From Leucobacter sp. OH1287 (GTDB lineage: Bacteria; Actinomycetota; Actinomycetes; Actinomycetales; Microbacteriaceae), in contig NZ_RQYM01000007.1 of NCBI RefSeq assembly GCF_003859945.1, positions 1 through 64,000 on the forward strand: a stretch of DNA of 64,000 nucleotides, in the 5' to 3' direction. Numbering within the stretch: the first letter of the stretch is position 1; each line of letters opens with the position of its first letter. The notes beneath the pieces are model-generated. The model was not told the DNA's origin and made no database searches. It saw only the letters and a program-made list of their open reading frames with translations. Shown here one piece after another: positions 1-64,000 of the stretch. Made by a program: the position numbers and the translations under genes.

Positions 1-60
1 TGACAATCAAGTGCACACTATTGAGTTCTCAAAGACCAGACACCACCCGTAACAACAAAC
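1..60 (-). promoter_or_regulatory. rRNA operon leader (antitermination-type element)
   Basis: Read on the minus strand this stretch contains GAGAACTCAATAGTGTGC, the element found in the leader just upstream of 16S rRNA genes in Micrococcales and related actinobacteria. The rRNA operon itself would lie to the left, outside the window. The A/T-rich and purine-skewed 60-220 stretch behind it fits the rest of a long rrn leader. The motif is seen directly; the identity of the downstream operon is inferred because no 16S sequence is visible. Confidence 0.75.
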
Positions 61-199
61 CCAAAAACAAGGCCCGCCGCACCCGAACAGTACTAGCACA
101 AACAACACAAAACCGTATCGCCTGCAAACAACCACTCTAACACAAACAACAGAGCGAAAGCAAACAAACAAACAATCGCATTGTTTAGAAAAGAAGAAT

Positions 200-231
200 A
201 ATATAGAGGGTTAAGAACTTGAAAAAACCAA
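200..231 (-). promoter_or_regulatory. candidate rRNA operon promoter
   Basis: On the minus strand TATATT (200-205) is a good -10 hexamer. A weak -35 region, TTGGTTTTTT, lies 16-20 bases upstream. It would fire leftward into the rrn leader at 1-200. The -35 spacing is not ideal, so the exact boundary is tentative. The small open frame overlapping it on the plus strand (219-458) looks non-coding. Confidence 0.45.
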
Positions 232-421
232 CCGGCCTTCATCTGGTCTTAAACCCCTGCCAGCACCCCGCTCCCCCGACCCGGTTTCCCGACCCGATCG
301 GCGCGCTGCCAACAGATGAAAACATTACACGAGTTCCAAAGCGTTACGCAAATCCCACACACCCACACGGCGTGTCGGATTCCACCGTTAGAAAGAAAAA
401 GCGCGGTCAGCGCATAAAACA

Positions 422-454
422 ACGGTGCCCGGTGAGATTTTCACCGAGCACCGT
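422..454 (-). terminator. terminator downstream of tyrS
   Basis: A stem of about 14 bp (ACGGTGC.CGGTGA against TCACCG.GCACCGT, one mismatch) closes a short loop. On the minus strand it is followed by TTGTTTTATG, a T-rich tract. It lies about 140 bases past the tyrS stop codon and would also insulate the rRNA promoter from read-through. Confidence 0.7.
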
Positions 455-511
455 CTGAATTTCCTGTTGGGCGTGTCACGGCCGCTACCAGCGTGATCCA
501 CCCGCTAAACA

Positions 512-571
512 GGGTGGGAACCGGGGTGGGAACCGGGGCGTGAGCCGGGGCGTGAGCCGGGGCGTGAGCCG
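512..571. repeat. 12-bp tandem repeat, five copies
   Basis: Five head-to-tail 12-mers fill the gap before tyrS: two of GGGTGGGAACCG and three of GGGCGTGAGCCG. The array abuts a GGATCC site at 581. No open frame or RNA signature covers it. It is the cleanest of several short tandem arrays in intergenic gaps of this window. Confidence 0.9.
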
Positions 572-596
572 CGGGTAACCGGATCCACCCGCGCAG

Positions 597-1910
597 CTAC
601 TGCGTGATGGTTAGCGCAGCCTTCTGCTTCTTACCGCGGCCAAGCACAAGCAGTGTGCGGTCAAAGGCAAACTCTGCGAGGGTTGTGTCCTCAGCGGAAA
701 CCCGCTCACCGTCAACGGAGGCCCCGCCCTGAGCGATTGTGCGACGCGCCTCAGACAGCGACCTAACCAGCCCGGTCTTAACGAGCGCCTCAGCAACGGT
801 TGTGTCGACGCTCACCTCAGCGCTCGGCAGCTCAGCGGTTGCCTGGCGCAGCACCTCCTCGGGCACGGATTTGTAGGATCCACCCCCGAACAGCGCCTTT
901 GCGGCAGCTTCAGCGGCCTGAGCCGCGGCGGGCCCGTGAACCAGCGCGGTAACCTCGAAGGCAAGGCGCTTCTGGGCGGCACGCAGGTGAGGCTCGCTCG
1001 CAACCTGGCGCTCGTACTCGGCGATCTCGTCGCGGGTTAGGAAGGTGAAAACCTTCAACCGCTCGGCCACATCGGCGTCCGCCTGGTTGAGCCAGAACTG
1101 GTAGAACGCGAACGGTGTGCACAGCTTAGGATCCAGCCAGATCGCGTTGCCCTCGCTCTTACCAAACTTGGTGCCATCAGAGTTCGCGATAATCGGGGTG
1201 CCGACCGCGTGCACGCTCTCACCGGTGACACGGCGGATCAGATCGGTTCCGGCCGTCAGATTGCCCCACTGGTCCTGCCCACCCGACTGCAGCGTGCAGC
1301 CGTGCTCCCGGAACAGCTGCAGGAAGTCGTACGCCTGCAGAATCTGGTAGCTGAACTCGGTGTAGCTGATGCCCTCATCGGAGGCGAGGCGCGCGGCAAC
1401 CGCCTCCTTCTTGATCATCGTGCCAACACGGAAGTGCTTACCAATATCGCGCAGGAAATCGAGCGCGCTGAGCGACTCGGTCCAGTCGAGGTTGTTAACC
1501 AGGCGGGCCGCGTTCTCCCCCTCGAAGCTCAGGTACTTAGACACCTGTGCCTGCAGGGCCGAAACCCACTCAGCCACGGTCTCTTTCGAGTTGAGGGTGC
1601 GCTCCGAGGTGGGGCGCGGATCCCCAATCAACCCGGTTGAGCCACCAACCAGCGCGAGCGGCTTGTGGCCCGCAAGCTGCAGTCGCCGCATAAACAGCAG
1701 CTGCACCAGGTGGCCAAGATGCAGGCTCGCAGCTGTCGGATCAAAACCACAGTAATAGGTGATGCTGCCTGAGAGCGCCCCTTTTAACAGCTCCGGGTTG
1801 GTGGAGGTTGAGATCAGCCCCCGCCAGGTCAGCTCATCAAACAGGGAGTCAAAGCTAGAATCATTGCTCTGCGCTGCGAGAATCTGCGCGCGTTCATCTA
1901 CTGTGGTCAT
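597..1910 (-). CDS. tyrS: tyrosine--tRNA ligase
   Basis: Cytoplasmic class I aminoacyl-tRNA synthetase that charges tRNA-Tyr with tyrosine at the cost of ATP. The 437-residue length is normal for the bacterial TyrRS family. The HIGH-type signature is HLGH at residues 64-67, the KMSKS-type loop is KFGKS at 248-252, and the tyrosine pocket region DQWGN is near 213-217. The last ~70 residues form an S4-like RNA-binding domain (AEALVKTGLVRSLSEARR). The ATG start follows a short 21-base gap after mshD, so the two may be co-transcribed. A location beside an rRNA operon fits a translation gene. Confidence 0.97.
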   Translation of the reverse strand: MTTVDERAQILAAQSNDSSFDSLFDELTWRGLISTSTNPELLKGALSGSITYYCGFDPTAASLHLGHLVQLLFMRRLQLAGHKPLALVGGSTGLIGDPRPTSERTLNSKETVAEWVSALQAQVSKYLSFEGENAARLVNNLDWTESLSALDFLRDIGKHFRVGTMIKKEAVAARLASDEGISYTEFSYQILQAYDFLQLFREHGCTLQSGGQDQWGNLTAGTDLIRRVTGESVHAVGTPIIANSDGTKFGKSEGNAIWLDPKLCTPFAFYQFWLNQADADVAERLKVFTFLTRDEIAEYERQVASEPHLRAAQKRLAFEVTALVHGPAAAQAAEAAAKALFGGGSYKSVPEEVLRQATAELPSAEVSVDTTVAEALVKTGLVRSLSEARRTIAQGGASVDGERVSAEDTTLAEFAFDRTLLVLGRGKKQKAALTITQ

Positions 1911-1931
1911 GCAACCTATCGTAGCTTAGCA

Positions 1932-2771
1932 TTACCCCGCGTACTGCGAATCGACGGCGGCTGTTTCAAATCCGAGCGAGCGGTAGAGGCTAACCGCGGC
2001 GGTGTTATCGCCGTCAACATACAGCTCCACCTCACGAAAACCCCTGGTCACAAGCTCATTCAGGCCAGCAAACATGAGCAGCTTCCCAAGCCCCTTGCCC
2101 GCGTAGTCGGGGCTGACTCCGAGCACATAAATCTCGGCGGTATCACCCGCGAGCTTCAGCCAGTTGTACCCAACCAGCTCACCCGCCGGGGTTTCAAGCA
2201 CGAGGAACGCGGATGGATCCGCCCACGGCTGCGCCAGCCTCGCCTCCAGGTCACGGGTTGTGAGGCTCCCCTGCTCCGGGTGACTCGCAAACACGCGGGC
2301 GTTGAGGCTCACCCAGGCCTCGCTGTCACGCTCCGGGTCTAAGGCGCGGATCCGCAACCCCGCCTGACGAAGTTTCGCGTTAATCTCCTCGGCGTCATAC
2401 TCACCGAGCGAGGCAAGCAGCCGGAACAGCGTTCTGGTTTTTGTCAGGCCCTGCTCGGCAGCGAGGGCGCGGGCGGCAGGTAGGTCGCCGTGCGCCCAAA
2501 CCACGAATCCCGCCGGATCACGCAGCTGCTGCAAGAATTCAGCGCCGTAACCGCGCCCGCGATACTCGGGCAGCACCGCGAACTCCCACTCGCTTCGGCC
2601 GTCAGCCAGCTGTTGCCCGAGCGCCAAAGCGACGGGGGTTTCGAGATCCGCAAACACGGCCCGCTGTTCTCTGCTGTCGAGGTTTAACAGCGTCGCCTCG
2701 TTAAACGGTGGGACGCCGTCGTGGGCTGTGACGGTTTCAGCAAACTCGGTAATCGCTGCGGTGGTTAACAC
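1932..2771 (-). CDS. mshD: mycothiol synthase
   Basis: Transfers acetyl from acetyl-CoA to Cys-GlcN-Ins, the last step of mycothiol synthesis, the main low-molecular-weight thiol of actinobacteria. The 279-residue protein shows two tandem GNAT folds. The N-terminal one contains LPEYRGRGYG (about residue 67) and the C-terminal one contains SPDYAGKGLGK with a late YRSLGF motif. The segment FASHPEQG near the start of the second domain is typical of MshD. The 5' end is only moderately certain. The gene precedes tyrS on the same strand. Cysteine for its substrate could come from cysE-cysK elsewhere in the window. Confidence 0.92.
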   Translation of the reverse strand: MLTTAAITEFAETVTAHDGVPPFNEATLLNLDSREQRAVFADLETPVALALGQQLADGRSEWEFAVLPEYRGRGYGAEFLQQLRDPAGFVVWAHGDLPAARALAAEQGLTKTRTLFRLLASLGEYDAEEINAKLRQAGLRIRALDPERDSEAWVSLNARVFASHPEQGSLTTRDLEARLAQPWADPSAFLVLETPAGELVGYNWLKLAGDTAEIYVLGVSPDYAGKGLGKLLMFAGLNELVTRGFREVELYVDGDNTAAVSLYRSLGFETAAVDSQYAG

Positions 2772-2792
2772 ACTAACTCCAATCAGGCGAGC

Positions 2793-2862
2793 GGGAGGTT
2801 AGACGGTGGTGTCGCGCCGGGCGGTTAATGGGTGGCGCGCCGCGGGTTAGGCGGTGCGCGCC
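2793..2862. repeat. degenerate ~23-bp tandem repeat, three copies
   Basis: Three degenerate units, at 2793-2818, 2819-2841 and 2842-2862, share a GGTTA core followed by a G/T-rich run and a CGCGCC end. They fill the apt-mshD gap and nothing else is recognisable there. Confidence 0.5.
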
Positions 2863-2892
2863 GCACTTTCGAGTAGGCACTGGGCGACGTAA

Positions 2893-3417
2893 CTATTCAA
2901 ACACGATGTGCAGGTCAAGACCTGAGAGCGCCTGCCTGCCGCCAAGCTCCGGCACCTCGCAGAGCACCGCAACCCCGACAACCTCACCGCCGATTGCCTC
3001 AATAACCTGTTTTGCGGCGAGCGCGGTGCCGCCGGTTGCGAGCACGTCGTCGATAATCAGCACGCGCGCGCCCGGCTGCACATCGGCCTGCACCTCAACG
3101 GTTGCGCTGCCGTATTCGAGATCGTAGCTGGCGCTCGCGGCGGGAGCCGGCAGCTTACCCGCTTTGCGAACAGAAACCGCGCCGCAGCCGCTGTGCACGG
3201 CGACGGCGCCCGCGAGGATGAAGCCCCTGGCCTCAATCCCCGCGACAACGTCGAAGCCTGGCGCGTCGCTGAAGCGATCCGCGATGTCGGTGGTGATTGC
3301 TTTCAGCGCTTGGCCGTCAGCTAAAACAGGGGCGAGGTCGCGAAACAGCACACCGGGTTCTGGATAGTCTGGAATCATCCGGGCAAGCTCAAGAGCCCTG
3401 TCTAAATCGCTTCTCAC
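2893..3417 (-). CDS. apt: adenine phosphoribosyltransferase
   Basis: Purine salvage enzyme converting adenine and PRPP to AMP and pyrophosphate in the cytoplasm. At 174 residues it has the usual length. The N-terminal MIPDYPEPGVLFRDL is the APT hood signature, and VLIIDDVLATGGTA (about residues 119-132) is the PRPP-binding loop. It is on the same strand as folD upstream and mshD downstream but is separated from each by 90-120 bases, so it need not share their promoter. Confidence 0.95.
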   Translation of the reverse strand: MRSDLDRALELARMIPDYPEPGVLFRDLAPVLADGQALKAITTDIADRFSDAPGFDVVAGIEARGFILAGAVAVHSGCGAVSVRKAGKLPAPAASASYDLEYGSATVEVQADVQPGARVLIIDDVLATGGTALAAKQVIEAIGGEVVGVAVLCEVPELGGRQALSGLDLHIVFE

Positions 3418-3503
3418 TCTTCTCCTTAATAGCCTGCGATCACGGTCGCGCGGCCGCGGCGGTGCAGCACGGCCCTGCCCCGTTAGCGGAGCCGAACAGC
3501 CTG

Positions 3504-4388
3504 CTATGCTGCAGCGCCGCGCTCCGCCATCTCAACCACGTTCTTTAACAGGAGTGCCCTGGTCATCGGACCCACACCGCCCGGGTTTGGCGAAACCCAG
3601 CCGGCAACCTCGCGCACCGCGTTGTCAACATCGCCAACAACCCGGGATTTGCCGGTTTCCGGATCCGTCTGCCGTGAAACACCCACGTCGAGCACAATCG
3701 CACCCGGTTTCACGTGATCCGCTTGAATAATGCCGGCGACGCCGGACGCGGCAACGATCACGTCCGCCTGCCGCAGCAGCTCGGAGAGATTCTTGGTGCC
3801 AGTGTGGGTGAGCGTCACGGTTGCGTTGTGGACGCGGCGGGTCAGCAGCGGGCCGATCGGCCGGCCGACTGTCACCCCGCGACCAACAACCACAACGTGC
3901 TTACCCGCCCAGTCAAGGCCAGCAAACTCGACGAGCTCAATAACCCCACGCGGTGTGCACGGCAGCGGCGTTGTAATCTCGCCGTTGACGTTCAAAACCA
4001 GTTTGCCAAGGTTGGTCGGGTGGAGCCCGTCCGCGTCCTTCGCCGGGTCGATCAGCTCCAGCACCCGGTCAGTGTCGAGGTGCGCGGGCAGCGGCAGCTG
4101 CACAATATAACCGGTGCAGTCCGGGTTGGCGTTAAGCTCCGCCAGCACCTCCTCCAGTTCCTGCTGGGTGACATCCTCCGGCAGGTCGCGGCGGATCGAA
4201 TCAATCCCCACCTCGGCACAGTCACGGTGCTTACCGGCAACGTACCACTGCGAGCCCGGGTCGCTGCCAACCAGAACCGTCGCAAGTCCGCAGCTGATGC
4301 CGCGTTCCTTCAGCGCAGAAACACGCTCGGACAGATCCGCCTTAATCGCGGCGGCGGCTTTGTTGCCGTCCAAGAGTTGTGCTGTCAC
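3504..4388 (-). CDS. folD: bifunctional methylenetetrahydrofolate dehydrogenase/cyclohydrolase
   Basis: Interconverts 5,10-methylene-THF, methenyl-THF and 10-formyl-THF using NADP. The 294 residues are typical. The substrate-binding lysine lies in [17 protein letters not shown] (Y and K near 48 and 52), QLPLP is at about 97-101, and the Rossmann motif [17 protein letters not shown] follows. It starts 61 bases after glyA on the same strand. The pair makes an obvious one-carbon operon: GlyA produces methylene-THF and FolD oxidises it. The riboswitch ahead of glyA would then govern both. Confidence 0.96.
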
Positions 4389-4449
4389 AGTTTTAACCCC
4401 CTAGCTGGCGCTCTCTACCACTCACTAACACTGTGTTTTGCACAGTGTT

Positions 4450-5727
4450 TTACCACTGCTCAAGGCCTGGGTAGAGTGGGTATTTAGCGGCGAGCGCAGC
4501 TGTCCGGCGGCGCTGCTCAGCGCGATCCGCACCCTGCAGAGTTTGTGCGATAACGTCAGCAACCTCTGCAAAATCCTCGTCGCCGAAACCGCGGGTTGCG
4601 AGCGCCGGGGTGCCGATGCGCAGACCACTTGTCACCATTGGTGGGCGTGGGTCGAAAGGCACAGCGTTACGGTTTACGGTGATGCCAACCTCGTGCAGCG
4701 CGTCCTCAGCCTGCTGGCCATCAAGCTCTGACTTGCGGAGGTCAGCGAGCACCAGGTGCACATCGGTGCCGCCGGTGAGCACATCAATTCCGGCCGCGCG
4801 TGCTGCGTCAGAGGTGAGTGCCTCAGCGACAAGCTTGGCACCGCGGATGGTGCGCTGCTGGCGGTCTGCGAACTCCTCAGTTGCAGCGAGTTTGAAAGCA
4901 ACGGCTTTACCGGCGATAACGTGCATCAGCGGGCCGCCCTGCTGGCCTGGGAAGACGTTGCTGTTGATCTTCTTGTGGATCTCAAGATCGTTGGTGAGAA
5001 TGAAGCCGGAGCGTGGTCCGCCAATGGTCTTGTGCACGGTTGAGCTAACAACGTGTGCGTGCGGAACCGGGCTCGGGTAGAGACCCGCAGCAACCAGACC
5101 TGCGAAGTGAGCCATGTCAACCCAGAGGGTTGCGCCAACCTCGTCAGCGATCTCACGGAACTTAGCGAAGTCGATTGTGCGCGGGTAAGCTGACCAGCCT
5201 GCGATCAGCACCTTTGGCTTGTTTTCGAGGGCGATGCGGCGCACCTCGTCCATGTCAAGCAGCATGGTCTCTGGGTTCACACCGTAGCTAACAACTTTGT
5301 AGAGCTTGCCAGAGAAGTTGAGTTTCATACCGTGGGTGAGGTGGCCGCCGTGTGACAGCTCAAGACCCATAATGGTGTCGCCCGGCTCAGCGATTGCGGC
5401 GAGCACAGCGGCGTTTGCGGAAGCACCGGAGTGTGGCTGCACGTTTGCGTACTTGGCGCCGAACAGTGACTTGGCGCGCTCGCGGGCGAGCTCCTCCGCA
5501 ACGTCAACGGCTTCACAACCGCCGTAGTAGCGGCGTCCCGGGTAGCCCTCAGCGTACTTGTTGGTGAGCACGCTGCCGACTGTCTCCAGCACCGCGCGCG
5601 GCACAAAGTTCTCGCTCGCGATCATCTCCAGAGTGTCTCGCTGCCGGGCTAGCTCGGCGGTGAGCACATCGGCGATCTCAGGATCGACTACGCTCAGTGG
5701 CTCGTTAAAGAATGACTGGTCTGACAT
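4450..5727 (-). CDS. glyA: serine hydroxymethyltransferase
   Basis: PLP enzyme that cleaves serine to glycine and loads the hydroxymethyl carbon onto THF as methylene-THF. It has 425 residues. The PLP lysine is K233 in [13 protein letters not shown], and the cofactor-binding aspartate and histidine are in [10 protein letters not shown] (202-211). The upstream leader on the same strand folds as a ZTP riboswitch. A good ribosome-binding sequence (GGAGGA) lies just before the ATG. Codon choice is strongly biased and the gene has no GGATCC site, as in other highly expressed genes here. Confidence 0.97.
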
Positions 5728-5763
5728 AGATTCCTCCAGTAATTTTGGGTGATTTCAATTACA

Positions 5764-5856
5764 GCGACCCAGGCGAGCGGCCTTAGTTTGTGAAGTAAAC
5801 AAATACTTACGTTGTCGCTCCCCGATGGTCACCCATCTGCACGCCAGTCGCGACAC
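5764..5856 (-). ncRNA. ZTP riboswitch (pfl motif) controlling glyA
   Basis: On the minus strand the glyA leader reads GTCGCGACTGGCG, then GGGTGACCATCGGGGAGCG, a variable A/T-rich linker, and finally CCGCTCGCCTGGGTCG. These are the conserved blocks of the pfl/ZTP aptamer: the ACTGGCG half, the CCGGGGAGCG-like junction and the distal GCCTGGG pseudoknot partner. The RNA class binds ZTP/ZMP, which accumulates when 10-formyl-THF is short, and usually turns on glyA, folD, fhs or purH. A -10-like TAAACT lies just upstream near 5865. The decision hairpin is not clear, so transcriptional versus translational control is open. Confidence 0.9.
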
Positions 5857-5898
5857 TGTTCTAGTTTATCTCAGCATCTGCGAGTAACATAACCTGTT

Positions 5899-6759
5899 AT
5901 GCAAAAGTCTTGGGTGCTAACTCTAAAATGCGTTGACGGGCCTGGTATTGTGCACGCGGTGAGCGGTGCGCTGGTTGCCGCGGGCGGCAACATTGAGGAG
6001 AGCCAGCAGTTCGCCTCTCTCGACACCGGCAGCTTTTTTATGCGGATCGAGGTGACCGCCGTCGCTCAGCCGGAGACCTTCGAGGCTCGTTTTAAAGAGT
6101 GTCTGATGCCGGTTGTTAACCGCTACAGCATGCAGTGGAGCCTCACAGAGTCAGGCCACAAACTCCGCACCCTGCTGCTTGCCTCGAAAGCAACCCACTG
6201 TGTTAACGATCTGCTCTACCGGCAGCGGAACGAGCAGCTGCCAATCGACGTACCGCTGGTGCTGTCTAACCACACTGTTGCGAGCGATCTCGCGGCCTTC
6301 TACGGTGTGCCGTTTGAGCACATCCCGGTTGTTGATCAGGAGTCGAAGCAGCGCTTTGAGGATCGTATCCTCGAGGTGGTTGAGGAGCACGACATCGAGC
6401 TGGTTGTGCTCGCCCGCTACATGCAGATCCTCTCACCCGCGCTCTGCGAAAAACTCGCGGGTCGGGCAATCAACATCCACCACTCATTCCTTCCCGGCTT
6501 TAAGGGCGCTAACCCCTACCGGCAAGCGCACGCGCGCGGCGTTAAACTGATCGGCGCAACCGCCCACTTTGTGACAACCGACCTCGATGAAGGTCCCATT
6601 ATTGAGCAGGATGTTGTGCGGGTGGATCACGCTTCCTCCCCCGAGAAGCTGCAGCAGATCGGTCAGGACAGGGAGGCGCAAACCCTCCGGCGCGCGGTTG
6701 GCTGGTTCGCCGAAAACCGGGTGCTGTTGGACGGCAACCGCACCGTTATCTTCCAGTAG
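5899..6759 (+). CDS. purU: formyltetrahydrofolate deformylase
   Basis: Hydrolyses 10-formyl-THF to formate and THF, balancing the one-carbon pool. It has 286 residues. Residues 1-80 are an ACT regulatory domain (VDGPGIVHAVSGAL). Residues 85-286 form the formyltransferase-like catalytic domain with N192 and H194 in INIHHSFLPGFKG and D230 in TDLDEGPI, the expected catalytic triad. It is transcribed divergently from glyA-folD. The shared intergenic region holds the glyA riboswitch, so two opposing one-carbon functions sit back to back. Confidence 0.95.
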   Translation: MQKSWVLTLKCVDGPGIVHAVSGALVAAGGNIEESQQFASLDTGSFFMRIEVTAVAQPETFEARFKECLMPVVNRYSMQWSLTESGHKLRTLLLASKATHCVNDLLYRQRNEQLPIDVPLVLSNHTVASDLAAFYGVPFEHIPVVDQESKQRFEDRILEVVEEHDIELVVLARYMQILSPALCEKLAGRAINIHHSFLPGFKGANPYRQAHARGVKLIGATAHFVTTDLDEGPIIEQDVVRVDHASSPEKLQQIGQDREAQTLRRAVGWFAENRVLLDGNRTVIFQ

Positions 6760-6782
6760 CCTCCCCCGCTGGCAGACCGGGT

Positions 6783-7169
6783 ATGCTAGAAGGCATGGCA
6801 AACCGTAGACGCAGTATCGCAGTTTTGGCGCTGATTAGAAGCCTGGTTGAGCTGACCGTCGTGTCGGCGCTCACCGCCTGGGGTTTCCTCAGCTGGCAGC
6901 TTCCCCTGCCGGGCATCATTATCGGCTTTGTGACCTTCTTTGTCAGCGTGCTGGTGTGGGCGCTGTTCCTCTCCCCCAAACCGGTTCTCGCGGTTGACGG
7001 ATACGCACGCGGACTGGTGTCTTTGCTGTTTCTCGCGGCCGGCTGCGCGGCGATGCTGAAGCTCGGATTCCCGTGGTACGCGGTGCTACTGTTCACGCTG
7101 GTTGCCGCAACCCTCAACTACACTGAGCTGGTTTTGCGCACCAAACCGCAGGTTAAGCACGTGGGCTAG
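6783..7169 (+). CDS. DUF2568/YrdB-like small membrane protein
   Basis: A 128-residue protein (124 from the alternative ATG at 6795) with four hydrophobic segments, at about 17-35, 40-62, 75-95 and 98-115. The motif ALFLSPKPV after the second segment followed by a conserved arginine matches the DUF2568 (YrdB) family as I recall it. The function is unknown. It follows purU by 23 bases and may be co-transcribed. The start is uncertain: AGAAGG lies too close to the second ATG, and the first has no clear ribosome-binding site. Confidence 0.7.
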   Translation: MLEGMANRRRSIAVLALIRSLVELTVVSALTAWGFLSWQLPLPGIIIGFVTFFVSVLVWALFLSPKPVLAVDGYARGLVSLLFLAAGCAAMLKLGFPWYAVLLFTLVAATLNYTELVLRTKPQVKHVG

Positions 7170-7197
7170 GTTTTATGACGAATTGTGTCTCACGCGC

Positions 7198-7219
7198 TGT
7201 GAAACTCATGGAATTCACA
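7198..7219. promoter_or_regulatory. inverted repeat upstream of GNAT gene
   Basis: TGTGAA, ten bases, then TTCACA forms a perfect 6-bp-arm inverted repeat just ahead of a TATAGA-like -10 (about 7230) for the acetyltransferase gene. The shape and position fit a repressor operator. No specific regulator is identified. Confidence 0.35.
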
Positions 7220-7244
7220 CGGTAAAGCCTATAGAGTTTACGTT

Positions 7245-7712
7245 ATGACTGATCTGCGACTTGAAGAACTATCAGCGGCAACCATCGTCGCCGTTAACTC
7301 CCTGAGTTTGAAGCCTGGGCAGGAACAGTTCATTACGCCCGTATCCTACTCCGCGGCCCTCGCTGTGACACCGGCTGAAACCGCCTGGCAGCGCGTGATC
7401 CTGCGCGGAGACAAGGTTGTTGGGTTTATTCACGCCAACTTTGATCCGGAGGCGAGCCGTGAAGAGTTCCGGGCTGCGCTGTGGCGGATCAATGTTGACG
7501 CCGCCGAGCAGGGCACTGGTGTCGGCACCTTCGCGGTGCAGCAGCTGATCGCCGAGGCAAAATCGCGCGGTGTTACCGAGCTAACCGTGCTCTACGAACT
7601 CGGTGACGCAAGCCCTGAAGAGTTCTTCAACCACATGGGCTTTGTACCAACCGGCGAAACCGAGTACGGCGAGGTTATTGCAACCCACGTAATTAACGCA
7701 CAAAACGCCTAA
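7245..7712 (+). CDS. GNAT-family N-acetyltransferase
   Basis: A 155-residue single-domain acetyltransferase. The acetyl-CoA loop region is NVDAAEQGTGVGTFAVQQLIAEAK (about 86-109), a variant of the Q/RxxGxG/A motif, and the C-terminal FFNHMGFVPTGE matches the usual YxxxGF element. The substrate is unknown. The stop codon overlaps the next gene's ATG (TAATG), so it is translationally coupled to the downstream DMT-type exporter. That hints at modification and export of a common small molecule, which is inference only. Confidence 0.85.
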   Translation: MTDLRLEELSAATIVAVNSLSLKPGQEQFITPVSYSAALAVTPAETAWQRVILRGDKVVGFIHANFDPEASREEFRAALWRINVDAAEQGTGVGTFAVQQLIAEAKSRGVTELTVLYELGDASPEEFFNHMGFVPTGETEYGEVIATHVINAQNA

Positions 7713-8749
7713 TGGCAGCGGCTGCGGGGGCTGCTGCACAGGGGCACAGAGTCGGTAAGGGATCACTGCTGCTACTCAGCTCATCCGTGGGCTTCGGTGT
7801 GATGTTCTATCTCACACCGCTTTTGCACCCGATGCCCGCGGAAGCAATTCTGACGCTGCGGATCATCACCTGTATTCTGGCGCTCTATGTGCTTTTCGCG
7901 GTCACCAAACAGACAAAACTGGTGAGCGAAACCTGGCGGTTTATTCGCGAAAAACCGCTGCGCATTATCACCGTTATCTTCAGCGGTATGCTGCTTTCGC
8001 TGCAGCTGTGGATGTTCGCCTGGGGTCCGCTGCACGGCCGCGGCCTGCCGGTTGCACTAGGCTATTTTTTGATGCCGCTGGTGCTTGTGATTATCGGCAG
8101 GTTCCTCTATAAAGACAGAATGCAGTGGTGGCACTGGATCGCGGTGCTCTTCGCCGCAATCGGTGTCGGCTTTGAGGTTGTGCGGGTTGGCTCATTCTCG
8201 TGGGAGACGCTGGTTGTCGCGCTCGGCTACCCGCTCTACTTTGTTGTGCGGCGCGCCAACGGCACAGCCCACCTCGGCGGAATGATGTGGGAGCAGCTGG
8301 CGATGCTGCCCGCCGCACTGCTGCTAATCCCCTACTTCGCGTTCGCTGACCCGGTTATGGTCGCACGCCCAGAGCTGTGGATTTACGGGCTGCTCGTCTC
8401 CGTGTTTGGTTCGAGTGTGCTGGTGATCTGGATCCTGTCATCGAAGCTTCTGCCGATGTCAATCTTCGGCCTGCTCTCCTACTTCGAGCCGGTGTTCCTC
8501 GCCGCCGCCGCGTTCTTCTCCGGTGAGCTGCTAACCACCGCAGAGATACCGGTTTACGCGGCTGTGACGCTCGCGATTCTGGTGATCCTCACCGGTGGCA
8601 CGCTGACGGCACTGCGGCAGCGGCGAGCGGCGAAACAGCTGGTTGGTGGATCCGCTCAGGCACCGCGCAGCAAGGGACCCGCTGGCGACAGCGACTTCGA
8701 CTCGGTTGTGCCGGTTACCGGCAGTATCCCGATTATTCAGGAGCGCTGA
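7712..8749 (+). CDS. RarD/EamA-family drug-metabolite transporter
   Basis: A 345-residue inner-membrane protein of about ten helices, with two EamA-like halves as in RarD. The second half ends with a hydrophobic stretch before a polar tail of about 35 residues from residue 305. The tail contains VGGSAQAP, whose GSA is encoded by a GGATCCGC word. Family members export amino acids or other metabolites, but RarD itself has no settled substrate. It is coupled to the GNAT gene by a 1-base overlap. The extended soluble C-tail is less conserved and looks like filler. Confidence 0.85.
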   Translation: MAAAAGAAAQGHRVGKGSLLLLSSSVGFGVMFYLTPLLHPMPAEAILTLRIITCILALYVLFAVTKQTKLVSETWRFIREKPLRIITVIFSGMLLSLQLWMFAWGPLHGRGLPVALGYFLMPLVLVIIGRFLYKDRMQWWHWIAVLFAAIGVGFEVVRVGSFSWETLVVALGYPLYFVVRRANGTAHLGGMMWEQLAMLPAALLLIPYFAFADPVMVARPELWIYGLLVSVFGSSVLVIWILSSKLLPMSIFGLLSYFEPVFLAAAAFFSGELLTTAEIPVYAAVTLAILVILTGGTLTALRQRRAAKQLVGGSAQAPRSKGPAGDSDFDSVVPVTGSIPIIQER

Positions 8750-8857
8750 ACCAGCTGGGAAGCTGAACCGAAATAGGCCGCTGGGTCCCTGGATCCACCC
8801 ACTAAATCAGGAACGCCGAGCCCACCAGCTGCGGCGAGTTTGGCGGCCGCTTTAATT

Positions 8858-8886
8858 CTCTACAATCTGAGAATCAGCTGTATAAT
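8858..8886 (+). promoter_or_regulatory. candidate ppk2 promoter
   Basis: A consensus TATAAT -10 at 8881-8886 sits about 50 bases before the ppk2 ATG. The -35 region about 17 bases upstream (near 8858-8863) is poor. The rest of the 8750-8934 gap holds one GGATCC site and no other clear element. Confidence 0.45.
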
Positions 8887-8934
8887 TGATAGAAGTGGGG
8901 TATTTTACGAAATCCACTAGAAAACGAGGGTTAT

Positions 8935-9990
8935 ATGCAGCAAGAAAACAAGCCAGAAACAGCTTTTGCAGAGGCAGCAGCCGAGGCGCAGTCAGGTTTT
9001 TCTGCCGGTCAGGATGCAGCTGAGCAGCAGACCGCGGAGCAGATCGCAACCAGTGACGCTGGCGATCAGTTCGAGATGGCTGCAACCGATCAGGTTGACG
9101 TAACCCCCGAGATTGACGAGATCGCGGAGCTTGAGCACCAGCTGAACCCGGACGCTGAGTCACCGGATCCAAACGCCTGGCGCCAGGGCTACCCGTACGA
9201 CACCAAGATCAGCCGCAAACAGTATGAAAAAGAGAAGCGGAAGCTGCAGATCGAGCTGCTGAAGTTCCAGGCTTGGGTGAAAGAGACCGGTGAGAAGGTT
9301 GTTATTATCTTCGAGGGTCGTGACGCAGCCGGTAAGGGTGGCGCGATTAAGCGGTTTATGGAGCACCTCAACCCCCGTGGCGCTCGCACCGTCGCGCTTG
9401 AGAAGCCAACCGAGCGGGAGCAGAAGCAGTGGTTCTTCCAGCGCTACGTCCAGCACCTGCCAACCGGCGGCGAGATTGTGCTGTTTGACCGCTCCTGGTA
9501 CAACCGCGCCGGTGTTGAGCGCGTTATGGGTTACTGCACCCCGCAGGAGTACCTGGAGTTCACCCGCTCCGCACCAGAGTTTGAGAGCATGCTGACACAG
9601 TCTGGTATCCACCTGATTAAGTTCTGGTTCTCGGTCGGTAAAGCAGAGCAGCGTTCACGCTTCCTCTCCCGCTCAACCGACCCGGTTAAACAGTGGAAGC
9701 TCTCCCCAACCGACCTGGCATCACTCGACAAGTGGGATGCCTACACCGAGGCTCGTGAGGCAATGTTCTTCTACACAGACACCCCGCACGCTCCGTGGAC
9801 GGTTGTAAAGTCAAACGACAAGAAGCGCGCTCGGCTTGAGGCGATGCGCTGGGTGCTCTCAAAGTTTGAGTACACCGGTAAGGATCACTCGGTTGTTGGC
9901 ACCCCGGACGAGAAGATCATCGGCAACCCCGCTGATGTTTACGACCAGGGTGAAAACCCAGCCGGAGTGTTCCCTAAGGTAACCGGCTAA
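8935..9990 (+). CDS. ppk2: polyphosphate kinase 2 family protein
   Basis: Nucleoside-phosphate kinase that uses or makes polyphosphate. It has 351 residues. Residues 1-75 are an acidic, Ala/Glu/Gln-rich extension without a fold signature. The PPK2 core begins near residue 80 (AWRQGYPYDTK). Walker A is GRDAAGKGG at about 128-136 and the Walker B region is LFDRSWYNR near 181-190. The helical lid follows with RSRFLSRSTDP and KWKLSP-like elements. It looks like the single-domain class I type. Polyphosphate turnover is also represented by ppx at 54055. Codon use is biased toward preferred codons. Confidence 0.94.
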   Translation: MQQENKPETAFAEAAAEAQSGFSAGQDAAEQQTAEQIATSDAGDQFEMAATDQVDVTPEIDEIAELEHQLNPDAESPDPNAWRQGYPYDTKISRKQYEKEKRKLQIELLKFQAWVKETGEKVVIIFEGRDAAGKGGAIKRFMEHLNPRGARTVALEKPTEREQKQWFFQRYVQHLPTGGEIVLFDRSWYNRAGVERVMGYCTPQEYLEFTRSAPEFESMLTQSGIHLIKFWFSVGKAEQRSRFLSRSTDPVKQWKLSPTDLASLDKWDAYTEAREAMFFYTDTPHAPWTVVKSNDKKRARLEAMRWVLSKFEYTGKDHSVVGTPDEKIIGNPADVYDQGENPAGVFPKVTG

Positions 9991-10054
9991 ACCCCTGGTG
10001 CGGCTGGCTGCGAGGCTCTTACTCGCAGCCACCGTTTACGCTAAACTAAAAGCT

Positions 10055-10094
10055 GTGCTGGCCCGACTCCTATCTTTCGGGCCAGCACTTTTTT
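10055..10094 (+). terminator. rho-independent terminator after ppk2
   Basis: GTGCTGGCCCGA pairs perfectly with TCGGGCCAGCAC (12 bp) around a 10-base loop, followed at once by TTTTTTGTTTT. A second perfect 9-bp hairpin without a T-run lies just before it at 10006-10030 (GGCTGCGAG/CTCGCAGCC). Confidence 0.93.
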
Positions 10095-10218
10095 GTTTTG
10101 ACCGCGGTAAACGTTTTCTGAGTTTATCGTGTATTCCCCCGAACTATACAGCCCAGAGTCAGCTAACCTGCAGCTTGCTTATAGCTCTGACACAGCACCC
10201 GAAGATAGATTATTGCTT

Positions 10219-10827
10219 ATGAAAAAAATCATTGGTCTAACAGCAATCGCAACTATGGGCATCGCCTCTTCTCTGCTTACCGGGTGTGGTAACCAAGGCA
10301 CCCCAAACAACTCTGCAGGTTCAAACACCCAGCAGCAGCAACAGCAGCAGAACGGCTCAAGCAGCAACTCTTCTACAAACAGCAACAACAGCTCTGGTTC
10401 ATCAGCTACCACCAGCAACAACCGCGGTGGCACCCTAGAGTCTGCAGAAGCAGCCGTAGCTAAGGCGCTTGAGACCGTTCCCGGTTCACGCCTCTACGAC
10501 CTCGACTGGAAGGGTCAGAGCTGGGAGGTAAAGGTTTACAGCGGCAACGTTGAGACTGACCTGCTGATCGACGCCAACACACTGAATGTGCTCAGCACCG
10601 AGGTTGATGACGACTCAGACTTTGACGACATCGCCGAGCTGAACGCCGCAACCGTAGAGCTGATTGACGCAGCGAAGGCAGCGCTAAACTACCGTGCGGG
10701 CCTGATCGACGAGATCTCACTCGAGACCATCGCCGGCACCCCGCGCTGGGAGGTTAAGGTTGTGACCGACGCCAGCCGCGCTGCTGAGGTTGTGCTTGTT
10801 GACATCAACAGCGGCCAGGTTATCTAG
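10219..10827 (+). CDS. PepSY-domain lipoprotein
   Basis: A 202-residue exported lipoprotein. The start chosen is the ATG at 10219 because it gives a proper signal peptide: MKK, then a hydrophobic core, then lipobox LLTGC with the lipidated Cys near residue 17. Residues ~20-70 are a Q/N/S-rich linker with seven consecutive glutamines. Two PepSY-like repeats follow, each ending in W.V.V and a short beta hairpin (SWEVKVYSG near 101 and RWEVKVVTD near 174). PepSY modules are extracytoplasmic and often proposed to inhibit peptidases. The specific role is unknown. It is monocistronic, lying between two terminators. Confidence 0.85.
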   Translation: MKKIIGLTAIATMGIASSLLTGCGNQGTPNNSAGSNTQQQQQQQNGSSSNSSTNSNNSSGSSATTSNNRGGTLESAEAAVAKALETVPGSRLYDLDWKGQSWEVKVYSGNVETDLLIDANTLNVLSTEVDDDSDFDDIAELNAATVELIDAAKAALNYRAGLIDEISLETIAGTPRWEVKVVTDASRAAEVVLVDINSGQVI

Positions 10828-10837
10828 CGGCTTTTCT

Positions 10838-10871
10838 AACCGGCAGTGACCGCAGCTGGTCGCTGCCGGTT
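10838..10871 (+). terminator. hairpin terminator after PepSY lipoprotein
   Basis: AACCGGCAG.GACC pairs with GGTC.CTGCCGGTT around GCAGCT, with one internal mismatch. The T-run (TTTTTTTT) comes about 20 bases later rather than immediately, so this is an imperfect terminator or a stabilising 3' hairpin. Confidence 0.6.
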
Positions 10872-10963
10872 ATTACTGTCTGAAACAAAAACCTTTTTTT
10901 TATCTATCCATCCATTCTCTGCGCCTGGTTGTGCACGTTACGCCGGTAAGCTTTATTACTATC

Positions 10964-12874
10964 ATGGCTCATTTACTAGGCGCAGAGAATCTAAAACTTG
11001 AATACCCGACAAGGGTTGTGTTTGACGGTATCACCCTCGGTATTGCAGAGGGTGACCGAATCGGCATCGTCGGCCGCAACGGCGACGGCAAGTCCAGTCT
11101 GCTCGCAATGCTCGCGGGCAATCTCGCGCCTGACGCTGGACAGGTGACACGCAGAAAAGATATCAGCTTTGGGATCCTGAAACAGGATGACGATCTCGAC
11201 GACGAGCTCAGCATCGGCGCCAACATTGTTGGAGACACCCCGGAGCACGTTTGGGCTGGTGACGCACGCATCAGGGACGTAATTAGCGGCCTGGTTTCTG
11301 ACCTCGATTGGGACACCCCGGTAAAAAACCTCAGCGGCGGTGAAAGACGCCGCGTTGCACTCGCCCAGCTATTAACCGCTGACTGGGATATTTTGGCGCT
11401 TGACGAGCCAACCAACCACCTTGATATAGAGGGCATTGCGTGGCTTGCGCGCCATCTGAAACAGCGCTGGCCGAAGGGGCAGGGGGCGCTGCTCGTGGTC
11501 ACCCACGACCGCTGGTTCCTGGACGAGGTCAGCGAAACAACCTGGGAGGTGCACAACGGAATCGTTGAACCCTTCGAGGGTGGATACGCCGCCTATGTGC
11601 TGCAGCGGGTTGAGCGCGACAGAATCGCCGCCGCACGGGAGCAGAAACGGCAGAACCTGCTGCAGAAGGAGCTCGCCTGGCTGCGGCGCGGAGCCCCCGC
11701 GCGAACCAGCAAACCAAAGTTTCGAATCGCCGCCGCCAACGCCCTGATTGCGGATGTGCCGCCGCTGCGCGACTCGGTGAAACTGCAGCGGCTCGCGGTT
11801 AACCGGCTCGGTAAGGACGTTGTGCGGCTGAAGAACGCGGGCGTCAACTACAACGAGCGGGTGATCCTTAACGGCATCACCTGGGATATTGCGCCCGGCG
11901 AGCGCACCGGCATCCTCGGCGCCAACGGTGCCGGCAAGTCAACACTGCTGGGTTTGATCGCTGGCACTGTCAGCCCCACCTCGGGCTCCGTGAAACACGG
12001 TAAAACCGTGCAGATCGCAGTGCTTGATCAGCGGTTCTCGCAGCTGCAGGAGATCGCTAACGACCGTGTCCGCGATGTGCTCGCGCGCACCAAGTTCAGC
12101 TTCGAGATTGACGGCAAAGAGCTCACGCCGTCACAGCTTTTGGAGCGTCTCGGCTTTAGGCGAGAGCAGCTCTCAACCCCGGTTGCGGATCTCAGCGGCG
12201 GCCAAAAACGCCGGTTGCAGCTGCTTCTAATCCTGCTGCAGCAGCCGAACGTTCTGATTCTGGACGAGCCAACCAACGACGTCGACTCGGAGATGCTGAC
12301 AGCGCTTGAGGACCTGCTCGACAGCTGGCCCGGCACCCTGATCGTTGTCTCCCACGACCGCTACCTGCTGGAGCGGGTCACCGACCAGCAGTACGCAATC
12401 TTCCACGGCTCCCTCCGCCACCTGCCCGGCGGCATCGAGGAGTATCTCCGGCTCAGCAAGCAGCTGACCAGCGCCTCGCCCGCAACCGCCGGTTCGCCTG
12501 CCGGTTCGCCCACGCAATCCCAGCGGGGTGGATCCGCAAGCACCGTAGCCAGCCAGCCCGCCGCCGCTACAGCCGCCGCCGGGGGTGGATCCGCAACCGC
12601 CGGAGCATCTGGATCCGTCGTCGCAGACCCCGCCGCAAAACCGCAGCTCACCGGGGCTGCTGAGCACGCCGCGCGGAAGCAGCTCTCTGCGATTGACCGT
12701 AAGCTCGCAAAGTTGCAGCTGGCGAGGACGGAGGCTCACAAGCGGCTCGCCGAGTGTTCACCACAGGACTACAGCCGCTTAACCGAGCTGAGCGCTGAGC
12801 TTGACGCTGTCACCGCCGAGATTGACTCGCTTGAGGAGGAGTGGCTGGAGGTCTCAGCCGCGCTGGAGGGGTAG
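10964..12874 (+). CDS. ABC-F family ATPase (Uup-like)
   Basis: A cytoplasmic tandem ATPase of 636 residues without membrane segments, of the type that acts on ribosomes. NBD1 has Walker A GRNGDGKS (near 37-44), signature LSGGERRR and Walker B ILALDEPTNHLD. NBD2 has GANGAGKST, LSGGQKRR and VLILDEPTNDVD. Residues ~505-570 are a Pro/Ala/Gly/Ser linker that includes three GGATCC sites (12530, 12587, 12611). The last ~70 residues form a coiled coil as in Uup. The ATG at 10964 starts the conserved MAHLLGAENL; the upstream GTG would add 11 unlikely residues. The exact ABC-F subgroup is uncertain, and antibiotic resistance should not be assumed. Confidence 0.92.
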   Translation: MAHLLGAENLKLEYPTRVVFDGITLGIAEGDRIGIVGRNGDGKSSLLAMLAGNLAPDAGQVTRRKDISFGILKQDDDLDDELSIGANIVGDTPEHVWAGDARIRDVISGLVSDLDWDTPVKNLSGGERRRVALAQLLTADWDILALDEPTNHLDIEGIAWLARHLKQRWPKGQGALLVVTHDRWFLDEVSETTWEVHNGIVEPFEGGYAAYVLQRVERDRIAAAREQKRQNLLQKELAWLRRGAPARTSKPKFRIAAANALIADVPPLRDSVKLQRLAVNRLGKDVVRLKNAGVNYNERVILNGITWDIAPGERTGILGANGAGKSTLLGLIAGTVSPTSGSVKHGKTVQIAVLDQRFSQLQEIANDRVRDVLARTKFSFEIDGKELTPSQLLERLGFRREQLSTPVADLSGGQKRRLQLLLILLQQPNVLILDEPTNDVDSEMLTALEDLLDSWPGTLIVVSHDRYLLERVTDQQYAIFHGSLRHLPGGIEEYLRLSKQLTSASPATAGSPAGSPTQSQRGGSASTVASQPAAATAAAGGGSATAGASGSVVADPAAKPQLTGAAEHAARKQLSAIDRKLAKLQLARTEAHKRLAECSPQDYSRLTELSAELDAVTAEIDSLEEEWLEVSAALEG

Positions 12875-12958
12875 CCCTGCGGCGGGACCTGGATCCGCTC
12901 AGAAAATCACCCCGGCAATCCTAACCGGACGCTCAGCGGGGTCTGCTAACCTCGGTCT

Positions 12959-13639
12959 ATGTCTGTTTCTGAGCTTACAACCAGCACCCAAAACTACCTG
13001 AAGGCGATTTGGGCGCTGCAGGAGTGGGACGATAAACCAGTTGCCTCGTCGTCGCTCGCCAGCTACCTCGGCGTGCGACCGTCAACGGTCTCTGATGCGA
13101 TAAAAAAGCTGAACAACCAGGGATTTGTTTCGCACAGTCGATACGGCACGATCACGCTCACCGAGGAGGGCCGCAGTCACGCTGTTGCGATGATCCGGCG
13201 ACATCGGCTGCTTGAGACGTACCTGGTTGAGGAGCTCGGCTATTCCTGGGATGAGGTGCACGACGAGGCCGAGCATCTGGAGCACGCGGTTAGCGATCTT
13301 TTGATTGAGCGGATCAGCGAAAAACTAGACCATCCGAGCCGTGACCCGCACGGGGATCCCATCCCCCAGGCTGACGGATCCATCGTCATCCCGCAGGCGA
13401 AACTGCTGCTGTCTGCCCGTAACGAAGATAGCGTGCGGATCGAGCGCATCTCCGATGTTGATAACCGGCTGCTGCAGTATCTCGCCGAGAACGGATTTAG
13501 CGTTGACACCGTTGCGAGGGTGTCCGCTGAGAGCCCCTTCTCGGAGTCGCTCACTCTCACAAATGAGACCGGTGGGAAGGTGCTTTTGGGTAGTTTAGCC
13601 CAGCAGTCCATCTGGGTTAGCCCGGTAAAAACTAAATAA
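12959..13639 (+). CDS. DtxR/MntR-family metal-dependent transcriptional regulator
   Basis: A 226-residue metalloregulator. An N-terminal winged helix (residues ~8-70, with VRPSTVSDAIKKLNNQGFV as recognition helix and wing) is followed by the dimer and metal-site domain (H and E residues in MIRRHRLLETYLVEELGYSWDEVHDEAEHLEHAVSD, ~80-115). A C-terminal SH3-like domain covers ~145-226. Family members bind Mn or Fe and repress uptake genes. It sits directly upstream of a metal ABC importer in the same orientation, with an operator-like site between them, so control of that importer is the natural reading. Mn versus Fe cannot be told from sequence alone. Confidence 0.92.
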   Translation: MSVSELTTSTQNYLKAIWALQEWDDKPVASSSLASYLGVRPSTVSDAIKKLNNQGFVSHSRYGTITLTEEGRSHAVAMIRRHRLLETYLVEELGYSWDEVHDEAEHLEHAVSDLLIERISEKLDHPSRDPHGDPIPQADGSIVIPQAKLLLSARNEDSVRIERISDVDNRLLQYLAENGFSVDTVARVSAESPFSESLTLTNETGGKVLLGSLAQQSIWVSPVKTK

Positions 13640-13655
13640 AACGCCACACAGCAGA

Positions 13656-13692
13656 TTGCAAGTTCGGTAAACCTAACATTAGTATTAGTTTT
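13656..13692 (+). promoter_or_regulatory. metal-importer promoter with DtxR-type operator
   Basis: TTGCAA (13656-13661), a 17-base spacer and TTAGTA (13679-13684) make a plausible promoter. Overlapping the -10, from 13669 to 13692, is an AT-rich imperfect palindrome whose minus-strand half reads GTTAGGTTTA, close to the TTAGGTTAG half-site of DtxR/IdeR boxes. Binding here would block the -10. The motif is seen; the regulator match is inferred from the adjacent gene. Confidence 0.5.
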
Positions 13693-13782
13693 GCGGAACA
13701 AATTGTTTCTCCCCTCACCTCAGAGAAATGAAAGGTAATCATGTAAGCGTTACTAAAACGAACAGCGATTGCTGCGACAAGC

Positions 13783-14700
13783 GTGCTTGCCGCAGCCACC
13801 CTCCTAGCTGGTTGCCAGGCGAGCAACAGCACTGACGGCGACAGCGCCGCCCAGTCAGACTCGCTGCAGGTTTATGCAACAACCGGCTACCTCGCTGACG
13901 CTGTGAAGAACATTGCCCCCGATGCTGAGATCACCACGATGGTTGGGCCGGGAGGCGATCCGCACACCTACCAGCCAACCACCAAAGACATCGAGAAGAT
14001 GCGTGACTCAGACGCTGTTGTGTGGAATGGTCTGCACCTGGAAGCACAGATGATCGACGAGCTGCAGTCGCTCGGCGATAAACAGCTCGCGGTTGGTGAA
14101 GGCATTGACGAGGCTGAGCTGCTCGACTGGCCAGAGACCGACGACGAGGGCAACCCGCTGCACGATCCACACATCTGGAACTCACCGGAAATCTGGCAGC
14201 AGGTGGTTACCGCGGTTGCCGACCACCTGGCAAAACTTGACAAAGACAACGCCGAAACCTACAAAGACAACGCGGTAGCGTACAACAAGCAGATCGCTGA
14301 GACCTCAGCTGAGGTTGAGGAACTGATCAGCACGGTTGGCGAACCGCGCGTTTTGATCAGCGGTCACGACGCCTTCAACTACTTCGGTAAGGTCTACAAC
14401 CTTGAGGTGCACGCAACCGACTTCGTTTCAACCGAGGCGCAGCTGAGCGCGAGCCAGATTAGCGAGCTGGCGGATCTGATTGCCGAGAAGCAGGTTCCTG
14501 CTATCTTCCTCGACAACCAGGCATCCCCGCAGGCGATCACAAGCCTGCAGGAGGCTGTTAAGTCTCGCGGCTGGGATGTGAAAATCGCTAACGAGGAGCT
14601 GTTTGCTGACTCGCTCGGCGCAGAAGCCCCGGTAGACACCTACCTGGGTGTGCTGAAGCACAACGCTGAGGCTGTTTCGCAGGCGCTCAGCAACCAGTAA
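13783..14700 (+). CDS. metal ABC transporter substrate-binding lipoprotein (start disrupted)
   Basis: Cluster A-I (ZnuA/MntA/TroA-type) binding protein that would deliver Mn, Zn or Fe to the permeases encoded downstream. Metal ligands are visible as H in GGDPHTYQPT, H in NGLHLEA, H in SGHDAFNYFG and D in FLDNQAS. The natural start is the ATG at 13741, which has a good GAAAGG ribosome-binding site 7 bases upstream. Its second codon is TAA. The frame then continues as ALLKRTAIAATSVLAAATLLAGC, a perfect lipoprotein signal peptide with lipobox LLAGC. The only remaining conventional in-frame start is the GTG at 13783, which deletes the positive n-region and leaves 10 residues before the Cys. The rest of the protein is intact. 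Confidence 0.85.
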   Translation: MLAAATLLAGCQASNSTDGDSAAQSDSLQVYATTGYLADAVKNIAPDAEITTMVGPGGDPHTYQPTTKDIEKMRDSDAVVWNGLHLEAQMIDELQSLGDKQLAVGEGIDEAELLDWPETDDEGNPLHDPHIWNSPEIWQQVVTAVADHLAKLDKDNAETYKDNAVAYNKQIAETSAEVEELISTVGEPRVLISGHDAFNYFGKVYNLEVHATDFVSTEAQLSASQISELADLIAEKQVPAIFLDNQASPQAITSLQEAVKSRGWDVKIANEELFADSLGAEAPVDTYLGVLKHNAEAVSQALSNQ

Positions 14701-14743
14701 ACCCCCGCTTCCTTCCCCCCCTCAACATAATCACGGAAGAAAT

Positions 14744-15499
14744 ATGAAGACCTCCGCCAAAGAACTCAGCTGCGCGGCTCACGGCGTATCCGTTGCCTAC
14801 AATGAAAATCCGGTGCTGTTAAACGTTAATTTTGCTGCTCCCGCTGGCACGATTACGGGGATTATCGGGCCAAACGGCGCAGGGAAGTCAACGCTTATTA
14901 AAGCTATGCTGGAGCTGCTGAAGCCGCTATCCGGAACAGCTGAGTTCTTTGGCGGACCATTAAAAACGGCCCGTTCACGGGTCGGCTACATGCCGCAGTC
15001 ACGCTCGGTTGACTGGGATTTCCCGGCAACCGTGCGCGAGATTGTGGAGATGGGAACCTACGGGTCTCTCGGTTGGGGGATCCGCCCGGGCAAGAAGCAA
15101 CGTCAGCTCACCGCCGCTGCACTCGCCCAAACCGACATCACAGACCTCGCCAAACGGCAGATCGGTGAGCTTAGCGGCGGGCAAAAACAGCGCGTGTTCT
15201 TGGCACGCTGTCTGGCACAGAACCCCGACCTGCTGATCCTCGACGAGCCGTTCCAGGGCATTGACAAGTCGAGCCAGCAAGCGATTATCGCGGTTTTGCA
15301 GGAGCTGCGCGACAGCGGCAAAACCGTTGTGATGGTGCACCACGACCTAAAAACCGTGCCGGAGCTGTGCGACAGGGTGCTGCTGTTAAACGGCACCGTG
15401 GTTGCCGCCGGCACCGTCGCTGAGGCGTTCACCGCCGAAAACATCGCCAAAACCTTTAACGCACCGCTCGACCTGCAAAGCCTGGGGTTGACGCTGTGA
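14744..15499 (+). CDS. metal ABC transporter ATP-binding protein
   Basis: A 251-residue ATPase energising the metal importer. Walker A is GPNGAGKST (near 45-53), the Q-loop is in YMPQSRSVDWDFP, the signature is LSGGQKQRVFLARCL, Walker B is LLILDEPFQGID, and the H-loop is VHHDL. The YMPQ...DWDFP stretch is typical of Mn/Zn/Fe (TroB/MntB) transporters. Its 3' end overlaps the next gene by 4 bases, so the operon is translationally coupled. Confidence 0.95.
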   Translation: MKTSAKELSCAAHGVSVAYNENPVLLNVNFAAPAGTITGIIGPNGAGKSTLIKAMLELLKPLSGTAEFFGGPLKTARSRVGYMPQSRSVDWDFPATVREIVEMGTYGSLGWGIRPGKKQRQLTAAALAQTDITDLAKRQIGELSGGQKQRVFLARCLAQNPDLLILDEPFQGIDKSSQQAIIAVLQELRDSGKTVVMVHHDLKTVPELCDRVLLLNGTVVAAGTVAEAFTAENIAKTFNAPLDLQSLGLTL

Positions 15500-16419
15500 C
15501 CATAATCGACTTCTTTAGCGACCACACCTTCCGCACGGTACTGATCGGAACAGTTGTTGTCGGCGTCACCGCCGGTGCTCTCGGCTGCTTCACCTATCTG
15601 CGGAAACAGACGCTGATCGCCGACGTTGTCTCACACTCGGCGCTGCCGGGCGCGATGGCGTTCTTCCTGCTGGCGAGCGTTATTCACGGCATCAACGGCA
15701 GAAACCTAATCGGTCTCGCCGCCGGCTCCCTGATCACCGGCAGCCTCGCCGCGTTCACAACCCAGTGGCTGATCGCAAAAACCAAACTGAAACCGGACGC
15801 CGCCATGTCCGTCTCACTTGTCGCCTACTTCTCAGTCGGTATGCTACTGCTGAACATTATCACACAGGGCGATTTCCCCGAGAAGGGCGGCATCCAAAAC
15901 TACCTCTTCGGCAACGCCTCAACGCTAACACAGTCCGACCTGATAATCACCGCGGTGATCACAACCATCGCACTCATCGGCATGCTGCTGTTCTGGAAAG
16001 AACTCAAGCTCGCAAGCTTCGACATCAACTACGCAAGCGCCTCCGGCTTCAAACGGCAGCTGCTTGACGGGCTGCTGTTCACAACCGTAGTCACCGCAAT
16101 CGTTATCGGTGTGAAAGCCGTCGGCTTGATCCTGATGATCGCCTTCGTCATCTCCCCCGCGGCGGCGGCCCGCCAGTGGACCAGATCGTTGCGCGGCATG
16201 GTGATTTTAGCGGCGGCGATCGGGGGCGGATCCGCCAGCCTCGGCTCATACCTGTCGGTGCAGTACGGAAACATTCCCACCGGCCCGGTAATCGTGCTGA
16301 TCCTGTTCGTTGTTGTGCTGCTCTCGCTCTTCCTGGCCCCGCGTCGGGGTCTCATCGCGAAGCTGCGCGGTAAGCGGATCCAGCTGGCAAACCTCGAAAA
16401 CGAACCGGTGAAAAGGTAG
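15496..16419 (+). CDS. metal ABC transporter permease (ABC-3 family), first
   Basis: A 307-residue polytopic permease of about eight helices, of the ABC-3/TroC family. DVVSHSALPGAMAFFL (about 37-52) is the conserved cytoplasmic ATPase-contact region, and GLILMIAFVISPAAAARQWT (~215-234) is the late conserved helix. It would pair with the next gene product as a heterodimer. The start overlaps the ATPase gene by 4 bases. A charged C-terminal tail of about 20 residues is cytoplasmic. One GGATCC word encodes GGGSAS between helices. Confidence 0.93.
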   Translation: MTIIDFFSDHTFRTVLIGTVVVGVTAGALGCFTYLRKQTLIADVVSHSALPGAMAFFLLASVIHGINGRNLIGLAAGSLITGSLAAFTTQWLIAKTKLKPDAAMSVSLVAYFSVGMLLLNIITQGDFPEKGGIQNYLFGNASTLTQSDLIITAVITTIALIGMLLFWKELKLASFDINYASASGFKRQLLDGLLFTTVVTAIVIGVKAVGLILMIAFVISPAAAARQWTRSLRGMVILAAAIGGGSASLGSYLSVQYGNIPTGPVIVLILFVVVLLSLFLAPRRGLIAKLRGKRIQLANLENEPVKR

Positions 16420-16426
16420 GGCTGTT

Positions 16427-17311
16427 ATGGACTTCACAACGGGTGCATTCCTGATCACGCTGGTTACCGCGCTCGCCTGCGCGGTGCCGGGTATCTTTAT
16501 TGTGCTGCGGCAAGACTCGATGCTGGTTGACGCAATCGCTCACTCGGTTCTGCCCGGCATTATTATCGGCTATCTTTTCACGGCGGATCTGCAGAGCCCG
16601 CTGCTGTTAATCGGTGCGGCGCTTGCAGCGCTGCTGGTTGTTCTGGCGACGGAGCTGCTGAAAAAATCGGGGCTGCTCAGCACCGGAACACCGATCGGAC
16701 TGGTGTTTCCCGCGCTGTTTAGCATCGGCGTGATGCTGCTGAGCACAAAGTTCACAAACGTTCACCTGGACACACACGCCGTGCTCGTCGGCGACACCAA
16801 CCTGGCGGCGTTCGAGCAACTGGAGGTTTTCGGCCTCTCCCTCGGCCCGCGCTACCTCTACACGGTGCTGAGCATTTTCGTGTTGAACCTGCTGTTCGTT
16901 TGGCTGCTTTATCCACGCCTGAAGGTCACAACCTTTGATCCCGCGTACGCGAAAAGCATCGGCATTAAAACCGGTGCTGTCCGCTGGGCGCTGATGCTGT
17001 CGGTTGCGATAACCGTCACCGGCGCGTTCCACTCGGCCGGCGCGATCCTCACCCCGGCGATGCTGATTATGCCGGTTGCGGCGGGAATTATGCTCGTTAA
17101 GAAGCTCACCCACATGCTGCTATTTACGGTCGGTTTTGCGGCGCTCGGATCGGTTACCGGGTTCTGGAGCGCCTACTATCTCGACCAGCCGACCAGCCCC
17201 GCGGTTGCGCTCGTGTTCGCGCTGCTGTTCACGCTCAGCCTGATCATCAGCAAAACCGGGCGCCGCGCTAACAACTCGCAGCGCGCAGCGGTTAGCGCCG
17301 CCGCCAGCTAG
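16427..17311 (+). CDS. metal ABC transporter permease (ABC-3 family), second
   Basis: A 294-residue ABC-3 permease resembling TroD. DAIAHSVLPGIIIGYL near residue 34 is the counterpart of the motif in the first permease, and GAILTPAMLIMPVAAGIML is the late conserved helix. It starts 7 bases after the first permease. The four-gene importer (binding protein, ATPase, two permeases) is therefore complete except for the damaged start of the binding protein. Confidence 0.93.
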   Translation: MDFTTGAFLITLVTALACAVPGIFIVLRQDSMLVDAIAHSVLPGIIIGYLFTADLQSPLLLIGAALAALLVVLATELLKKSGLLSTGTPIGLVFPALFSIGVMLLSTKFTNVHLDTHAVLVGDTNLAAFEQLEVFGLSLGPRYLYTVLSIFVLNLLFVWLLYPRLKVTTFDPAYAKSIGIKTGAVRWALMLSVAITVTGAFHSAGAILTPAMLIMPVAAGIMLVKKLTHMLLFTVGFAALGSVTGFWSAYYLDQPTSPAVALVFALLFTLSLIISKTGRRANNSQRAAVSAAAS

Positions 17312-17351
17312 CCCGACAACGGCGAGGTATTGCGGTTCTTTCTGGCTTGCA

Positions 17352-17369
17352 ACTGTCTGGCCAGACAGT
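17352..17369. promoter_or_regulatory. 18-bp perfect palindrome
   Basis: ACTGTCTGGCCAGACAGT is a perfect 18-bp palindrome in the 219-base gap between the metal importer and the next gene. It lacks a loop and a T-run, so it is unlike a terminator and more like a dimeric operator. A looser TTGGCT/TAGCCAA inverted repeat follows near 17384-17415, and a TAGACT -10-like sequence lies near 17435. Confidence 0.45.
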
Positions 17370-17530
17370 GCGTTCTGGCTCAACAACATTGGCTGATTAC
17401 GGCGCTTTCTAGCCAAGAACAGCCGGTAACCAACTAGACTTAATAGCAACGCGCAAACAGCCTGCACCAGCGCGGGCGAGCGGATCACGCTAGCGGATGA
17501 CGCTAACCGACCAGCGAACGGAGCAGGCGC

Positions 17531-18487
17531 ATGAAAAACAAGAAACCCCTGATAATCGCCATTGCGGTCACGCTTGTCTGCGTGATCGGCGCCGTTGTTT
17601 TCTTGCTCGTTTGTGAGCACAACACGCAGCAGGCGCGCAACGAGGCCTTTCAACAGTATAAGTCCGCGAAAAAGGACTACAACACCAGCTGGGATAAGCT
17701 GCAGGCGACTATTGAGGCGGCGAACGACACCTATGACGCCTACTCTAAGATCCAAGAAAAACACCCGACCAGCTCGATGACCAAGGAGCTGAACAACTCC
17801 GCGCTGCAGCTGCAGCAGAAACTTGACAGCTGCACTGACCTGTCCAAGATTAACCTCCCCAGCGACGACAAGGTGAAAGAGATGCGGGTTGCGCAGATCC
17901 AAAAGCTGCAAACCCGGCTAAAAAGCGAAACCAGGAAGCTTGACGAGGCAAGCACCGAGCTCAGCGAGATAAACGATGAGGTGAGCGAGGGCGTAAAAGC
18001 GCAGCAGGCCAGCGATAACGGTGTGTCCGTGCAGAAGGCTGCCCTGGATCCAACCAAGATCAACGGCACCTGGTGCCAGGCAGAGATCCCCGGCTACCCG
18101 AAACTGCCAAGCGGTGAAACGATGCACTGCCTCAACATTGACTGGCCGGTTCACTGGCAGTCTGACCAGGATCGCAGCGAGGGCTTTATTATGCAGGAGG
18201 AGCCTGTGAACACCGAGCCTGGAGCCGCTGAAAAACTACTGGGTGGCTGCTTTAGTGCCCGGCCGGTTGCCCTTGCCGCAACCGGTGAGCCCCTGGCCGC
18301 CGGCGGGTTTGCTTTCTACTACTGCGCTAAAGCAGACGAGGTCAACCCGAGTCAGATCAGATACCTGCCCGGTTTTGATGAGTACTCTGAGCTCCAGTTG
18401 ATTATGGACTACATCAACAACAACCCGGATCAGGAGCTGCTGTTTACCGGACACAACTTTGGTGTTCCGTGGGTGAGAAAACAGTAA
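17531..18487 (+). CDS. uncharacterised membrane-anchored coiled-coil protein
   Basis: I do not recognise a family. The 318-residue product has a short basic N-terminus (MKNKK) and one hydrophobic segment (about 6-28), consistent with a signal anchor. A largely helical, Lys/Glu/Gln/Ser-rich region from ~35 to ~165 has heptad-like spacing and is probably a coiled coil. A compact C-terminal domain (~175-318) is rich in Trp, Tyr and Pro and contains four cysteines (WCQAEIP, MHCLN, GGCFSA, YYCAKAD) that could form disulphides outside the cell. It is a single gene flanked by a palindrome upstream and a convergent tRNA-Lys gene downstream. Function unknown. Confidence 0.8.
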   Translation: MKNKKPLIIAIAVTLVCVIGAVVFLLVCEHNTQQARNEAFQQYKSAKKDYNTSWDKLQATIEAANDTYDAYSKIQEKHPTSSMTKELNNSALQLQQKLDSCTDLSKINLPSDDKVKEMRVAQIQKLQTRLKSETRKLDEASTELSEINDEVSEGVKAQQASDNGVSVQKAALDPTKINGTWCQAEIPGYPKLPSGETMHCLNIDWPVHWQSDQDRSEGFIMQEEPVNTEPGAAEKLLGGCFSARPVALAATGEPLAAGGFAFYYCAKADEVNPSQIRYLPGFDEYSELQLIMDYINNNPDQELLFTGHNFGVPWVRKQ

Positions 18488-18500
18488 GTGTTACGAGATG

Positions 18501-18576
<76 letters not shown>

Positions 18577-18694
18577 AGATTGTTTTTGACAACTGAACTA
18601 ATATAACACACAAAATGTCACCCGCGCAAAACCAAATCTAACCGCCGCGTTTCGTGTCCGAAAACTACTGAAAAATCAAGCAGAAAGGCACCCG

Positions 18695-19597
18695 ATGTCA
18701 GATCAGGAACACACCGAGGGGGGCGTTTTGTCAGCGGCTCCGGTGGGCGGATCCGCAACCCCCGCGAGCGCGGAATCAACCACCGCAGCGGGCGCAGGAT
18801 CCGCGACCCCCGCCGATCTGGAGCTCGCGCTGCGCCTGGCCGAGATCGCAGCTGAGATAGCGCTACCTCGGTTCCGCGCCGCAGACCTCAGGGTTTCCAC
18901 AAAACCGGATCGTACCTTCGTCACCGACGCCGATCAGGCGGTTGAGGCCGCGATCCGCGACGAAATCCTTGCCCAGCGCCCCGGCGACTCGTTTTACGGC
19001 GAAGAAACCGGTAAAACCGCTGCCGCCGCCCGCCAGTGGATTGTCGACCCGATTGACGGCACCTCAAACTTCCTGCGCGGTGTCCCCAACTGGGCAACCC
19101 TGATCGCCCTCGTCGTCAACGGCGAAGCGCAGCTCGGCGTGGTTGCGATGCCCGCGCTCAACACCGTTTGGTGGGCGCTAAAGGGTCAGGGTGCCTTTAA
19201 GCAGATCGGATCCGCCCCCGCCGAACAAATCCACACCTCCCAGATCACCGAGCTCGCGGATGCCTCGCTGAGCTTCCAGTCGATCCAGCAGTGGGAGGAG
19301 GCGGGCGAGCTTGACACGCTGCTCAGCCTGCGGAGGCAGGTGTGGCGTGACCGCGCCTACGGTGACGCCTGGTCATATATGCTGCTCGCCGAGGGACTGA
19401 TCGATATCGTCGGAGAGTTTGATGTTAAACCCTACGACCTCGCGGCGCACATCACGATTGTGCGCGAGGCGGGCGGCAAAATCACAGACTACTGGGGTAA
19501 AGACAGTATTGAAACCGGATCCTGTTTAGCATCAAACGGTCCGCTGCACAGCAGCATCATCACCAGCCTGCACGGGCAAGACAAGGAGAGAGAATGA
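18695..19597 (+). CDS. hisN: inositol monophosphatase family protein, probable histidinol-phosphatase
   Basis: Mg-dependent phosphatase of the IMPase fold. The metal-binding signature WIVDPIDGTSNF lies near 111-122, with E in YGEETG upstream. The C-terminal DVKPYDLAA motif, together with GDAWSYMLLAEGLIDI, is characteristic of the actinobacterial HisN branch that converts histidinol phosphate to histidinol. The first ~45 residues are a non-conserved Gly/Ala/Ser/Thr-rich extension in which two GGATCCGC words encode GSA. The ATG at 18695 has an AGAAAGG ribosome-binding site. The stop overlaps the next gene by 4 bases. IMPase paralogues are easily confused, so the substrate is probable only. Confidence 0.85.
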   Translation: MSDQEHTEGGVLSAAPVGGSATPASAESTTAAGAGSATPADLELALRLAEIAAEIALPRFRAADLRVSTKPDRTFVTDADQAVEAAIRDEILAQRPGDSFYGEETGKTAAAARQWIVDPIDGTSNFLRGVPNWATLIALVVNGEAQLGVVAMPALNTVWWALKGQGAFKQIGSAPAEQIHTSQITELADASLSFQSIQQWEEAGELDTLLSLRRQVWRDRAYGDAWSYMLLAEGLIDIVGEFDVKPYDLAAHITIVREAGGKITDYWGKDSIETGSCLASNGPLHSSIITSLHGQDKERE

Positions 19598-20028
19598 ACA
19601 GTCACACAACACCGCAGCGCGCCGACCAGGGCGGCGCCTCCCCAGCAAACCGGTCGGGGCTGCTGCTCGCCACAGTGCTGGTGCTCGACGCAGTACTGGT
19701 TTTGGTTTTCTCGGCGATCGGCCGCGCCAACCACGGGCTTGAGCAGAGCATCCCCGGTGTTTTCCAGAGCGCCTGGCCGTTCCTTGTCGGCCTGCTGCTC
19801 GGGTGGCTGATCAGCCGCGTGTGGATCAAACCGACCGCCCTCACAACCGGCCTCATCATCTGGGTTGCCACCGTCGCGGTTGGGCAGCTGCTGCGCTTCT
19901 TCACAACCAACAGCTTCTCGGTTGCGTTCCTGATCGTCAGCGTGATTGTGCTGCTGGTGTTCCTCGTCGGCATCAGGCTGATCGCGCTCGGTTTTAGGCA
20001 GCTGAACAAAACCCCGCGCAGCAACTAA
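19594..20028 (+). CDS. DUF3054 family membrane protein
   Basis: A 144-residue protein with four predicted membrane helices (about 22-42, 56-76, 82-102, 108-132). The FSAIGRANHG motif after helix 1 and AWPFLVGLLLGWL in helix 2 are the DUF3054 hallmarks. The family is common in actinobacteria and uncharacterised. It overlaps the hisN-like gene by 4 bases (ATGA), so the two are translationally coupled. Confidence 0.88.
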   Translation: MNSHTTPQRADQGGASPANRSGLLLATVLVLDAVLVLVFSAIGRANHGLEQSIPGVFQSAWPFLVGLLLGWLISRVWIKPTALTTGLIIWVATVAVGQLLRFFTTNSFSVAFLIVSVIVLLVFLVGIRLIALGFRQLNKTPRSN

Positions 20029-20130
20029 GCATCGAGCTGGCAGCATAATCGGCTGCGTGGGCGGATCCACCAGCGCCGCCTAGTAAGCTACAGCGTGCCA
20101 GCTGCTCACCCTCCCCCGGTACCCCGGTCG

Positions 20131-21663
20131 CTATCCCTCGTCAGGGACCAGCACCGGGGTATCTTTGTTGAGGCTCTCGCCCCTAAAGAACGGTTTAGCG
20201 CCCGGGAAGAAGGCCCAAATACCCATCAGCACGAAACCGATTGCGAGCGCGCCAACGCCGATCACGAACACACCGCCGATGCCCCAGAACACTGTGTAGC
20301 CGTATTCAGGGTTGATCATGTCGATGGCGCTGTAGACGAAAGCGTAACCGAGCAGGATACCGCCGAGTAACGGCAGAATACCCCGCATAATCATGTTGCG
20401 GGCGCTGTCCCGGAGAGTTTTACGGTAGTACCAGACGCAGGCGAACGACACAATCGCGTAGTAGAGCGCAACCGCGAGACCCATTGAGGAGAGCGAGTCG
20501 GCGAGCATGTTCTCCGACACAATCGACATAATCACGTAGTACGCAATAGAGGCGACGCCCATAACCGTGGTTGAGAACCACGGGGTCTTGAACCGCGGGT
20601 GCACCTCCGCGAACTTCGCAGGCAGGGCACGGTAGACAGCCATTGACAGGGTGCCTCGCGCGGTTGGCAGAATCGTTGTCTGGGTGGACGAGGCTGCCGA
20701 CACCATAACCGCGAGGATCAGGAACCAGCCCCACGGCCCGAACAGTGCGCCGCTGAGGACGCTGAACACGTCTTCAAGGTTGCTCTCGTTGGTTAGGCCT
20801 GTTCCCTCGCTGCCAAAGCCCGCGAACATCATCGCCGCAACCGACACCCCTACGTACAGCACAATCAGCAGTGCAATACTCAAAAGCGCGGCCTGGCCTG
20901 GGGTTTTGCGCGGGTTTTTGGTTTCCTCGTTGAGCGCGAGGCAGCTATCCCAACCCCAGTAGATGAACAGCGCGAGCAGCACCGCCTCCATAAAACCGCT
21001 GAAGCTGGTTATCTGGGTTATGTCGAACCACTCCGGGTTGAAGCTCGTTGATGCCTCGTTGCTGCCGTTCAGGCTGCCAACGACCGCGAAAACCGCGAAC
21101 AGCACCATCGCGGTGAGCTGGATCGTCATCAGCACCATCTGCATCCGCTCACCGAGCTGCACACCGATTGTGCTGACAATCGTCATAATCGCGATAAACA
21201 CAACGGAGGTTATCACAACAACCGTGCGGTCGGAGGCGAAGGCCTCGTTACCGAGCAGCAGCCAGAAGTATTTGCCGGTGATCTCACCGACGTTCGCCAT
21301 CACCATAACCGCCGAAACCGCGACCGCCCAGCCGCCCATCCAGCCGGTTATCGGCCCGAAGGCTTTAGCACCCCAAACGAACGCTGTGCCGCAGTCGGGC
21401 ATGTCCTTGTTCAGCTCGTTGTAGGCGAGCGCCGCAAAAATCATTGGCACACAGGCGACAATAAAGACGATCGGCGCCTGCGCACCAACCGCGACGATCA
21501 CATAACCGAGGGTTGCGGCGAGCGAGTAGAGCGGGGCCGTCGATGCCAGTCCGATGACGGTGGATCCAACAACCCCGATGGCACCGCTGTGCAGACCCTT
21601 GCCAACATGAATATGGCCGGTATCGGTTGCGTTTTTCAGTGTGTGTCGCTGCTGTTGCGTCAT
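20131..21663 (-). CDS. APC-family amino acid permease
   Basis: A 510-residue secondary transporter of the amino acid-polyamine-organocation superfamily. About twelve hydrophobic segments are visible. The first carries VVGSTVIGLASTAPLYSLAATLG, the broken helix 1 that binds the substrate in this fold. The remainder of the core includes the conserved WGWDSCLALNEETKNPRKTPGQAALLS loop (~265-290). The substrate is unknown. The gene stands alone, convergent with the DUF3054 gene. The 20029-20130 gap between them holds one GGATCC site and no clear terminator. Confidence 0.9.
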   Translation of the reverse strand: MTQQQRHTLKNATDTGHIHVGKGLHSGAIGVVGSTVIGLASTAPLYSLAATLGYVIVAVGAQAPIVFIVACVPMIFAALAYNELNKDMPDCGTAFVWGAKAFGPITGWMGGWAVAVSAVMVMANVGEITGKYFWLLLGNEAFASDRTVVVITSVVFIAIMTIVSTIGVQLGERMQMVLMTIQLTAMVLFAVFAVVGSLNGSNEASTSFNPEWFDITQITSFSGFMEAVLLALFIYWGWDSCLALNEETKNPRKTPGQAALLSIALLIVLYVGVSVAAMMFAGFGSEGTGLTNESNLEDVFSVLSGALFGPWGWFLILAVMVSAASSTQTTILPTARGTLSMAVYRALPAKFAEVHPRFKTPWFSTTVMGVASIAYYVIMSIVSENMLADSLSSMGLAVALYYAIVSFACVWYYRKTLRDSARNMIMRGILPLLGGILLGYAFVYSAIDMINPEYGYTVFWGIGGVFVIGVGALAIGFVLMGIWAFFPGAKPFFRGESLNKDTPVLVPDEG

Positions 21664-21782
21664 TGCGGTGCCCCGTTCTGGTCAGAGTAAGGAGATTTAC
21701 CTAACGCTGTCATCTTACACTGCGAAGCAACAGCGCGCCACAGACTCTTCTCGATTCTGGGCGAGAACTCAGCTCTGATCGG

Positions 21783-22445
21783 TTATTTCGGGCGTCGATT
21801 CAGTTCCAGTCGTGGCCGCACATCGAGGTTTGTGATCTGGGTTGACTCGCCCGCGGAAACCACGAAGCGGATCGCCCTGGCAATCTCAATCGGCGCAATC
21901 GCCCAGTCAGCACGATACTCCAGCCCCTTCTCGAGGTAGCTGTCGCGGTGCATCGCGGTGTCGGTTGGGCCGGGGCTGAGCGTTGTCACCCGCAGCTCCT
22001 CCTCAAGCCGCAGCGTGTCGGCGAGACCCCTAAGCGCGTGCTTGGTTGCAACATAAACAGACTTACCTGCGTGCGCGTGGGATCCGGCACCCGAGTTGAT
22101 GAAGATAACGCGGCCCGCTGCCTCCCGCAGCCCCGGCAGGAACTGTTTTGTCAGCATCGCCGGCGCGGTGACGTTAACGAGGAAACTGTTCTGCCAGTCC
22201 TGCCAGTCGGTCTCCGGCAGTGTTGCGTCCTGCATCACCGCAGCGCCGTGCACGAGCACGTCAACCCGTGGCAGCTCCAGCTGCAGCGGCTCACGAATAT
22301 CGGCCTGCACCCAGACAACACCCGGCTGCGACTCAATCTCGCGGCGGCTGATCGCGTAAACGGTGTGGTCTTTTGCCAGCTCTTTTACGATTTCAACGCC
22401 CATGCCGCCGGCCGCGCCGGTAACAACCGCGATCTTCTCTGTCAT
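21783..22445 (-). CDS. short-chain dehydrogenase/reductase
   Basis: A 220-residue classical SDR. The cofactor motif is TGAAGGMG (about 9-16), HGAAV corresponds to the NNAG element, the catalytic Ser is in FINSGAGSHAH, and YVATK (near 132-136) gives the Tyr and Lys. The missing acidic residue after strand 2 and the SRRE stretch suggest NADP preference, which is inferred. The physiological substrate is unknown. It is the last gene of a leftward run behind rsmA, with a repeat array in the 104-base gap. Confidence 0.9.
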   Translation of the reverse strand: MTEKIAVVTGAAGGMGVEIVKELAKDHTVYAISRREIESQPGVVWVQADIREPLQLELPRVDVLVHGAAVMQDATLPETDWQDWQNSFLVNVTAPAMLTKQFLPGLREAAGRVIFINSGAGSHAHAGKSVYVATKHALRGLADTLRLEEELRVTTLSPGPTDTAMHRDSYLEKGLEYRADWAIAPIEIARAIRFVVSAGESTQITNLDVRPRLELNRRPK

Positions 22446-22473
22446 GCTTTAACCCCCAGGTTTGCCGAATCGG

Positions 22474-22555
22474 TGTCTAATCTAGCTAGTATGTCTAAGT
22501 TCCTAGCTGGTGTGTCTAAACTACCTAGCTAACGTGTCTAGCTACCTAGCTAGTG
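22474..22555. repeat. CTAG-rich tandem repeat, four copies
   Basis: Four degenerate units of 18-22 bases, at 22474-22491, 22492-22512, 22513-22534 and 22535-22555, share TGTCTA followed by CTAGCTAG-like sequence. The array contains seven CTAG tetranucleotides in about 80 bases, although CTAG is usually scarce in bacteria. The last unit runs into the stop codon of rsmA, so the repeat supplies the end of that gene. Confidence 0.85.
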
Positions 22556-23515
22556 TTCCAGAATCGCCCTGGCGATCGCAAGATACTCTGTAACATTCAG
22601 ATTTTCTGCGCGCGCAGTCTCCGCGATGTTCGTCCGCTTGAGCAGCTCGGTTACCCGCTCGGTTGAACTGTGCTCGGGCGAAACGGCGGTCTGCAGCGAC
22701 TGCCGCAGCATCTTCCGTCGGTTCGCGAATGCCGCGTTGATTAGCTCGAAGGTTAACTGCCGCTCCTCTTCGCTGCCGAGCGGCTGCTCGTATTTCTGAA
22801 ACCCAACAAGCACCGAATCGACGCCCGGCACCGGCCAAAATATTTTCCGGCTAACGGATCCGGCAATCGTCCACCTGCCGTACCATGCCGCCTTAGCACT
22901 CGGGGCGCCGTAGATTTTACTGTTCGGGGCTGCCTGGATCCGCTCGCCAACCTCCTGCTGCACCATCACCAGACCGCCGGTTATCGACGGGAAACTCTCA
23001 AGCAGGTGCATCAGAATCGGCACCGAAACATTGTATGGCAGGTTTGCAACGAGCAGCTCAGGCGGGGTTGGCAGGCTCTCAACCGCGAGCGCGTCAGAGT
23101 GCACAACGCTGAGCTGGGCGTCAGGCTGGTGGTGGGCGACCGTCTCAGGCAGCCAACTGGCGAGCCGGTCGTCGATCTCAACCGCGGTGACGCGCGCGCC
23201 CACCTCGGTGAGGCCGAGGGTTAGTGAGCCCAGGCCCGGGCCGATTTCTAACACGTTCTGACCGGCTTTAACATCAGCGAGGCGGATGATCTTGCGCACC
23301 GTATTGGGGTCGTGCACAAAGTTCTGGCCGAGTTTCTTGGTCGGGGTGACGCCCAGGCGCTCCGCGAGGCTGCGCACCTGCGCCGGGCCGAGCAGCCGCG
23401 GCGGGGTGTTATCCGCGCTACCCTCCCCCGCCGGATTCACCGCGGAGTCACCCGCAGGCACAGCACCCTCGGACGGGGTGTTCTCAGGCAGGGTGTTTTC
23501 AGGCATCGCCGTCAA
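22550..23515 (-). CDS. rsmA: 16S rRNA (adenine(1518)-N(6)/adenine(1519)-N(6))-dimethyltransferase
   Basis: Dimethylates two adjacent adenosines near the 3' end of 16S rRNA during 30S assembly; loss gives kasugamycin resistance in known organisms. It has 321 residues. A non-conserved Pro/Glu/Ala-rich N-terminal extension of about 40 residues has a small PENT repeat. The conserved KKLGQNFVHDPN and SAM motif LEIGPGLGSLT follow. ANLPYNVSVPI carries the catalytic NLPY. The gene overlaps the 3' end of tatD by 17 bases, so it is coupled to it. The true start could be the second ATG three codons later. Confidence 0.95.
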   Translation of the reverse strand: MTAMPENTLPENTPSEGAVPAGDSAVNPAGEGSADNTPPRLLGPAQVRSLAERLGVTPTKKLGQNFVHDPNTVRKIIRLADVKAGQNVLEIGPGLGSLTLGLTEVGARVTAVEIDDRLASWLPETVAHHQPDAQLSVVHSDALAVESLPTPPELLVANLPYNVSVPILMHLLESFPSITGGLVMVQQEVGERIQAAPNSKIYGAPSAKAAWYGRWTIAGSVSRKIFWPVPGVDSVLVGFQKYEQPLGSEEERQLTFELINAAFANRRKMLRQSLQTAVSPEHSSTERVTELLKRTNIAETARAENLNVTEYLAIARAILEH

Positions 23516-24401
23516 GCCCGGTCTCCCAGCTGCCGTAAACCGCCTCGGTGTTCGCGGTTAGGCTGTTCGCTAGCTCAGCAACATCGCGGCCGAACGTTTC
23601 CGCCATCCGCCGCACCGTGTGCACCATCAGATACGGCGCATTCGGCCTGCCGCGCACCGGCTCGGGTGTCAAAAACGGTGAGTCTGTTTCCACCAGCAAC
23701 AGCCGCGGATCCGCCAGCTGCATCGCCTCCCGCAGGTACGGCGCGTTCTTAAACGTCGAGGTGCCGCTAAACGACATGTACCAGCCGTTATCGTTGCAGA
23801 CGCGCGCCAGCTCAGTGTCGCCGGAGAAACAGTGGAAAACCGTTCGCTCGGGCGCGCCAACACGCTTCAGCGTTGCAACAACCTCGTCGTGCGCGTCACG
23901 GTCGTGAATCTGCAGCGCAACCCCGTGCCGTTTCGCCAGCTCAATGTGCGCCTCAAAAGACTCCAGCTGGAAGCCGCGCCGCGCCTCCTCGGTGCGGAAG
24001 AAATCGAGCCCAGTCTCCCCGATTGCGCGCACCCGTGGCTGCTTGGCGAGCCGGTCCAGCTCCGCAAGCTGCCAGTCGAGGTTACCCTGCTCGGCAACCT
24101 CCGGTGCGTCGTTCGGGTGGAGCGCAACAGCCGCGAGCACCCGCGGATCCTGCGCCGCAAACTTTGCCGACCAGATACTCGTCTCCAGGTCTGTGCCAAC
24201 CTGCACAATCCGGCTCACCCCGACGCTCGCCGCCTTATCCAGCGCAGCAAGCGGGGTTGGGGCGTTAGGTCCGGCCGCAAAATCGAGATGGCAGTGGTTG
24301 TCAATCACCGGCGCGGGCAGTGGATCCGGCAGCGCGGGCCACTCCCACTTTCGCTCGTCATCTCCCCAGAACCTGATCTGGGTCAGCTGGCTGTCACACA
24401 C
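23499..24401 (-). CDS. tatD: TatD family metal-dependent hydrolase (DNase)
   Basis: A 300-residue TIM-barrel metalloenzyme; characterised members are 3'-5' DNases. Metal ligands are visible as HCH in IDNHCHLDF (near 37), E in AIGETGLDF (mid-protein), H in LQIHDRDAHDE, and HCFSG. The barrel ends with ETDSPFLTPEP containing the last conserved Asp. The start is GTG at 24401, 6 bases after the metG stop. The order metG-tatD-rsmA is a conserved bacterial cluster, supporting the assignment. Confidence 0.94.
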   Translation of the reverse strand: MCDSQLTQIRFWGDDERKWEWPALPDPLPAPVIDNHCHLDFAAGPNAPTPLAALDKAASVGVSRIVQVGTDLETSIWSAKFAAQDPRVLAAVALHPNDAPEVAEQGNLDWQLAELDRLAKQPRVRAIGETGLDFFRTEEARRGFQLESFEAHIELAKRHGVALQIHDRDAHDEVVATLKRVGAPERTVFHCFSGDTELARVCNDNGWYMSFSGTSTFKNAPYLREAMQLADPRLLLVETDSPFLTPEPVRGRPNAPYLMVHTVRRMAETFGRDVAELANSLTANTEAVYGSWETGLDGDA

Positions 24402-24407
24402 AGGCGG

Positions 24408-25985
24408 TTAGGCTTCTTCCTCAATCCGCGGGAACAGCACCGGCAGCGGCTGCAGTTCGGTGCCAGCCGGCAGCTGGTTCCAGGTTGCAGCCTCGGCGAT
24501 GGTCTGATCCGCAAGCGCGCCAATCGCCTGGTCTGCGCCGAGCGCGATCCACAGCTTCTCGGTGGCGTCGGGCATAACCGGGTGCAGCAGCACGGCGAGC
24601 GCGCGCAGTCCCTCGGTGACGGTCGCGAGCACGGTGCCGAGCCGCGGCAGCTGCTCTTCTTGCTTAGCCAAAACCCACGGCTCCTGCTCGGTGATGTAGC
24701 CGTTGAGCGCGTCCACAATCTCCCAGATGCTCGCAATAGCCTCGTGGATCTGGAACTTCAGCATCTGCTCCTCAGCCTTTGCTGCGGCGCTGGCAACGAG
24801 ATCCACAATCGCGGTGTCGGCGGCGAGCAGCTCACCCTGCTCGGGCTTTACGCCACCAAAGTATTTGTTGTTCATGCCGATTGTGCGGCTGACCAGGTTG
24901 CCGAAACCGTTTGCGAGCTCAGCGTGGTAGCGGGCGCGCAGATCCTCCCAGCTGAATGAACCGTCCTGGCCGAAGTTGATCGCGCGCATGAAGTAGTAGC
25001 GGAAGGCGTCGGCACCGAAGGTGTCGGTGATCTCGTTTGGTGCGATACCGGTCAACTTCGATTTTGACATTTTCTCGCCGCCCACCAGCAGCCAACCGTG
25101 CGCGTAAACATGCTCTGGCACAGAGAGCCCCGCGGCCATCAGCATCGCCGGCCAGATAACCGCGTGGAACCGCAGAATATCCTTACCGACGATGTGGGTT
25201 GCTGGCCACAGCCGCTCCAGCTTCTCGGGGTCGTTACCGTAACCGGCGGCGGTGAGGTAGTTGAGCAGCGCGTCAAACCAGACGTAGGTGACGTGGCTGC
25301 TGTTCCACGGGATTGGGATACCCCAGTCGAAGCTGGTGCGGGAGATTGACAGATCCTCAAGCCCCTGCTGCACAAACGCGATAACCTCGTTGCGGGCGCT
25401 CGCGGGCTGCACAAAATCTGGTCGCTCCTCGTAGAGCTTCAGCAGTCGATCCTGGAACGCGCTCATCTTGAAGAAGTAGTTCTTCTCCTGCAGGAGCTCC
25501 AGCGGTTTTGAGTGGATCTTACAAACCTTCTCACCCTCGAAGGCACCGGATCCGTCAACAATCTCGCTCTTTGGTTTGAACTCTTCACAGCCGACGCAGT
25601 AGAGTGCCTCAAACTCGCCGTCGTAGATGTGACCGTCGTCGTAGAGTTTCTGCAGGAACTTCTGCACACCGGTTTCGTGACGCTCATCGGTTGTTCTAAT
25701 GAAGTCGTCGTTTGAGATGTTGATCAGGTCGAGCAGCGGCTTCCACGACTCAGCAACCAGCTTGTCTGCCCACTCCTTTGGCGCAACACCGTTTGCGCTG
25801 GCGGTGCGCAGGATCTTCTGGCCGTGCTCGTCTGTGCCGGTTAAAAACCAGGTGTCAGCACCGCACTGGCGGCTCCAGCGAACCAGCACATCAGAAGCCA
25901 CTTCTGTGTAGGCGTGCCCGATGTGCGGGGCGTCGTTTACATAGAAGATTGGGGTCGTAAGATAAAGCGATGAGCGTGAAGACAT
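24408..25985 (-). CDS. metG: methionine--tRNA ligase
   Basis: Charges both initiator and elongator tRNA-Met. The start chosen is the ATG at 25985 because residues before it (to 26144) are not conserved and would run through the divergent gabT promoter. This leaves 525 residues. The HIGH motif is HIGH at 21-24, YCVGCEEF is a one-knuckle zinc-type insert, and KMSKS lies in GEKMSKSKLTG. The anticodon-binding helical domain fills the last ~150 residues. There is no C-terminal EMAP-like dimerisation domain, as in other short actinobacterial MetRS. Confidence 0.96.
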   Translation of the reverse strand: MSSRSSLYLTTPIFYVNDAPHIGHAYTEVASDVLVRWSRQCGADTWFLTGTDEHGQKILRTASANGVAPKEWADKLVAESWKPLLDLINISNDDFIRTTDERHETGVQKFLQKLYDDGHIYDGEFEALYCVGCEEFKPKSEIVDGSGAFEGEKVCKIHSKPLELLQEKNYFFKMSAFQDRLLKLYEERPDFVQPASARNEVIAFVQQGLEDLSISRTSFDWGIPIPWNSSHVTYVWFDALLNYLTAAGYGNDPEKLERLWPATHIVGKDILRFHAVIWPAMLMAAGLSVPEHVYAHGWLLVGGEKMSKSKLTGIAPNEITDTFGADAFRYYFMRAINFGQDGSFSWEDLRARYHAELANGFGNLVSRTIGMNNKYFGGVKPEQGELLAADTAIVDLVASAAAKAEEQMLKFQIHEAIASIWEIVDALNGYITEQEPWVLAKQEEQLPRLGTVLATVTEGLRALAVLLHPVMPDATEKLWIALGADQAIGALADQTIAEAATWNQLPAGTELQPLPVLFPRIEEEA

Positions 25986-26131
25986 AACTACTATTCTAGG
26001 GCAGATGAGGCGGTGAATATAACCGACCCGGGGCGTGGATCCGCTAACAAAATGCATTCGGCTGGCGAAGAAAAAATATTTTGTATGTGGCAAGTTGGAA
26101 TTTAGGCTGAATCCGGGTGTAACATCGTGAT

Positions 26132-27475
26132 ATGAGCGAATCAACTAATACACAGAGCGTCTCGCAAGAGCGCAAAATTGTCACCGAGGTTCCAGGCCCT
26201 AAGTCTGTTGCGTTGCACGAGCGTCGCAACAAGGTTGTTTCAACCGGTATCGGAACTGCTTTGCCCGTTTACATCGAGGAAGCGCACGGCGCGATTCTGC
26301 GTGATGTTGACGGCAACCAGTTCATTGACTGCGGTTCAGGAATCGGTGTAACAACCATTGGCCACACCGATGAGAAGGTGCTTGAGGCAGCTATCGCCCA
26401 GGCTCAGAAGCTCACCCACAGCCTCATCACGGTCACCCCCTACGAGTCTTATGTCAAGGTTGCCGAGTACCTGGCAAAATACACCCCTGTTGAGGGCCCT
26501 GTTAAGTCTATGCTGGTTAACTCCGGCGCTGAGGCGGTTGAGAACGCAATCAAGATCGCTCGCCGCTACACCGGCCGCCCAGGCGTTGCCGTGCTCGAGT
26601 GCGGCTACCACGGTCGCACCATGCTGACCGCAACCATGAACCACAAGGCTGTTCCTTACACCGCCGGCTTCGGTTCACGCGCGAGCGACATCTACCGCGC
26701 ACCCAACTCATACCCGCTGCACGACGGCCTAACCGGTGAAGAGGCAGCAAAGCGCACCATCAAGTTCCTGGAGAAGACCGTTAGCGCTGGCGACCTCGCG
26801 TGTGTTATCGCGGAGCCTGTGCAGGGTGAGGGTGGCTTCATTGTGCCGGCTGACGGCTACTGGGAGACCCTCGGCAAGTGGTGTCGCGAGAACGGCGTGC
26901 TGGTAATCGCTGACGAGGTACAGTCAGGTATCGTCCGCACCGGCACCGTTTACGCTTCAGAGCAGCTCGGCATCAAACCAGACATGGTAACAACCGCTAA
27001 GGGTATCGCTGGCGGTTTCCCACTGTCTGCTGTAACCGGCCGCGCCGAGATCATGGACAGCTGCCCTCCGGGCACCCTCGGCGGCACCTTCGCAGGTAAC
27101 CCAATCGCCTGTGCCGCTGCGATCTCTGTTTTCGAGCAGATCGAGTCAGACAACCTGCTCGACGAGGCAAAGCGCATCGAGAAGGTGTTCGGCGGCGGAC
27201 TGCGCGAGCTGAAAGAGAAGCACCCTGCAATCGCTGAGGTGCGTGGCCTCGGTGCGATGCTCGCTATCGAGATCACCAAGCCAGGCAGCCTGGAGCCAGA
27301 CGCAGAGCTCACCAAGGCGGTTATCGGCTACGCTGCACAGAACGGTGTGCTGCTGCTGAACGCTGGTCTCTACGACAACGTGCTCCGCTTCCTGCCATCA
27401 ATCAAGCTCACTGACGAACTGATCTCTGAGGTTCTGACCGTGCTTGATGAGGCATTCAACGAGGCCGGTGCCTAA
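26132..27475 (+). CDS. gabT: 4-aminobutyrate aminotransferase (class III)
   Basis: PLP enzyme transferring the amino group of GABA (or a similar omega-amino acid) to 2-oxoglutarate. It has 447 residues. Substrate and PLP features are NSGAEAVENAIKIAR (130-144), IADEVQSG (259-266) and the Schiff-base lysine K290 in TTAKGIAGG. The length and the IGVTTIGH N-region match the actinobacterial GabT. Preferred codons and the absence of GGATCC suggest high expression. It is divergent from metG and followed after 3 bases by an asparaginase gene, a plausible nitrogen-scavenging operon. Confidence 0.93.
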   Translation: MSESTNTQSVSQERKIVTEVPGPKSVALHERRNKVVSTGIGTALPVYIEEAHGAILRDVDGNQFIDCGSGIGVTTIGHTDEKVLEAAIAQAQKLTHSLITVTPYESYVKVAEYLAKYTPVEGPVKSMLVNSGAEAVENAIKIARRYTGRPGVAVLECGYHGRTMLTATMNHKAVPYTAGFGSRASDIYRAPNSYPLHDGLTGEEAAKRTIKFLEKTVSAGDLACVIAEPVQGEGGFIVPADGYWETLGKWCRENGVLVIADEVQSGIVRTGTVYASEQLGIKPDMVTTAKGIAGGFPLSAVTGRAEIMDSCPPGTLGGTFAGNPIACAAAISVFEQIESDNLLDEAKRIEKVFGGGLRELKEKHPAIAEVRGLGAMLAIEITKPGSLEPDAELTKAVIGYAAQNGVLLLNAGLYDNVLRFLPSIKLTDELISEVLTVLDEAFNEAGA

Positions 27476-27478
27476 CCG

Positions 27479-28498
27479 ATGAGTCAGATGCCAGGCACTT
27501 TCGCTGTTTCAGAGGCTGTTGAACTTGCGGTTACAACACGCGGCGACTTTATCGAATCTCGCCACGCTGGATCAGCGATAGTCCTGGCCCCCTCGGGGGA
27601 GCAACTGCTCCGCCTGGGGAACCCTGATGCAACCTTTTTAACCCGTTCAGCGCTCAAACCGCTGCAGTCCCTGGCAATGCACACCGCCGGGCTGCAACTC
27701 GTGGATGACGCTGAACGGGCTATTTCTTTAGCCAGCCACACCGGCACCCCCGCCCACGTTGAAACCGTTGAGCGGGTGCTCGCGGCCGCCAATCTAAGCG
27801 AGGCGAATCTGCTCTGCCCGGAAAGCTACCCGGTTGACAAAGCAGCGCGCAATCACCTGATCCGCAAGGGCGCTAAGCCCTCCCGCATCACAATGGGCTG
27901 CTCCGGTAAACACGCGGCAATGCTCAGCACCTGTGTTGCAGCCGGCTGGCCAACCAAACACTACACACACCCGGAGCATCCGCTGCAGCAGCACATCGCT
28001 GAGACGGTGCAGCGCTACACCGGTGAAACCCCGAGCCCGATAACCGTTGACGGCTGCGGCGCCCCCGTTCTGGGCATGTCGCTGCACGCTCTCGCGCGCG
28101 GTTACCGCAGAATGGCGACGGCGGATCCAAACTCCCCCTTCCCCCAGAATCGTATCCCGGCACAGCTGCTCGGCGCCGCAAAGAAGCACCCCGAGCTCGT
28201 TGAGGGCCCGGGTGAGCATGACACCGTGGTTATGCAAAACACCAGCGTTTTTGCGAAGTACGGCGCCGAGGGCATCAGCGCGATGGCCGCGCCGGACGGC
28301 ACCGTCACAGTAGTGAAAATCCTTGACGGTTCACCCCGCGCCTCACGCGCTGTTGCGCTGTCACTGCTCACCTATGTGGGTGCGGTCAGCCGTGAAGAGT
28401 TCACGGAGGTGCTAAAGCGCCTGCCGATGCAGATTTACGGTGGCGGCAGCGTTGTCGGCGACATCCGGGTGTCTATCCCCGCGCTGCTAAACCAGTAG
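27479..28498 (+). CDS. asparaginase (Asparaginase_II/PF06089 type)
   Basis: A 339-residue protein of the family typified by Rhizobium-type asparaginases, unrelated to E. coli AnsA/AnsB. Features seen are SRHAGSAIVL, TRSALKPLQ (conserved Ser-Lys pair), CSGKHAAML (near 141) and DGCGAPVLG (near 188). They match the family's catalytic and zinc-site elements as reported for ReAV-like enzymes. It begins 3 bases after gabT, so it is surely co-transcribed and translationally coupled. It would release ammonia and aspartate from asparagine. Confidence 0.9.
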   Translation: MSQMPGTFAVSEAVELAVTTRGDFIESRHAGSAIVLAPSGEQLLRLGNPDATFLTRSALKPLQSLAMHTAGLQLVDDAERAISLASHTGTPAHVETVERVLAAANLSEANLLCPESYPVDKAARNHLIRKGAKPSRITMGCSGKHAAMLSTCVAAGWPTKHYTHPEHPLQQHIAETVQRYTGETPSPITVDGCGAPVLGMSLHALARGYRRMATADPNSPFPQNRIPAQLLGAAKKHPELVEGPGEHDTVVMQNTSVFAKYGAEGISAMAAPDGTVTVVKILDGSPRASRAVALSLLTYVGAVSREEFTEVLKRLPMQIYGGGSVVGDIRVSIPALLNQ

Positions 28499-28539
28499 CG
28501 GATCCCGATCCACGCCGTGCGCGGATCCACCCCGTGAGC

Positions 28540-29424
28540 TTATTTGCGCGCGAGCGCAACCGGAACCGTGCACGGATCCGTGTTGTCGCTCACCTCGTCG
28601 CTGGTTACCTGGCCGTTAATGTCGAAGGTGTCGCTGTCGTCGCTCACCGCGTGCACCTCGATAACAATCACCGTCACATTGTCGCGACCGGCGTTGCCGA
28701 GCGACTGTGAGATCAGCATCTCGGCGGCCTCCTGCACGGTTTCAGCCTGTGCGAGGAAGTGCTGCAGCCCGAGATCGGTGAGTTCCTTGGTGAGGCCGTC
28801 TGAGCAGAGCAGCAGGCGCTGACCGGGAACGAGCGCGAGCTCAACCGTGTCAGGGTCGGGCGCCTCGTTTAACCCGACCGCGCGGGTGATAACGTTGGCG
28901 TGCGGGTGCACATCCGCCTCATCGGGTGTGATTGCACCGCTGTCAACCAGGTGCTGCACAACCGAGTGGTCGGTTGTGATCTGGGTGAGGGAGCCCTTAA
29001 AGAACTGGTACACACGAGAGTCGCCGATGTTGAAAACCGTCCACGACGGCACCTCAGTGTCGCTGCTGAAGGTCACACCGGTGACGGTTGTGCCCGCTCC
29101 CTGTGCGGCCTCCCCCAGCTCCTCGGCAATGTCTGAAACAGCCTGCTGCAGTTTCTCTGCGATCTGGCCGCTGGTGATCGTTGTCGCACCGGAGAACTCC
29201 TCCAGCCGCCTGGTAACGGCGGACGCGGCAACCTCACCGCCCGCGTGACCGCCCATACCGTCAGCGACGGCGAACAGCGGCGGCGCGAGCACATAGCTGT
29301 CTTGATTGTTTTCACGGCGGTTACCGACGTGTGTGATGCCGTGCCAAGACAGCTCCACGGTGACGTCACCGCTGTCGTGGTAGCGCAAACGACGCCTTTT
29401 GGCGTTCTCGCCTCTTCCAGTCAT
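28540..29424 (-). CDS. PP2C-family protein serine/threonine phosphatase
   Basis: A 294-residue Mn/Mg-dependent phosphatase that would reverse Ser/Thr kinase signalling. PP2C motifs are NRRENNQDS (near 36), VADGMGGHAGGE (near 54-65), NIGDSRVYQ, LCSDGLTKEL and GRDNVTVIVI. Unlike mycobacterial PstP it has no membrane segment and stops after the catalytic domain plus a short acidic tail. No kinase gene is adjacent. The gene stands alone, convergent with the asparaginase gene. Confidence 0.93.
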   Translation of the reverse strand: MTGRGENAKRRRLRYHDSGDVTVELSWHGITHVGNRRENNQDSYVLAPPLFAVADGMGGHAGGEVAASAVTRRLEEFSGATTITSGQIAEKLQQAVSDIAEELGEAAQGAGTTVTGVTFSSDTEVPSWTVFNIGDSRVYQFFKGSLTQITTDHSVVQHLVDSGAITPDEADVHPHANVITRAVGLNEAPDPDTVELALVPGQRLLLCSDGLTKELTDLGLQHFLAQAETVQEAAEMLISQSLGNAGRDNVTVIVIEVHAVSDDSDTFDINGQVTSDEVSDNTDPCTVPVALARK

Positions 29425-29632
29425 TTTACGCTCCTATCAAAATCCTTGCCTAGTTTACCCGACAGACTGCGCAACACGGGTTATTTAAACGGCACAGTTA
29501 ATAACTCTAGTGGACGCTGCTGTGTTTTAGTGGTTAGTTCCGGCTCAGTATCATCAGCTAGCCGGGGCTACGGGGCCGCAGCCTAATTTCTCGGGTGGAT
29601 CCGGGATCCGCCCCGCTAGGCTGCTCGCCGCC

Positions 29633-30427
29633 CTATCGCTCCGGCAGGATGTAGCGGAGCACCCCGTCCGCTGACGGGTCAGGGCTGATGTTAAGGCCCT
29701 GCCCAGCAGCCCACTCACAGAACTCGTCCGCGTTTTTGGCCTCACAGCCGCTGTTTGCGAGCAGCGAGACCAGTTCGCCCTTTGCGGCCTTGTTGAAGTG
29801 GTTTAGTGCCCGCACGGATCCGTCAGCAGCCTGCTGTTCGACGCTCAGCCACGCGGTGTTTGCGCCCGCAGGCAGAGCTGCGAGTTTGACATAGTCTTTT
29901 GAACGCAGATCGAGCACAAAACCGCTGGCCGCCCAGTCGATGCTGTCGTGGGCTTTTTGCCACTGCTGTTTCAGAGCCGGTTTTAGGCCTGGGAGGGTGC
30001 TGCCGCCAGAAAGCCGGTAGGCGGGGATCAGATCCGCTGCCGTGACAAGACCGAACAGCGCTGACTGCACGGCGACGTGGGAGTTAACCCAGGCTTTTGC
30101 GGTGTCGTTTAACGCATCGTAGTCTAGTGCGTCGTAGAGGACGCCGGTGTAGCGTCTAATCGCGGGCAGAACCGGCGCTGTTAAAAGCTCCTGGTTGTTG
30201 GTGAGCGCCTGCTCCGCGGTGCTGCCGGGTTTCAGTTTTAGCGCCTTCAGGAAGGCGGCCGCTGCATCGCCCTCGCTCGCGGCTGCCGGCGAGAGTTCCT
30301 GCAGCGCGGTTAGCACCCGCTCCCTGGTCTGCTGTAGCGCGTCGGCGAAGCTGAGTGTGTCTAGCTGCAGGGTTTTGTCGGCTCCGCCCTGGTGTTTGGT
30401 TTCGGAGGGAGGTAGCAGCACCAGCAT
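29633..30427 (-). CDS. yaaA: YaaA family peroxide-stress protein
   Basis: A 264-residue member of the YaaA/DUF328 family, which in E. coli lowers free intracellular iron during peroxide stress and binds DNA. The start at 30427 gives the conserved LVLLPPSETK at the N-terminus. The family blocks PAIRRYTGVLYDALDY and SALFGLVTAADLIPAYRLS, and the late DLRSKDYVKL and HFNKAAKGELV, are all present. It is monocistronic. The 208-base gap to the phosphatase carries two GGATCC words (29598, 29605) and nothing else recognisable. Confidence 0.88.
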   Translation of the reverse strand: MLVLLPPSETKHQGGADKTLQLDTLSFADALQQTRERVLTALQELSPAAASEGDAAAAFLKALKLKPGSTAEQALTNNQELLTAPVLPAIRRYTGVLYDALDYDALNDTAKAWVNSHVAVQSALFGLVTAADLIPAYRLSGGSTLPGLKPALKQQWQKAHDSIDWAASGFVLDLRSKDYVKLAALPAGANTAWLSVEQQAADGSVRALNHFNKAAKGELVSLLANSGCEAKNADEFCEWAAGQGLNISPDPSADGVLRYILPER

Positions 30428-30449
30428 TTTCGATACACTTTCTGATGGC

Positions 30450-30493
30450 AAAATGCTGCCACGCATCAGTTATTGATACGTGGCAGCATTTTT
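30450..30493 (-). terminator. bidirectional terminator between yaaA and the ATP synthase operon
   Basis: AAAATGCTGCCACG pairs perfectly with CGTGGCAGCATTTT across a 15-base loop. A/T tracts on both sides let it work on either strand. On the minus strand it lies 5 bases past the atpC stop codon and ends the ATP synthase transcript. Confidence 0.92.
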
Positions 30494-30497
30494 GAGT

Positions 30498-30758
30498 TTA
30501 GGCTACGAGTGTTGCCTTACCGGCAACGACCTGCACCGAATCGTGATCCACAGAGAAGAATCCACCCTCAGCGTCAACTGTGATCTTTTCACCCTCTGGT
30601 GTTGTAACTCTTACTTCACCGTTAGCCAGCAGCGCGAGCACGGGCTCGTGACCGGTGAGGATACCGATCTCGCCCTCGCTGGTTTTGGCTGAAACCTGTG
30701 TGGCCTCGCCTGACCAGATTTCGCGCTCTGCAGATACTACACTGACGTTGAGTGTCAT
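30498..30758 (-). CDS. atpC: ATP synthase epsilon subunit
   Basis: An 86-residue central-stalk subunit. It consists only of the N-terminal beta-sandwich (SVVSAEREIWSGEA at the start and EIGILTGHEPVLALL in the middle). The C-terminal helical hairpin that inhibits the enzyme in E. coli is absent, as in many actinobacteria. The start is 2 bases after atpD, fully coupled. Confidence 0.95.
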   Translation of the reverse strand: MTLNVSVVSAEREIWSGEATQVSAKTSEGEIGILTGHEPVLALLANGEVRVTTPEGEKITVDAEGGFFSVDHDSVQVVAGKATLVA

Positions 30759-30760
30759 GA

Positions 30761-32221
<1,461 letters not shown>

Positions 32222-32231
32222 TTAGTTTGGC

Positions 32232-33116
32232 TTATGACAGCGCGTCAGCGCCGCCGACAATCTCTGAAATCTGCTGTGTAATTTCTGCCTGACGAGCATT
32301 GTTTGCAAGTCGGGTGTAGTCACGAATCAGGGCATCCGCGTTATCGCTCGCGGACTTCATCGCCTTCTGGGTTGCAGCGTGTTTAGCGGCTGCGGACTCC
32401 AGCAGGGCGTTGAAGATACGTGATTCGATGTAGGCAGGCAAGAGTGTATCTAGCACGGTGTCTGGATCCGGCTCGAACTCGTAGAGCGGTTCAAGATCGC
32501 TAGACTCAGCAACACCCTCAACAACCTCGAGCGGCAGCAGGCGCTTCACAAGCGGCACCTGAGAAACCATACTGACGAGCTTGTTGTAGACCAGGTGGAT
32601 CTCTTGCACACCGCCCTCTTCGGCCGGTGTTTCGTACGCGCCAAGAACCGCGTCGCTGATCTCTTTTGCGGTCTCAAAGGTTGGGTTCTCGGTGTCACCG
32701 ATCCATGCTCGCTCTGATGGGCGGTTACGGAAGTTAAAGTACCCTTGCGCTTTGCGACCGATTAAGTAGAACTTAACCTCTTTGCCCTCCTCGATGAGCA
32801 GCTCGTTGAGCTCCTCAGCCTCGCGCAGCACCTGGCTGTTAAAAGCACCCGCTAGACCGCGATCCGAGGTGAAAATAACAACTGCGGCACGCTGGATGTT
32901 CTCTGCTTCGGTGACCAGAGGATGATCCAGTTTTGAGTGAGTGGCTACGGCGGAAACAGCGCGGGTTATCGCATCGTTGTAAGGGTTAGACGCTTCAACA
33001 CGTGCTTTTGCCTTTTGGATGCGAGAGGCCGCGATCAGTTCCATCGCACGGGTGATCTTCTTGGTCGTCTGGGCAGACTTGATCTTCTGCCGATAGACCC
33101 GAAGTTGCGCTCCCAT
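32232..33116 (-). CDS. atpG: ATP synthase gamma subunit
   Basis: Rotor shaft of F1 with 294 residues. N-terminal [22 protein letters not shown] and C-terminal [18 protein letters not shown]-type helices form the coiled coil. The central Rossmann-like part carries [12 protein letters not shown]. It is preceded by an unusually stable hairpin in the 74-base gap after atpA. Confidence 0.97.
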
Positions 33117-33154
33117 GTCTCTCCTGTGCTAAATCTGTTCCTGTTAGTTGTCTA

Positions 33155-33182
33155 CCGGGGGTTGGATCTTATCAACCCCCGG
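33155..33182 (-). promoter_or_regulatory. intra-operon hairpin between atpA and atpG
   Basis: CCGGGGGTTG pairs perfectly with CAACCCCCGG around an 8-base loop. It lies in the gap after the atpA stop on the minus strand with no T-run, so it is not a classical terminator. A role in mRNA processing, stability or subunit stoichiometry is likely but inferred. Confidence 0.75.
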
Positions 33183-33190
33183 TTTCGCAA

Positions 33191-34819
33191 CTAATTCTTT
33201 TTAACTACCAGCTGTTCCTGATCGATCTCTTCGCTGTCGATTGCGTCGAACTGCTCGTTGAGGGTCTGGCCCACTGAGGTGCGGAACTCGCCCTTGAAGT
33301 TATCGATCTTGCTGTTGATCTCTGCAACGGTGTCATCGTCGAGGACGTTGGTCTCGCGCAGGGTTGCGAGCGCGTTTGAGTTGCGCTCGAGGTAGTCAAG
33401 GAATTCACGCTCGAAGCGCAGAATGTCTTCAACCGGCACATCGTCAAGCTTGCCGTTAGTGCCAGCCCAGATTGACACAACCTGCTCTTCTACAGAGTAT
33501 GGTGAGTACTGTGGCTGCTTCAGCAGCTCGGTGAGACGTGCGCCACGCTCGAGCTGACGGCGGCTTGCTGCGTCAAGGTCGCTCGCAAACATGGCGAACG
33601 CCTCTAGAGCACGGTACTGCGCAAGCTCCAGCTTGAGGGTACCTGAAACCTTCTTGATTGACTTAACCTGTGCGTCACCACCAACACGTGACACGGAGAT
33701 ACCCACATCAACAGCTGGGCGCTGGTTTGAGTTGAACAGGTCTGACTGTAGGAAGATCTGGCCGTCAGTGATTGAGATAACGTTGGTTGGAATGTAGGCA
33801 GAAACGTCGTTTGCCTTGGTCTCAATGATCGGCAGACCGGTCATGGATCCAGCACCAAGGTCGTCTGACAGCTTAGCGCAGCGCTCAAGCAGGCGGGAGT
33901 GCAGGTAGAACACATCACCCGGGTATGCCTCACGTCCTGGTGGGCGGCGCAGCAACAGTGATACCGCACGGTATGCCTCAGCCTGCTTTGACAGGTCGTC
34001 GAAGACGATGAGCACGTGCTTGCCGTCGTACATCCAGTGCTGACCGATTGCTGAACCGGTGTATGGCGCGAGGTACTTGAAGCCTGCTGGGTCAGAGGCT
34101 GGTGAAGCGACGATGGTTGTGTACTCCATCGCGCCAGCCTCTTCAAGAGCACCCTTTACAGAGGCAATGGTTGAACCCTTCTGGCCGATAGCAACGTAGA
34201 TGCAGCGAACCTGCTTGCTTGGGTCACCGGTCTCCCAGTTTGCTTTCTGGTTGATGATGGTGTCGATTACAAGCGCGGTTTTACCGGTCTGACGGTCACC
34301 AATAATCAGCTGACGCTGACCGCGACCAACCGGGATCATCGCGTCAATCGCTTTGATACCGGTCTGCAGTGGCTCGTGCACGCTCTTACGCTGCATAACA
34401 CCGGGTGCCTGCAGCTCAAGCGCACGGCGACCCTCAATACCGGTGATCTCACCGAGGCCGTCGATTGGGTTACCGAGTGGATCAACTACGCGTCCGAGGT
34501 AGCCCTCGCCCACTGGAACAGAGAGCACCTCGCCTGTGCGGGTAACCTGCTGTCCCTCTTCAATACCGGTGAAGTCACCGAGCACTACAACACCGAGCTC
34601 GTTTTCTTCAAGGTTCTGTGCAAGACCCAAGGTGCCGTCTGCAAAGCGAACAAGCTCGTTTGCCATAACGTTCGGCAGACCCTCAACGTGGGCGATGCCG
34701 TCAGCTGCGTCAACAACTGTACCAATCTCGGTCTTTTCTGCCGCAGCTGGTTCGTATGACGCGGCGAAGTCCTTCAGCGCGTCACGAATCTCATCAGGGC
34801 TGATGGAAAGTTCTGCCAT
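33191..34819 (-). CDS. atpA: ATP synthase alpha subunit
   Basis: Non-catalytic nucleotide-binding F1 subunit with 542 residues. Walker A is GDRQTGKTA (near 172-180), and the [15 protein letters not shown] and [17 protein letters not shown] motifs follow. The alpha-specific C-terminal domain ends with a Lys-rich tail. It starts 49 bases after atpH. Confidence 0.98.
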
Positions 34820-34868
34820 TTCGTTTCCTCATGTCTCACCGGTGTGTACCGGATCAGGGTTGTGCTGA

Positions 34869-35645
34869 CTATCCGGCCAGCTGGAGTCTTAGATCTTCTA
34901 GTCGAGTGCGAACGCTGCCGTCGATAACCTCATCAGCGATCTGCACACGGATTCCACCAACGAGTGATGGATCAGTGCTGGTCGTAATCTTTACGGAGCG
35001 TCCAGCAATCTTGCTCAGTGCCTGGCGCAGCCGCTCTGTGCGAGTGCCGTCGAGCGGAGCCGCTGTTGTCACCTGCGCAAGGGTGTTACCGAGCTGATCA
35101 GCTGCAACTCGTGCTGCATCACGCAGTGAGGTGCTAAAGCGCCGGCCACGCGGGTAACTAACCAGGTGGGTTGCAACAGCTGCGGTGGCGTCAGATACCT
35201 TTCCGCTCAGCAGCTTCTGCAAAACCTCTGCCTTGTGAGCCGGGTTAACCAGCTTGCTGCCGAGGGTTAGTTCAAGCTCGTGGTTGCTGTCAACGAGTGC
35301 GGCAACCTGCAGCAGCTCGTCATCCAGCGCAACCGAGGTTGCGGCTGTGGCGCGGATCCCAAGCTCCTCAATGCCTGAAACAAACTCCTGCTGGCTTGAC
35401 CAGCGGTTAACAGCGGCTTCGGTTAGCACTGTGCGTGCTCCCTGAGTGATACCACCGAAAGCCTTGGCAACAAGCGCTGCTTTCGCTGACTCGGAGGCGG
35501 CTGGATCACTTAAAGCAGCAGCCAGTTGCGGCTGCTCAGAAGCGTGCTGAGCAACCTCTAGCAGCTGCAGACCAACGTTTGCGGCGATTGGCCCCTCAAG
35601 CAGTTTTGCTGTTCTTGCGAGTGCCTCGCGTGATGCGCTACCCAT
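34869..35645 (-). CDS. atpH: ATP synthase delta subunit
   Basis: Peripheral-stalk connector (OSCP homologue) with 258 residues, about 80 longer than the E. coli protein. The N-terminal six-helix bundle is followed by a variable central part. The conserved C-terminal DPSLVGGIRVQIADEVIDGSVRTRLEDLRLQL is clear. It overlaps atpF by one base. The b and delta subunits are separate here, not fused as in mycobacteria. Confidence 0.95.
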   Translation of the reverse strand: MGSASREALARTAKLLEGPIAANVGLQLLEVAQHASEQPQLAAALSDPAASESAKAALVAKAFGGITQGARTVLTEAAVNRWSSQQEFVSGIEELGIRATAATSVALDDELLQVAALVDSNHELELTLGSKLVNPAHKAEVLQKLLSGKVSDATAAVATHLVSYPRGRRFSTSLRDAARVAADQLGNTLAQVTTAAPLDGTRTERLRQALSKIAGRSVKITTSTDPSLVGGIRVQIADEVIDGSVRTRLEDLRLQLAG

Positions 35646-36205
35646 TATCGTGCTGCCGCCTCGCTCTGCTCCAGCTGCTCAAGGAATCGATCAACGAGCG
35701 CGTTAGCTTTAGCGTCATCCTTCAATGACTCGCCAACCACACCCGATGCGAGATCGATTGCGAGAGTTCCAACCTCTTGACGAAGTGAAACAACCGCGCT
35801 CTGACGCTCTGCTTCGATCTGTGCCTGAGCTGTCTGAGCGATACGATTCTGCTCGATAACAGCGTCTTCTTTAGCCTTCGCAATAATCTTGTTTGCGTCT
35901 ACCCGAGCGTTCTCGCGGATCTCGCCAGCTTCCTGACGAGCGTTTGCGAGCTGCGCGGTGTACTCCTGCAGAGCAGCCTCGGCTTTAGCCTGTGCCTCAT
36001 CAGCTTTCACGATGTTACCCTCAATCGCAGCAGCACGCTCGTCGAGCAACCGCTGCATCTTTGGGAGCACGAACCTCCAAAAGACGAACAGGATAACCGC
36101 GAAGCAGACCGCAGACCAGATAATATCGTAGTCCGCGGGCAGCACCAGCTTGAGCGGATCAGACTGCTCGCTGGCTACTAGGGTCGCGTTTAGTGTGTAA
36201 CTCAT
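35645..36205 (-). CDS. atpF: ATP synthase b subunit
   Basis: Peripheral-stalk subunit with 186 residues. One membrane helix (about 27-47, IIWSAVCFAVILFVFWRFVLP) is followed by a long charged helix (LLDERAAAIEGNIVKADEAQAKAEAALQEY onward) that dimerises and contacts the delta subunit. The short N-terminal extension before the helix is common in actinobacteria. Confidence 0.95.
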   Translation of the reverse strand: MSYTLNATLVASEQSDPLKLVLPADYDIIWSAVCFAVILFVFWRFVLPKMQRLLDERAAAIEGNIVKADEAQAKAEAALQEYTAQLANARQEAGEIRENARVDANKIIAKAKEDAVIEQNRIAQTAQAQIEAERQSAVVSLRQEVGTLAIDLASGVVGESLKDDAKANALVDRFLEQLEQSEAAAR

Positions 36206-36244
36206 TCATGTCCCTTTCGAGACCAAGTAGTAATTGGTTATCGC

Positions 36245-37335
<1,091 letters not shown>

Positions 37336-37540
37336 AGTACTAGCTAACAGTGCCTTCTCCTGTCTCGATAGCGACCGGTGGGATCGCAGTTTTGAACTTT
37401 ATTCCCCGTACAAATTGCGCGCTACAGAACGCCACTTGTCGTGGTTAATCTTAAAGTAATTTTAGCAAGATATTCAGTTTTATGCACCTTGACTTAGCAG
37501 TTTTGTCCAAAAACCTTGTGGCGCCTGGTTTATTGCCGCT

Positions 37541-38062
37541 CTAGCCGGGCAGTTGGGTGTCGCTCGCGTACGGGATTTTGCTGCGCAGGATAACGACCAG
37601 GTCGAGAATTAGCGAAACAATTACGCCGATAACGACGGCGATGAAGAACACCTTCGAGTTGAGCCACGGCTGATCCTTCAACAGCAGCGCCGTCACTAGG
37701 AAGAGCACGATCTTAATCAGCAGCTGGCCGAGGATGGATCCAAAAAAGATCTGCACGTACAGCGGGCTGCCGATAAAGCGGTTAACAACCGCGATGTTTG
37801 CCGCCGAGATACCCATGCAGACGCCGCCGACGAGCGCACCCAGAACACCGCCCAAAAGCCCCGGCATACCGGAGACCAAGTAGCCGAAAATGCCGCCAAG
37901 CACCGCGAGCACAACGGTTATCACGGATCCGAGTTTTACCAGACGCAGCAGAATTGGCTGCGAGGCGGGCAGCTGCACGGGAGGCTGTGCTCCAGCGTGG
38001 GATTGAGGATCCACACCAGCCTGCTGCTGCGATTTTGATGCGTCCGGGAATTGTTCGGTCAC
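37541..38062 (-). CDS. AtpI-like membrane protein
   Basis: A 173-residue protein. A hydrophilic N-terminus rich in Gln, Pro and Ala (1-40) is followed by four hydrophobic helices (about 42-62, 68-90, 98-122, 132-158). It sits between wecA and atpB, the place of the AtpI assembly/Mg-channel protein in actinobacterial ATP synthase loci. Sequence similarity to AtpI is not obvious by eye, so the name rests mainly on position and topology. It overlaps wecA by 4 bases. Confidence 0.75.
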   Translation of the reverse strand: MTEQFPDASKSQQQAGVDPQSHAGAQPPVQLPASQPILLRLVKLGSVITVVLAVLGGIFGYLVSGMPGLLGGVLGALVGGVCMGISAANIAVVNRFIGSPLYVQIFFGSILGQLLIKIVLFLVTALLLKDQPWLNSKVFFIAVVIGVIVSLILDLVVILRSKIPYASDTQLPG

Positions 38063-39216
38063 TGCTGCTCCGATCGGTGTTTAGTCTTTGTATTCAAAAC
38101 TAGCAAGCCTCGCCGCACCAGCGCATCCTTAAACACCGCGAACGGCACAATCGTCACCAGCAGACAGAGCAGTCCCCCGGCAACCATCACGATCAGCGGC
38201 ACAACATAGCTCTGGGTTGTGAAAACCAGCAGGCAGGCGAGCGAGATGGTGAGCGTCCAAAGATAGAAGATCGCAACCACCTGCACAGGCGAGTGACCGT
38301 AGTCGAGCAGCCTGTGGTGGAGGTGTTTCCGGTCTGCAGCGAAGGGGCTCTGGCCCGCGCGGATCCGCCGCAGCACCGCGAGGCTGAAATCGGCGAGGGG
38401 CATCGCCAGCACCGCAACCGGCAAAATAATCGGGATGTAGCTTGCCAGCACGAGCTTCTGGTTTAGCGCGCCGGGGTTTAGCTGCCCGGTTACGGAGATC
38501 GTTGAAACCGCCATTAAAAGCCCGATCAGCAGGGCACCGGTGTCGCCCATAAACATTTTTGCGCGGTGCCAGTTGTAGGGCAGGAAGCCGATACAGACGC
38601 CGACGGTCATCGCCGCCAGCAGGCTCGCGAGCATAATTGCGCCGCTGTTGCCGGTTTCCATCGCGAGCAGCAGCGTGTAGATGAGGAACACCGCCGAGGC
38701 GATTAGCGCGACACCAACAACCAGGCCGTCCATGCCGTCGACGAAGTTGATCGCGTTCATCACCAGCACTATCAGGAACACGGTTAGCACCATGTTCATC
38801 GCCGGGGAAACAAGCACCAGTGTGTCGCCGAACGGCACCGACAGCACCTGCACACCCTGCCAGGCGAGGAGTCCCGCTGCTGCCAGCTGCGCGCCGAGCT
38901 TAATCATCCAGTCGAGGTCGAAGAGGTCATCTAAAACACCGACGACGGCGATTAACAGAACGGCCGCGGCCATCGCGAGAAAGCGTTTCTTGTCAACAAA
39001 CAGCGGATCAAACACCGGCAGCGCGATTGCAAACCCGGTCGCCGCAACAATCCCGCTGAACATCGCAACGCCGCCGAGTCTCGGCGTTGGTTTGCTGTGC
39101 ACGTCACGACTGCGCGGCTCAGCGTAGAGCCCGTGCTTCAGCGCGAACCGCAGTACAAACCAGGAAACAGCCCCGCAGCTGGCCGCGGAGACGAGGATGA
39201 TCAGCAGGAAATGCAA
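38059..39216 (-). CDS. wecA: undecaprenyl-phosphate GlcNAc-1-phosphate transferase (WecA/TagO family)
   Basis: A 385-residue polytopic enzyme that starts cell-wall polymer synthesis by moving a sugar-1-phosphate to undecaprenyl phosphate. Family marks are SKPTPRLGGVAMF (near 41-53), the metal-binding NFVDGMDGL (near 137-145), the FMGDTGALLIGLL Asp cluster and the HLHHRLLDYGHS histidine loop. Its position between tsaC and atpI is the standard actinobacterial arrangement, where it feeds arabinogalactan or teichoic-type polymers. Confidence 0.93.
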   Translation of the reverse strand: MHFLLIILVSAASCGAVSWFVLRFALKHGLYAEPRSRDVHSKPTPRLGGVAMFSGIVAATGFAIALPVFDPLFVDKKRFLAMAAAVLLIAVVGVLDDLFDLDWMIKLGAQLAAAGLLAWQGVQVLSVPFGDTLVLVSPAMNMVLTVFLIVLVMNAINFVDGMDGLVVGVALIASAVFLIYTLLLAMETGNSGAIMLASLLAAMTVGVCIGFLPYNWHRAKMFMGDTGALLIGLLMAVSTISVTGQLNPGALNQKLVLASYIPIILPVAVLAMPLADFSLAVLRRIRAGQSPFAADRKHLHHRLLDYGHSPVQVVAIFYLWTLTISLACLLVFTTQSYVVPLIVMVAGGLLCLLVTIVPFAVFKDALVRRGLLVLNTKTKHRSEQQ

Positions 39217-39219
39217 GGG

Positions 39220-39909
39220 CTATTCCTCTGTAATAACCTCTGCGTCCGGCAAAACCGCGGTTATTTCTGCGACGCTGATCGCGCCGAGCCGCAGCACCCT
39301 GAGCTTGCCAGTCGGGCTATTCAGCTCTGTCACATCAAGAATTGTGGACGGGGTTCCCTCCCCCGAAACCTCACCGGCGTCGAGATAAACAGCGACGCTG
39401 TCTGTTAGCATCCGCTGCGCCTCGATCGCGCTTTTAGCTGCTGGCTGACCGGTGATGTTTGCCGACGAGACCGCGAGCGGGCCGGTTTCACGCAGCAACT
39501 CCAGAGTTAGCGGGTGGTTCGGGATCCGCAACGCCACCGTGCCCTGTGTCTCACCGAGGTCCCAAACCAGCGACGGCTGCGCAAACATAACCATCGTCAG
39601 CGGACCGGGCCAGAAGGCGTCCGCCAGTTTCTTCACCGGCTGGGTCACCTCGGCGGCGAGCGCCTGCATCGTCGCTGTTCCCGGAATTAGCACCGGTGGC
39701 GGCGAGGTTCTGCCCCTGCCCTTTGCCGCCAGCAGTTTCGCAACGGCGGCGCTGTCGAAGGCGTCAGCACCAACCCCGTAAACCGTGTCGGTTGGGAGCA
39801 CAACCAGTTCGCCGCGCCCCAGCGCCTGCCGGGCAGCCCGGGAGGCGGCGAGTAACTGCGAGCTGTCTGAACAATCAAAATATTCAGAGCCATCAAAGTG
39901 TTCAGCCAT
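39220..39909 (-). CDS. tsaC: L-threonylcarbamoyladenylate synthase
   Basis: Sua5/YrdC-type enzyme that makes threonylcarbamoyl-AMP from threonine, bicarbonate and ATP for the t6A modification of ANN-reading tRNAs. It has 229 residues. ALGRGELVVLPTDTVYGVGADAF (near 32-54) is the conserved YrdC entry, and VSSANITGQPAA is the late phosphate-loop motif. The Sua5 C-terminal domain is missing. It lies 3 bases from wecA and 18 bases from prmC. Confidence 0.94.
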   Translation of the reverse strand: MAEHFDGSEYFDCSDSSQLLAASRAARQALGRGELVVLPTDTVYGVGADAFDSAAVAKLLAAKGRGRTSPPPVLIPGTATMQALAAEVTQPVKKLADAFWPGPLTMVMFAQPSLVWDLGETQGTVALRIPNHPLTLELLRETGPLAVSSANITGQPAAKSAIEAQRMLTDSVAVYLDAGEVSGEGTPSTILDVTELNSPTGKLRVLRLGAISVAEITAVLPDAEVITEE

Positions 39910-39927
39910 AATTGTTTAATTCTACCG

Positions 39928-40929
39928 CTAATCAGCTGGTTTATGCGCGGTGGATGCGCGTTCGCGATTTGTCAGATCACGGTGGGTGTGCGGATCCATA
40001 AGCCCCGCCTGTTGCAGGATTTCACGCACCCTGCTCCCCTGCTGCTCGGTGTGTTCGATGACAACGGCACCGCCCGGCCGCAACCAGCGCTCGGCGATAA
40101 CGGCGATTGTGCGGATCAGGTCGAGGCCGTCAGCCCCGGAGTAGAGCGCCATCTCGGGGTCGTAGTCGCGCACCTCGGGCTGTTCGGGGATCTCACCGCT
40201 TGGCACATACGGCGGGTTGGTTATCACCAGGTCGATACTGCCCGGCTGTGGCTGAGCGCCGCCCAGCGCTGGCAGCTGCGGGGTGTGCAGCAGCTGCGCG
40301 ATGTCCTCCCGCACCAGTTGGACGCGCCCGGTCGGGTATTTGGCGATGTTCTTGGCCGCCCAGCGGGCTGCGGCAACCGATTTTTCGTAGGTCCAAACGA
40401 GCGAGTCGGTTTCGGTTGCAATCGCCAGGGCAATCGCCCCGCTGCCGGTGCACAGCTCAAGCACCAGCGGGTCAAGCGGCTGCCCCTCTTGCTGTCGCAA
40501 CCCGTGAGCTCCCTGGCCGGTCGGCTGCGAGATGCTATTTCGCAGCGGATCCCGCCTGCACAGCGCGTCAATTCCCAGCTGCGTCACCCACTCGGTTTCG
40601 GGGCGCGGAATAAACACACCCTCCCCGACGCTCAGTTCCAGGTTGCGAAACGGCGCTGAGCCGAGCACATACTGCAGCGGTTTCCTGGTGGCGCGATCGG
40701 CGGCGTGGGCGCGGATCCGCCCCTCAAAAATCGCGCTGACCGGTGCCTCTAGCGTGGTTGGGAGGCGCAGCGCTCCCCTGCTGAGCGAGAGCACCTCGCA
40801 GATAATCCACTCTGTGTCTGCCTCGGCGGTCTCAATGCCCGCGTCTGTTAGGGACGAGATAAGCTGTGCGCGCAGCTGTTTCAGTGTTACTGCTCCGTCG
40901 TCGCCGTTGTCTGCGTTGAATGTTTGCAC
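39928..40929 (-). CDS. prmC: peptide chain release factor N(5)-glutamine methyltransferase
   Basis: Methylates the GGQ glutamine of release factors RF1 and RF2. The 333 residues contain a short N-terminal helical domain, SAM motif I LELCTGSGAIALAIA, and the catalytic NPPYVPSGE. A poorly conserved Gln-rich insert (~143-165) follows FIPRPETEWVTQLG. It normally follows prfA directly. Here cysK, cysE and an MFS gene separate the two. The end near 39928 carries a divergent tail. Confidence 0.93.
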   Translation of the reverse strand: MQTFNADNGDDGAVTLKQLRAQLISSLTDAGIETAEADTEWIICEVLSLSRGALRLPTTLEAPVSAIFEGRIRAHAADRATRKPLQYVLGSAPFRNLELSVGEGVFIPRPETEWVTQLGIDALCRRDPLRNSISQPTGQGAHGLRQQEGQPLDPLVLELCTGSGAIALAIATETDSLVWTYEKSVAAARWAAKNIAKYPTGRVQLVREDIAQLLHTPQLPALGGAQPQPGSIDLVITNPPYVPSGEIPEQPEVRDYDPEMALYSGADGLDLIRTIAVIAERWLRPGGAVVIEHTEQQGSRVREILQQAGLMDPHTHRDLTNRERASTAHKPAD

Positions 40930-40982
40930 ACCTAAGAGTCTAGCAAGTTAAAAACACCGATACATAACCAATATTTATATGA

Positions 40983-41009
40983 CAGATAATTTTTTGGTAT
41001 AGTTATCTG
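40983..41009 (+). promoter_or_regulatory. cysK promoter region with inverted repeat
   Basis: CAGATAA, 13 bases, then TTATCTG is a perfect 7-bp-arm inverted repeat overlapping a TATAGT -10 (40998-41003), about 70 bases before cysK. The gap 40930-41077 is otherwise AT-rich. A sulfur-responsive repressor or activator is possible, though no regulator is identified. Confidence 0.5.
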
Positions 41010-41077
41010 GTGCTCGAACGGCGCTCCAGTCAACCGCGTCCAACCTAGGCGCAACCAATCCTTAGAAAGCAGGAAAC

Positions 41078-42013
41078 ATGGCAAAAATTTACGCAAACAT
41101 TACCGAGGCGTTCGGTAACACACCGCTTGTGAAGCTCAACCGTGTCACGGGTGACGCAGCAGCAGAGGTTTACGCAAAGCTTGAATTCTACAACCCAGCG
41201 GGCAGCGTGAAGGACCGCATCGGTATCGCAATCCTCGATGCCGCTGAGGCATCGGGTGACCTACAGCCGGGCGGCACAATCGTTGAGGGAACAAGCGGTA
41301 ACACCGGAATTGCCCTGGCGTTTGCCGGCGCAGCACGTGGCTACCGCGTGATCCTCACCATGCCAGAGACAATGAGCATTGAGCGCCGCAAGCTGCTCGC
41401 TGCCTACGGTGCTGAGATTGTGCTCACCGAGGGACCAGCGGGTATGAAGGGCGCGGTTGCGAAGGCTGAGGAGATCGTCGCAAACACCCCTGGCGCTATT
41501 CTGGCGCGTCAGTTCGCTAACCAGGCGAACCCTGAGATCCACCGCAAAACCACCGCTGCTGAGATCTGGGCAGACACCGACGGTGACATCGACATCTTCA
41601 TCGCGGGCATCGGCACCGGCGGCACCGTCACCGGCGTTGGTAACGCGCTGAAGGAGAAGAAGCCAGACCTCGAGGTGATCGCGGTTGAGCCGAAGGATTC
41701 ACCGCTTTTGACCGAGGGCAAGGCAGGCCCGCACAAGATTCAGGGACTCGGCGCGAACTTTGTGCCACCGATTCTGGACCGTGAGGTCTATGATGAGGTT
41801 ATTGACGTTGAGCTTGAGAACGCCATTCGGGTGGGTCGCGAGCTCGGCACCAAAGAGGGAATCCTCGCCGGTATCTCAGGCGGTGCTGCAGTGTCTGCAG
41901 CCATTGAGGTGGCTAACCGCCCAGAGAACGCCGGTAAAAAGATCGTGGTGATCGTGCCAGACTTCGGTGAGCGCTACTTCTCAACCGCGCTCTACGAGCA
42001 CCTCGATGTTTAA
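41078..42013 (+). CDS. cysK: cysteine synthase A (O-acetylserine sulfhydrylase)
   Basis: PLP enzyme joining O-acetylserine and sulfide to cysteine. It has 311 residues. The PLP lysine lies in [11 protein letters not shown] (K45), substrate loop [13 protein letters not shown] is near 70-82, [10 protein letters not shown] is the phosphate loop, and [13 protein letters not shown] is the late PLP-ring region. An AGAAAGCAGG ribosome-binding region precedes the ATG. Codons are highly biased and GGATCC is absent. Confidence 0.97.
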
Positions 42014-42057
42014 ACCCTAAAGTTAGGAAACAACTGACCTGAGGTCTTAGCAGAATC

Positions 42058-42621
42058 GTGTTCAAAACAGTTCGTGAAGATATCGCAGCAGCGCAGGCGA
42101 AGGATCCGGCAGCGCGCACCGCAGCCGAGGTGTTCTTTCTCTACCCCGGGCTGCACGCGGTGTGGTGGCATCGTGTGTCACACCGCCTGTGGCAGCGGGG
42201 GCTACGGTTTGCGCCGCGCGCGATCTCACAGCTGGTGAGGGCGTTCACGGGCGTGGAAATCCACCCCGGAGCCAGCATTGGCAAGCGACTGTTTATAGAT
42301 CACGGAATGGGTGTTGTAATCGGCGAGACCTCAGTCATCGGTGACGATGTGCACCTGTACCACCAGGTAACCCTCGGTGGTACAGGGCACGACACCGGTA
42401 AACGCCACCCAACCATCGGAGACAGGGTTGTGATCGGCGCCGGAGCTAAGGTGCTCGGCAACATCACAATCGGCGCGGACTCCGCAATCGGCTCAAACGC
42501 CGTGGTGGTTAACAGCGCGCCAGAGTGGACCACAATGCTCGGGATTCCGGCGGTGCAGCGCCCCAGGCGAGGCGCGCCCGCGATTGAGAGTCCCGACCAC
42601 GCAGACTTTTACGTAATCTAG
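42058..42621 (+). CDS. cysE: serine O-acetyltransferase
   Basis: Makes O-acetylserine from serine and acetyl-CoA for CysK. It has 187 residues, the short form common in Gram-positives. A helical N-domain (1-65) is followed by the left-handed beta-helix of hexapeptide repeats (VEIHPGASIGKRLFIDHGMGVVIGETSVIGDDVHLYH). The catalytic His is in DHGMG and GGTGHDTGKRHP is the conserved loop. The start is GTG at 42058, 44 bases after cysK, in the same operon. Confidence 0.95.
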   Translation: MFKTVREDIAAAQAKDPAARTAAEVFFLYPGLHAVWWHRVSHRLWQRGLRFAPRAISQLVRAFTGVEIHPGASIGKRLFIDHGMGVVIGETSVIGDDVHLYHQVTLGGTGHDTGKRHPTIGDRVVIGAGAKVLGNITIGADSAIGSNAVVVNSAPEWTTMLGIPAVQRPRRGAPAIESPDHADFYVI

Positions 42622-42670
42622 CCTCTGTGCGGCGGCAGGCTTTTTAGCCGTTTTCTTGCGCCGCTATCGG

Positions 42671-42759
42671 CGCTACTGTGCACGTCTACCGCTGCGTGCG
42701 CCGCAGTGCGCGTCTACCTCTGTGTGCGGCGCAGTGCGCTTCACTACCGTTGCGTGCGG
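42671..42759. repeat. degenerate ~30-bp tandem repeat, three copies
   Basis: Units at 42671-42701, 42702-42729 and 42730-42759 share GCAGTGCGC-GTCTACC followed by a TGCGTGCGGC-like end. The array fills the gap between cysE and the convergent MFS gene and its last unit encodes the final residues and stop codon of that gene. No good terminator is visible here for either gene. Confidence 0.75.
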
Positions 42760-44123
42760 CGCTTTCTGATCTGTCGTTTCGCTTTCGGCAGCTCAATCAG
42801 GATCATCGTGATGCCCAACGTCCAGATCACATACTGGCAGCACATCGCCAGCTTAAACGCCTCGGTTGAGTAGGTGTGCGGTGTTCCCGCGCCCTGCAGA
42901 TCGAGCAGCAGACCAATCCCGATAATAATCAACAGCGCGGCAACAAAAGCACCAGAGTTGATAATGCCGGTGCCGATCCCCAGCTGGTTGGTGTGGGTGT
43001 GCGTGCGCACAACATCGAACGCGATCATCGAGGTTGGGCCACCGAGCGCGGTCACAATCGCGAGCACAGCGAGCAGCCACACCGGCGCGGGTTCTGGCAG
43101 CAGCAGCACCGTGCTCCAGCAGATAACAATCGCGGCAACAACACCGAGCACAATGTTGATCCGGTGGTGAGCCCAGCGCGAGGCGATAGGTCCGAGCACA
43201 AGCCCGCCGATCATTGTCGACAAAACAGCCAGTGACAGCACAAAACTTGCGGTCTGCCGGTCGAGCATCATACCGCCCATTAAGAACGGCGCACCCCACA
43301 GCAGCAGGAAGCTGTGCAGCGATGAGGCGGTGACGAAGTGGATCCAGAAACCAAGCCGCACACCAGGTCGGCGCAGCAGCTGCCTGAGCGCGAGTTTAAC
43401 ACCGCTGCCCTCCGGGCCGAAAACCGGGATTGCCTCGGTGACGGGGGCGAGATCCCCGAACCCGCCCTTGGAGGCTCCGGGGCCGTCTGAGATCGTTAAC
43501 TGCCGGGCGGGACGCTTCAAAAGCTGCTGCAGAATCGTCTGCTCACCGGGCTTGTTTTGCACAAAACAGACGATTGTTGTGAGCGACAGCAGCGACACAA
43601 TCGCGAGTGTCAAAAAGCCCGCGGTCCAGCCCTGTGTGATCACAAGCGTTGCCAGCGGCACAACCGCTACCAGCTGTCCCGCCTGACCGATTAGACCGGT
43701 CAGCTGACCCATAATCGGCAGCATCCGAACCGGGAACCACTCCCCCACGATGCGAATCAGCGAGATGAAAATACCCGCGTCTCCGATTCCCAAACAGACC
43801 CTGGCGATAACCGCCCAGAGCATATCGGGCGCGAACGCCATCGCCGTTTGACCGGTTGCCATAATCAGCAAACCACCGGTCATAACCCTGATTGCGCCGA
43901 ACCGGTCGAGCAGGATCCCGACCGGTATCTGGCACAGCGAATAAACCAGGATCTGGGTGAAAACGAAGATCGACAGCGCGGTTGCTTCAATGTGGAAGTG
44001 GTGCTGTGCGATCTCGCCGAGGGTTGACAGGGAGGTGCGGTTAATCACCGCAACCACGTACCCGAGCACCCCGAAGGTCCAGACAAGCCAGACAAGACGC
44101 GGCATTCGGTGCGACAGTCCCAT
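42744..44123 (-). CDS. MFS transporter
   Basis: A 459-residue major facilitator with twelve hydrophobic segments in two halves. The loop 2-3 signature is LLDRFGAIRV (near 72-81). A central hydrophilic loop (~200-250) carries a QQLLKRPARQLT stretch and a second KLALRQLLRRPGVRLG. NRTSLSTLGE after helix 1 recalls the nitrate/organic-anion and UhpC-like subfamilies, but the substrate cannot be assigned. It is convergent with cysK-cysE and upstream of nothing on its own strand until prmC. Confidence 0.9.
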   Translation of the reverse strand: MGLSHRMPRLVWLVWTFGVLGYVVAVINRTSLSTLGEIAQHHFHIEATALSIFVFTQILVYSLCQIPVGILLDRFGAIRVMTGGLLIMATGQTAMAFAPDMLWAVIARVCLGIGDAGIFISLIRIVGEWFPVRMLPIMGQLTGLIGQAGQLVAVVPLATLVITQGWTAGFLTLAIVSLLSLTTIVCFVQNKPGEQTILQQLLKRPARQLTISDGPGASKGGFGDLAPVTEAIPVFGPEGSGVKLALRQLLRRPGVRLGFWIHFVTASSLHSFLLLWGAPFLMGGMMLDRQTASFVLSLAVLSTMIGGLVLGPIASRWAHHRINIVLGVVAAIVICWSTVLLLPEPAPVWLLAVLAIVTALGGPTSMIAFDVVRTHTHTNQLGIGTGIINSGAFVAALLIIIGIGLLLDLQGAGTPHTYSTEAFKLAMCCQYVIWTLGITMILIELPKAKRQIRKRRTQR

Positions 44124-44243
44124 TCCCTATATATCCCGTTCCCTGTGTTCTGTTGTGTTTATCCTGTTTTCAGTGCTGATTGTAACAGCCCGAGCCGCAG
44201 CTGCGACTCTTTCCGAGCTGATTACGATTCTAACCCGAACTGG

Positions 44244-45323
44244 TTACGACTCTTGGCCGAGCTCAGCCAGCCGCGACTCCTCATCCGCGTGGATACACGA
44301 GTCAATCACCGGGCCGAGTGCGCCGTTCATAACCTGGTCAAGGTTGTAGGCTTTAAAACCGGTGCGGTGGTCGGCGATGCGGTTCTCCGGGAAGTTGTAG
44401 GTGCGGATCCGCTCAGAACGATCCATTGTGCGGATCTGGCTCTTGCGGTGCGCGCTGGCCTCCGCCTCAGCTTCCTCCTGCTGTTTCGCGAGCAGGCGGG
44501 CGCGCAAAACACGCATCGCAGCCTCACGGTTCTGCAGCTGGCTCTTCTCGTTCTGCATCGCAACGACGATACCGCTCGGGAGGTGGGTGATCCGCACAGC
44601 CGAATCGGTTGTGTTAACCGACTGACCGCCCGGGCCGCTGGAACGGTAGACATCAATCTTCAGGTCGTTCTGATTGATCTCCACCTCCTCCGGCTCATCA
44701 ACCTCCGGGTAGACGAGCACACCGGTTGTTGAAGTGTGGATCCGCCCCTGCGACTCGGTGACCGGCACGCGCTGCACACGGTGCACACCGCCCTCGTATT
44801 TCAGGTGCGCCCAGGCGCCCTGTGACGGATCCGTTGCGTTGGCTTTAATCGCAACCTGCACGTTCTTGTAACCGCCCAGGTCGCTCTCGTCGCTCTCCAG
44901 GATCTCGGTTTTCCAGCCCTTCGACTCAGCGTAGTAGCTGTACATCCGCAGCAGGTCGGCGGCGAACAGCGCGGACTCGGCGCCGCCCTCACCGCCCTTG
45001 ATCTCGAGGATAACATCGCGGGCGTCGTCTGGATCGCGCGGGATCAAAAGGCGGCGCACCTTCTCCTGTGCGGCGGCGAGCTCTGTCTCCAGCGCTGGCA
45101 CCTCGTCCGCGAAGCTCTCGTCCTCACGGGCGAGCTCCTTAGCGGCGCTCAAATCCTCACCGAGCTGCACCCAGTTTTCGTGGGCGGCCTTGATTTTGCT
45201 CAGTTCCGCGTAACGCTGGTTGACCTTCTTCGCCCTCGCCGGTTCTGAGTGCAGCGCCGGATCCGCAAGCTGCTCTTGCAGATCGGCGTGCTCAGCAAGC
45301 AGCGCATCTACTTGTTCAAACAT
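44244..45323 (-). CDS. prfA: peptide chain release factor 1
   Basis: Recognises UAA and UAG stop codons and triggers peptide release. It has 359 residues. The anticodon-like tripeptide region is in [18 protein letters not shown] (PVT), and the GGQ loop is [16 protein letters not shown]. It begins 32 bases after rho, the standard rho-prfA order. Its modifier PrmC is encoded 3.3 kb downstream instead of immediately after it. Confidence 0.97.
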
Positions 45324-45355
45324 GTCTGTTTTCCTAGCTGGTTACAGCGGCCGAA

Positions 45356-47280
45356 TTATTTAGCGAGCTGCAGCACTGCGTGGACTGATTTAGTCGCAGC
45401 GATCTGCTTGTTCAGCTCGATTGAGTCTAGCTCACCGCTCTGCACTGCCTGCCGCAGCTGCCTAACAGCGTTTGCCGCCTGCTCACCAACCAGCTCGGCG
45501 GTGTTCAGCGCGAAACTGCTGATCACGTCGATTCCTGGTTCTGGGCAGACACCCTCAACGGTGATATCGGTTGTGTAAAGCCAGTTGGCAACGCGCTCCT
45601 GCTCCCGATCGTTTGCGGTGCTGAGCTGGTCCACTGCGGCGTAGATCGCGAGGGATCCGCCGTTTTCGACGTTGCGAGCCTGCGCGAGCAGGGTGCTGAG
45701 GGCGCGAGCGGTTGCTGGCTCGTAGCCGATGATGCTGCCCTTCTGCAGTGGGCTAACCGCGGAGATTGCGTCACCGTAGGCGGTTAGTGAGTCGAGCAGC
45801 ACAACCACGTCGTGTCCGAGCTCTACCAGGCGCTTTGCGCGCTCGAAGGCGAGCTCAACAACGGTCAGCTGGTCCTCCGCGCTGCGGTCTGCTGCGGCGG
45901 CGATAACCTCACCGCTGAATGAGCGGCTGAGCTCGGTAACAAGCTCTGGGCGGCCACCAACCTGCACGTACATCAGGTGTGTCTCTGGTGAGTTTTCCGC
46001 GAACGCGGCACCGATCTCGCGCAGCACGCCCGCTGCGAGGTGCGGTGAGTAGGCGGTAACAAGTCCGCGCTGGCCGAGTGCGAGCGGGGTTAGCGCACCG
46101 ATTGCCCGGCCGATTGGGCCCGCGTTCTCAGCAACGGCAACGTGGGTGTCGACTGCAACCGCTGTCAGTTTCTCAAACTCTACGCGCTCCTGTACCTCGG
46201 TTGCGGCGGTGCCGTTAACACTGTCGAGCTTCACCAGCGCGTTGTATTTCTGGCGGCCGTTGCCCTCGCCGTCGCGTGGTTGGCGGATCGCACCAACAAC
46301 CGCGTCACCCTTGCGCAGCCCGTGACGCTTCACCTGGCTGAGTGAAACATAGATGTCACTAACACCCGGCAGGTAGCCGCTGGTGCGCACAAAGGCGTAG
46401 TTGTCGAGCACGTCGAGGATACCGGCAACCGGGAGCAGCACATCGTCCTCGGTCAGCTCCTCAATCTCGTCCGCGGTGCGGCGCTTGTTGCGCTCACGCT
46501 GGCGGGTGCGCTGGCGTGACCGGCTGTCGTTCTTCGCGTCAGCGCGTGAGTCGGAACGGCTCTCGCTCTTGGCCTCGGCTGCTTTGGTCTCGGTTTTTGC
46601 GTATGCGCCCTCGGCTGTTTCTGCGGTGGATCCCGCTGCACCGGCTGCTCCCGCGGCTGCGGCTGCTACTGCCTCAGCGAGCTCCTTACCGACAGCGGCC
46701 GCTGCCGCCTCGGTGCTTGCTGCGCTGCTGTCAGCCGCTGCGGCTGTTTCAGGCAGCGGATTCTTGCGAGGACGACCACGACGACGCGGCGCCGGAGCAG
46801 CCTCCGCCTCAGCGGCAGGGGTCTCAGCAGCTGCGCCGGTTGCGCCCGCTGCTGCTGTTGCAGCGGCTGTACCGGTTGCTGCGGTCTCTGCTTTCGCCTC
46901 GGTCGCCGCAGCGGTCTCCTCCGGCAGCGGATTCTTGCGAGGGCGACCACGACGACGAGGCGCCGGAGCCGCCGGAGCAACCTCCGCCTCAGCGGCAGGG
47001 GTCTCAGCAGCAGCGCCGGTTGCGGCGGTCTCTACTTTCGCCTCGGTCGCCGCAGCGGTCTCCTCCGGCAGCGGATTCTTGGATTCTTACGTGGGCGACC
47101 ACGACGACGCGGCGCCGGAGCAGCCTCCGGCTCGCCGTCACCAACGGCTGGCGGAACCAGCGGCGCTGTCTGCGGGATTGATGATGGCACGGTTGCGCTG
47201 ATTGCGCGACGGCCAACGCGGCGACGCTTCGGGGCTACTGATTCGCCCTTCTCAGCGGTTGTGTTTTCGTTTTGCTCCAT
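45356..47280 (-). CDS. rho: transcription termination factor Rho, frame interrupted by 8-bp duplication
   Basis: Hexameric RNA helicase that ends transcription. The ATG at 47280 (good GAGAGGA site) opens MEQNENTTAEKGES and runs to RRRGRPRKNP. There an 8-bp tandem duplication (GGATTCTT at 47073-47080 and 47081-47088, plus strand) shifts the frame, which then ends at 47032. The downstream frame is open from 47086 to the stop at 45356 but meets TAA (47087-47089) just upstream and has no plausible start before the GTG at 46441. It holds an Ala/Glu/Arg-rich N-extension with RGRP AT-hook-like motifs, the cold-shock RNA-binding domain (GILDVLDNYAFVRTSGYLPG), and ATPase features (RGLVTAYSPHLAAG, VVVLLDSLTAYGDA). 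Removing 8 bp yields a continuous 638-residue protein. Whether it is a real mutation, phase-variable or a sequencing error is unknown. Confidence 0.9.
46747..47088 (-). repeat. internal repeats encoding AT-hook-like motifs in rho
   Basis: Three copies of a block encoding APRRRGRPRKNP occur at about 46758, 46929 and 47073 (the plus-strand GGATTCTT ends), spaced 171 and 144 bp. A 47-bp stretch is identical between 46891-46937 and 47035-47081. The 8-bp duplication that breaks the gene sits at the end of the third copy, as expected from slippage in repetitive DNA. Confidence 0.85.
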
Positions 47281-47466
47281 TATTGAAGTCCTCTCATAAG
47301 ATTGTCGCGTGAAAAACTACCTCAGCTTGAGGGTTCACGCGCTAACTGCACGAGCGTGCAAGGTTAAGCGATTTGCTTTAAAGATCAGCTGTGTTCTCTC
47401 GCGACGCGAAATTTAACAACTGTTGCCCGAGACAGCTGCGATTACTGAGCAGTGTTCGTGTGCTGT
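47281..47466 (-). promoter_or_regulatory. structured rho leader
   Basis: The 186-base gap before rho has a TTAAAT-like -10 on the minus strand near 47410-47415. It also has a nested hairpin at 47310-47342 in which GCGTGAA pairs with TTCACGC and encloses CCTCA/TGAGG. Long leaders that let Rho attenuate its own synthesis are known in other bacteria; that role here is inferred. Confidence 0.45.
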
Positions 47467-48417
47467 TTAAACAGGGCTAATCTCTACTGTAGCACCTTCG
47501 ATGTCAACAGCCAGTATTTTCCGCTGCCAATCAGGCGCATTCTCAGCTACGAAGTCCGCAGCCTCGGCCCGTTTCGCCGGTCCGTCAGCGAGCACCAGCA
47601 CTGACGGGCCAGCCCCCGAAACAACCGCCGCAAAGCCTACCTGCCGCAGCTGCTCAATCAGCTGCCGGGTTTGAGGCATTGCCTCCGCGCGGTAGTCCTG
47701 GTGGAGTTTATCCTCGGTTGCCTCCAGCAGCAGCTCCGGGCTCTGCGTCAGCGCCGCAATCAAAAGCGCCGATCGGGAGACGTTAAACACAGCGTCCGAG
47801 TGCGGCACCGCCTCCGGCTGCAGACTGCGCGCGTGCTCGGTCGAAACCCGGAAGTTCGGCACCAGCACAAGCGGCGAAACACCGCGGTGAACGGCGAGTT
47901 TTTTAGAGCGCGGGGTGGATCCGCTCATCCAGGCAATGGTTAGCCCACCGGACAGCCCCGGCGCCACATTGTCGGGGTGCCCCTCCAGTTCGGTTGCGAA
48001 CTCGAGCAGCTGCTGTTCGGTCAGCTGCTTCCCATGGAGCAGTTTCAGCAGCCCCTCCGCGAGTTTCACACCCGCGACAATCGCCGCGCCCGATGAGCCC
48101 ATGCCGCGGCCGTGGGGAATCCGGTTGGTGGCGTTTAGCAGCAGGCCGGTTGGCGGATCCACCCGCAGGCTCTGAAAGACATGCAGCAGCGATTTTGCGA
48201 CCAGGTTCGACTCGTCGCCCGGCACCTCTCCCTCGCCAACCCCGCTGACGTTAACCCGGATCCCGGGCGTGTCGGTCAGCTCGGCGGTGATCTCGTCACC
48301 GTAGGCGAGCGCGAGCCCGAGCGTGTCAAAGCCCGGGCCGAGGTTGGCGCTGGTCGCCGGAACCCGCACGTGCACCCGGAAGTGTGCAGGGTTTTTAGCC
48401 AAATCTGTCTGCGTCAT
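47467..48417 (-). CDS. thrB: homoserine kinase
   Basis: GHMP-family kinase phosphorylating homoserine on the way to threonine. It has 316 residues. VRVPATSANLGPGFDTLGLAL is the N-terminal substrate motif, the phosphate-binding loop is PHGRGMGSSGAAIVAG (near 104-119), and the C-terminal VSGAGPSVLVLA is GHMP motif 3. It follows hom on the same strand, but thrC, normally between or beside them, is not in the window. Confidence 0.95.
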   Translation of the reverse strand: MTQTDLAKNPAHFRVHVRVPATSANLGPGFDTLGLALAYGDEITAELTDTPGIRVNVSGVGEGEVPGDESNLVAKSLLHVFQSLRVDPPTGLLLNATNRIPHGRGMGSSGAAIVAGVKLAEGLLKLLHGKQLTEQQLLEFATELEGHPDNVAPGLSGGLTIAWMSGSTPRSKKLAVHRGVSPLVLVPNFRVSTEHARSLQPEAVPHSDAVFNVSRSALLIAALTQSPELLLEATEDKLHQDYRAEAMPQTRQLIEQLRQVGFAAVVSGAGPSVLVLADGPAKRAEAADFVAENAPDWQRKILAVDIEGATVEISPV

Positions 48418-48420
48418 GTT

Positions 48421-48504
48421 TTTCTGCCTGTATCGGTCTTTCTGTCTGTGCCGGTCTGCTGTTTCGGCCCTCGGCGGTTAGCGATCTGCGATAACTAACC
48501 GCCG
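48421..48504 (-). repeat. 18-bp tandem repeat and hairpin in hom-thrB gap
   Basis: Two 18-mers, TTTCTGCCTGTATCGGTC (48421-48438) and TTTCTGTCTGTGCCGGTC (48439-48456), are followed by a partial third. A perfect 10-bp hairpin, CGGCGGTTAG/CTAACCGCCG, covers 48472-48504 with a 13-base loop. There is no T-run on the minus strand, so termination between hom and thrB is not implied. The spot coincides with where thrC is usually found. Confidence 0.75.
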
Positions 48505-48519
48505 CTGGCACCCCGCTGT

Positions 48520-49842
48520 TTAGGCGTGCAAAACCCGCAGAATGCTAACGATCTCACTCACCACGTCGAGCGCGCGCAGCTCCGCAACGGTTGTCTGCAG
48601 CGCCTCCTCACGCGCCTCAGCGGTTGTGATAACCAGTTTGGCGAGGCCCGAAAGCTCCTCCGGCAGACTCTGATGGATCGCGGCAACCGACACCTGATTA
48701 TCGGCAAACACCCGAGCAATCGCGGCGAGCACACCCGGCTGATCAACCGCGTTAAGAATAATCTGGTAGGCGGTCTCTGCCTCGCTAATCGGCAGCACCC
48801 GCAGGTCTGCGTAGCTCGGGGTTGTCAGGCCCGGGCCGCCGGCAACGTGACGGCGCGCAGCCGAAACAAGGTCACCGAGAACAGCGGAGGCGGTTTCAAC
48901 ACCGCCAGCGCCGGCGCCGTAGAACATCAGCTCACCGGCTGCCTCAGCCTCAACAAAGATTGCGTTCTTGCCGCCGTGCACAGCAGCGAGCGGGTGCTCG
49001 CGGGAGATCAGCACCGGAGTGACGCGCGCGGAAACGCCAGCTGCGCCGTCCGCGCCGGTTGCCTGCTCAACAACGGCGAGCAGTTTAATCACCTGGTTTG
49101 CGGCCTTCGCGGTTGCCACATCGTCCGCGGTGATAGCGGTGATGCCCTCACGGTAGACGGCACCCTCAGGCAGATCGGTGTGGAACGCGATCCGCGCGAG
49201 AATCCCAGCCTTTGAGGCCGCGTCATAGCCCTCAACGTCGAGGGTTGGATCCGCCTCCAGATAGCCGAGGTCGCTCGCCACCTGCATTGCCGCCTCCGGG
49301 GTGTCGCCGAAGCGATCCATCCGGTCAAGAATGTAGTTGGTGGAGCCGTTGACAATACCCATCACACGCTTCACATTGTCGCCCGCGAGGCTCTCCTGCA
49401 GCGGACGAAGAATCGGGATCGCGCCAGCAACGGCGGCCTCGTAGCTGAGCTGCGCGCCAACGCGGCGGGCTGCGGCGTGCAGTTCCGGGCCGTGAGCGGC
49501 GATCAGCGCCTTGTTCGCGGTGATAACGTCAGCGCCCTGCTCCAGCGCCTCCAGGATCAGACTCTTTGCCGGTTCGATTCCGCCCATCAGCTCGACAACA
49601 ATATCGGCCTTCTTAATCAGCTCGGCGGCGTCGGTTGTGTACAGCTCCTGCGGCAGCTCAACGTCGCGCTTCGCCGCGGTGTCACGCACAGCAATACCGA
49701 TCAGCTCGAGTTTAGCTCCGACACGGGAGGCGAGTTCCTGCTGCTCCTCCAGCAGCAGCCTGGCAACCTGGGATCCAACGGATCCGCTTCCCAGCAGGGC
49801 AACACTCAGGTGGCGGTATTCAGACAATGTCTCTCCGATCAT
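48520..49842 (-). CDS. hom: homoserine dehydrogenase
   Basis: NAD(P)H-dependent reduction of aspartate semialdehyde to homoserine. It has 440 residues. The Rossmann motif is ALLGSGSVGSQVARLL (15-30), catalytic-core motifs are TANKALIAAHGPEL and GIVNGSTNYIL, and GYLEADPTLDVEGYDAASK carries the active-site Asp and Lys. A C-terminal ACT domain (~350-440, TAYQIILNAVDQPGVLAAIARVF) would give threonine feedback, as in other actinobacteria. It starts 42 bases after lysA. Confidence 0.96.
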   Translation of the reverse strand: MIGETLSEYRHLSVALLGSGSVGSQVARLLLEEQQELASRVGAKLELIGIAVRDTAAKRDVELPQELYTTDAAELIKKADIVVELMGGIEPAKSLILEALEQGADVITANKALIAAHGPELHAAARRVGAQLSYEAAVAGAIPILRPLQESLAGDNVKRVMGIVNGSTNYILDRMDRFGDTPEAAMQVASDLGYLEADPTLDVEGYDAASKAGILARIAFHTDLPEGAVYREGITAITADDVATAKAANQVIKLLAVVEQATGADGAAGVSARVTPVLISREHPLAAVHGGKNAIFVEAEAAGELMFYGAGAGGVETASAVLGDLVSAARRHVAGGPGLTTPSYADLRVLPISEAETAYQIILNAVDQPGVLAAIARVFADNQVSVAAIHQSLPEELSGLAKLVITTAEAREEALQTTVAELRALDVVSEIVSILRVLHA

Positions 49843-49884
49843 CTCGTTATTCTTACTAGTTCAAATTTACTGTAGCGGCGGTGT

Positions 49885-51312
49885 TTATTGGCTGAGCATT
49901 ACCAGGTCAGAAACCGTTACCGGCCGTACAATCACCCGGTGTGAGCCGTCCTCCAGGGCGACAATCGCGGGTCTTGGCAGATAGTTGTAGTTGCTCGCGA
50001 GCGACCAACAGTAGGCGCCGGTTGCCGCAACCGCGAGCAGGTCACCCTCGGTTATGTCTGCTGGCAAAAGCTGCCGGTTAATCACAATATCGCCCGACTC
50101 ACAGTGTTTGCCGACAACGCGTGAGAGCGTCAGCGGCGAGTCACTGACCCGGTTGGCGAGCACCGCCGTGTAGTCGGCACCGTAGAGGGCGGGCCTCGCG
50201 TTGTCGCTCATGCCGCCGTCAACGCTGATGTAGCGTCGGGTTTTATAGCCCAGGTCTGCCGGATCCGCCTCGCTGTCGCTGCCGGTCAGCTCAACCGTTT
50301 TTGTCACACCAACGCGATAGAGGGTTACACCCGCCTTGCCGACAATCGACCGGCCTGGTTCAAACGCAACAGCGGGTATTTTCAGTCCGCGTTTTTCACA
50401 CGCCGCGGCAACAATATCCGCTAGCTCCGCCGCGAGAGCCGCAATATCTGGCACCTGCGGCAGCTCCTCCGGGGTGTAGGCGATCCCGAAGCCACCGCCG
50501 AGGTTCAGCTCACTGACCTCAGCCAGCTGCGCCAGCTCAGCAGCGATCTCAACCATTCTGTCGGCGGATTCTTTAAACCCGGCCGTGTCAAAAATCTGCG
50601 ACCCGATATGGCAGTGGATCCCCTGAAAATCAAGCTGCGAGGCGGCGTTAATCGCCGCAACCAGCTCGGCTGCCTGGGATTTTGACACACCAAACTTTTG
50701 ATCCTCGTGGCTTGTCGCAAGATAGCCGTGGGTTGCCGCGTGCACACCGCTGTTAACCCGCAGGATCACGGTTGCGCGCCCGCCAATCTCAGAGCAGGTC
50801 TCCTGCAGGATCCGCACCTCCTCGGCGCTGTCAACAACAATCGAACCAACCCCCGCGGTTACCGCCGCGGCAAGCTCCTCCCGGGACTTGTTGTTGCCGT
50901 GCACACCGATCAGCGCGGGATCAACCCCGGCCGCGAGCGCAACCGCGAGCTCCCCGCCGCTTGCCACGTCAAGGTGCATACCCGCCTCGGTCACCCACCT
51001 GGCAACCGGCTGGTTCAGCAGCGCCTTGGAGGCATAATAGAGCTTCGCGGACGCCCCCACCCTGGCAAACTCGCCGGTGAGCGCGGCAACGGTGCGCTCG
51101 GCGGTTGATTTCAGCTCGGCGACATCGAGCAGGTAGAGCGGTGTGCCGTACTGCTCAGCGAGCTCGGTTAGTTTCACGCCCGCGATCTCAGCTTCGCCGG
51201 TGTTCTTAGCCGCGTCGGTGTTCTCAGCCGCCTCGGTGGCGTGATCCGCCGCCCCGCACCTCGCTGCGCTGTTTGGAAACAGCCCTGTCAGCAGTGTATC
51301 TTCACCGTTCAT
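49885..51312 (-). CDS. lysA: diaminopimelate decarboxylase
   Basis: PLP enzyme making lysine from meso-diaminopimelate. It has 475 residues. The PLP lysine is K96 in LYYASKALLN, IHCHIGSQIF and the glycine-rich LNLGGGFGIAY bind the cofactor phosphate, and CESGD near the C-terminus supplies the partner-subunit Cys. An Ala/Glu/Asn-rich segment (~20-45) precedes the conserved fold. It overlaps the LmeA-type gene by 4 bases and continues into hom, linking lysine and homoserine synthesis. Confidence 0.96.
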   Translation of the reverse strand: MNGEDTLLTGLFPNSAARCGAADHATEAAENTDAAKNTGEAEIAGVKLTELAEQYGTPLYLLDVAELKSTAERTVAALTGEFARVGASAKLYYASKALLNQPVARWVTEAGMHLDVASGGELAVALAAGVDPALIGVHGNNKSREELAAAVTAGVGSIVVDSAEEVRILQETCSEIGGRATVILRVNSGVHAATHGYLATSHEDQKFGVSKSQAAELVAAINAASQLDFQGIHCHIGSQIFDTAGFKESADRMVEIAAELAQLAEVSELNLGGGFGIAYTPEELPQVPDIAALAAELADIVAAACEKRGLKIPAVAFEPGRSIVGKAGVTLYRVGVTKTVELTGSDSEADPADLGYKTRRYISVDGGMSDNARPALYGADYTAVLANRVSDSPLTLSRVVGKHCESGDIVINRQLLPADITEGDLLAVAATGAYCWSLASNYNYLPRPAIVALEDGSHRVIVRPVTVSDLVMLSQ

Positions 51313-52082
51313 TGGCAGCTTCCTCTCGCGCGCAGGCTGGCATTCTGGGTGATTTGCGGATCCACCTGGAATGTCGCAATCAGTTTCTGTTCGACGGTGT
51401 CGGTGATCAGCTCGGTTAGGCTGAAGCCCGCGGGCACGCTCTCGGCGACGCAGATTTGCTGGGTTGGCAACGCGGCAGAAAGCAGCTCCGGCGTCACAAA
51501 CTGCAGCAAATTGTCAGCGCCCTGGTCTGGCACCGCGGCAACATCCTGGGTTGTTAGTGTGATCGCGTTGTTTTCTGCGGTGAGACCGAAAACAGCGGAG
51601 ATAGCCAGCTGCTGGTTGAAGAACTCTGTTGTGGTTTCAAGCTTCACCGCGCCGTCAAGCACCTCGGTGACACCACTGATCCCGGTCTGGGCGAGCAGCT
51701 GTGCCTGCAGCTGGCTGTTTGTTAGCTCCGCACTAACCCTGGTGTTGTCGAGCGGCGCCGAGGTCGGGTCTAGTGCGACCGCGCCAACCTCGGCAATAAC
51801 CGTTGTGGTTTCGGTGTCTGACAGCGGATACTCGGGAACCGTCACCGTCAGATTGGTTAGCCGCTGCGAAACCAGCTGCGGCAGCAGGAAGCCGCTGGTT
51901 TTCACCTCAACCTTTGCGGTGTCCGGCAAATCCAGCTGGTCCTTAATCGCAACCGCCGCGGCGTTTGGCAGCACGGTTCTCGCGATAAACTCCAGGCAGG
52001 CTGCCAGCAGCACCAGCAGCGCCAACAAAATACCGGTGACAATAATAAACCGGTTACTCCGTTTGGGGGTTGCCGCGGCCAC
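51309..52082 (-). CDS. LmeA-type (DUF2993) phospholipid-binding protein
   Basis: A 257-residue exported or anchored protein. A basic N-terminus is followed by one hydrophobic helix (about 13-35). The DUF2993 body has TVLPNAAAVAIKDQLDLPDTAKVEVKTSGFLLPQL (~37-71), resembling the LmeA entry, and a C-terminal SVPAGFSLTELIT. Mycobacterial LmeA binds phospholipid and supports mannan elongation; transfer of that function to this protein is inferred. It is sandwiched between argS and lysA with a 2-base gap and a 4-base overlap. Confidence 0.8.
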   Translation of the reverse strand: MAAATPKRSNRFIIVTGILLALLVLLAACLEFIARTVLPNAAAVAIKDQLDLPDTAKVEVKTSGFLLPQLVSQRLTNLTVTVPEYPLSDTETTTVIAEVGAVALDPTSAPLDNTRVSAELTNSQLQAQLLAQTGISGVTEVLDGAVKLETTTEFFNQQLAISAVFGLTAENNAITLTTQDVAAVPDQGADNLLQFVTPELLSAALPTQQICVAESVPAGFSLTELITDTVEQKLIATFQVDPQITQNASLRARGSCQ

Positions 52083-52084
52083 GA

Positions 52085-53746
52085 TTACATCCGTTCCGGT
52101 GAGCTAACGCCGAGCAGTGCAAGCCCGTTGCGAATAACCTGCTGTGTTGCATCGTTCAGGCTGAGCCTTGTCGAGTGCAGCGCCGTCAGCGGCTCACCGC
52201 TCTGCGGCAGCACCCGGCACTGGTCATACCAGCGGTGGTAGGTGCCCGCGAGCTCCTCCAGATACCTGGCGATGCGGTGCGGTTCACGCAGTTTCGCGGC
52301 GCCCGCAACAATCGCCGGATACTCCTGCAGCTTACCGAGCAGCTCGGTCTCGCTCGCGTGGGTTAGCAGCTGCGGATCAAACGGCTCCCGCCCAAGGCCT
52401 GCTGCCTCGGCGTTCCGATCAACCGAGCAGGTTCTCGCGTGCGCATACTGCACATAGAAAACCGGGTTGTCGTTGGTGCGGCTGCGCAGTTTTTCGCCGT
52501 CGAGCGACAGTGGTGAATCCGCCGGGTAGCGCGCAAGCCAGAAACGCAGCGCGTCAGACCCCAGCCACTGCAAAAGATCATCAAGCTCAATAATGTTGCC
52601 AGCGCGCTTCGAAAGTCTCGCGCCGTTCAGGTTAACCAGCTGCCCGATCGGGGTACTCAGCGTCTCATCGGGGTTTTCCCCGGAAACACTGGCGATCGCG
52701 CGGAGCCTGCCAATGTAGCCGTGGTGGTCGGCGCCGAGCAGGTAAACCTTCTCGTCAAACCCGCGCTGTGACTTGTTAATGTAGTAGGCAACGTCGGCGG
52801 CAAAATAGGTGAAAACGCCGTTTCCACGGGTCACAACCCGGTCTTTATCGTCACCGAAACTGGATGTGCGCACCCAAACAGCGCCGTCAGCCTCGAAAAC
52901 GTGCCCGAGCCGGTCAAGCTGCTCAACAGCCTCGGCGATTTTGCTGGCGGATCCGCCCTCACCCGCAGCGTGCAGGCTCCGCTCCGAGAACCAGACGTCG
53001 AAGTGCACGTTGAAGTTTGTAAGCGACTGCTTAATCTCCTCCAGCTGCAGCTCGTAGGCGCGCTCAGTCACCTCGTGCAGCTGCTCGGCAGGATCCAGCT
53101 CCGCAAGGTTCGGGATCAGCTCCCTCACCTTCGCCCCGAGCACCTGAATGTACTCGCCCGGGTAGCCGTCCTCCGGCACCGGCTGACCAAGCGCCGCGGC
53201 GAGCACCGAGCGACCAAACTTCTGCATCTGCGAGCCCGCGTCGTTAATGTAGTACTCGCTTGTAACGTTGGCGCCCGCGGCCTTCAAAAGTCTCGCGAGT
53301 GAGTCACCGAGCGCCGCCCAGCGGGTGTGGCCGAGGTGCAGCGGACCGGTCGGGTTCGCGCTCACAAACTCCAGGTTGATTGACCTGCCCGCAAGCTGCT
53401 GGTTGGTGCCGTAGTTTGCTCTCTCGGAGAGGATCGTCTGCACAATCTGCCCCGCGGCTGCCGCGTTCAGCGTCACGTTAATAAAGCCCGGCCCAGCAAT
53501 CTCAGCCGCCGCAACCTCCGGCAGTTTCACCAGCTCAGCGGTGATCTGCTCAGCCAGCTGGCGCGGATTCGTGCCGAGCGGTTTCGCGAACTTCATTGCC
53601 GCGTTTGATGCCCAGTCACCGTGTTCACGGTTGCGTGGACGCTCCGGCTGCAGCGCCTCCGGTGTTAGGCTCAGCTCAGCGTCCGCTGCCTCAGCAATGT
53701 TTGTAATGATGCGGTGTATTTCAACGGCTAATTGTTCAGGAGTCAC
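52085..53746 (-). CDS. argS: arginine--tRNA ligase
   Basis: Class I synthetase for tRNA-Arg. It has 553 residues. The N-terminal Add-1 domain (1-115, GPGFINVTL) recognises the tRNA elbow, the HIGH motif is HLGH at 137-140 in NPTGPLHLGHTRW, and the class-specific loop ARLSKRAGNIIELD replaces KMSKS. The DALR anticodon domain closes with HSTRLSLNDATQQVIRNGLALLGV. argS-lysA-hom is a conserved actinobacterial run. Confidence 0.97.
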   Translation of the reverse strand: MTPEQLAVEIHRIITNIAEAADAELSLTPEALQPERPRNREHGDWASNAAMKFAKPLGTNPRQLAEQITAELVKLPEVAAAEIAGPGFINVTLNAAAAGQIVQTILSERANYGTNQQLAGRSINLEFVSANPTGPLHLGHTRWAALGDSLARLLKAAGANVTSEYYINDAGSQMQKFGRSVLAAALGQPVPEDGYPGEYIQVLGAKVRELIPNLAELDPAEQLHEVTERAYELQLEEIKQSLTNFNVHFDVWFSERSLHAAGEGGSASKIAEAVEQLDRLGHVFEADGAVWVRTSSFGDDKDRVVTRGNGVFTYFAADVAYYINKSQRGFDEKVYLLGADHHGYIGRLRAIASVSGENPDETLSTPIGQLVNLNGARLSKRAGNIIELDDLLQWLGSDALRFWLARYPADSPLSLDGEKLRSRTNDNPVFYVQYAHARTCSVDRNAEAAGLGREPFDPQLLTHASETELLGKLQEYPAIVAGAAKLREPHRIARYLEELAGTYHRWYDQCRVLPQSGEPLTALHSTRLSLNDATQQVIRNGLALLGVSSPERM

Positions 53747-53854
53747 AGCACCCTATTTTACATTGCTTAACAGCGCGGTGCCTAGCGGGTACAGCGGCGC
53801 AGAAAACAGTCGCCGGATTAAACAAAACAGCCCGTTAGCGAGTGTTAGAGAAAG

Positions 53855-53929
53855 TGGCTGGGATACCTGGACTCGAACCAAGAACAACTGAACCAGAATC
53901 AGCCGTGTTGCCAATTACACCATATCCCA
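53855..53929 (-). tRNA. tRNA-Gln (anticodon CTG)
   Basis: On the minus strand the gene starts TGGGATATGGTGTAATTGGC. The anticodon loop is TTCTGGT (CTG), flanked by CTGA/TCAG; the T-arm has GGTTCGAGTCC; the acceptor stem TGGGATA/TATCCCA is perfect; and CCA is encoded. The length is 75 bases including CCA. Confidence 0.97.
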
Positions 53930-53971
53930 ATGGCATTCGCCGGAGTTAACCGGGAGGATTACCGAAATTTA

Positions 53972-54000
53972 ACTATACCGAATGTCTTGCGGATTTGCAA
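53972..54000 (-). promoter_or_regulatory. promoter of tRNA-Gln
   Basis: On the minus strand TTGCAA (53995-54000), a 17-base spacer and TATAGT (53972-53977) give a near-consensus sigma-70-type promoter about 43 bases before the tRNA gene. Confidence 0.7.
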
Positions 54001-54054
54001 AATCAATCCGGCGAGCGCGCCGGTGACCCAGAAACGGCAGGAAATATCCGACCG

Positions 54055-55008
54055 TCACAGGTTTACCGGATCCGCGCCCCGCCCATCGAGCTGGTCAATA
54101 TAGCGCAGCACAATGCCCTCGCGCAGTGCCCAGGGTGAGATATTTAGGGTTTCAACCTCAAACACCTTCATGGCGGTGCGCAGCAGCACCGCGCCGGCCA
54201 TCAGCTGGTAGCCGCGCTCCGGGGTGACACCCGGCAGGTACTCGCGCACGTTTGAGGGCATCTCCCGTAAAAACGGCTCCCACTCCTTTAGATCCTGGTA
54301 GTGCAGCTGGGCGAGCTCACCGGTTTGCGCCTTCGCGGTGCCACCGACGAGCCTGCCGAGTGAGCGGATCGTCTTTGAGGTGCCGACCACCCGGTTCGGC
54401 TTGGGGCGCTTGGCAAACAGCTCGTCACGCACCCGCGTAAACTCCTTGCGGGCGTGTTTGCGCAGCGCAGAAACAGCGGCGTGACCGGGTGGATCCTCCG
54501 GGATAAAGAGCTTCGTGGCGCGCCCCGCTCCGAGCGGCAGCGAAACCTGCGCGTCGGGGTACTCGTCCGCCCCCTGCGCGATCTCAAACGAGCCGCCGCC
54601 GATGTCGAACAGCAGAATCTCACCCGCCGACCAGCCGAGCCAGCGTCGCACGGCGAGCATTGTGATCCGCGCCTCGTCATCGCCCGAGAGCACCTGCGGC
54701 GCAACGCCCGTCACCTTCGCAACCCGTTCCAGCACCTCCTGGCCGTTTTTTGCCTCGCGGATCGCGGAGGTCGCCGTGCAAATCAGGTCGTCAACGCCGA
54801 TCTCATTGGCCGCCTTCACAGCCTCGTCGATTGACGAAACAATCAGCTCGGTGCCCTCGGCGGTGATTGCGCCGTCGGCGTCAAGGTAGCGCATCAGCCG
54901 CAGCAGTGAACGCTGTGAGTGGTACGGCACGGGGCTTGCACCGGGGTGTGCGTCAACAACGAGCAGGTGAACAGTGTTTGATCCAACATCAATAACGCCA
55001 AGTCGCAT
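54055..55008 (-). CDS. ppx: Ppx/GppA family phosphatase
   Basis: A 317-residue exopolyphosphatase or pppGpp phosphatase of the actin-like ASKHA fold. The first phosphate loop is [16 protein letters not shown] (4-19), the second is [15 protein letters not shown] (near 137-151), and catalytic E lies in the [11 protein letters not shown] stretch. The short length without the HD C-terminal domain is the actinobacterial type. PPK2 is encoded at 8935, so both sides of polyphosphate turnover are present in this window. Confidence 0.92.
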
Positions 55009-55060
55009 AGTTAAACACTACTCGGGTTGCTTGCTAAAAGGCTGCAAACCCGCCAAAACG

Positions 55061-57718
55061 CTAGCCGGGCTCGCCGCTGTCGGTCATCGCGGTGACCGTG
55101 TAAACCGGCTCCCCCGCCGCGTTACTCGCCGGGATGTCAACGCTGATGTAGATTGCCCAATCGTTGTTTGCCTGCGGATCCGGCACTGTCTGCCGTAAAA
55201 GCCACGTCTCCCCGTCGCGGGTTATGGTTAGCAGCTTCGGGTCTCTCGCGCGCTGGTCGATGAGGATCTCGTCATACTCCGCAAAGTAAGCATCAAGCGC
55301 CTCATCCCAGGCACGCCGCCCCATCGCGCCAAGCTGTGTTGCGCGGGCGAGCAGGCTCGGGTCGTTGCTGACGCGGCTGTCTGTTTCCGGGTTTGAGAGC
55401 CTGACGAGCAGCTCGGTCTGCTCAAACGCGGCCGCCGTCAACACCCGAGAACTGACGTTTCTCAGCATCACCAAGAACGCTCGCGTCTCGCTGAGCTCTG
55501 TTGTCTCCGGCGGGGCTGCCAACGCATCGGACGCGGCATCCGGGTTCAACTCACCCGACTCAAGCGCCTGCATTGTCGACCACTCGGCGATCAGGCTGGA
55601 GTCGATCTGCTTAATCATCTCCCCCAGCCAGTCGATTATTTCGCGCAGCTGCTGGGTTTTCGCGCCCTCGGGAACGGTGCGCAGCAGTGTTTTATAGGCG
55701 TCGCTGAGATACCTCAGCACAACACCCTCGGAGTTCGCGAGCGAGTAGTGGTTGATCAGGTCGCGGTAGTTGTAGGCGTTTTCGAGCATGTCACGGACAA
55801 TCGACTTGGGGCTGAGGCTGTGCTCCGCCGCCCACGGCGACTCTTTCACATACTCGCTAAACAGCTCCTCCAGCTCGTCTCGCAGCGGCTGCGGGTGCGT
55901 CACCTCACCGATCTGCGCCATCCGCTCATGATACTCGGCTCCGTCGGCTTTCAACTCCGCCAGCAGCTGTTTCACGAGCAAATCCCGCTGCGCGTTCAGC
56001 ACCTGGCGTGGATCCTCCAGCACCGCCTCAATAATCGACACCGTGTCGAGTGCGTGCTGCGGATCATCCCGGTCAAGCTGCATAATCGCGCTAACCGCAA
56101 ACGGCGCGAGCGGCTGGTTGAGTGCGAGCGCACTACCGAACTGACTGCCTGCGGCATCGCTGAGCCGCAGCAGCCTGCCGGAGGTGGTTGTTTCGATCCG
56201 CAAAATGCCCGCCTCACGCAGGGTTTTATAGATCGCAATCGCGGTTCTGGCGTGGTCGAAGCGGGATGCTTCGGGCTCGTGCGAGTTAAAAATGAACCCG
56301 CGCACAAACCGCAGCAGCTCACCCTCGCGCGTCTCACCGCGGCTGAGAATGCTGAGCAGAATACTGTGTGTTATCTTAAACCGCGAGCGCAGCGTCTCCG
56401 GTTCACCGCTTTTCAGGTTTTCAACGGTTTTTTCACTCCACTTAATCGCTCCGGCGGGGGCGCTCTTGGTGACAACCTTGATCTTTTTCTTCGGGTTTTT
56501 CGCGAGCTGCGCGGCCCGCTTCGCCGCCGCCTGCGCGTTCTCGATCACATACTCGGGCGCGCTGACGATAACATCACCGGCGGTGTCAAACCCGGCCCGG
56601 CCCGCCCGGCCAGCGATCTGCTGAAACTCCCTAACGGATAGCCGGTGCGCCTTCCCGCCCCTAAACTTCGCCAAATCGGTGAAGAAAACTGTTCTGATCG
56701 GGACGTTAATGCCGATCCCGAGGGTGTCTGTGCCGCAGATAACCCGGAGCAGCCCCTGCTGTGCGAGCCGCTCAACCAGCCTGCGATACTTCGGCAGCAG
56801 CCCGGCGTGGTGCACGGCAATGCCCTTCAAAAGCAGCGATTGCAGCGTCTGCCCAAAGCCCTTCGCAAACCTAAACTGCGACAGTTCCTGCTTCAGCGCC
56901 GCAGCGCGTTCTGTGCCGTCCTGGGTGGATCCGCTAACCAGCGTGCTACCCAGCTGTTTCGCGAGCTCCTTCGCCCTGCTGATCGCCTGCAGCTGGCTAA
57001 AGTGCACCACATAGATAGGTGCTTTATGCTCTGCGATCGCCTCTTTTATTGCCTCGTCAACGGGTTTAACACTGTAGCTGTAGCTGAGCGGAACCGGTCG
57101 CTGCATACCGCCGATCAGCTCGGTTTCACGCCCTGTGCGCTGCCGCAGGTCGGCGGCGAGCTCGGTTGTGTCTCCGAGCGTTGCCGACAGCAGCAGGAAC
57201 TGTGCACGGTTCGCCAAAAGCAGCGGCACCTGCCACGCCCAGCCGCGATCGTAGTCACCGTAGTAGTGGAACTCGTCCATCACAATGTGGGTGAAGCCGT
57301 GCGCGGCCTCATCGGCGAGCGCGTAGTGGGCGAGAATCTCGGCGGTGCAGCAGATAATCGGTGCGTCCGGGTTGATGGCGCTGTCACCCGTCACCATGCC
57401 GACGTTTGCGGCACCGAACTGTGCGACCAGCTCAAAGAACTTCTCGCTCACCAGCGCTTTAATTGGCGCGGTGTAGACGCCGCGTTCCCCTCTCACCATC
57501 GCGTAAAAGTGGACACCGAGCGCGACGAGTGATTTACCGCTGCCGGTCGGGGTTGCGAGGATAACGTTGTTACCCTGGGCGAGGGAGGTTAGCGCGCTCT
57601 CCTGCGCCGGGTATGGCTCAAGCCCGCGGATCTCGCTAACCCACTCAAGAAACCCGAAGAGCTGTTCGGTTTCATCCGCCCCCTGAAACTGGGCGGCTAG
57701 ATTAGCAAGTGAGACCAC
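55061..57718 (-). CDS. DEAD/DEAH-box helicase with DUF3516 C-terminal domain
   Basis: An 885-residue Ski2-like superfamily 2 helicase. The Q-region PYPAQESALTSL precedes Walker A ATPTGSGKS (near 54-62). Motif II is DEFH (MDEFHYYGDYDRGW), motif III LLSATLGD, motif IV/V VICGTDTLGIGINVP, and motif VI QIAGRAGRAGFD. A Lys-rich insert (KNPKKKIKVVTKS) and the long helical DUF3516 region from ~450 onward follow. The family is typical of actinobacteria, with proposed roles in RNA processing. It ends about 50 bases before ppx on the same strand. Confidence 0.93.
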   Translation of the reverse strand: MVSLANLAAQFQGADETEQLFGFLEWVSEIRGLEPYPAQESALTSLAQGNNVILATPTGSGKSLVALGVHFYAMVRGERGVYTAPIKALVSEKFFELVAQFGAANVGMVTGDSAINPDAPIICCTAEILAHYALADEAAHGFTHIVMDEFHYYGDYDRGWAWQVPLLLANRAQFLLLSATLGDTTELAADLRQRTGRETELIGGMQRPVPLSYSYSVKPVDEAIKEAIAEHKAPIYVVHFSQLQAISRAKELAKQLGSTLVSGSTQDGTERAAALKQELSQFRFAKGFGQTLQSLLLKGIAVHHAGLLPKYRRLVERLAQQGLLRVICGTDTLGIGINVPIRTVFFTDLAKFRGGKAHRLSVREFQQIAGRAGRAGFDTAGDVIVSAPEYVIENAQAAAKRAAQLAKNPKKKIKVVTKSAPAGAIKWSEKTVENLKSGEPETLRSRFKITHSILLSILSRGETREGELLRFVRGFIFNSHEPEASRFDHARTAIAIYKTLREAGILRIETTTSGRLLRLSDAAGSQFGSALALNQPLAPFAVSAIMQLDRDDPQHALDTVSIIEAVLEDPRQVLNAQRDLLVKQLLAELKADGAEYHERMAQIGEVTHPQPLRDELEELFSEYVKESPWAAEHSLSPKSIVRDMLENAYNYRDLINHYSLANSEGVVLRYLSDAYKTLLRTVPEGAKTQQLREIIDWLGEMIKQIDSSLIAEWSTMQALESGELNPDAASDALAAPPETTELSETRAFLVMLRNVSSRVLTAAAFEQTELLVRLSNPETDSRVSNDPSLLARATQLGAMGRRAWDEALDAYFAEYDEILIDQRARDPKLLTITRDGETWLLRQTVPDPQANNDWAIYISVDIPASNAAGEPVYTVTAMTDSGEPG

Positions 57719-57751
57719 AACTCCCCCAACCGGTTTTCACACTGAACCAGA

Positions 57752-58324
57752 CTAGGCGGTAACCAGCTCAGCGCCCTGAGCAGCGAGATCCGCAAGCGCC
57801 TTAGAACCAGAATCGGGAGCGACCGCGGCAACCATATCGCGCCACACTCGCACACTAAAACCGGCGTTCAACGCGTCCCTGGCGGAGGCGAGAACACAGT
57901 AGTCGGTTGCGATACCAACAACGTCGAGGTCGGTGACACCGGCGTCTTTCAGCAGCTTCTCCAGGCTCTCGCCGCTGTCGGTTTTCCCCTCGAAGGCGGA
58001 GTAGGCGGGCTCGCCCATGCCCTTGTAGATGTGCACGTCAATGTCCAGGTCTGCAACCTCCGGGTGGTAGGCGGCTCCCTCGGTTTCGGCGACGCAGTGC
58101 ACAGGCCAGGTGTCTACAAAGTCCGGCTCACCCGAGAGCGCGAAGTGGCCGCCGTTACTGTCGTCGGCGTTGTGCCAGTCACGGGAGGCGACAACCAGGT
58201 CATAGCTGTTCTCCTGCAGGAAGGCTGCGATTTTGGCGGCGACGGCGGATCCGCCAGCAACGCCCAGCGCACCGCCCTCGCAGAAATCATTCTGCACATC
58301 AACAATCAGTAACGCACGAGACAC
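57752..58324 (-). CDS. pncA: nicotinamidase
   Basis: Hydrolyses nicotinamide to nicotinate in NAD salvage; the mycobacterial homologue activates pyrazinamide. It has 190 residues. The catalytic triad is D9 (IVDVQNDF), K101 (YKGM) and C143 (ATDYCV), and metal ligands are D49, H51 and H76 with H60 nearby. It lies 33 bases before the helicase gene on the same strand, so it may share that transcript. Confidence 0.95.
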   Translation of the reverse strand: MSRALLIVDVQNDFCEGGALGVAGGSAVAAKIAAFLQENSYDLVVASRDWHNADDSNGGHFALSGEPDFVDTWPVHCVAETEGAAYHPEVADLDIDVHIYKGMGEPAYSAFEGKTDSGESLEKLLKDAGVTDLDVVGIATDYCVLASARDALNAGFSVRVWRDMVAAVAPDSGSKALADLAAQGAELVTA

Positions 58325-58419
58325 GATCTTACTCCTTAGTTGGTTCGTTCCCCCGGCTGCACAGTCGCTGTTAACCAGTCCAGCTGCGGCAACAGCCGCT
58401 GTCGATTAAACCGCTGTGG

Positions 58420-58905
58420 CTATGGCACCCGTACGGGGTTTTGGGTGTGACTAAAAACAATACTCGTTCTGGTCGCGGAAACACAAGGATCCTCAGAGAG
58501 ATACTCGAGCACAAACTCGCGCACGTGGTCTGAGTCCCTCGCCATCAGGTGAATAATAAAGTCCTCAACACCGCCCAGGAAGAACAGCTGCGCAACCTCC
58601 GGAGTTTTCCGCAACCGCTCAGCGAGCTGGTTGATCTGCTGCCTGGCGCCGGAACGCACGGTAACACTGATCAGCGTCTCCAGTCCGAGACCGAGCGCCC
58701 GCGGGTCGACGGTTGCAGAAAACCCGGTGATAACCTTTTTTGTCATCAGGTTACGCACCCGGGTGATGCAGGTGGAGGCGGCAATCCCAACCTTGTCTGC
58801 GAGATCGGCGTTCGTGATCCGCCCGTTGGCCTGCATCGCGTCAATTATCTGCATGTCGATATCGTCGAGCTCTGGAAACGACTGCATAATCTTCATATCA
58901 CTCAA
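58420..58905 (-). CDS. Lrp/AsnC family transcriptional regulator
   Basis: A 161-residue regulator with an N-terminal helix-turn-helix (about 13-60, NADLADKVGIAASTCITRVRNL) and a C-terminal RAM/AsnC ligand domain (~75-150, LISVTVRSGARQQINQL and VEDFIIHLMARD). It is divergent from ald across 184 bases, the arrangement of aldR-ald in mycobacteria. An alanine-responsive activator of ald is therefore likely, though not proven by sequence. Confidence 0.92.
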   Translation of the reverse strand: MSDMKIMQSFPELDDIDMQIIDAMQANGRITNADLADKVGIAASTCITRVRNLMTKKVITGFSATVDPRALGLGLETLISVTVRSGARQQINQLAERLRKTPEVAQLFFLGGVEDFIIHLMARDSDHVREFVLEYLSEDPCVSATRTSIVFSHTQNPVRVP

Positions 58906-58946
58906 GCTATACCCTAAAAATCATAGATTTAAACGCCCAAACACAT

Positions 58947-58961
58947 TATATTATGAATATA
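58947..58961. promoter_or_regulatory. inverted repeat in lrp-ald intergenic region
   Basis: TATATT ATG AATATA is a perfect 6-bp-arm palindrome, AT-rich like Lrp-family sites. It overlaps the TATACT (58957-58962) that could be the -10 of one ald promoter, whose -35 region (GCCCAA) is poor, as expected for an activated promoter. A second CATAAT -10 candidate lies near 59003. The remainder of 58906-59089 has a TTCGCGAA palindrome near 58981 and a GGATCC at 59042. Confidence 0.55.
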
Positions 58962-59089
58962 CTGCGGTTAGAGTGCGCTTTTCGCGAATATCGTGCATAA
59001 TCGTAGTGGTGGGGGTTGTTATCCGCACTAACTATAACCGCGGATCCCCGCAAATTCAACCGTTTACTCAAAGATTGAGGTGCATAACA

Positions 59090-60211
59090 ATGCGCGTTGG
59101 TGTTCCAACAGAAATTAAGAACAACGAAAACCGCGTAGCTATTACAGAGGCTGGCGTTGTTGAGCTAGTCCGCCACGGTCACGAAGTACTGATCGAGGCA
59201 GGAGCTGGTGAGGGCTCAGCTATCACCGATGATGCTTTCCGCGCTGCAGGCGCAACCATTGTTGCGACCGCAGACGAGGTTTGGGAGCAGTCAGACATGG
59301 TTCTCAAGGTAAAAGAGCCAATCGCTGCTGAGTACCCAAAGATGCGCAAGGATCAGGTGCTCTTCACCTACCTGCACCTCGCTGCTTCACGCGAGTGCAC
59401 CGACGCTGTTGTTGAGAGCGGCACAACCGCCATCGCCTACGAGACCGTACAGCTTGACAACCGCGCACTGCCACTGCTCGCCCCAATGTCTGAGGTTGCT
59501 GGTCGCCTGTCTGTGCAGGTTGGCGCACACTCACTGATGAAGGCTTCTGGCGGCCGCGGCATCCTGCTCGGTGGCGTAACCGCTACCCGCAAGGCAAAGG
59601 TTGTTGTTATCGGCGGTGGCGCTGCCGGTGAGCAGGCTGCTCGCGTAGCTTACGGCATGGGCGCAGACGTCACCGTTATCGACATTGCACTGCCACGCCT
59701 GAAGCAGATTGAGGACATCTACAACGGCGGCATCCAGACCCGCACCTCAAACGCTCACAACATCAGCGAGGCGCTGAAGGACGCTGACCTGGTTATCGGC
59801 TCTGTGCTGATCCCGGGTGAGAAGGCTCCTAAGCTCGTCACCGACGACATGGTTGCCGGCATGAAGACCGGTTCTGTGCTCGTTGACATCGCAATCGACC
59901 AGGGTGGCTGCTTCGAGAACTCTCGCCCAACCACCCACGACGAGCCAACCTACCAGGTTCACAACAGCATCTACTACTGTGTTGCAAACATGCCGGGCGC
60001 TGTTCCTGAGACCTCAACCGCTGCGCTGACCAACGCAACCCTGCCATACGTTGTTGCTCTGGCAAACAAGGGCTGGAAGAAGGCGCTGCAGGACGACGCT
60101 GCTCTCGCAAAGGGTCTGAACGTACACGCCGGTGTTATCACCAACGCCGGTGTTGCTGACGCGTTCCCAGACCTTAAGAGCGCAACCGTTGACGAGGTGC
60201 TCGCAGCCTAG
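59090..60211 (+). CDS. ald: alanine dehydrogenase
   Basis: NAD-dependent oxidative deamination of L-alanine to pyruvate (reversible). The ATG at 59090 starts the conserved MRVGVPTEIKNNENRVA and gives 373 residues, the family length. Catalytic K75 (VKEP) and H96 (LHLAAS) are in place. The nucleotide-binding motif is VIGGGAAGEQAARVAYGMGADV (about 170-191). Codons are strongly biased and no GGATCC occurs inside. A GGATCC-containing terminator follows. Confidence 0.96.
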   Translation: MRVGVPTEIKNNENRVAITEAGVVELVRHGHEVLIEAGAGEGSAITDDAFRAAGATIVATADEVWEQSDMVLKVKEPIAAEYPKMRKDQVLFTYLHLAASRECTDAVVESGTTAIAYETVQLDNRALPLLAPMSEVAGRLSVQVGAHSLMKASGGRGILLGGVTATRKAKVVVIGGGAAGEQAARVAYGMGADVTVIDIALPRLKQIEDIYNGGIQTRTSNAHNISEALKDADLVIGSVLIPGEKAPKLVTDDMVAGMKTGSVLVDIAIDQGGCFENSRPTTHDEPTYQVHNSIYYCVANMPGAVPETSTAALTNATLPYVVALANKGWKKALQDDAALAKGLNVHAGVITNAGVADAFPDLKSATVDEVLAA

Positions 60212-60282
60212 GGCGAGGTGCTTCTCTGCCCGCGGGCAGAGGTGTCAAGCCTAAAGGGCCAAGCGCTCACACAGCATCATTT

Positions 60283-60322
60283 ATTTGGGGTGGATCCAAC
60301 CGGATCCGCCCCAAATTTGTTA
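60283..60322 (+). terminator. ald terminator built on two GGATCC words
   Basis: ATTTGGGGTGGATCC pairs with GGATCCGCCCCAAAT around AACC (one wobble pair), then TTGTTATT. The 15-bp stem is a convincing intrinsic terminator about 70 bases past ald. Each arm consists largely of the GGATCC-centred word that is over-represented in this genome. Confidence 0.85.
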
Positions 60323-60346
60323 TTAGCCGCTAGACTTATTGTCGCT

Positions 60347-60802
60347 ATGGATCTGAAATTCACGTTCGCAAAATCAACCCCGCCAGCAGCCGACGGCCAA
60401 GCGGGTAAAGCCGCTAACCTAACCGGCTCGGGCGCCACTCAGCTGCCGCTAAACAGCGCCAGCCGCAACCTGTTTGTGGAGGTGACCGAGAGCGCGGATG
60501 CCGCCAAAGCGGTTGCGGTTTCGGGTGACGGCGTTAACTACGGCAGCGCCGAAAAACCGCTCGGCGCTAACCCCGCGAGCGCCTACCGCTCTGTGATTGC
60601 CAGGGTGATTGCGGAGGTTGGTGAACCGCTTTCCGGGTCGATTAGCGCGCTCAAACTCTCGATTTCGGCGCATCACGCACTCGCGAGCGCAGAGCAGTTC
60701 CAGGGCGGCGCGTTTGAGCCTGACGGCACGGTTAGTCAGGCTCTGCAGCTGCGCACCGGTTTAAGCGCCGGAACCCGCGTTGAACTGCTTGATACGCTCT
60801 AG
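60347..60802 (+). CDS. hypothetical protein
   Basis: A 151-residue soluble-looking product with no family I recognise. The ATG at 60347 is preferred over 60218 because the upstream extension runs through the ald terminator. The N-terminus is MDLKFTFAKSTPP, followed by a Gly/Ala-rich linker and a compact alpha/beta-like region (NLFVEVTESADAAKAVAVSGDG). The 3' end overlaps the convergent aminotransferase gene by 42 bases, an unusually long tail-to-tail overlap. It resembles the N-domain of leucyl aminopeptidases only vaguely. Confidence 0.6.
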   Translation: MDLKFTFAKSTPPAADGQAGKAANLTGSGATQLPLNSASRNLFVEVTESADAAKAVAVSGDGVNYGSAEKPLGANPASAYRSVIARVIAEVGEPLSGSISALKLSISAHHALASAEQFQGGAFEPDGTVSQALQLRTGLSAGTRVELLDTL

Positions 60803-62011
60803 CGCCGTGGCAACGTTATCGTAGCCCGCCGCGTATGACAGGCGGATTGTGCGCCAGCCGTTAACCGGGTCAAAGTCTGTTCCCGGAACAACCGCGACCT
60901 CAGCGCCGTCAAGCAGCGCGGCGGCGTACTCGGTTGCGGAGCCGAAGCGGCTAAGCAGCTGCTCACCGAGATCCACATAGTAGTAAAAAGCCCCGTCAGC
61001 GGGCGCCGCAACACCGAAGCCGAGGGTGGCCTCGGCGTCCAGGATCAGCTGCCTTGACCTGGCAAAGTCGGCAACAACCGCGTCCCGTTCCGCGTAGCTC
61101 TGCTCGCTGAAGGCGCTGAGCGCGAGCTCCTGCGCGGGAGCCGGCGGTGACAGCGCAAAGTTGCTGGCGAGCGCGGTGAAGGTTTCGAGCAGCTGCTCAG
61201 GCAAAACCGCCCAGCCGAGCCGCCAACCGGTCATCCCCCAGTATTTTGAGAACGAGTTAATCACAATCGCCTCGGGGTTCAGCTCCAGTGCGGTGATGCC
61301 GCGCCAGTCTGCGTCGACAGGATCGAGGTAGCTGATGCCGTGGTAGATTTCGTCGCTGATCAGACGCACCCGCTGTTTTGCGCACCACTGACTGATCGCG
61401 GTGTAGCCCTCGCGGCTGAGCATACTGCCGGTCGGGTTTGCCGGGGCGGCGATTACGAGCCCCGCGAGTTCACCGTGCTCTGAAACGGCAGCGTCAAGCA
61501 GTTCTGGGGTTGGCTGGTAGCCGGTTTTGTCGTCAACAACGATCTCAACCGGGGTGATGCCGAGCGCGCGCAGCATGTTCTTGTAAGCGGGATACCCGGG
61601 GGCAACAATACCGACCCGGTCCCCCGCGTCAAACGCCGCCATAAACACCAGCTGGAACGCCCCGGATGATCCGGTGGTAACGGCGATCCGCGATGCTGGC
61701 ACAACTACCCCGTACCAGTTTTGGTAGTGGCCCACGATGGCCTCGCGCAGCGCCTGGGTGCCGAGCGGCCCGGTGTAGCCGGTTGCGGCGATTGATCCCG
61801 CCTTCGGCCTCGCGCTTGGCTCGCCCGCGCACAGTGAGATAACGTCTTTGCCCGCAGCAACCCGCTTGCTCACCTCGTTCGTGATCTGCATCACCTGGAA
61901 CGGCGGTATTTTGGCGCGCTCGGCGGTCTTTAGCGGATCCGCACCCAAAACCGCTTCTCGCCCCGGCAGTTTACGGGTTGGGGGCTTAAAAATCTGACCT
62001 GGTTTCTGCAT
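60761..62011 (-). CDS. PLP-dependent aminotransferase (class I/II)
   Basis: A 416-residue fold-type I aminotransferase of the aspartate/aromatic group. PLP-contact features are TGSSGAFQLVFMAAFDAGDRV, NPTGS (near 190), SDEIYHGISY, and the Schiff-base lysine in SFSKYWGMTGWRLGW (near 250-260). The C-terminal arginine that binds the carboxylate is in NGWRTIRLSYA. The substrate is not fixed by sequence. It is followed on the same strand by the unknown 60347 gene's antisense tail and preceded by a membrane protein gene. Confidence 0.9.
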   Translation of the reverse strand: MQKPGQIFKPPTRKLPGREAVLGADPLKTAERAKIPPFQVMQITNEVSKRVAAGKDVISLCAGEPSARPKAGSIAATGYTGPLGTQALREAIVGHYQNWYGVVVPASRIAVTTGSSGAFQLVFMAAFDAGDRVGIVAPGYPAYKNMLRALGITPVEIVVDDKTGYQPTPELLDAAVSEHGELAGLVIAAPANPTGSMLSREGYTAISQWCAKQRVRLISDEIYHGISYLDPVDADWRGITALELNPEAIVINSFSKYWGMTGWRLGWAVLPEQLLETFTALASNFALSPPAPAQELALSAFSEQSYAERDAVVADFARSRQLILDAEATLGFGVAAPADGAFYYYVDLGEQLLSRFGSATEYAAALLDGAEVAVVPGTDFDPVNGWRTIRLSYAAGYDNVATALERIKQFNAGSGA

Positions 62012-62078
62012 GGCTAAACCCCTATCTGACGGTTACTAAAGTGGCGGGGAGCTCGCGGAAGCTTTGGCCATTCAGCTG

Positions 62079-62840
62079 TTAAACGGTCAGCTGTTTAGCC
62101 TCGTGGCCGCGATAAACCCTAAAGCCGAGTTTAACACTCTGAGCTGTTTTTTCGACCAGTAACATCTGTGAGACCGCGCCGATGGCAATGATCACGCCGA
62201 GGTACTCAAACAGCTCCTCGAGGTGGATCTCCAACCGCAGGTGCCAGGTTACCTGGCCCATGAAGTGCATCTCGATGTGGCCCCCGATTGTCTCCATCAC
62301 AACCGCGCCGAGGAGGAACACGGTGCCGCCAACGATCAAACCCAGCTGCACACCGCGCGGCAGTTTCACAAGCAGCGGCAGCGAGAAAAAGCTCACGATT
62401 ATGGCCTGCAAAACCCCGACAATCACCCAGGTGTAGGAGACCATCGTCAGCGGAATATAGGCCCTGATGTAGTCCCCGAGCAGATAGAGTTGCTCGTGCA
62501 GGATGGTTGCCTCGTCAAGCGCGGCGTAGGCGGCAACAGCTGAGAAAAAGAACCAGTTGCCTCGTTTCCGATCCGCCAGCACACCGACGAAAGCGGTGAT
62601 GGCTGACAGCAGCAGCCAGAGCGTCGCACCGTACATGGAGGCGAAGTTCACCTCGGCGGCAACGTCGAAGCGCTCCCACATCCAGAACCAGGCGGTTGGC
62701 GCGAAGTCCTCGGCGTTTGTCAGCGTGTAGAAGATGCCGGAGAGGAGCACTATCGCAACCGCGATAATTGTCAGTGTCTGCACCAGCGCTCTGGTTAGTC
62801 CGGTAAGGGCCGCGTATCTCTTAAAAATCTTTGAAACCAT
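62079..62840 (-). CDS. uncharacterised polytopic membrane protein with His/Glu-rich helices
   Basis: A 253-residue protein with six or seven hydrophobic segments. Unusually for membrane helices it carries acidic and His clusters: LDEATILHEQL (~102-112), METIGGHIEMHFMGQVTWHLRLEIHLEELFEYLG (~187-219). The spacing recalls metal-binding four-helix or intramembrane hydrolase sites, which is inference. I do not recognise a family. A strong hairpin lies in its 5' leader. It is 67 bases upstream of the aminotransferase on the same strand and may be co-transcribed with it. Confidence 0.75.
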   Translation of the reverse strand: MVSKIFKRYAALTGLTRALVQTLTIIAVAIVLLSGIFYTLTNAEDFAPTAWFWMWERFDVAAEVNFASMYGATLWLLLSAITAFVGVLADRKRGNWFFFSAVAAYAALDEATILHEQLYLLGDYIRAYIPLTMVSYTWVIVGVLQAIIVSFFSLPLLVKLPRGVQLGLIVGGTVFLLGAVVMETIGGHIEMHFMGQVTWHLRLEIHLEELFEYLGVIIAIGAVSQMLLVEKTAQSVKLGFRVYRGHEAKQLTV

Positions 62841-62857
62841 ACCTTGTTTTCACGAGC

Positions 62858-62909
62858 GAGGGGCTATTAAAAACAGTTCTCAATAGAGCTTTTAATTTTC
62901 TAGCCCCTC
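62858..62909 (-). promoter_or_regulatory. leader hairpin before the 62079-62840 gene
   Basis: GAGGGGCTATTAAAA pairs with TTTTAA and TAGCCCCTC, with a small TTTC bulge and a 16-base apical loop. It ends about 18 bases from the start codon of the membrane-protein gene, so it lies in its 5' untranslated region or at its promoter. It could regulate translation or act as a transcription stop from the opposite strand. Confidence 0.6.
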
Positions 62910-62993
62910 CGCCCTAATACATTAGAACGAATCTAAACACACAAGAGTCCGTTGTTTCATAGAAAATTCTTCTCCGCATCTTTACCAGGTTTT

Positions 62994-63022
62994 TTGCTAT
63001 GTCAACATATTTTTTGTTAATA
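62994..63022 (+). promoter_or_regulatory. candidate promoter for the His-rich small protein
   Basis: TTGCTA (62994-62999), a 17-base spacer and TTAATA (63017-63022) form a reasonable promoter about 150 bases before the ATG at 63175. The 62841-63174 gap is distinctly AT-rich from 62880 to 63060, with a GGATCC at 63127, and shows no gene. Confidence 0.5.
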
Positions 63023-63174
63023 TCCGCGCTCGGGCGCGCCAAAAATTGCTCGCGCAGCCTTTTCACGGCAAAATAGAAGCATAGCAATCTGGCGGTGGGT
63101 TAACCCGTTTAATCCGGCAGCGGGCGGATCCGCTCAGGCAGCCGCTGAAAAGATTTCGACAACAGGAGCAACCG

Positions 63175-63447
63175 ATGGCTTTACGCACCCGAGTAACAAC
63201 TTTCCTTGCCGCTGTCTCAGCAGCTGTGCTGTCACTGTTTAGCGCCACAGCAGCCTACGCGAGCGGCGGGCACGGTGAGGATGAGCACGGCCACGGAGCC
63301 GCTCACAGCCTCGACACACTCGCACCGTTCTCAACCGCGGGCGAGCCGCTGAACATCACAGCGATCCTGATCACCGGCGGTGTGCTGCTGGTGATTATCC
63401 TGGGGCTTAGCACCCTGATCAGCAAAGCTTTCGTGAAGAAAGCATAG
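63175..63447 (+). CDS. small exported His-rich membrane protein
   Basis: A 90-residue product. A signal peptide (MALRTRVTTFLAAVSAAVLSLFSATAAYA, cleavage near residue 29) is followed by a His/Glu/Asp/Gly stretch GGHGEDEHGHGAAH (~31-44) that looks metal-binding. A polar linker, one membrane helix (~62-82) and a basic KKA end complete it, so the C-terminus faces the cytoplasm. No family is recognised. It is divergent from the 62079 gene, which also has clustered His and acidic residues, so a joint metal-related role is conceivable. Confidence 0.7.
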   Translation: MALRTRVTTFLAAVSAAVLSLFSATAAYASGGHGEDEHGHGAAHSLDTLAPFSTAGEPLNITAILITGGVLLVIILGLSTLISKAFVKKA

Positions 63448-63485
63448 CGCGCCGCGCTAAACCAACGCACTCCCGGGAGGGCAAA

Positions 63486-64000
63486 ATGATTAAAACCGAG
63501 CTAACAGACGGCGTTTACACGATTACAGTGTCTCGCCCCGAGGCGTTAAACGCGCTCTCCCCCGACATTATCGAGCAGCTGCGTGAGGTGATTCTCGCGA
63601 TCCAGGAGCGGCTCGGTGTTGGCACTCCCGACTCCGATGCGGGAGACACTGACTGGGGTATCCGCGGTGTTGTTATCACCGGTGAGGGCGATAAATCATT
63701 TGTTGCCGGAGCCGATATTGGGGCGATGCAGCAGATGGACTCGGCAACCGCCGCCGAGTACGCCGAGCTTGCCGACGAGCTCACCGAGTGGATCGCGGAG
63801 CTCCCCGTCCCGGTGTTCGCCGCGGTTAACGGCTACGCACTGGGAGGCGGTCTTGAGCTGGCGATGGCGTGCGATGTTATCTACGCCTCCGAGAACGCTA
63901 TTTTTGGTCAGCCAGAGGTCGCTCTCGGCGTTATTCCCGGCTTTGGCGGTTGTGTGCGACTGCAGCGGTTTATCGGCGCTGCGGGCGCGCGTGAGCTGAT
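63486..64000 (+). CDS. enoyl-CoA hydratase/isomerase family protein (3' end beyond window)
   Basis: The first 171 residues of a crotonase. The ATG at 63486 has a GGGAGGG ribosome-binding site. GDKSFVAGADIGAM (near 78-91) and VNGYALGGGLELAMACD (near 118-134) form the two oxyanion-hole elements, and GQPEVALGVIPGFGG carries the second catalytic Glu. Residues ~37-58 are an acidic insert (GVGTPDSDAGDTDWG) not usual in the family. The frame is open at the window edge. Specific substrate unknown. Confidence 0.92.
   Translation, partial: MIKTELTDGVYTITVSRPEALNALSPDIIEQLREVILAIQERLGVGTPDSDAGDTDWGIRGVVITGEGDKSFVAGADIGAMQQMDSATAAEYAELADELTEWIAELPVPVFAAVNGYALGGGLELAMACDVIYASENAIFGQPEVALGVIPGFGGCVRLQRFIGAAGAREL

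Follow-up and report, generated by a model that had tools for sequence, protein, structure and literature searches.

The rho locus and its interrupted frame

In the window, that is, the whole stretch of 64,000 nucleotides that was analysed, rho lies on the minus strand in the standard hom-thrB-rho-prfA locus, the position of an ortholog. Its downstream neighbour prfA, at 44244..45323 on the minus strand, marks this locus, is intact, and starts 32 bp downstream of rho. The rho gene itself is divided between two frames. The N-terminal frame (47032..47280, minus strand) runs from an ATG at 47280 to a stop at 47032, where the sequence-only reading had also placed it, and encodes a basic product of 82 amino acids, the final 15 of them read in the shifted frame. 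The body frame (45356..47086, minus strand) is open for 576 codons, carries no other lesion, and closes with a stop that ends at 45356; the two frames overlap by about 55 nt.

The change of frame coincides with a perfect 8-bp tandem duplication at 47073..47088: GGATTCTT stands there twice in tandem, as GGATTCTTGGATTCTT, or AAGAATCC on the coding strand. Two sister units of rho hold the same motif only once, at 46758-46765 and 46929-46936, as had been claimed. Over the span from 47280 to 45356 the gene counts 1925 nt, and the removal of 8 leaves 1917, or 639 codons, the exact multiple of three previously computed. Perfect 8-bp tandem pairs are not rare as such, with 1.1 expected and 2 found per 64 kb; this one is taken to be a duplication because the sister units are single-copy and the frame switches at that very point. 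A perfect 7-bp tandem pair also occurs at positions 18521-18534 of the window, where it separates two long open frames of one strand.

The earlier statement that the downstream frame has no credible start is borne out as far as the RNA-binding domain: in the 603 nt of body frame ahead of the RNA-binding domain, no ATG, GTG or TTG was found. The first such codon is a GTG at 46441, preceded at 5 nt by GAGG; the CTG at 47071 becomes a further candidate once every start codon of table 11 is admitted. In all four other genomes of the window's genus (g1 hereafter), rho is a single open frame of 618-696 amino acids that begins with a plausible start. The lesion is consequently specific to this genome's assembly, and is either recent or false.

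The affected region forms a tail that is disordered and basic and contains AT-hook-like repeats. Three units RRRGRPRKNP are found on the minus strand: the first in the protein (47080..47109), the only one in the N-terminal frame, has the duplication at its end, and the second (46928..46957) and third (46757..46786), both in the body frame, each contain a single GGATTCTT. A 47-bp exact repeat at 47035..47081, whose partner lies at 46891-46937, also ends at the duplication. The Rho_N domain of canonical relatives is missing here. Repeats of the AT-hook-like RGRPRK type occur in the tails of three of the five g1 genomes, versus 1 of 100 canonical sequences. The repeats RRRGRPRKNPLP of window positions 46757-47109 are seen again in the tails of L114 and L116; other motor-less or intermediate Rhos described below, for example those of Leucobacter, have basic repeats of the KKRATRSRKK type instead.

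A Rho fold without motor residues

The gene encodes the only Rho of a genome that is 99% complete, and it scores 238.6-240 bits against TIGR00767, whose equivalog cut-off is 509. The Rho of canonical relatives reaches 600-650 bits, and scores across all five g1 genomes range from 211 to 287. A second intact rho was sought in the genome and none was found, the other matches being F1-ATPase-like and below 40 bits.

The low score is explained by changes that the alignment makes visible. The primary RNA-binding domain (Rho_RNA_bind, PF07497, 87.4 bits; 46205..46441, minus strand) starts at the in-frame GTG 46441 and is clear, versus a weak profile score for the ATPase domain of the same frame. The latter, a RecA-like domain of Rho fold (45359..46183, minus strand), is without the Walker A Lys, the catalytic Glu (E211), the Q-loop and R-loop consensus and the Arg finger. 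The former Walker A, at 46031..46054 on the minus strand, reads AYSPHLAA where [SA]PPKAGKT is expected; VDERPEEV has become VGGRPELV; neither loop matches its consensus any longer, and a residue other than Arg stands at the Arg-finger position. The primary RNA site still has its NYAFVRT, and Walker B its LLDS, within VVLLDSLT (45782..45805, minus strand), including the Asp.

A confident AlphaFold2 model, for which 61 related sequences were used, has a pLDDT of 90 and a pTM of 0.90; the structures that match it best are all Rho proteins, with TM-scores of 0.89 and 0.88 to M. tuberculosis Rho (7oqh). As far as alignment and model can tell, the protein has retained the Rho fold and lost its motor residues. 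The gene is thus a rho ortholog that fails the defining motor features, and its annotation as a functional termination factor should be avoided. Since NusG is present with a normal score, the elongation-factor set has not been lost as a whole.

For M. tuberculosis and Micrococcus luteus, Rho is reported to be essential, with catalytic residues that show high conservation (PMC8828861). The sequence-only reading had started from an intact, possibly essential Rho disrupted by the duplication; it did not mention the missing motor motifs, and its premise falls with them, the genus having lost these motifs before the duplication arose.

Motor loss in the Microbacteriaceae

In a sample of 400 Microbacteriaceae genomes, 346 pass the Rho cut-off. 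Some of those below it are fragmentary assemblies in which the gene is split or missing; the others cluster by genus. Two genera that looked degenerate by score, g65 and g83, were rejected: their sequences are canonical fragments at contig ends. Motor loss affects all five genomes of g1, most of the Leucobacter examined and several other lineages of the family, and intermediates are present. Outside the Microbacteriaceae, almost every Rho in the order is canonical.

Residues were tabulated for 148 aligned Rho sequences, of which 104 are canonical and 22 are “dead”, a class defined by the absence of the Walker A Lys. In the dead class the catalytic Glu is lost in 21 of 22 sequences, as is the R-loop Thr (21/22); the residues F64, R66 and Y80 of the primary RNA site (E. 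coli numbers) and the Walker B Asp are kept in all 22. The canonical sequences keep every tabulated residue, except that 3 of the 104 are without the Arg finger. Leucobacter, g72, g12 and g30 provide intermediates, in which Walker A is good and the Q- and R-loops are altered. Since they keep Walker A with altered loops, these intermediates suggest that the secondary RNA loops, which serve RNA translocation, were lost before Walker A and ATP binding.

In a tree of prfA, thrB and hom, g1 and g72 together form the sister group of Leucobacter, and the other affected lineages (g88/g30, g27/g20/g94, g12, g15, g18 and g16) lie elsewhere. Parsimony places eight changes of the Walker A Lys on this tree, an approximate number, since the tree was built by FastTree and has some weak branches, and one that does not give the direction of the state changes. 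Some of the affected Rhos have also lost C-terminal sequence, namely those of g88, g18 and the pair L148/L149.

Selection and genome footprints

The ratio dN/dS was measured on close pairs of dead Rhos in Leucobacter and g88 rather than in g1, where synonymous sites are near saturation. For the RNA-binding domain it lies at 0.03-0.14; the first half of the ATPase domain gives 0.07-0.16, and the remaining part 0.09-0.34. All values are below 1, so the genes are still selected as proteins. At a prfA identity of about 0.90, the identities of the RNA-binding domain and the two successive ATPase parts are 0.89/0.96/0.92 in canonical Rho and 0.82/0.59/0.43 in dead Rho. The order of constraint in canonical Rho is the reverse of that in dead Rho, which indicates a shift of constraint away from the motor and onto the RNA-binding domain. 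By these measures, motor-less Rhos are under purifying selection that is strongest on the RNA-binding domain, and from this selection we infer that the protein keeps a nucleic-acid-binding role in the relatives. Within g1, the C-terminal part of Rho is nearly unconstrained (dN 0.85-0.92), against 0.12-0.35 for the RNA-binding domain and 0.06-0.11 for prfA.

Purine bias of coding sequence is a footprint of Rho activity in Bacilli (PMC13323073). Here it does not differ between 11 dead-Rho genomes (0.501) and 10 canonical ones (0.499), a weak test, and one that is uninformative because canonical-Rho members of the family show no bias either. Intrinsic terminators at convergent gene ends gave no difference (5/124 versus 2/72) in an underpowered comparison that used a crude detector.

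A probably tolerated frameshift in a motor-less gene

We regard it as probable that this sole rho is a motor-less gene that keeps its RNA-binding domain and fold, and that it has recently acquired, and tolerated, an 8-bp frameshift in its tail. The older step, visible at the level of sequence and model, is the loss of the ATPase motor and the secondary RNA site in this lineage, the primary RNA-binding OB domain and the fold remaining. The Rho of this lineage would then no longer be a translocating terminator. In the later step, one 8-bp duplication, present in the assembly of this genome, puts the tail and the remaining protein in different frames. Because such a Rho could not translocate RNA, Rho-dependent polarity should be absent, and a stop some 80 codons into rho would consequently not silence prfA. 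With no motor function left to lose and transcription continuing into prfA, the frameshift is probably tolerated. The RNA-binding product, if any, would most likely start at GTG 46441. The relatives would use the protein as an RNA-binding factor, and perhaps as a DNA-binding one through the AT-hook-like tail. Of the options offered by the sequence-only reading, a tolerated reduction is thus the best supported: the frameshift it described is there in the sequence, and only the intact Rho that it presupposed is not.

On the best reading, then, the 8-bp frameshift is a recent event in the disordered AT-hook-repeat tail of an already motor-less Rho. An error of assembly or sequencing is less likely than this, and we consider it unlikely in itself. 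The true gene would then hold one GGATTCTT and one open frame, and still be motor-dead like its four congeners. Such an error is possible because the duplication sits at the end of the 47-bp exact repeat; moreover, rho is intact in the four congeners and is otherwise undamaged along the 576 codons of the body frame. However, a repeat of 47 bp is shorter than an ordinary short read, and platform errors do not usually take the form of an 8-bp insertion. Frameshifting duplications were also sought as a genome-wide set, the sign of a poor assembly, and no such set was found in 410 kb: the perfect tandem pairs of at least 12 bp are all multiples of three, except for one of 35 bp, which indicates that duplications of the frameshifting kind are not generally in excess.

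It is somewhat less likely still that rho in g1 is a dying pseudogene with no useful product. The missing motor motifs, the nearly unconstrained C-terminal part in g1 (dN about 0.85-0.92) and the truncations in g88, g18 and L148/L149 could all be read in this way. Yet the frames of 618-696 amino acids persist in four congeners, the dN/dS of dead Rhos is well below 1 with the residues of the RNA site invariant, and the gene persists through whole genera.

The two remaining explanations were raised by the sequence-only reading. A phase-variable switch, with rho active or silent according to whether the 8-bp unit has been gained or lost, appears improbable. A perfect duplication could slip back, and the long direct repeats in rho could recombine, but the unit is present in two copies only and not as a multi-copy tract; the four congeners, all of them other species, have one open frame with no break at the site; and the product lacks the motor through which switching would act as supposed. 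A programmed +1 or -2 frameshift, or slippage, joining the two frames is very improbable: the frames do overlap by about 55 nt in an otherwise undamaged gene, but the site has no homopolymer run or slippery heptamer, the relatives read straight through and need no shift, and the shift would have to offset a duplication unique to this genome.

Returning to the tolerated frameshift in a motor-less gene, a broader proposal can be put forward, though only tentatively, since we are a little more inclined to doubt it than to accept it: the Rho of Microbacteriaceae would repeatedly have been turned into a selected, motor-less RNA-binding protein, in bacteria that live without Rho-dependent termination and use it as a passive RNA or chromatin factor. 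In g1, the tail of AT-hook-like repeats may bind DNA as well.

Comparison with known systems

The nearest solved structure is that of M. tuberculosis Rho (TIGR00767; PDB 7OQH). The two proteins share the locus, the RNA-binding domain, the fold, the Walker B Asp, and a long disordered basic N-terminal extension. Unlike 7OQH, the Rho of the window is without the Walker A Lys, the catalytic Glu, the Q- and R-loop consensus and the Arg finger; it is also without Rho_N, has AT-hook-like repeats in its tail, and its frame is broken.

Lineages that have wholly lost rho are known, Bacilli included (PMC13323073). The loss of Rho-dependent termination, which here is deduced from the protein, would be common to both situations. 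In contrast with those lineages, however, the gene is kept here, its RNA-binding part is conserved, and the motor has been lost several times independently in one family.

A further parallel is with pseudoenzymes, the motor-less homologues of ATPases: in both cases the fold and the ligand-binding part are kept and the catalytic residues are lost. We know of no earlier example of a motor-less pseudoenzyme among Rho proteins. Literature searches on Rho proteins that are degenerate or lack Walker A, and on the Rho of Leucobacter and of Tropheryma, returned no relevant paper, within a survey of incomplete coverage. Provisionally, and within that coverage, a Rho with a kept RNA-binding part and a lost motor is apparently undescribed.

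The frameshift alone would be a minor further step in the decay of Rho, and of little interest by itself. The main interest lies in the fact that Microbacteriaceae have lost the Rho motor repeatedly, with this genome as an extreme example. With its RNA-binding half under selection, this repeated loss amounts to a natural experiment on the roles of Rho besides translocating. It becomes possible to ask in which order the parts of Rho can be lost, the secondary RNA loops appearing to precede Walker A, and how antisense transcription and polarity are controlled in a high-GC genome without a Rho motor.

Further Rho genes with signs of decay

Several individual cases deserve mention. Two Rhos of the Leucobacter clade end early (L148:1534-2508 and L149:1474-2448); in L148, Rho homology runs on past an in-frame TAG, which makes it a C-terminal truncation with remains. 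In g88 (L154-L158), five of five Rhos are motor-dead and their C-terminal part is absent; on the tree, they are independent of the Leucobacter clade. In another family of the order, the Rho of G617:C1 has an E-value of 9.2e-120, far below its relatives, and is possibly a further independent case outside Microbacteriaceae. Finally, in a 0.93-Mb Microbacteriaceae genome assembled as a single contig of 927,303 bases (G018), the Walker A of the Rho at L120:4881-5897 reads GRT instead of GKT, and the catalytic Glu is missing, but a Rho_N-like N-terminus is still present.
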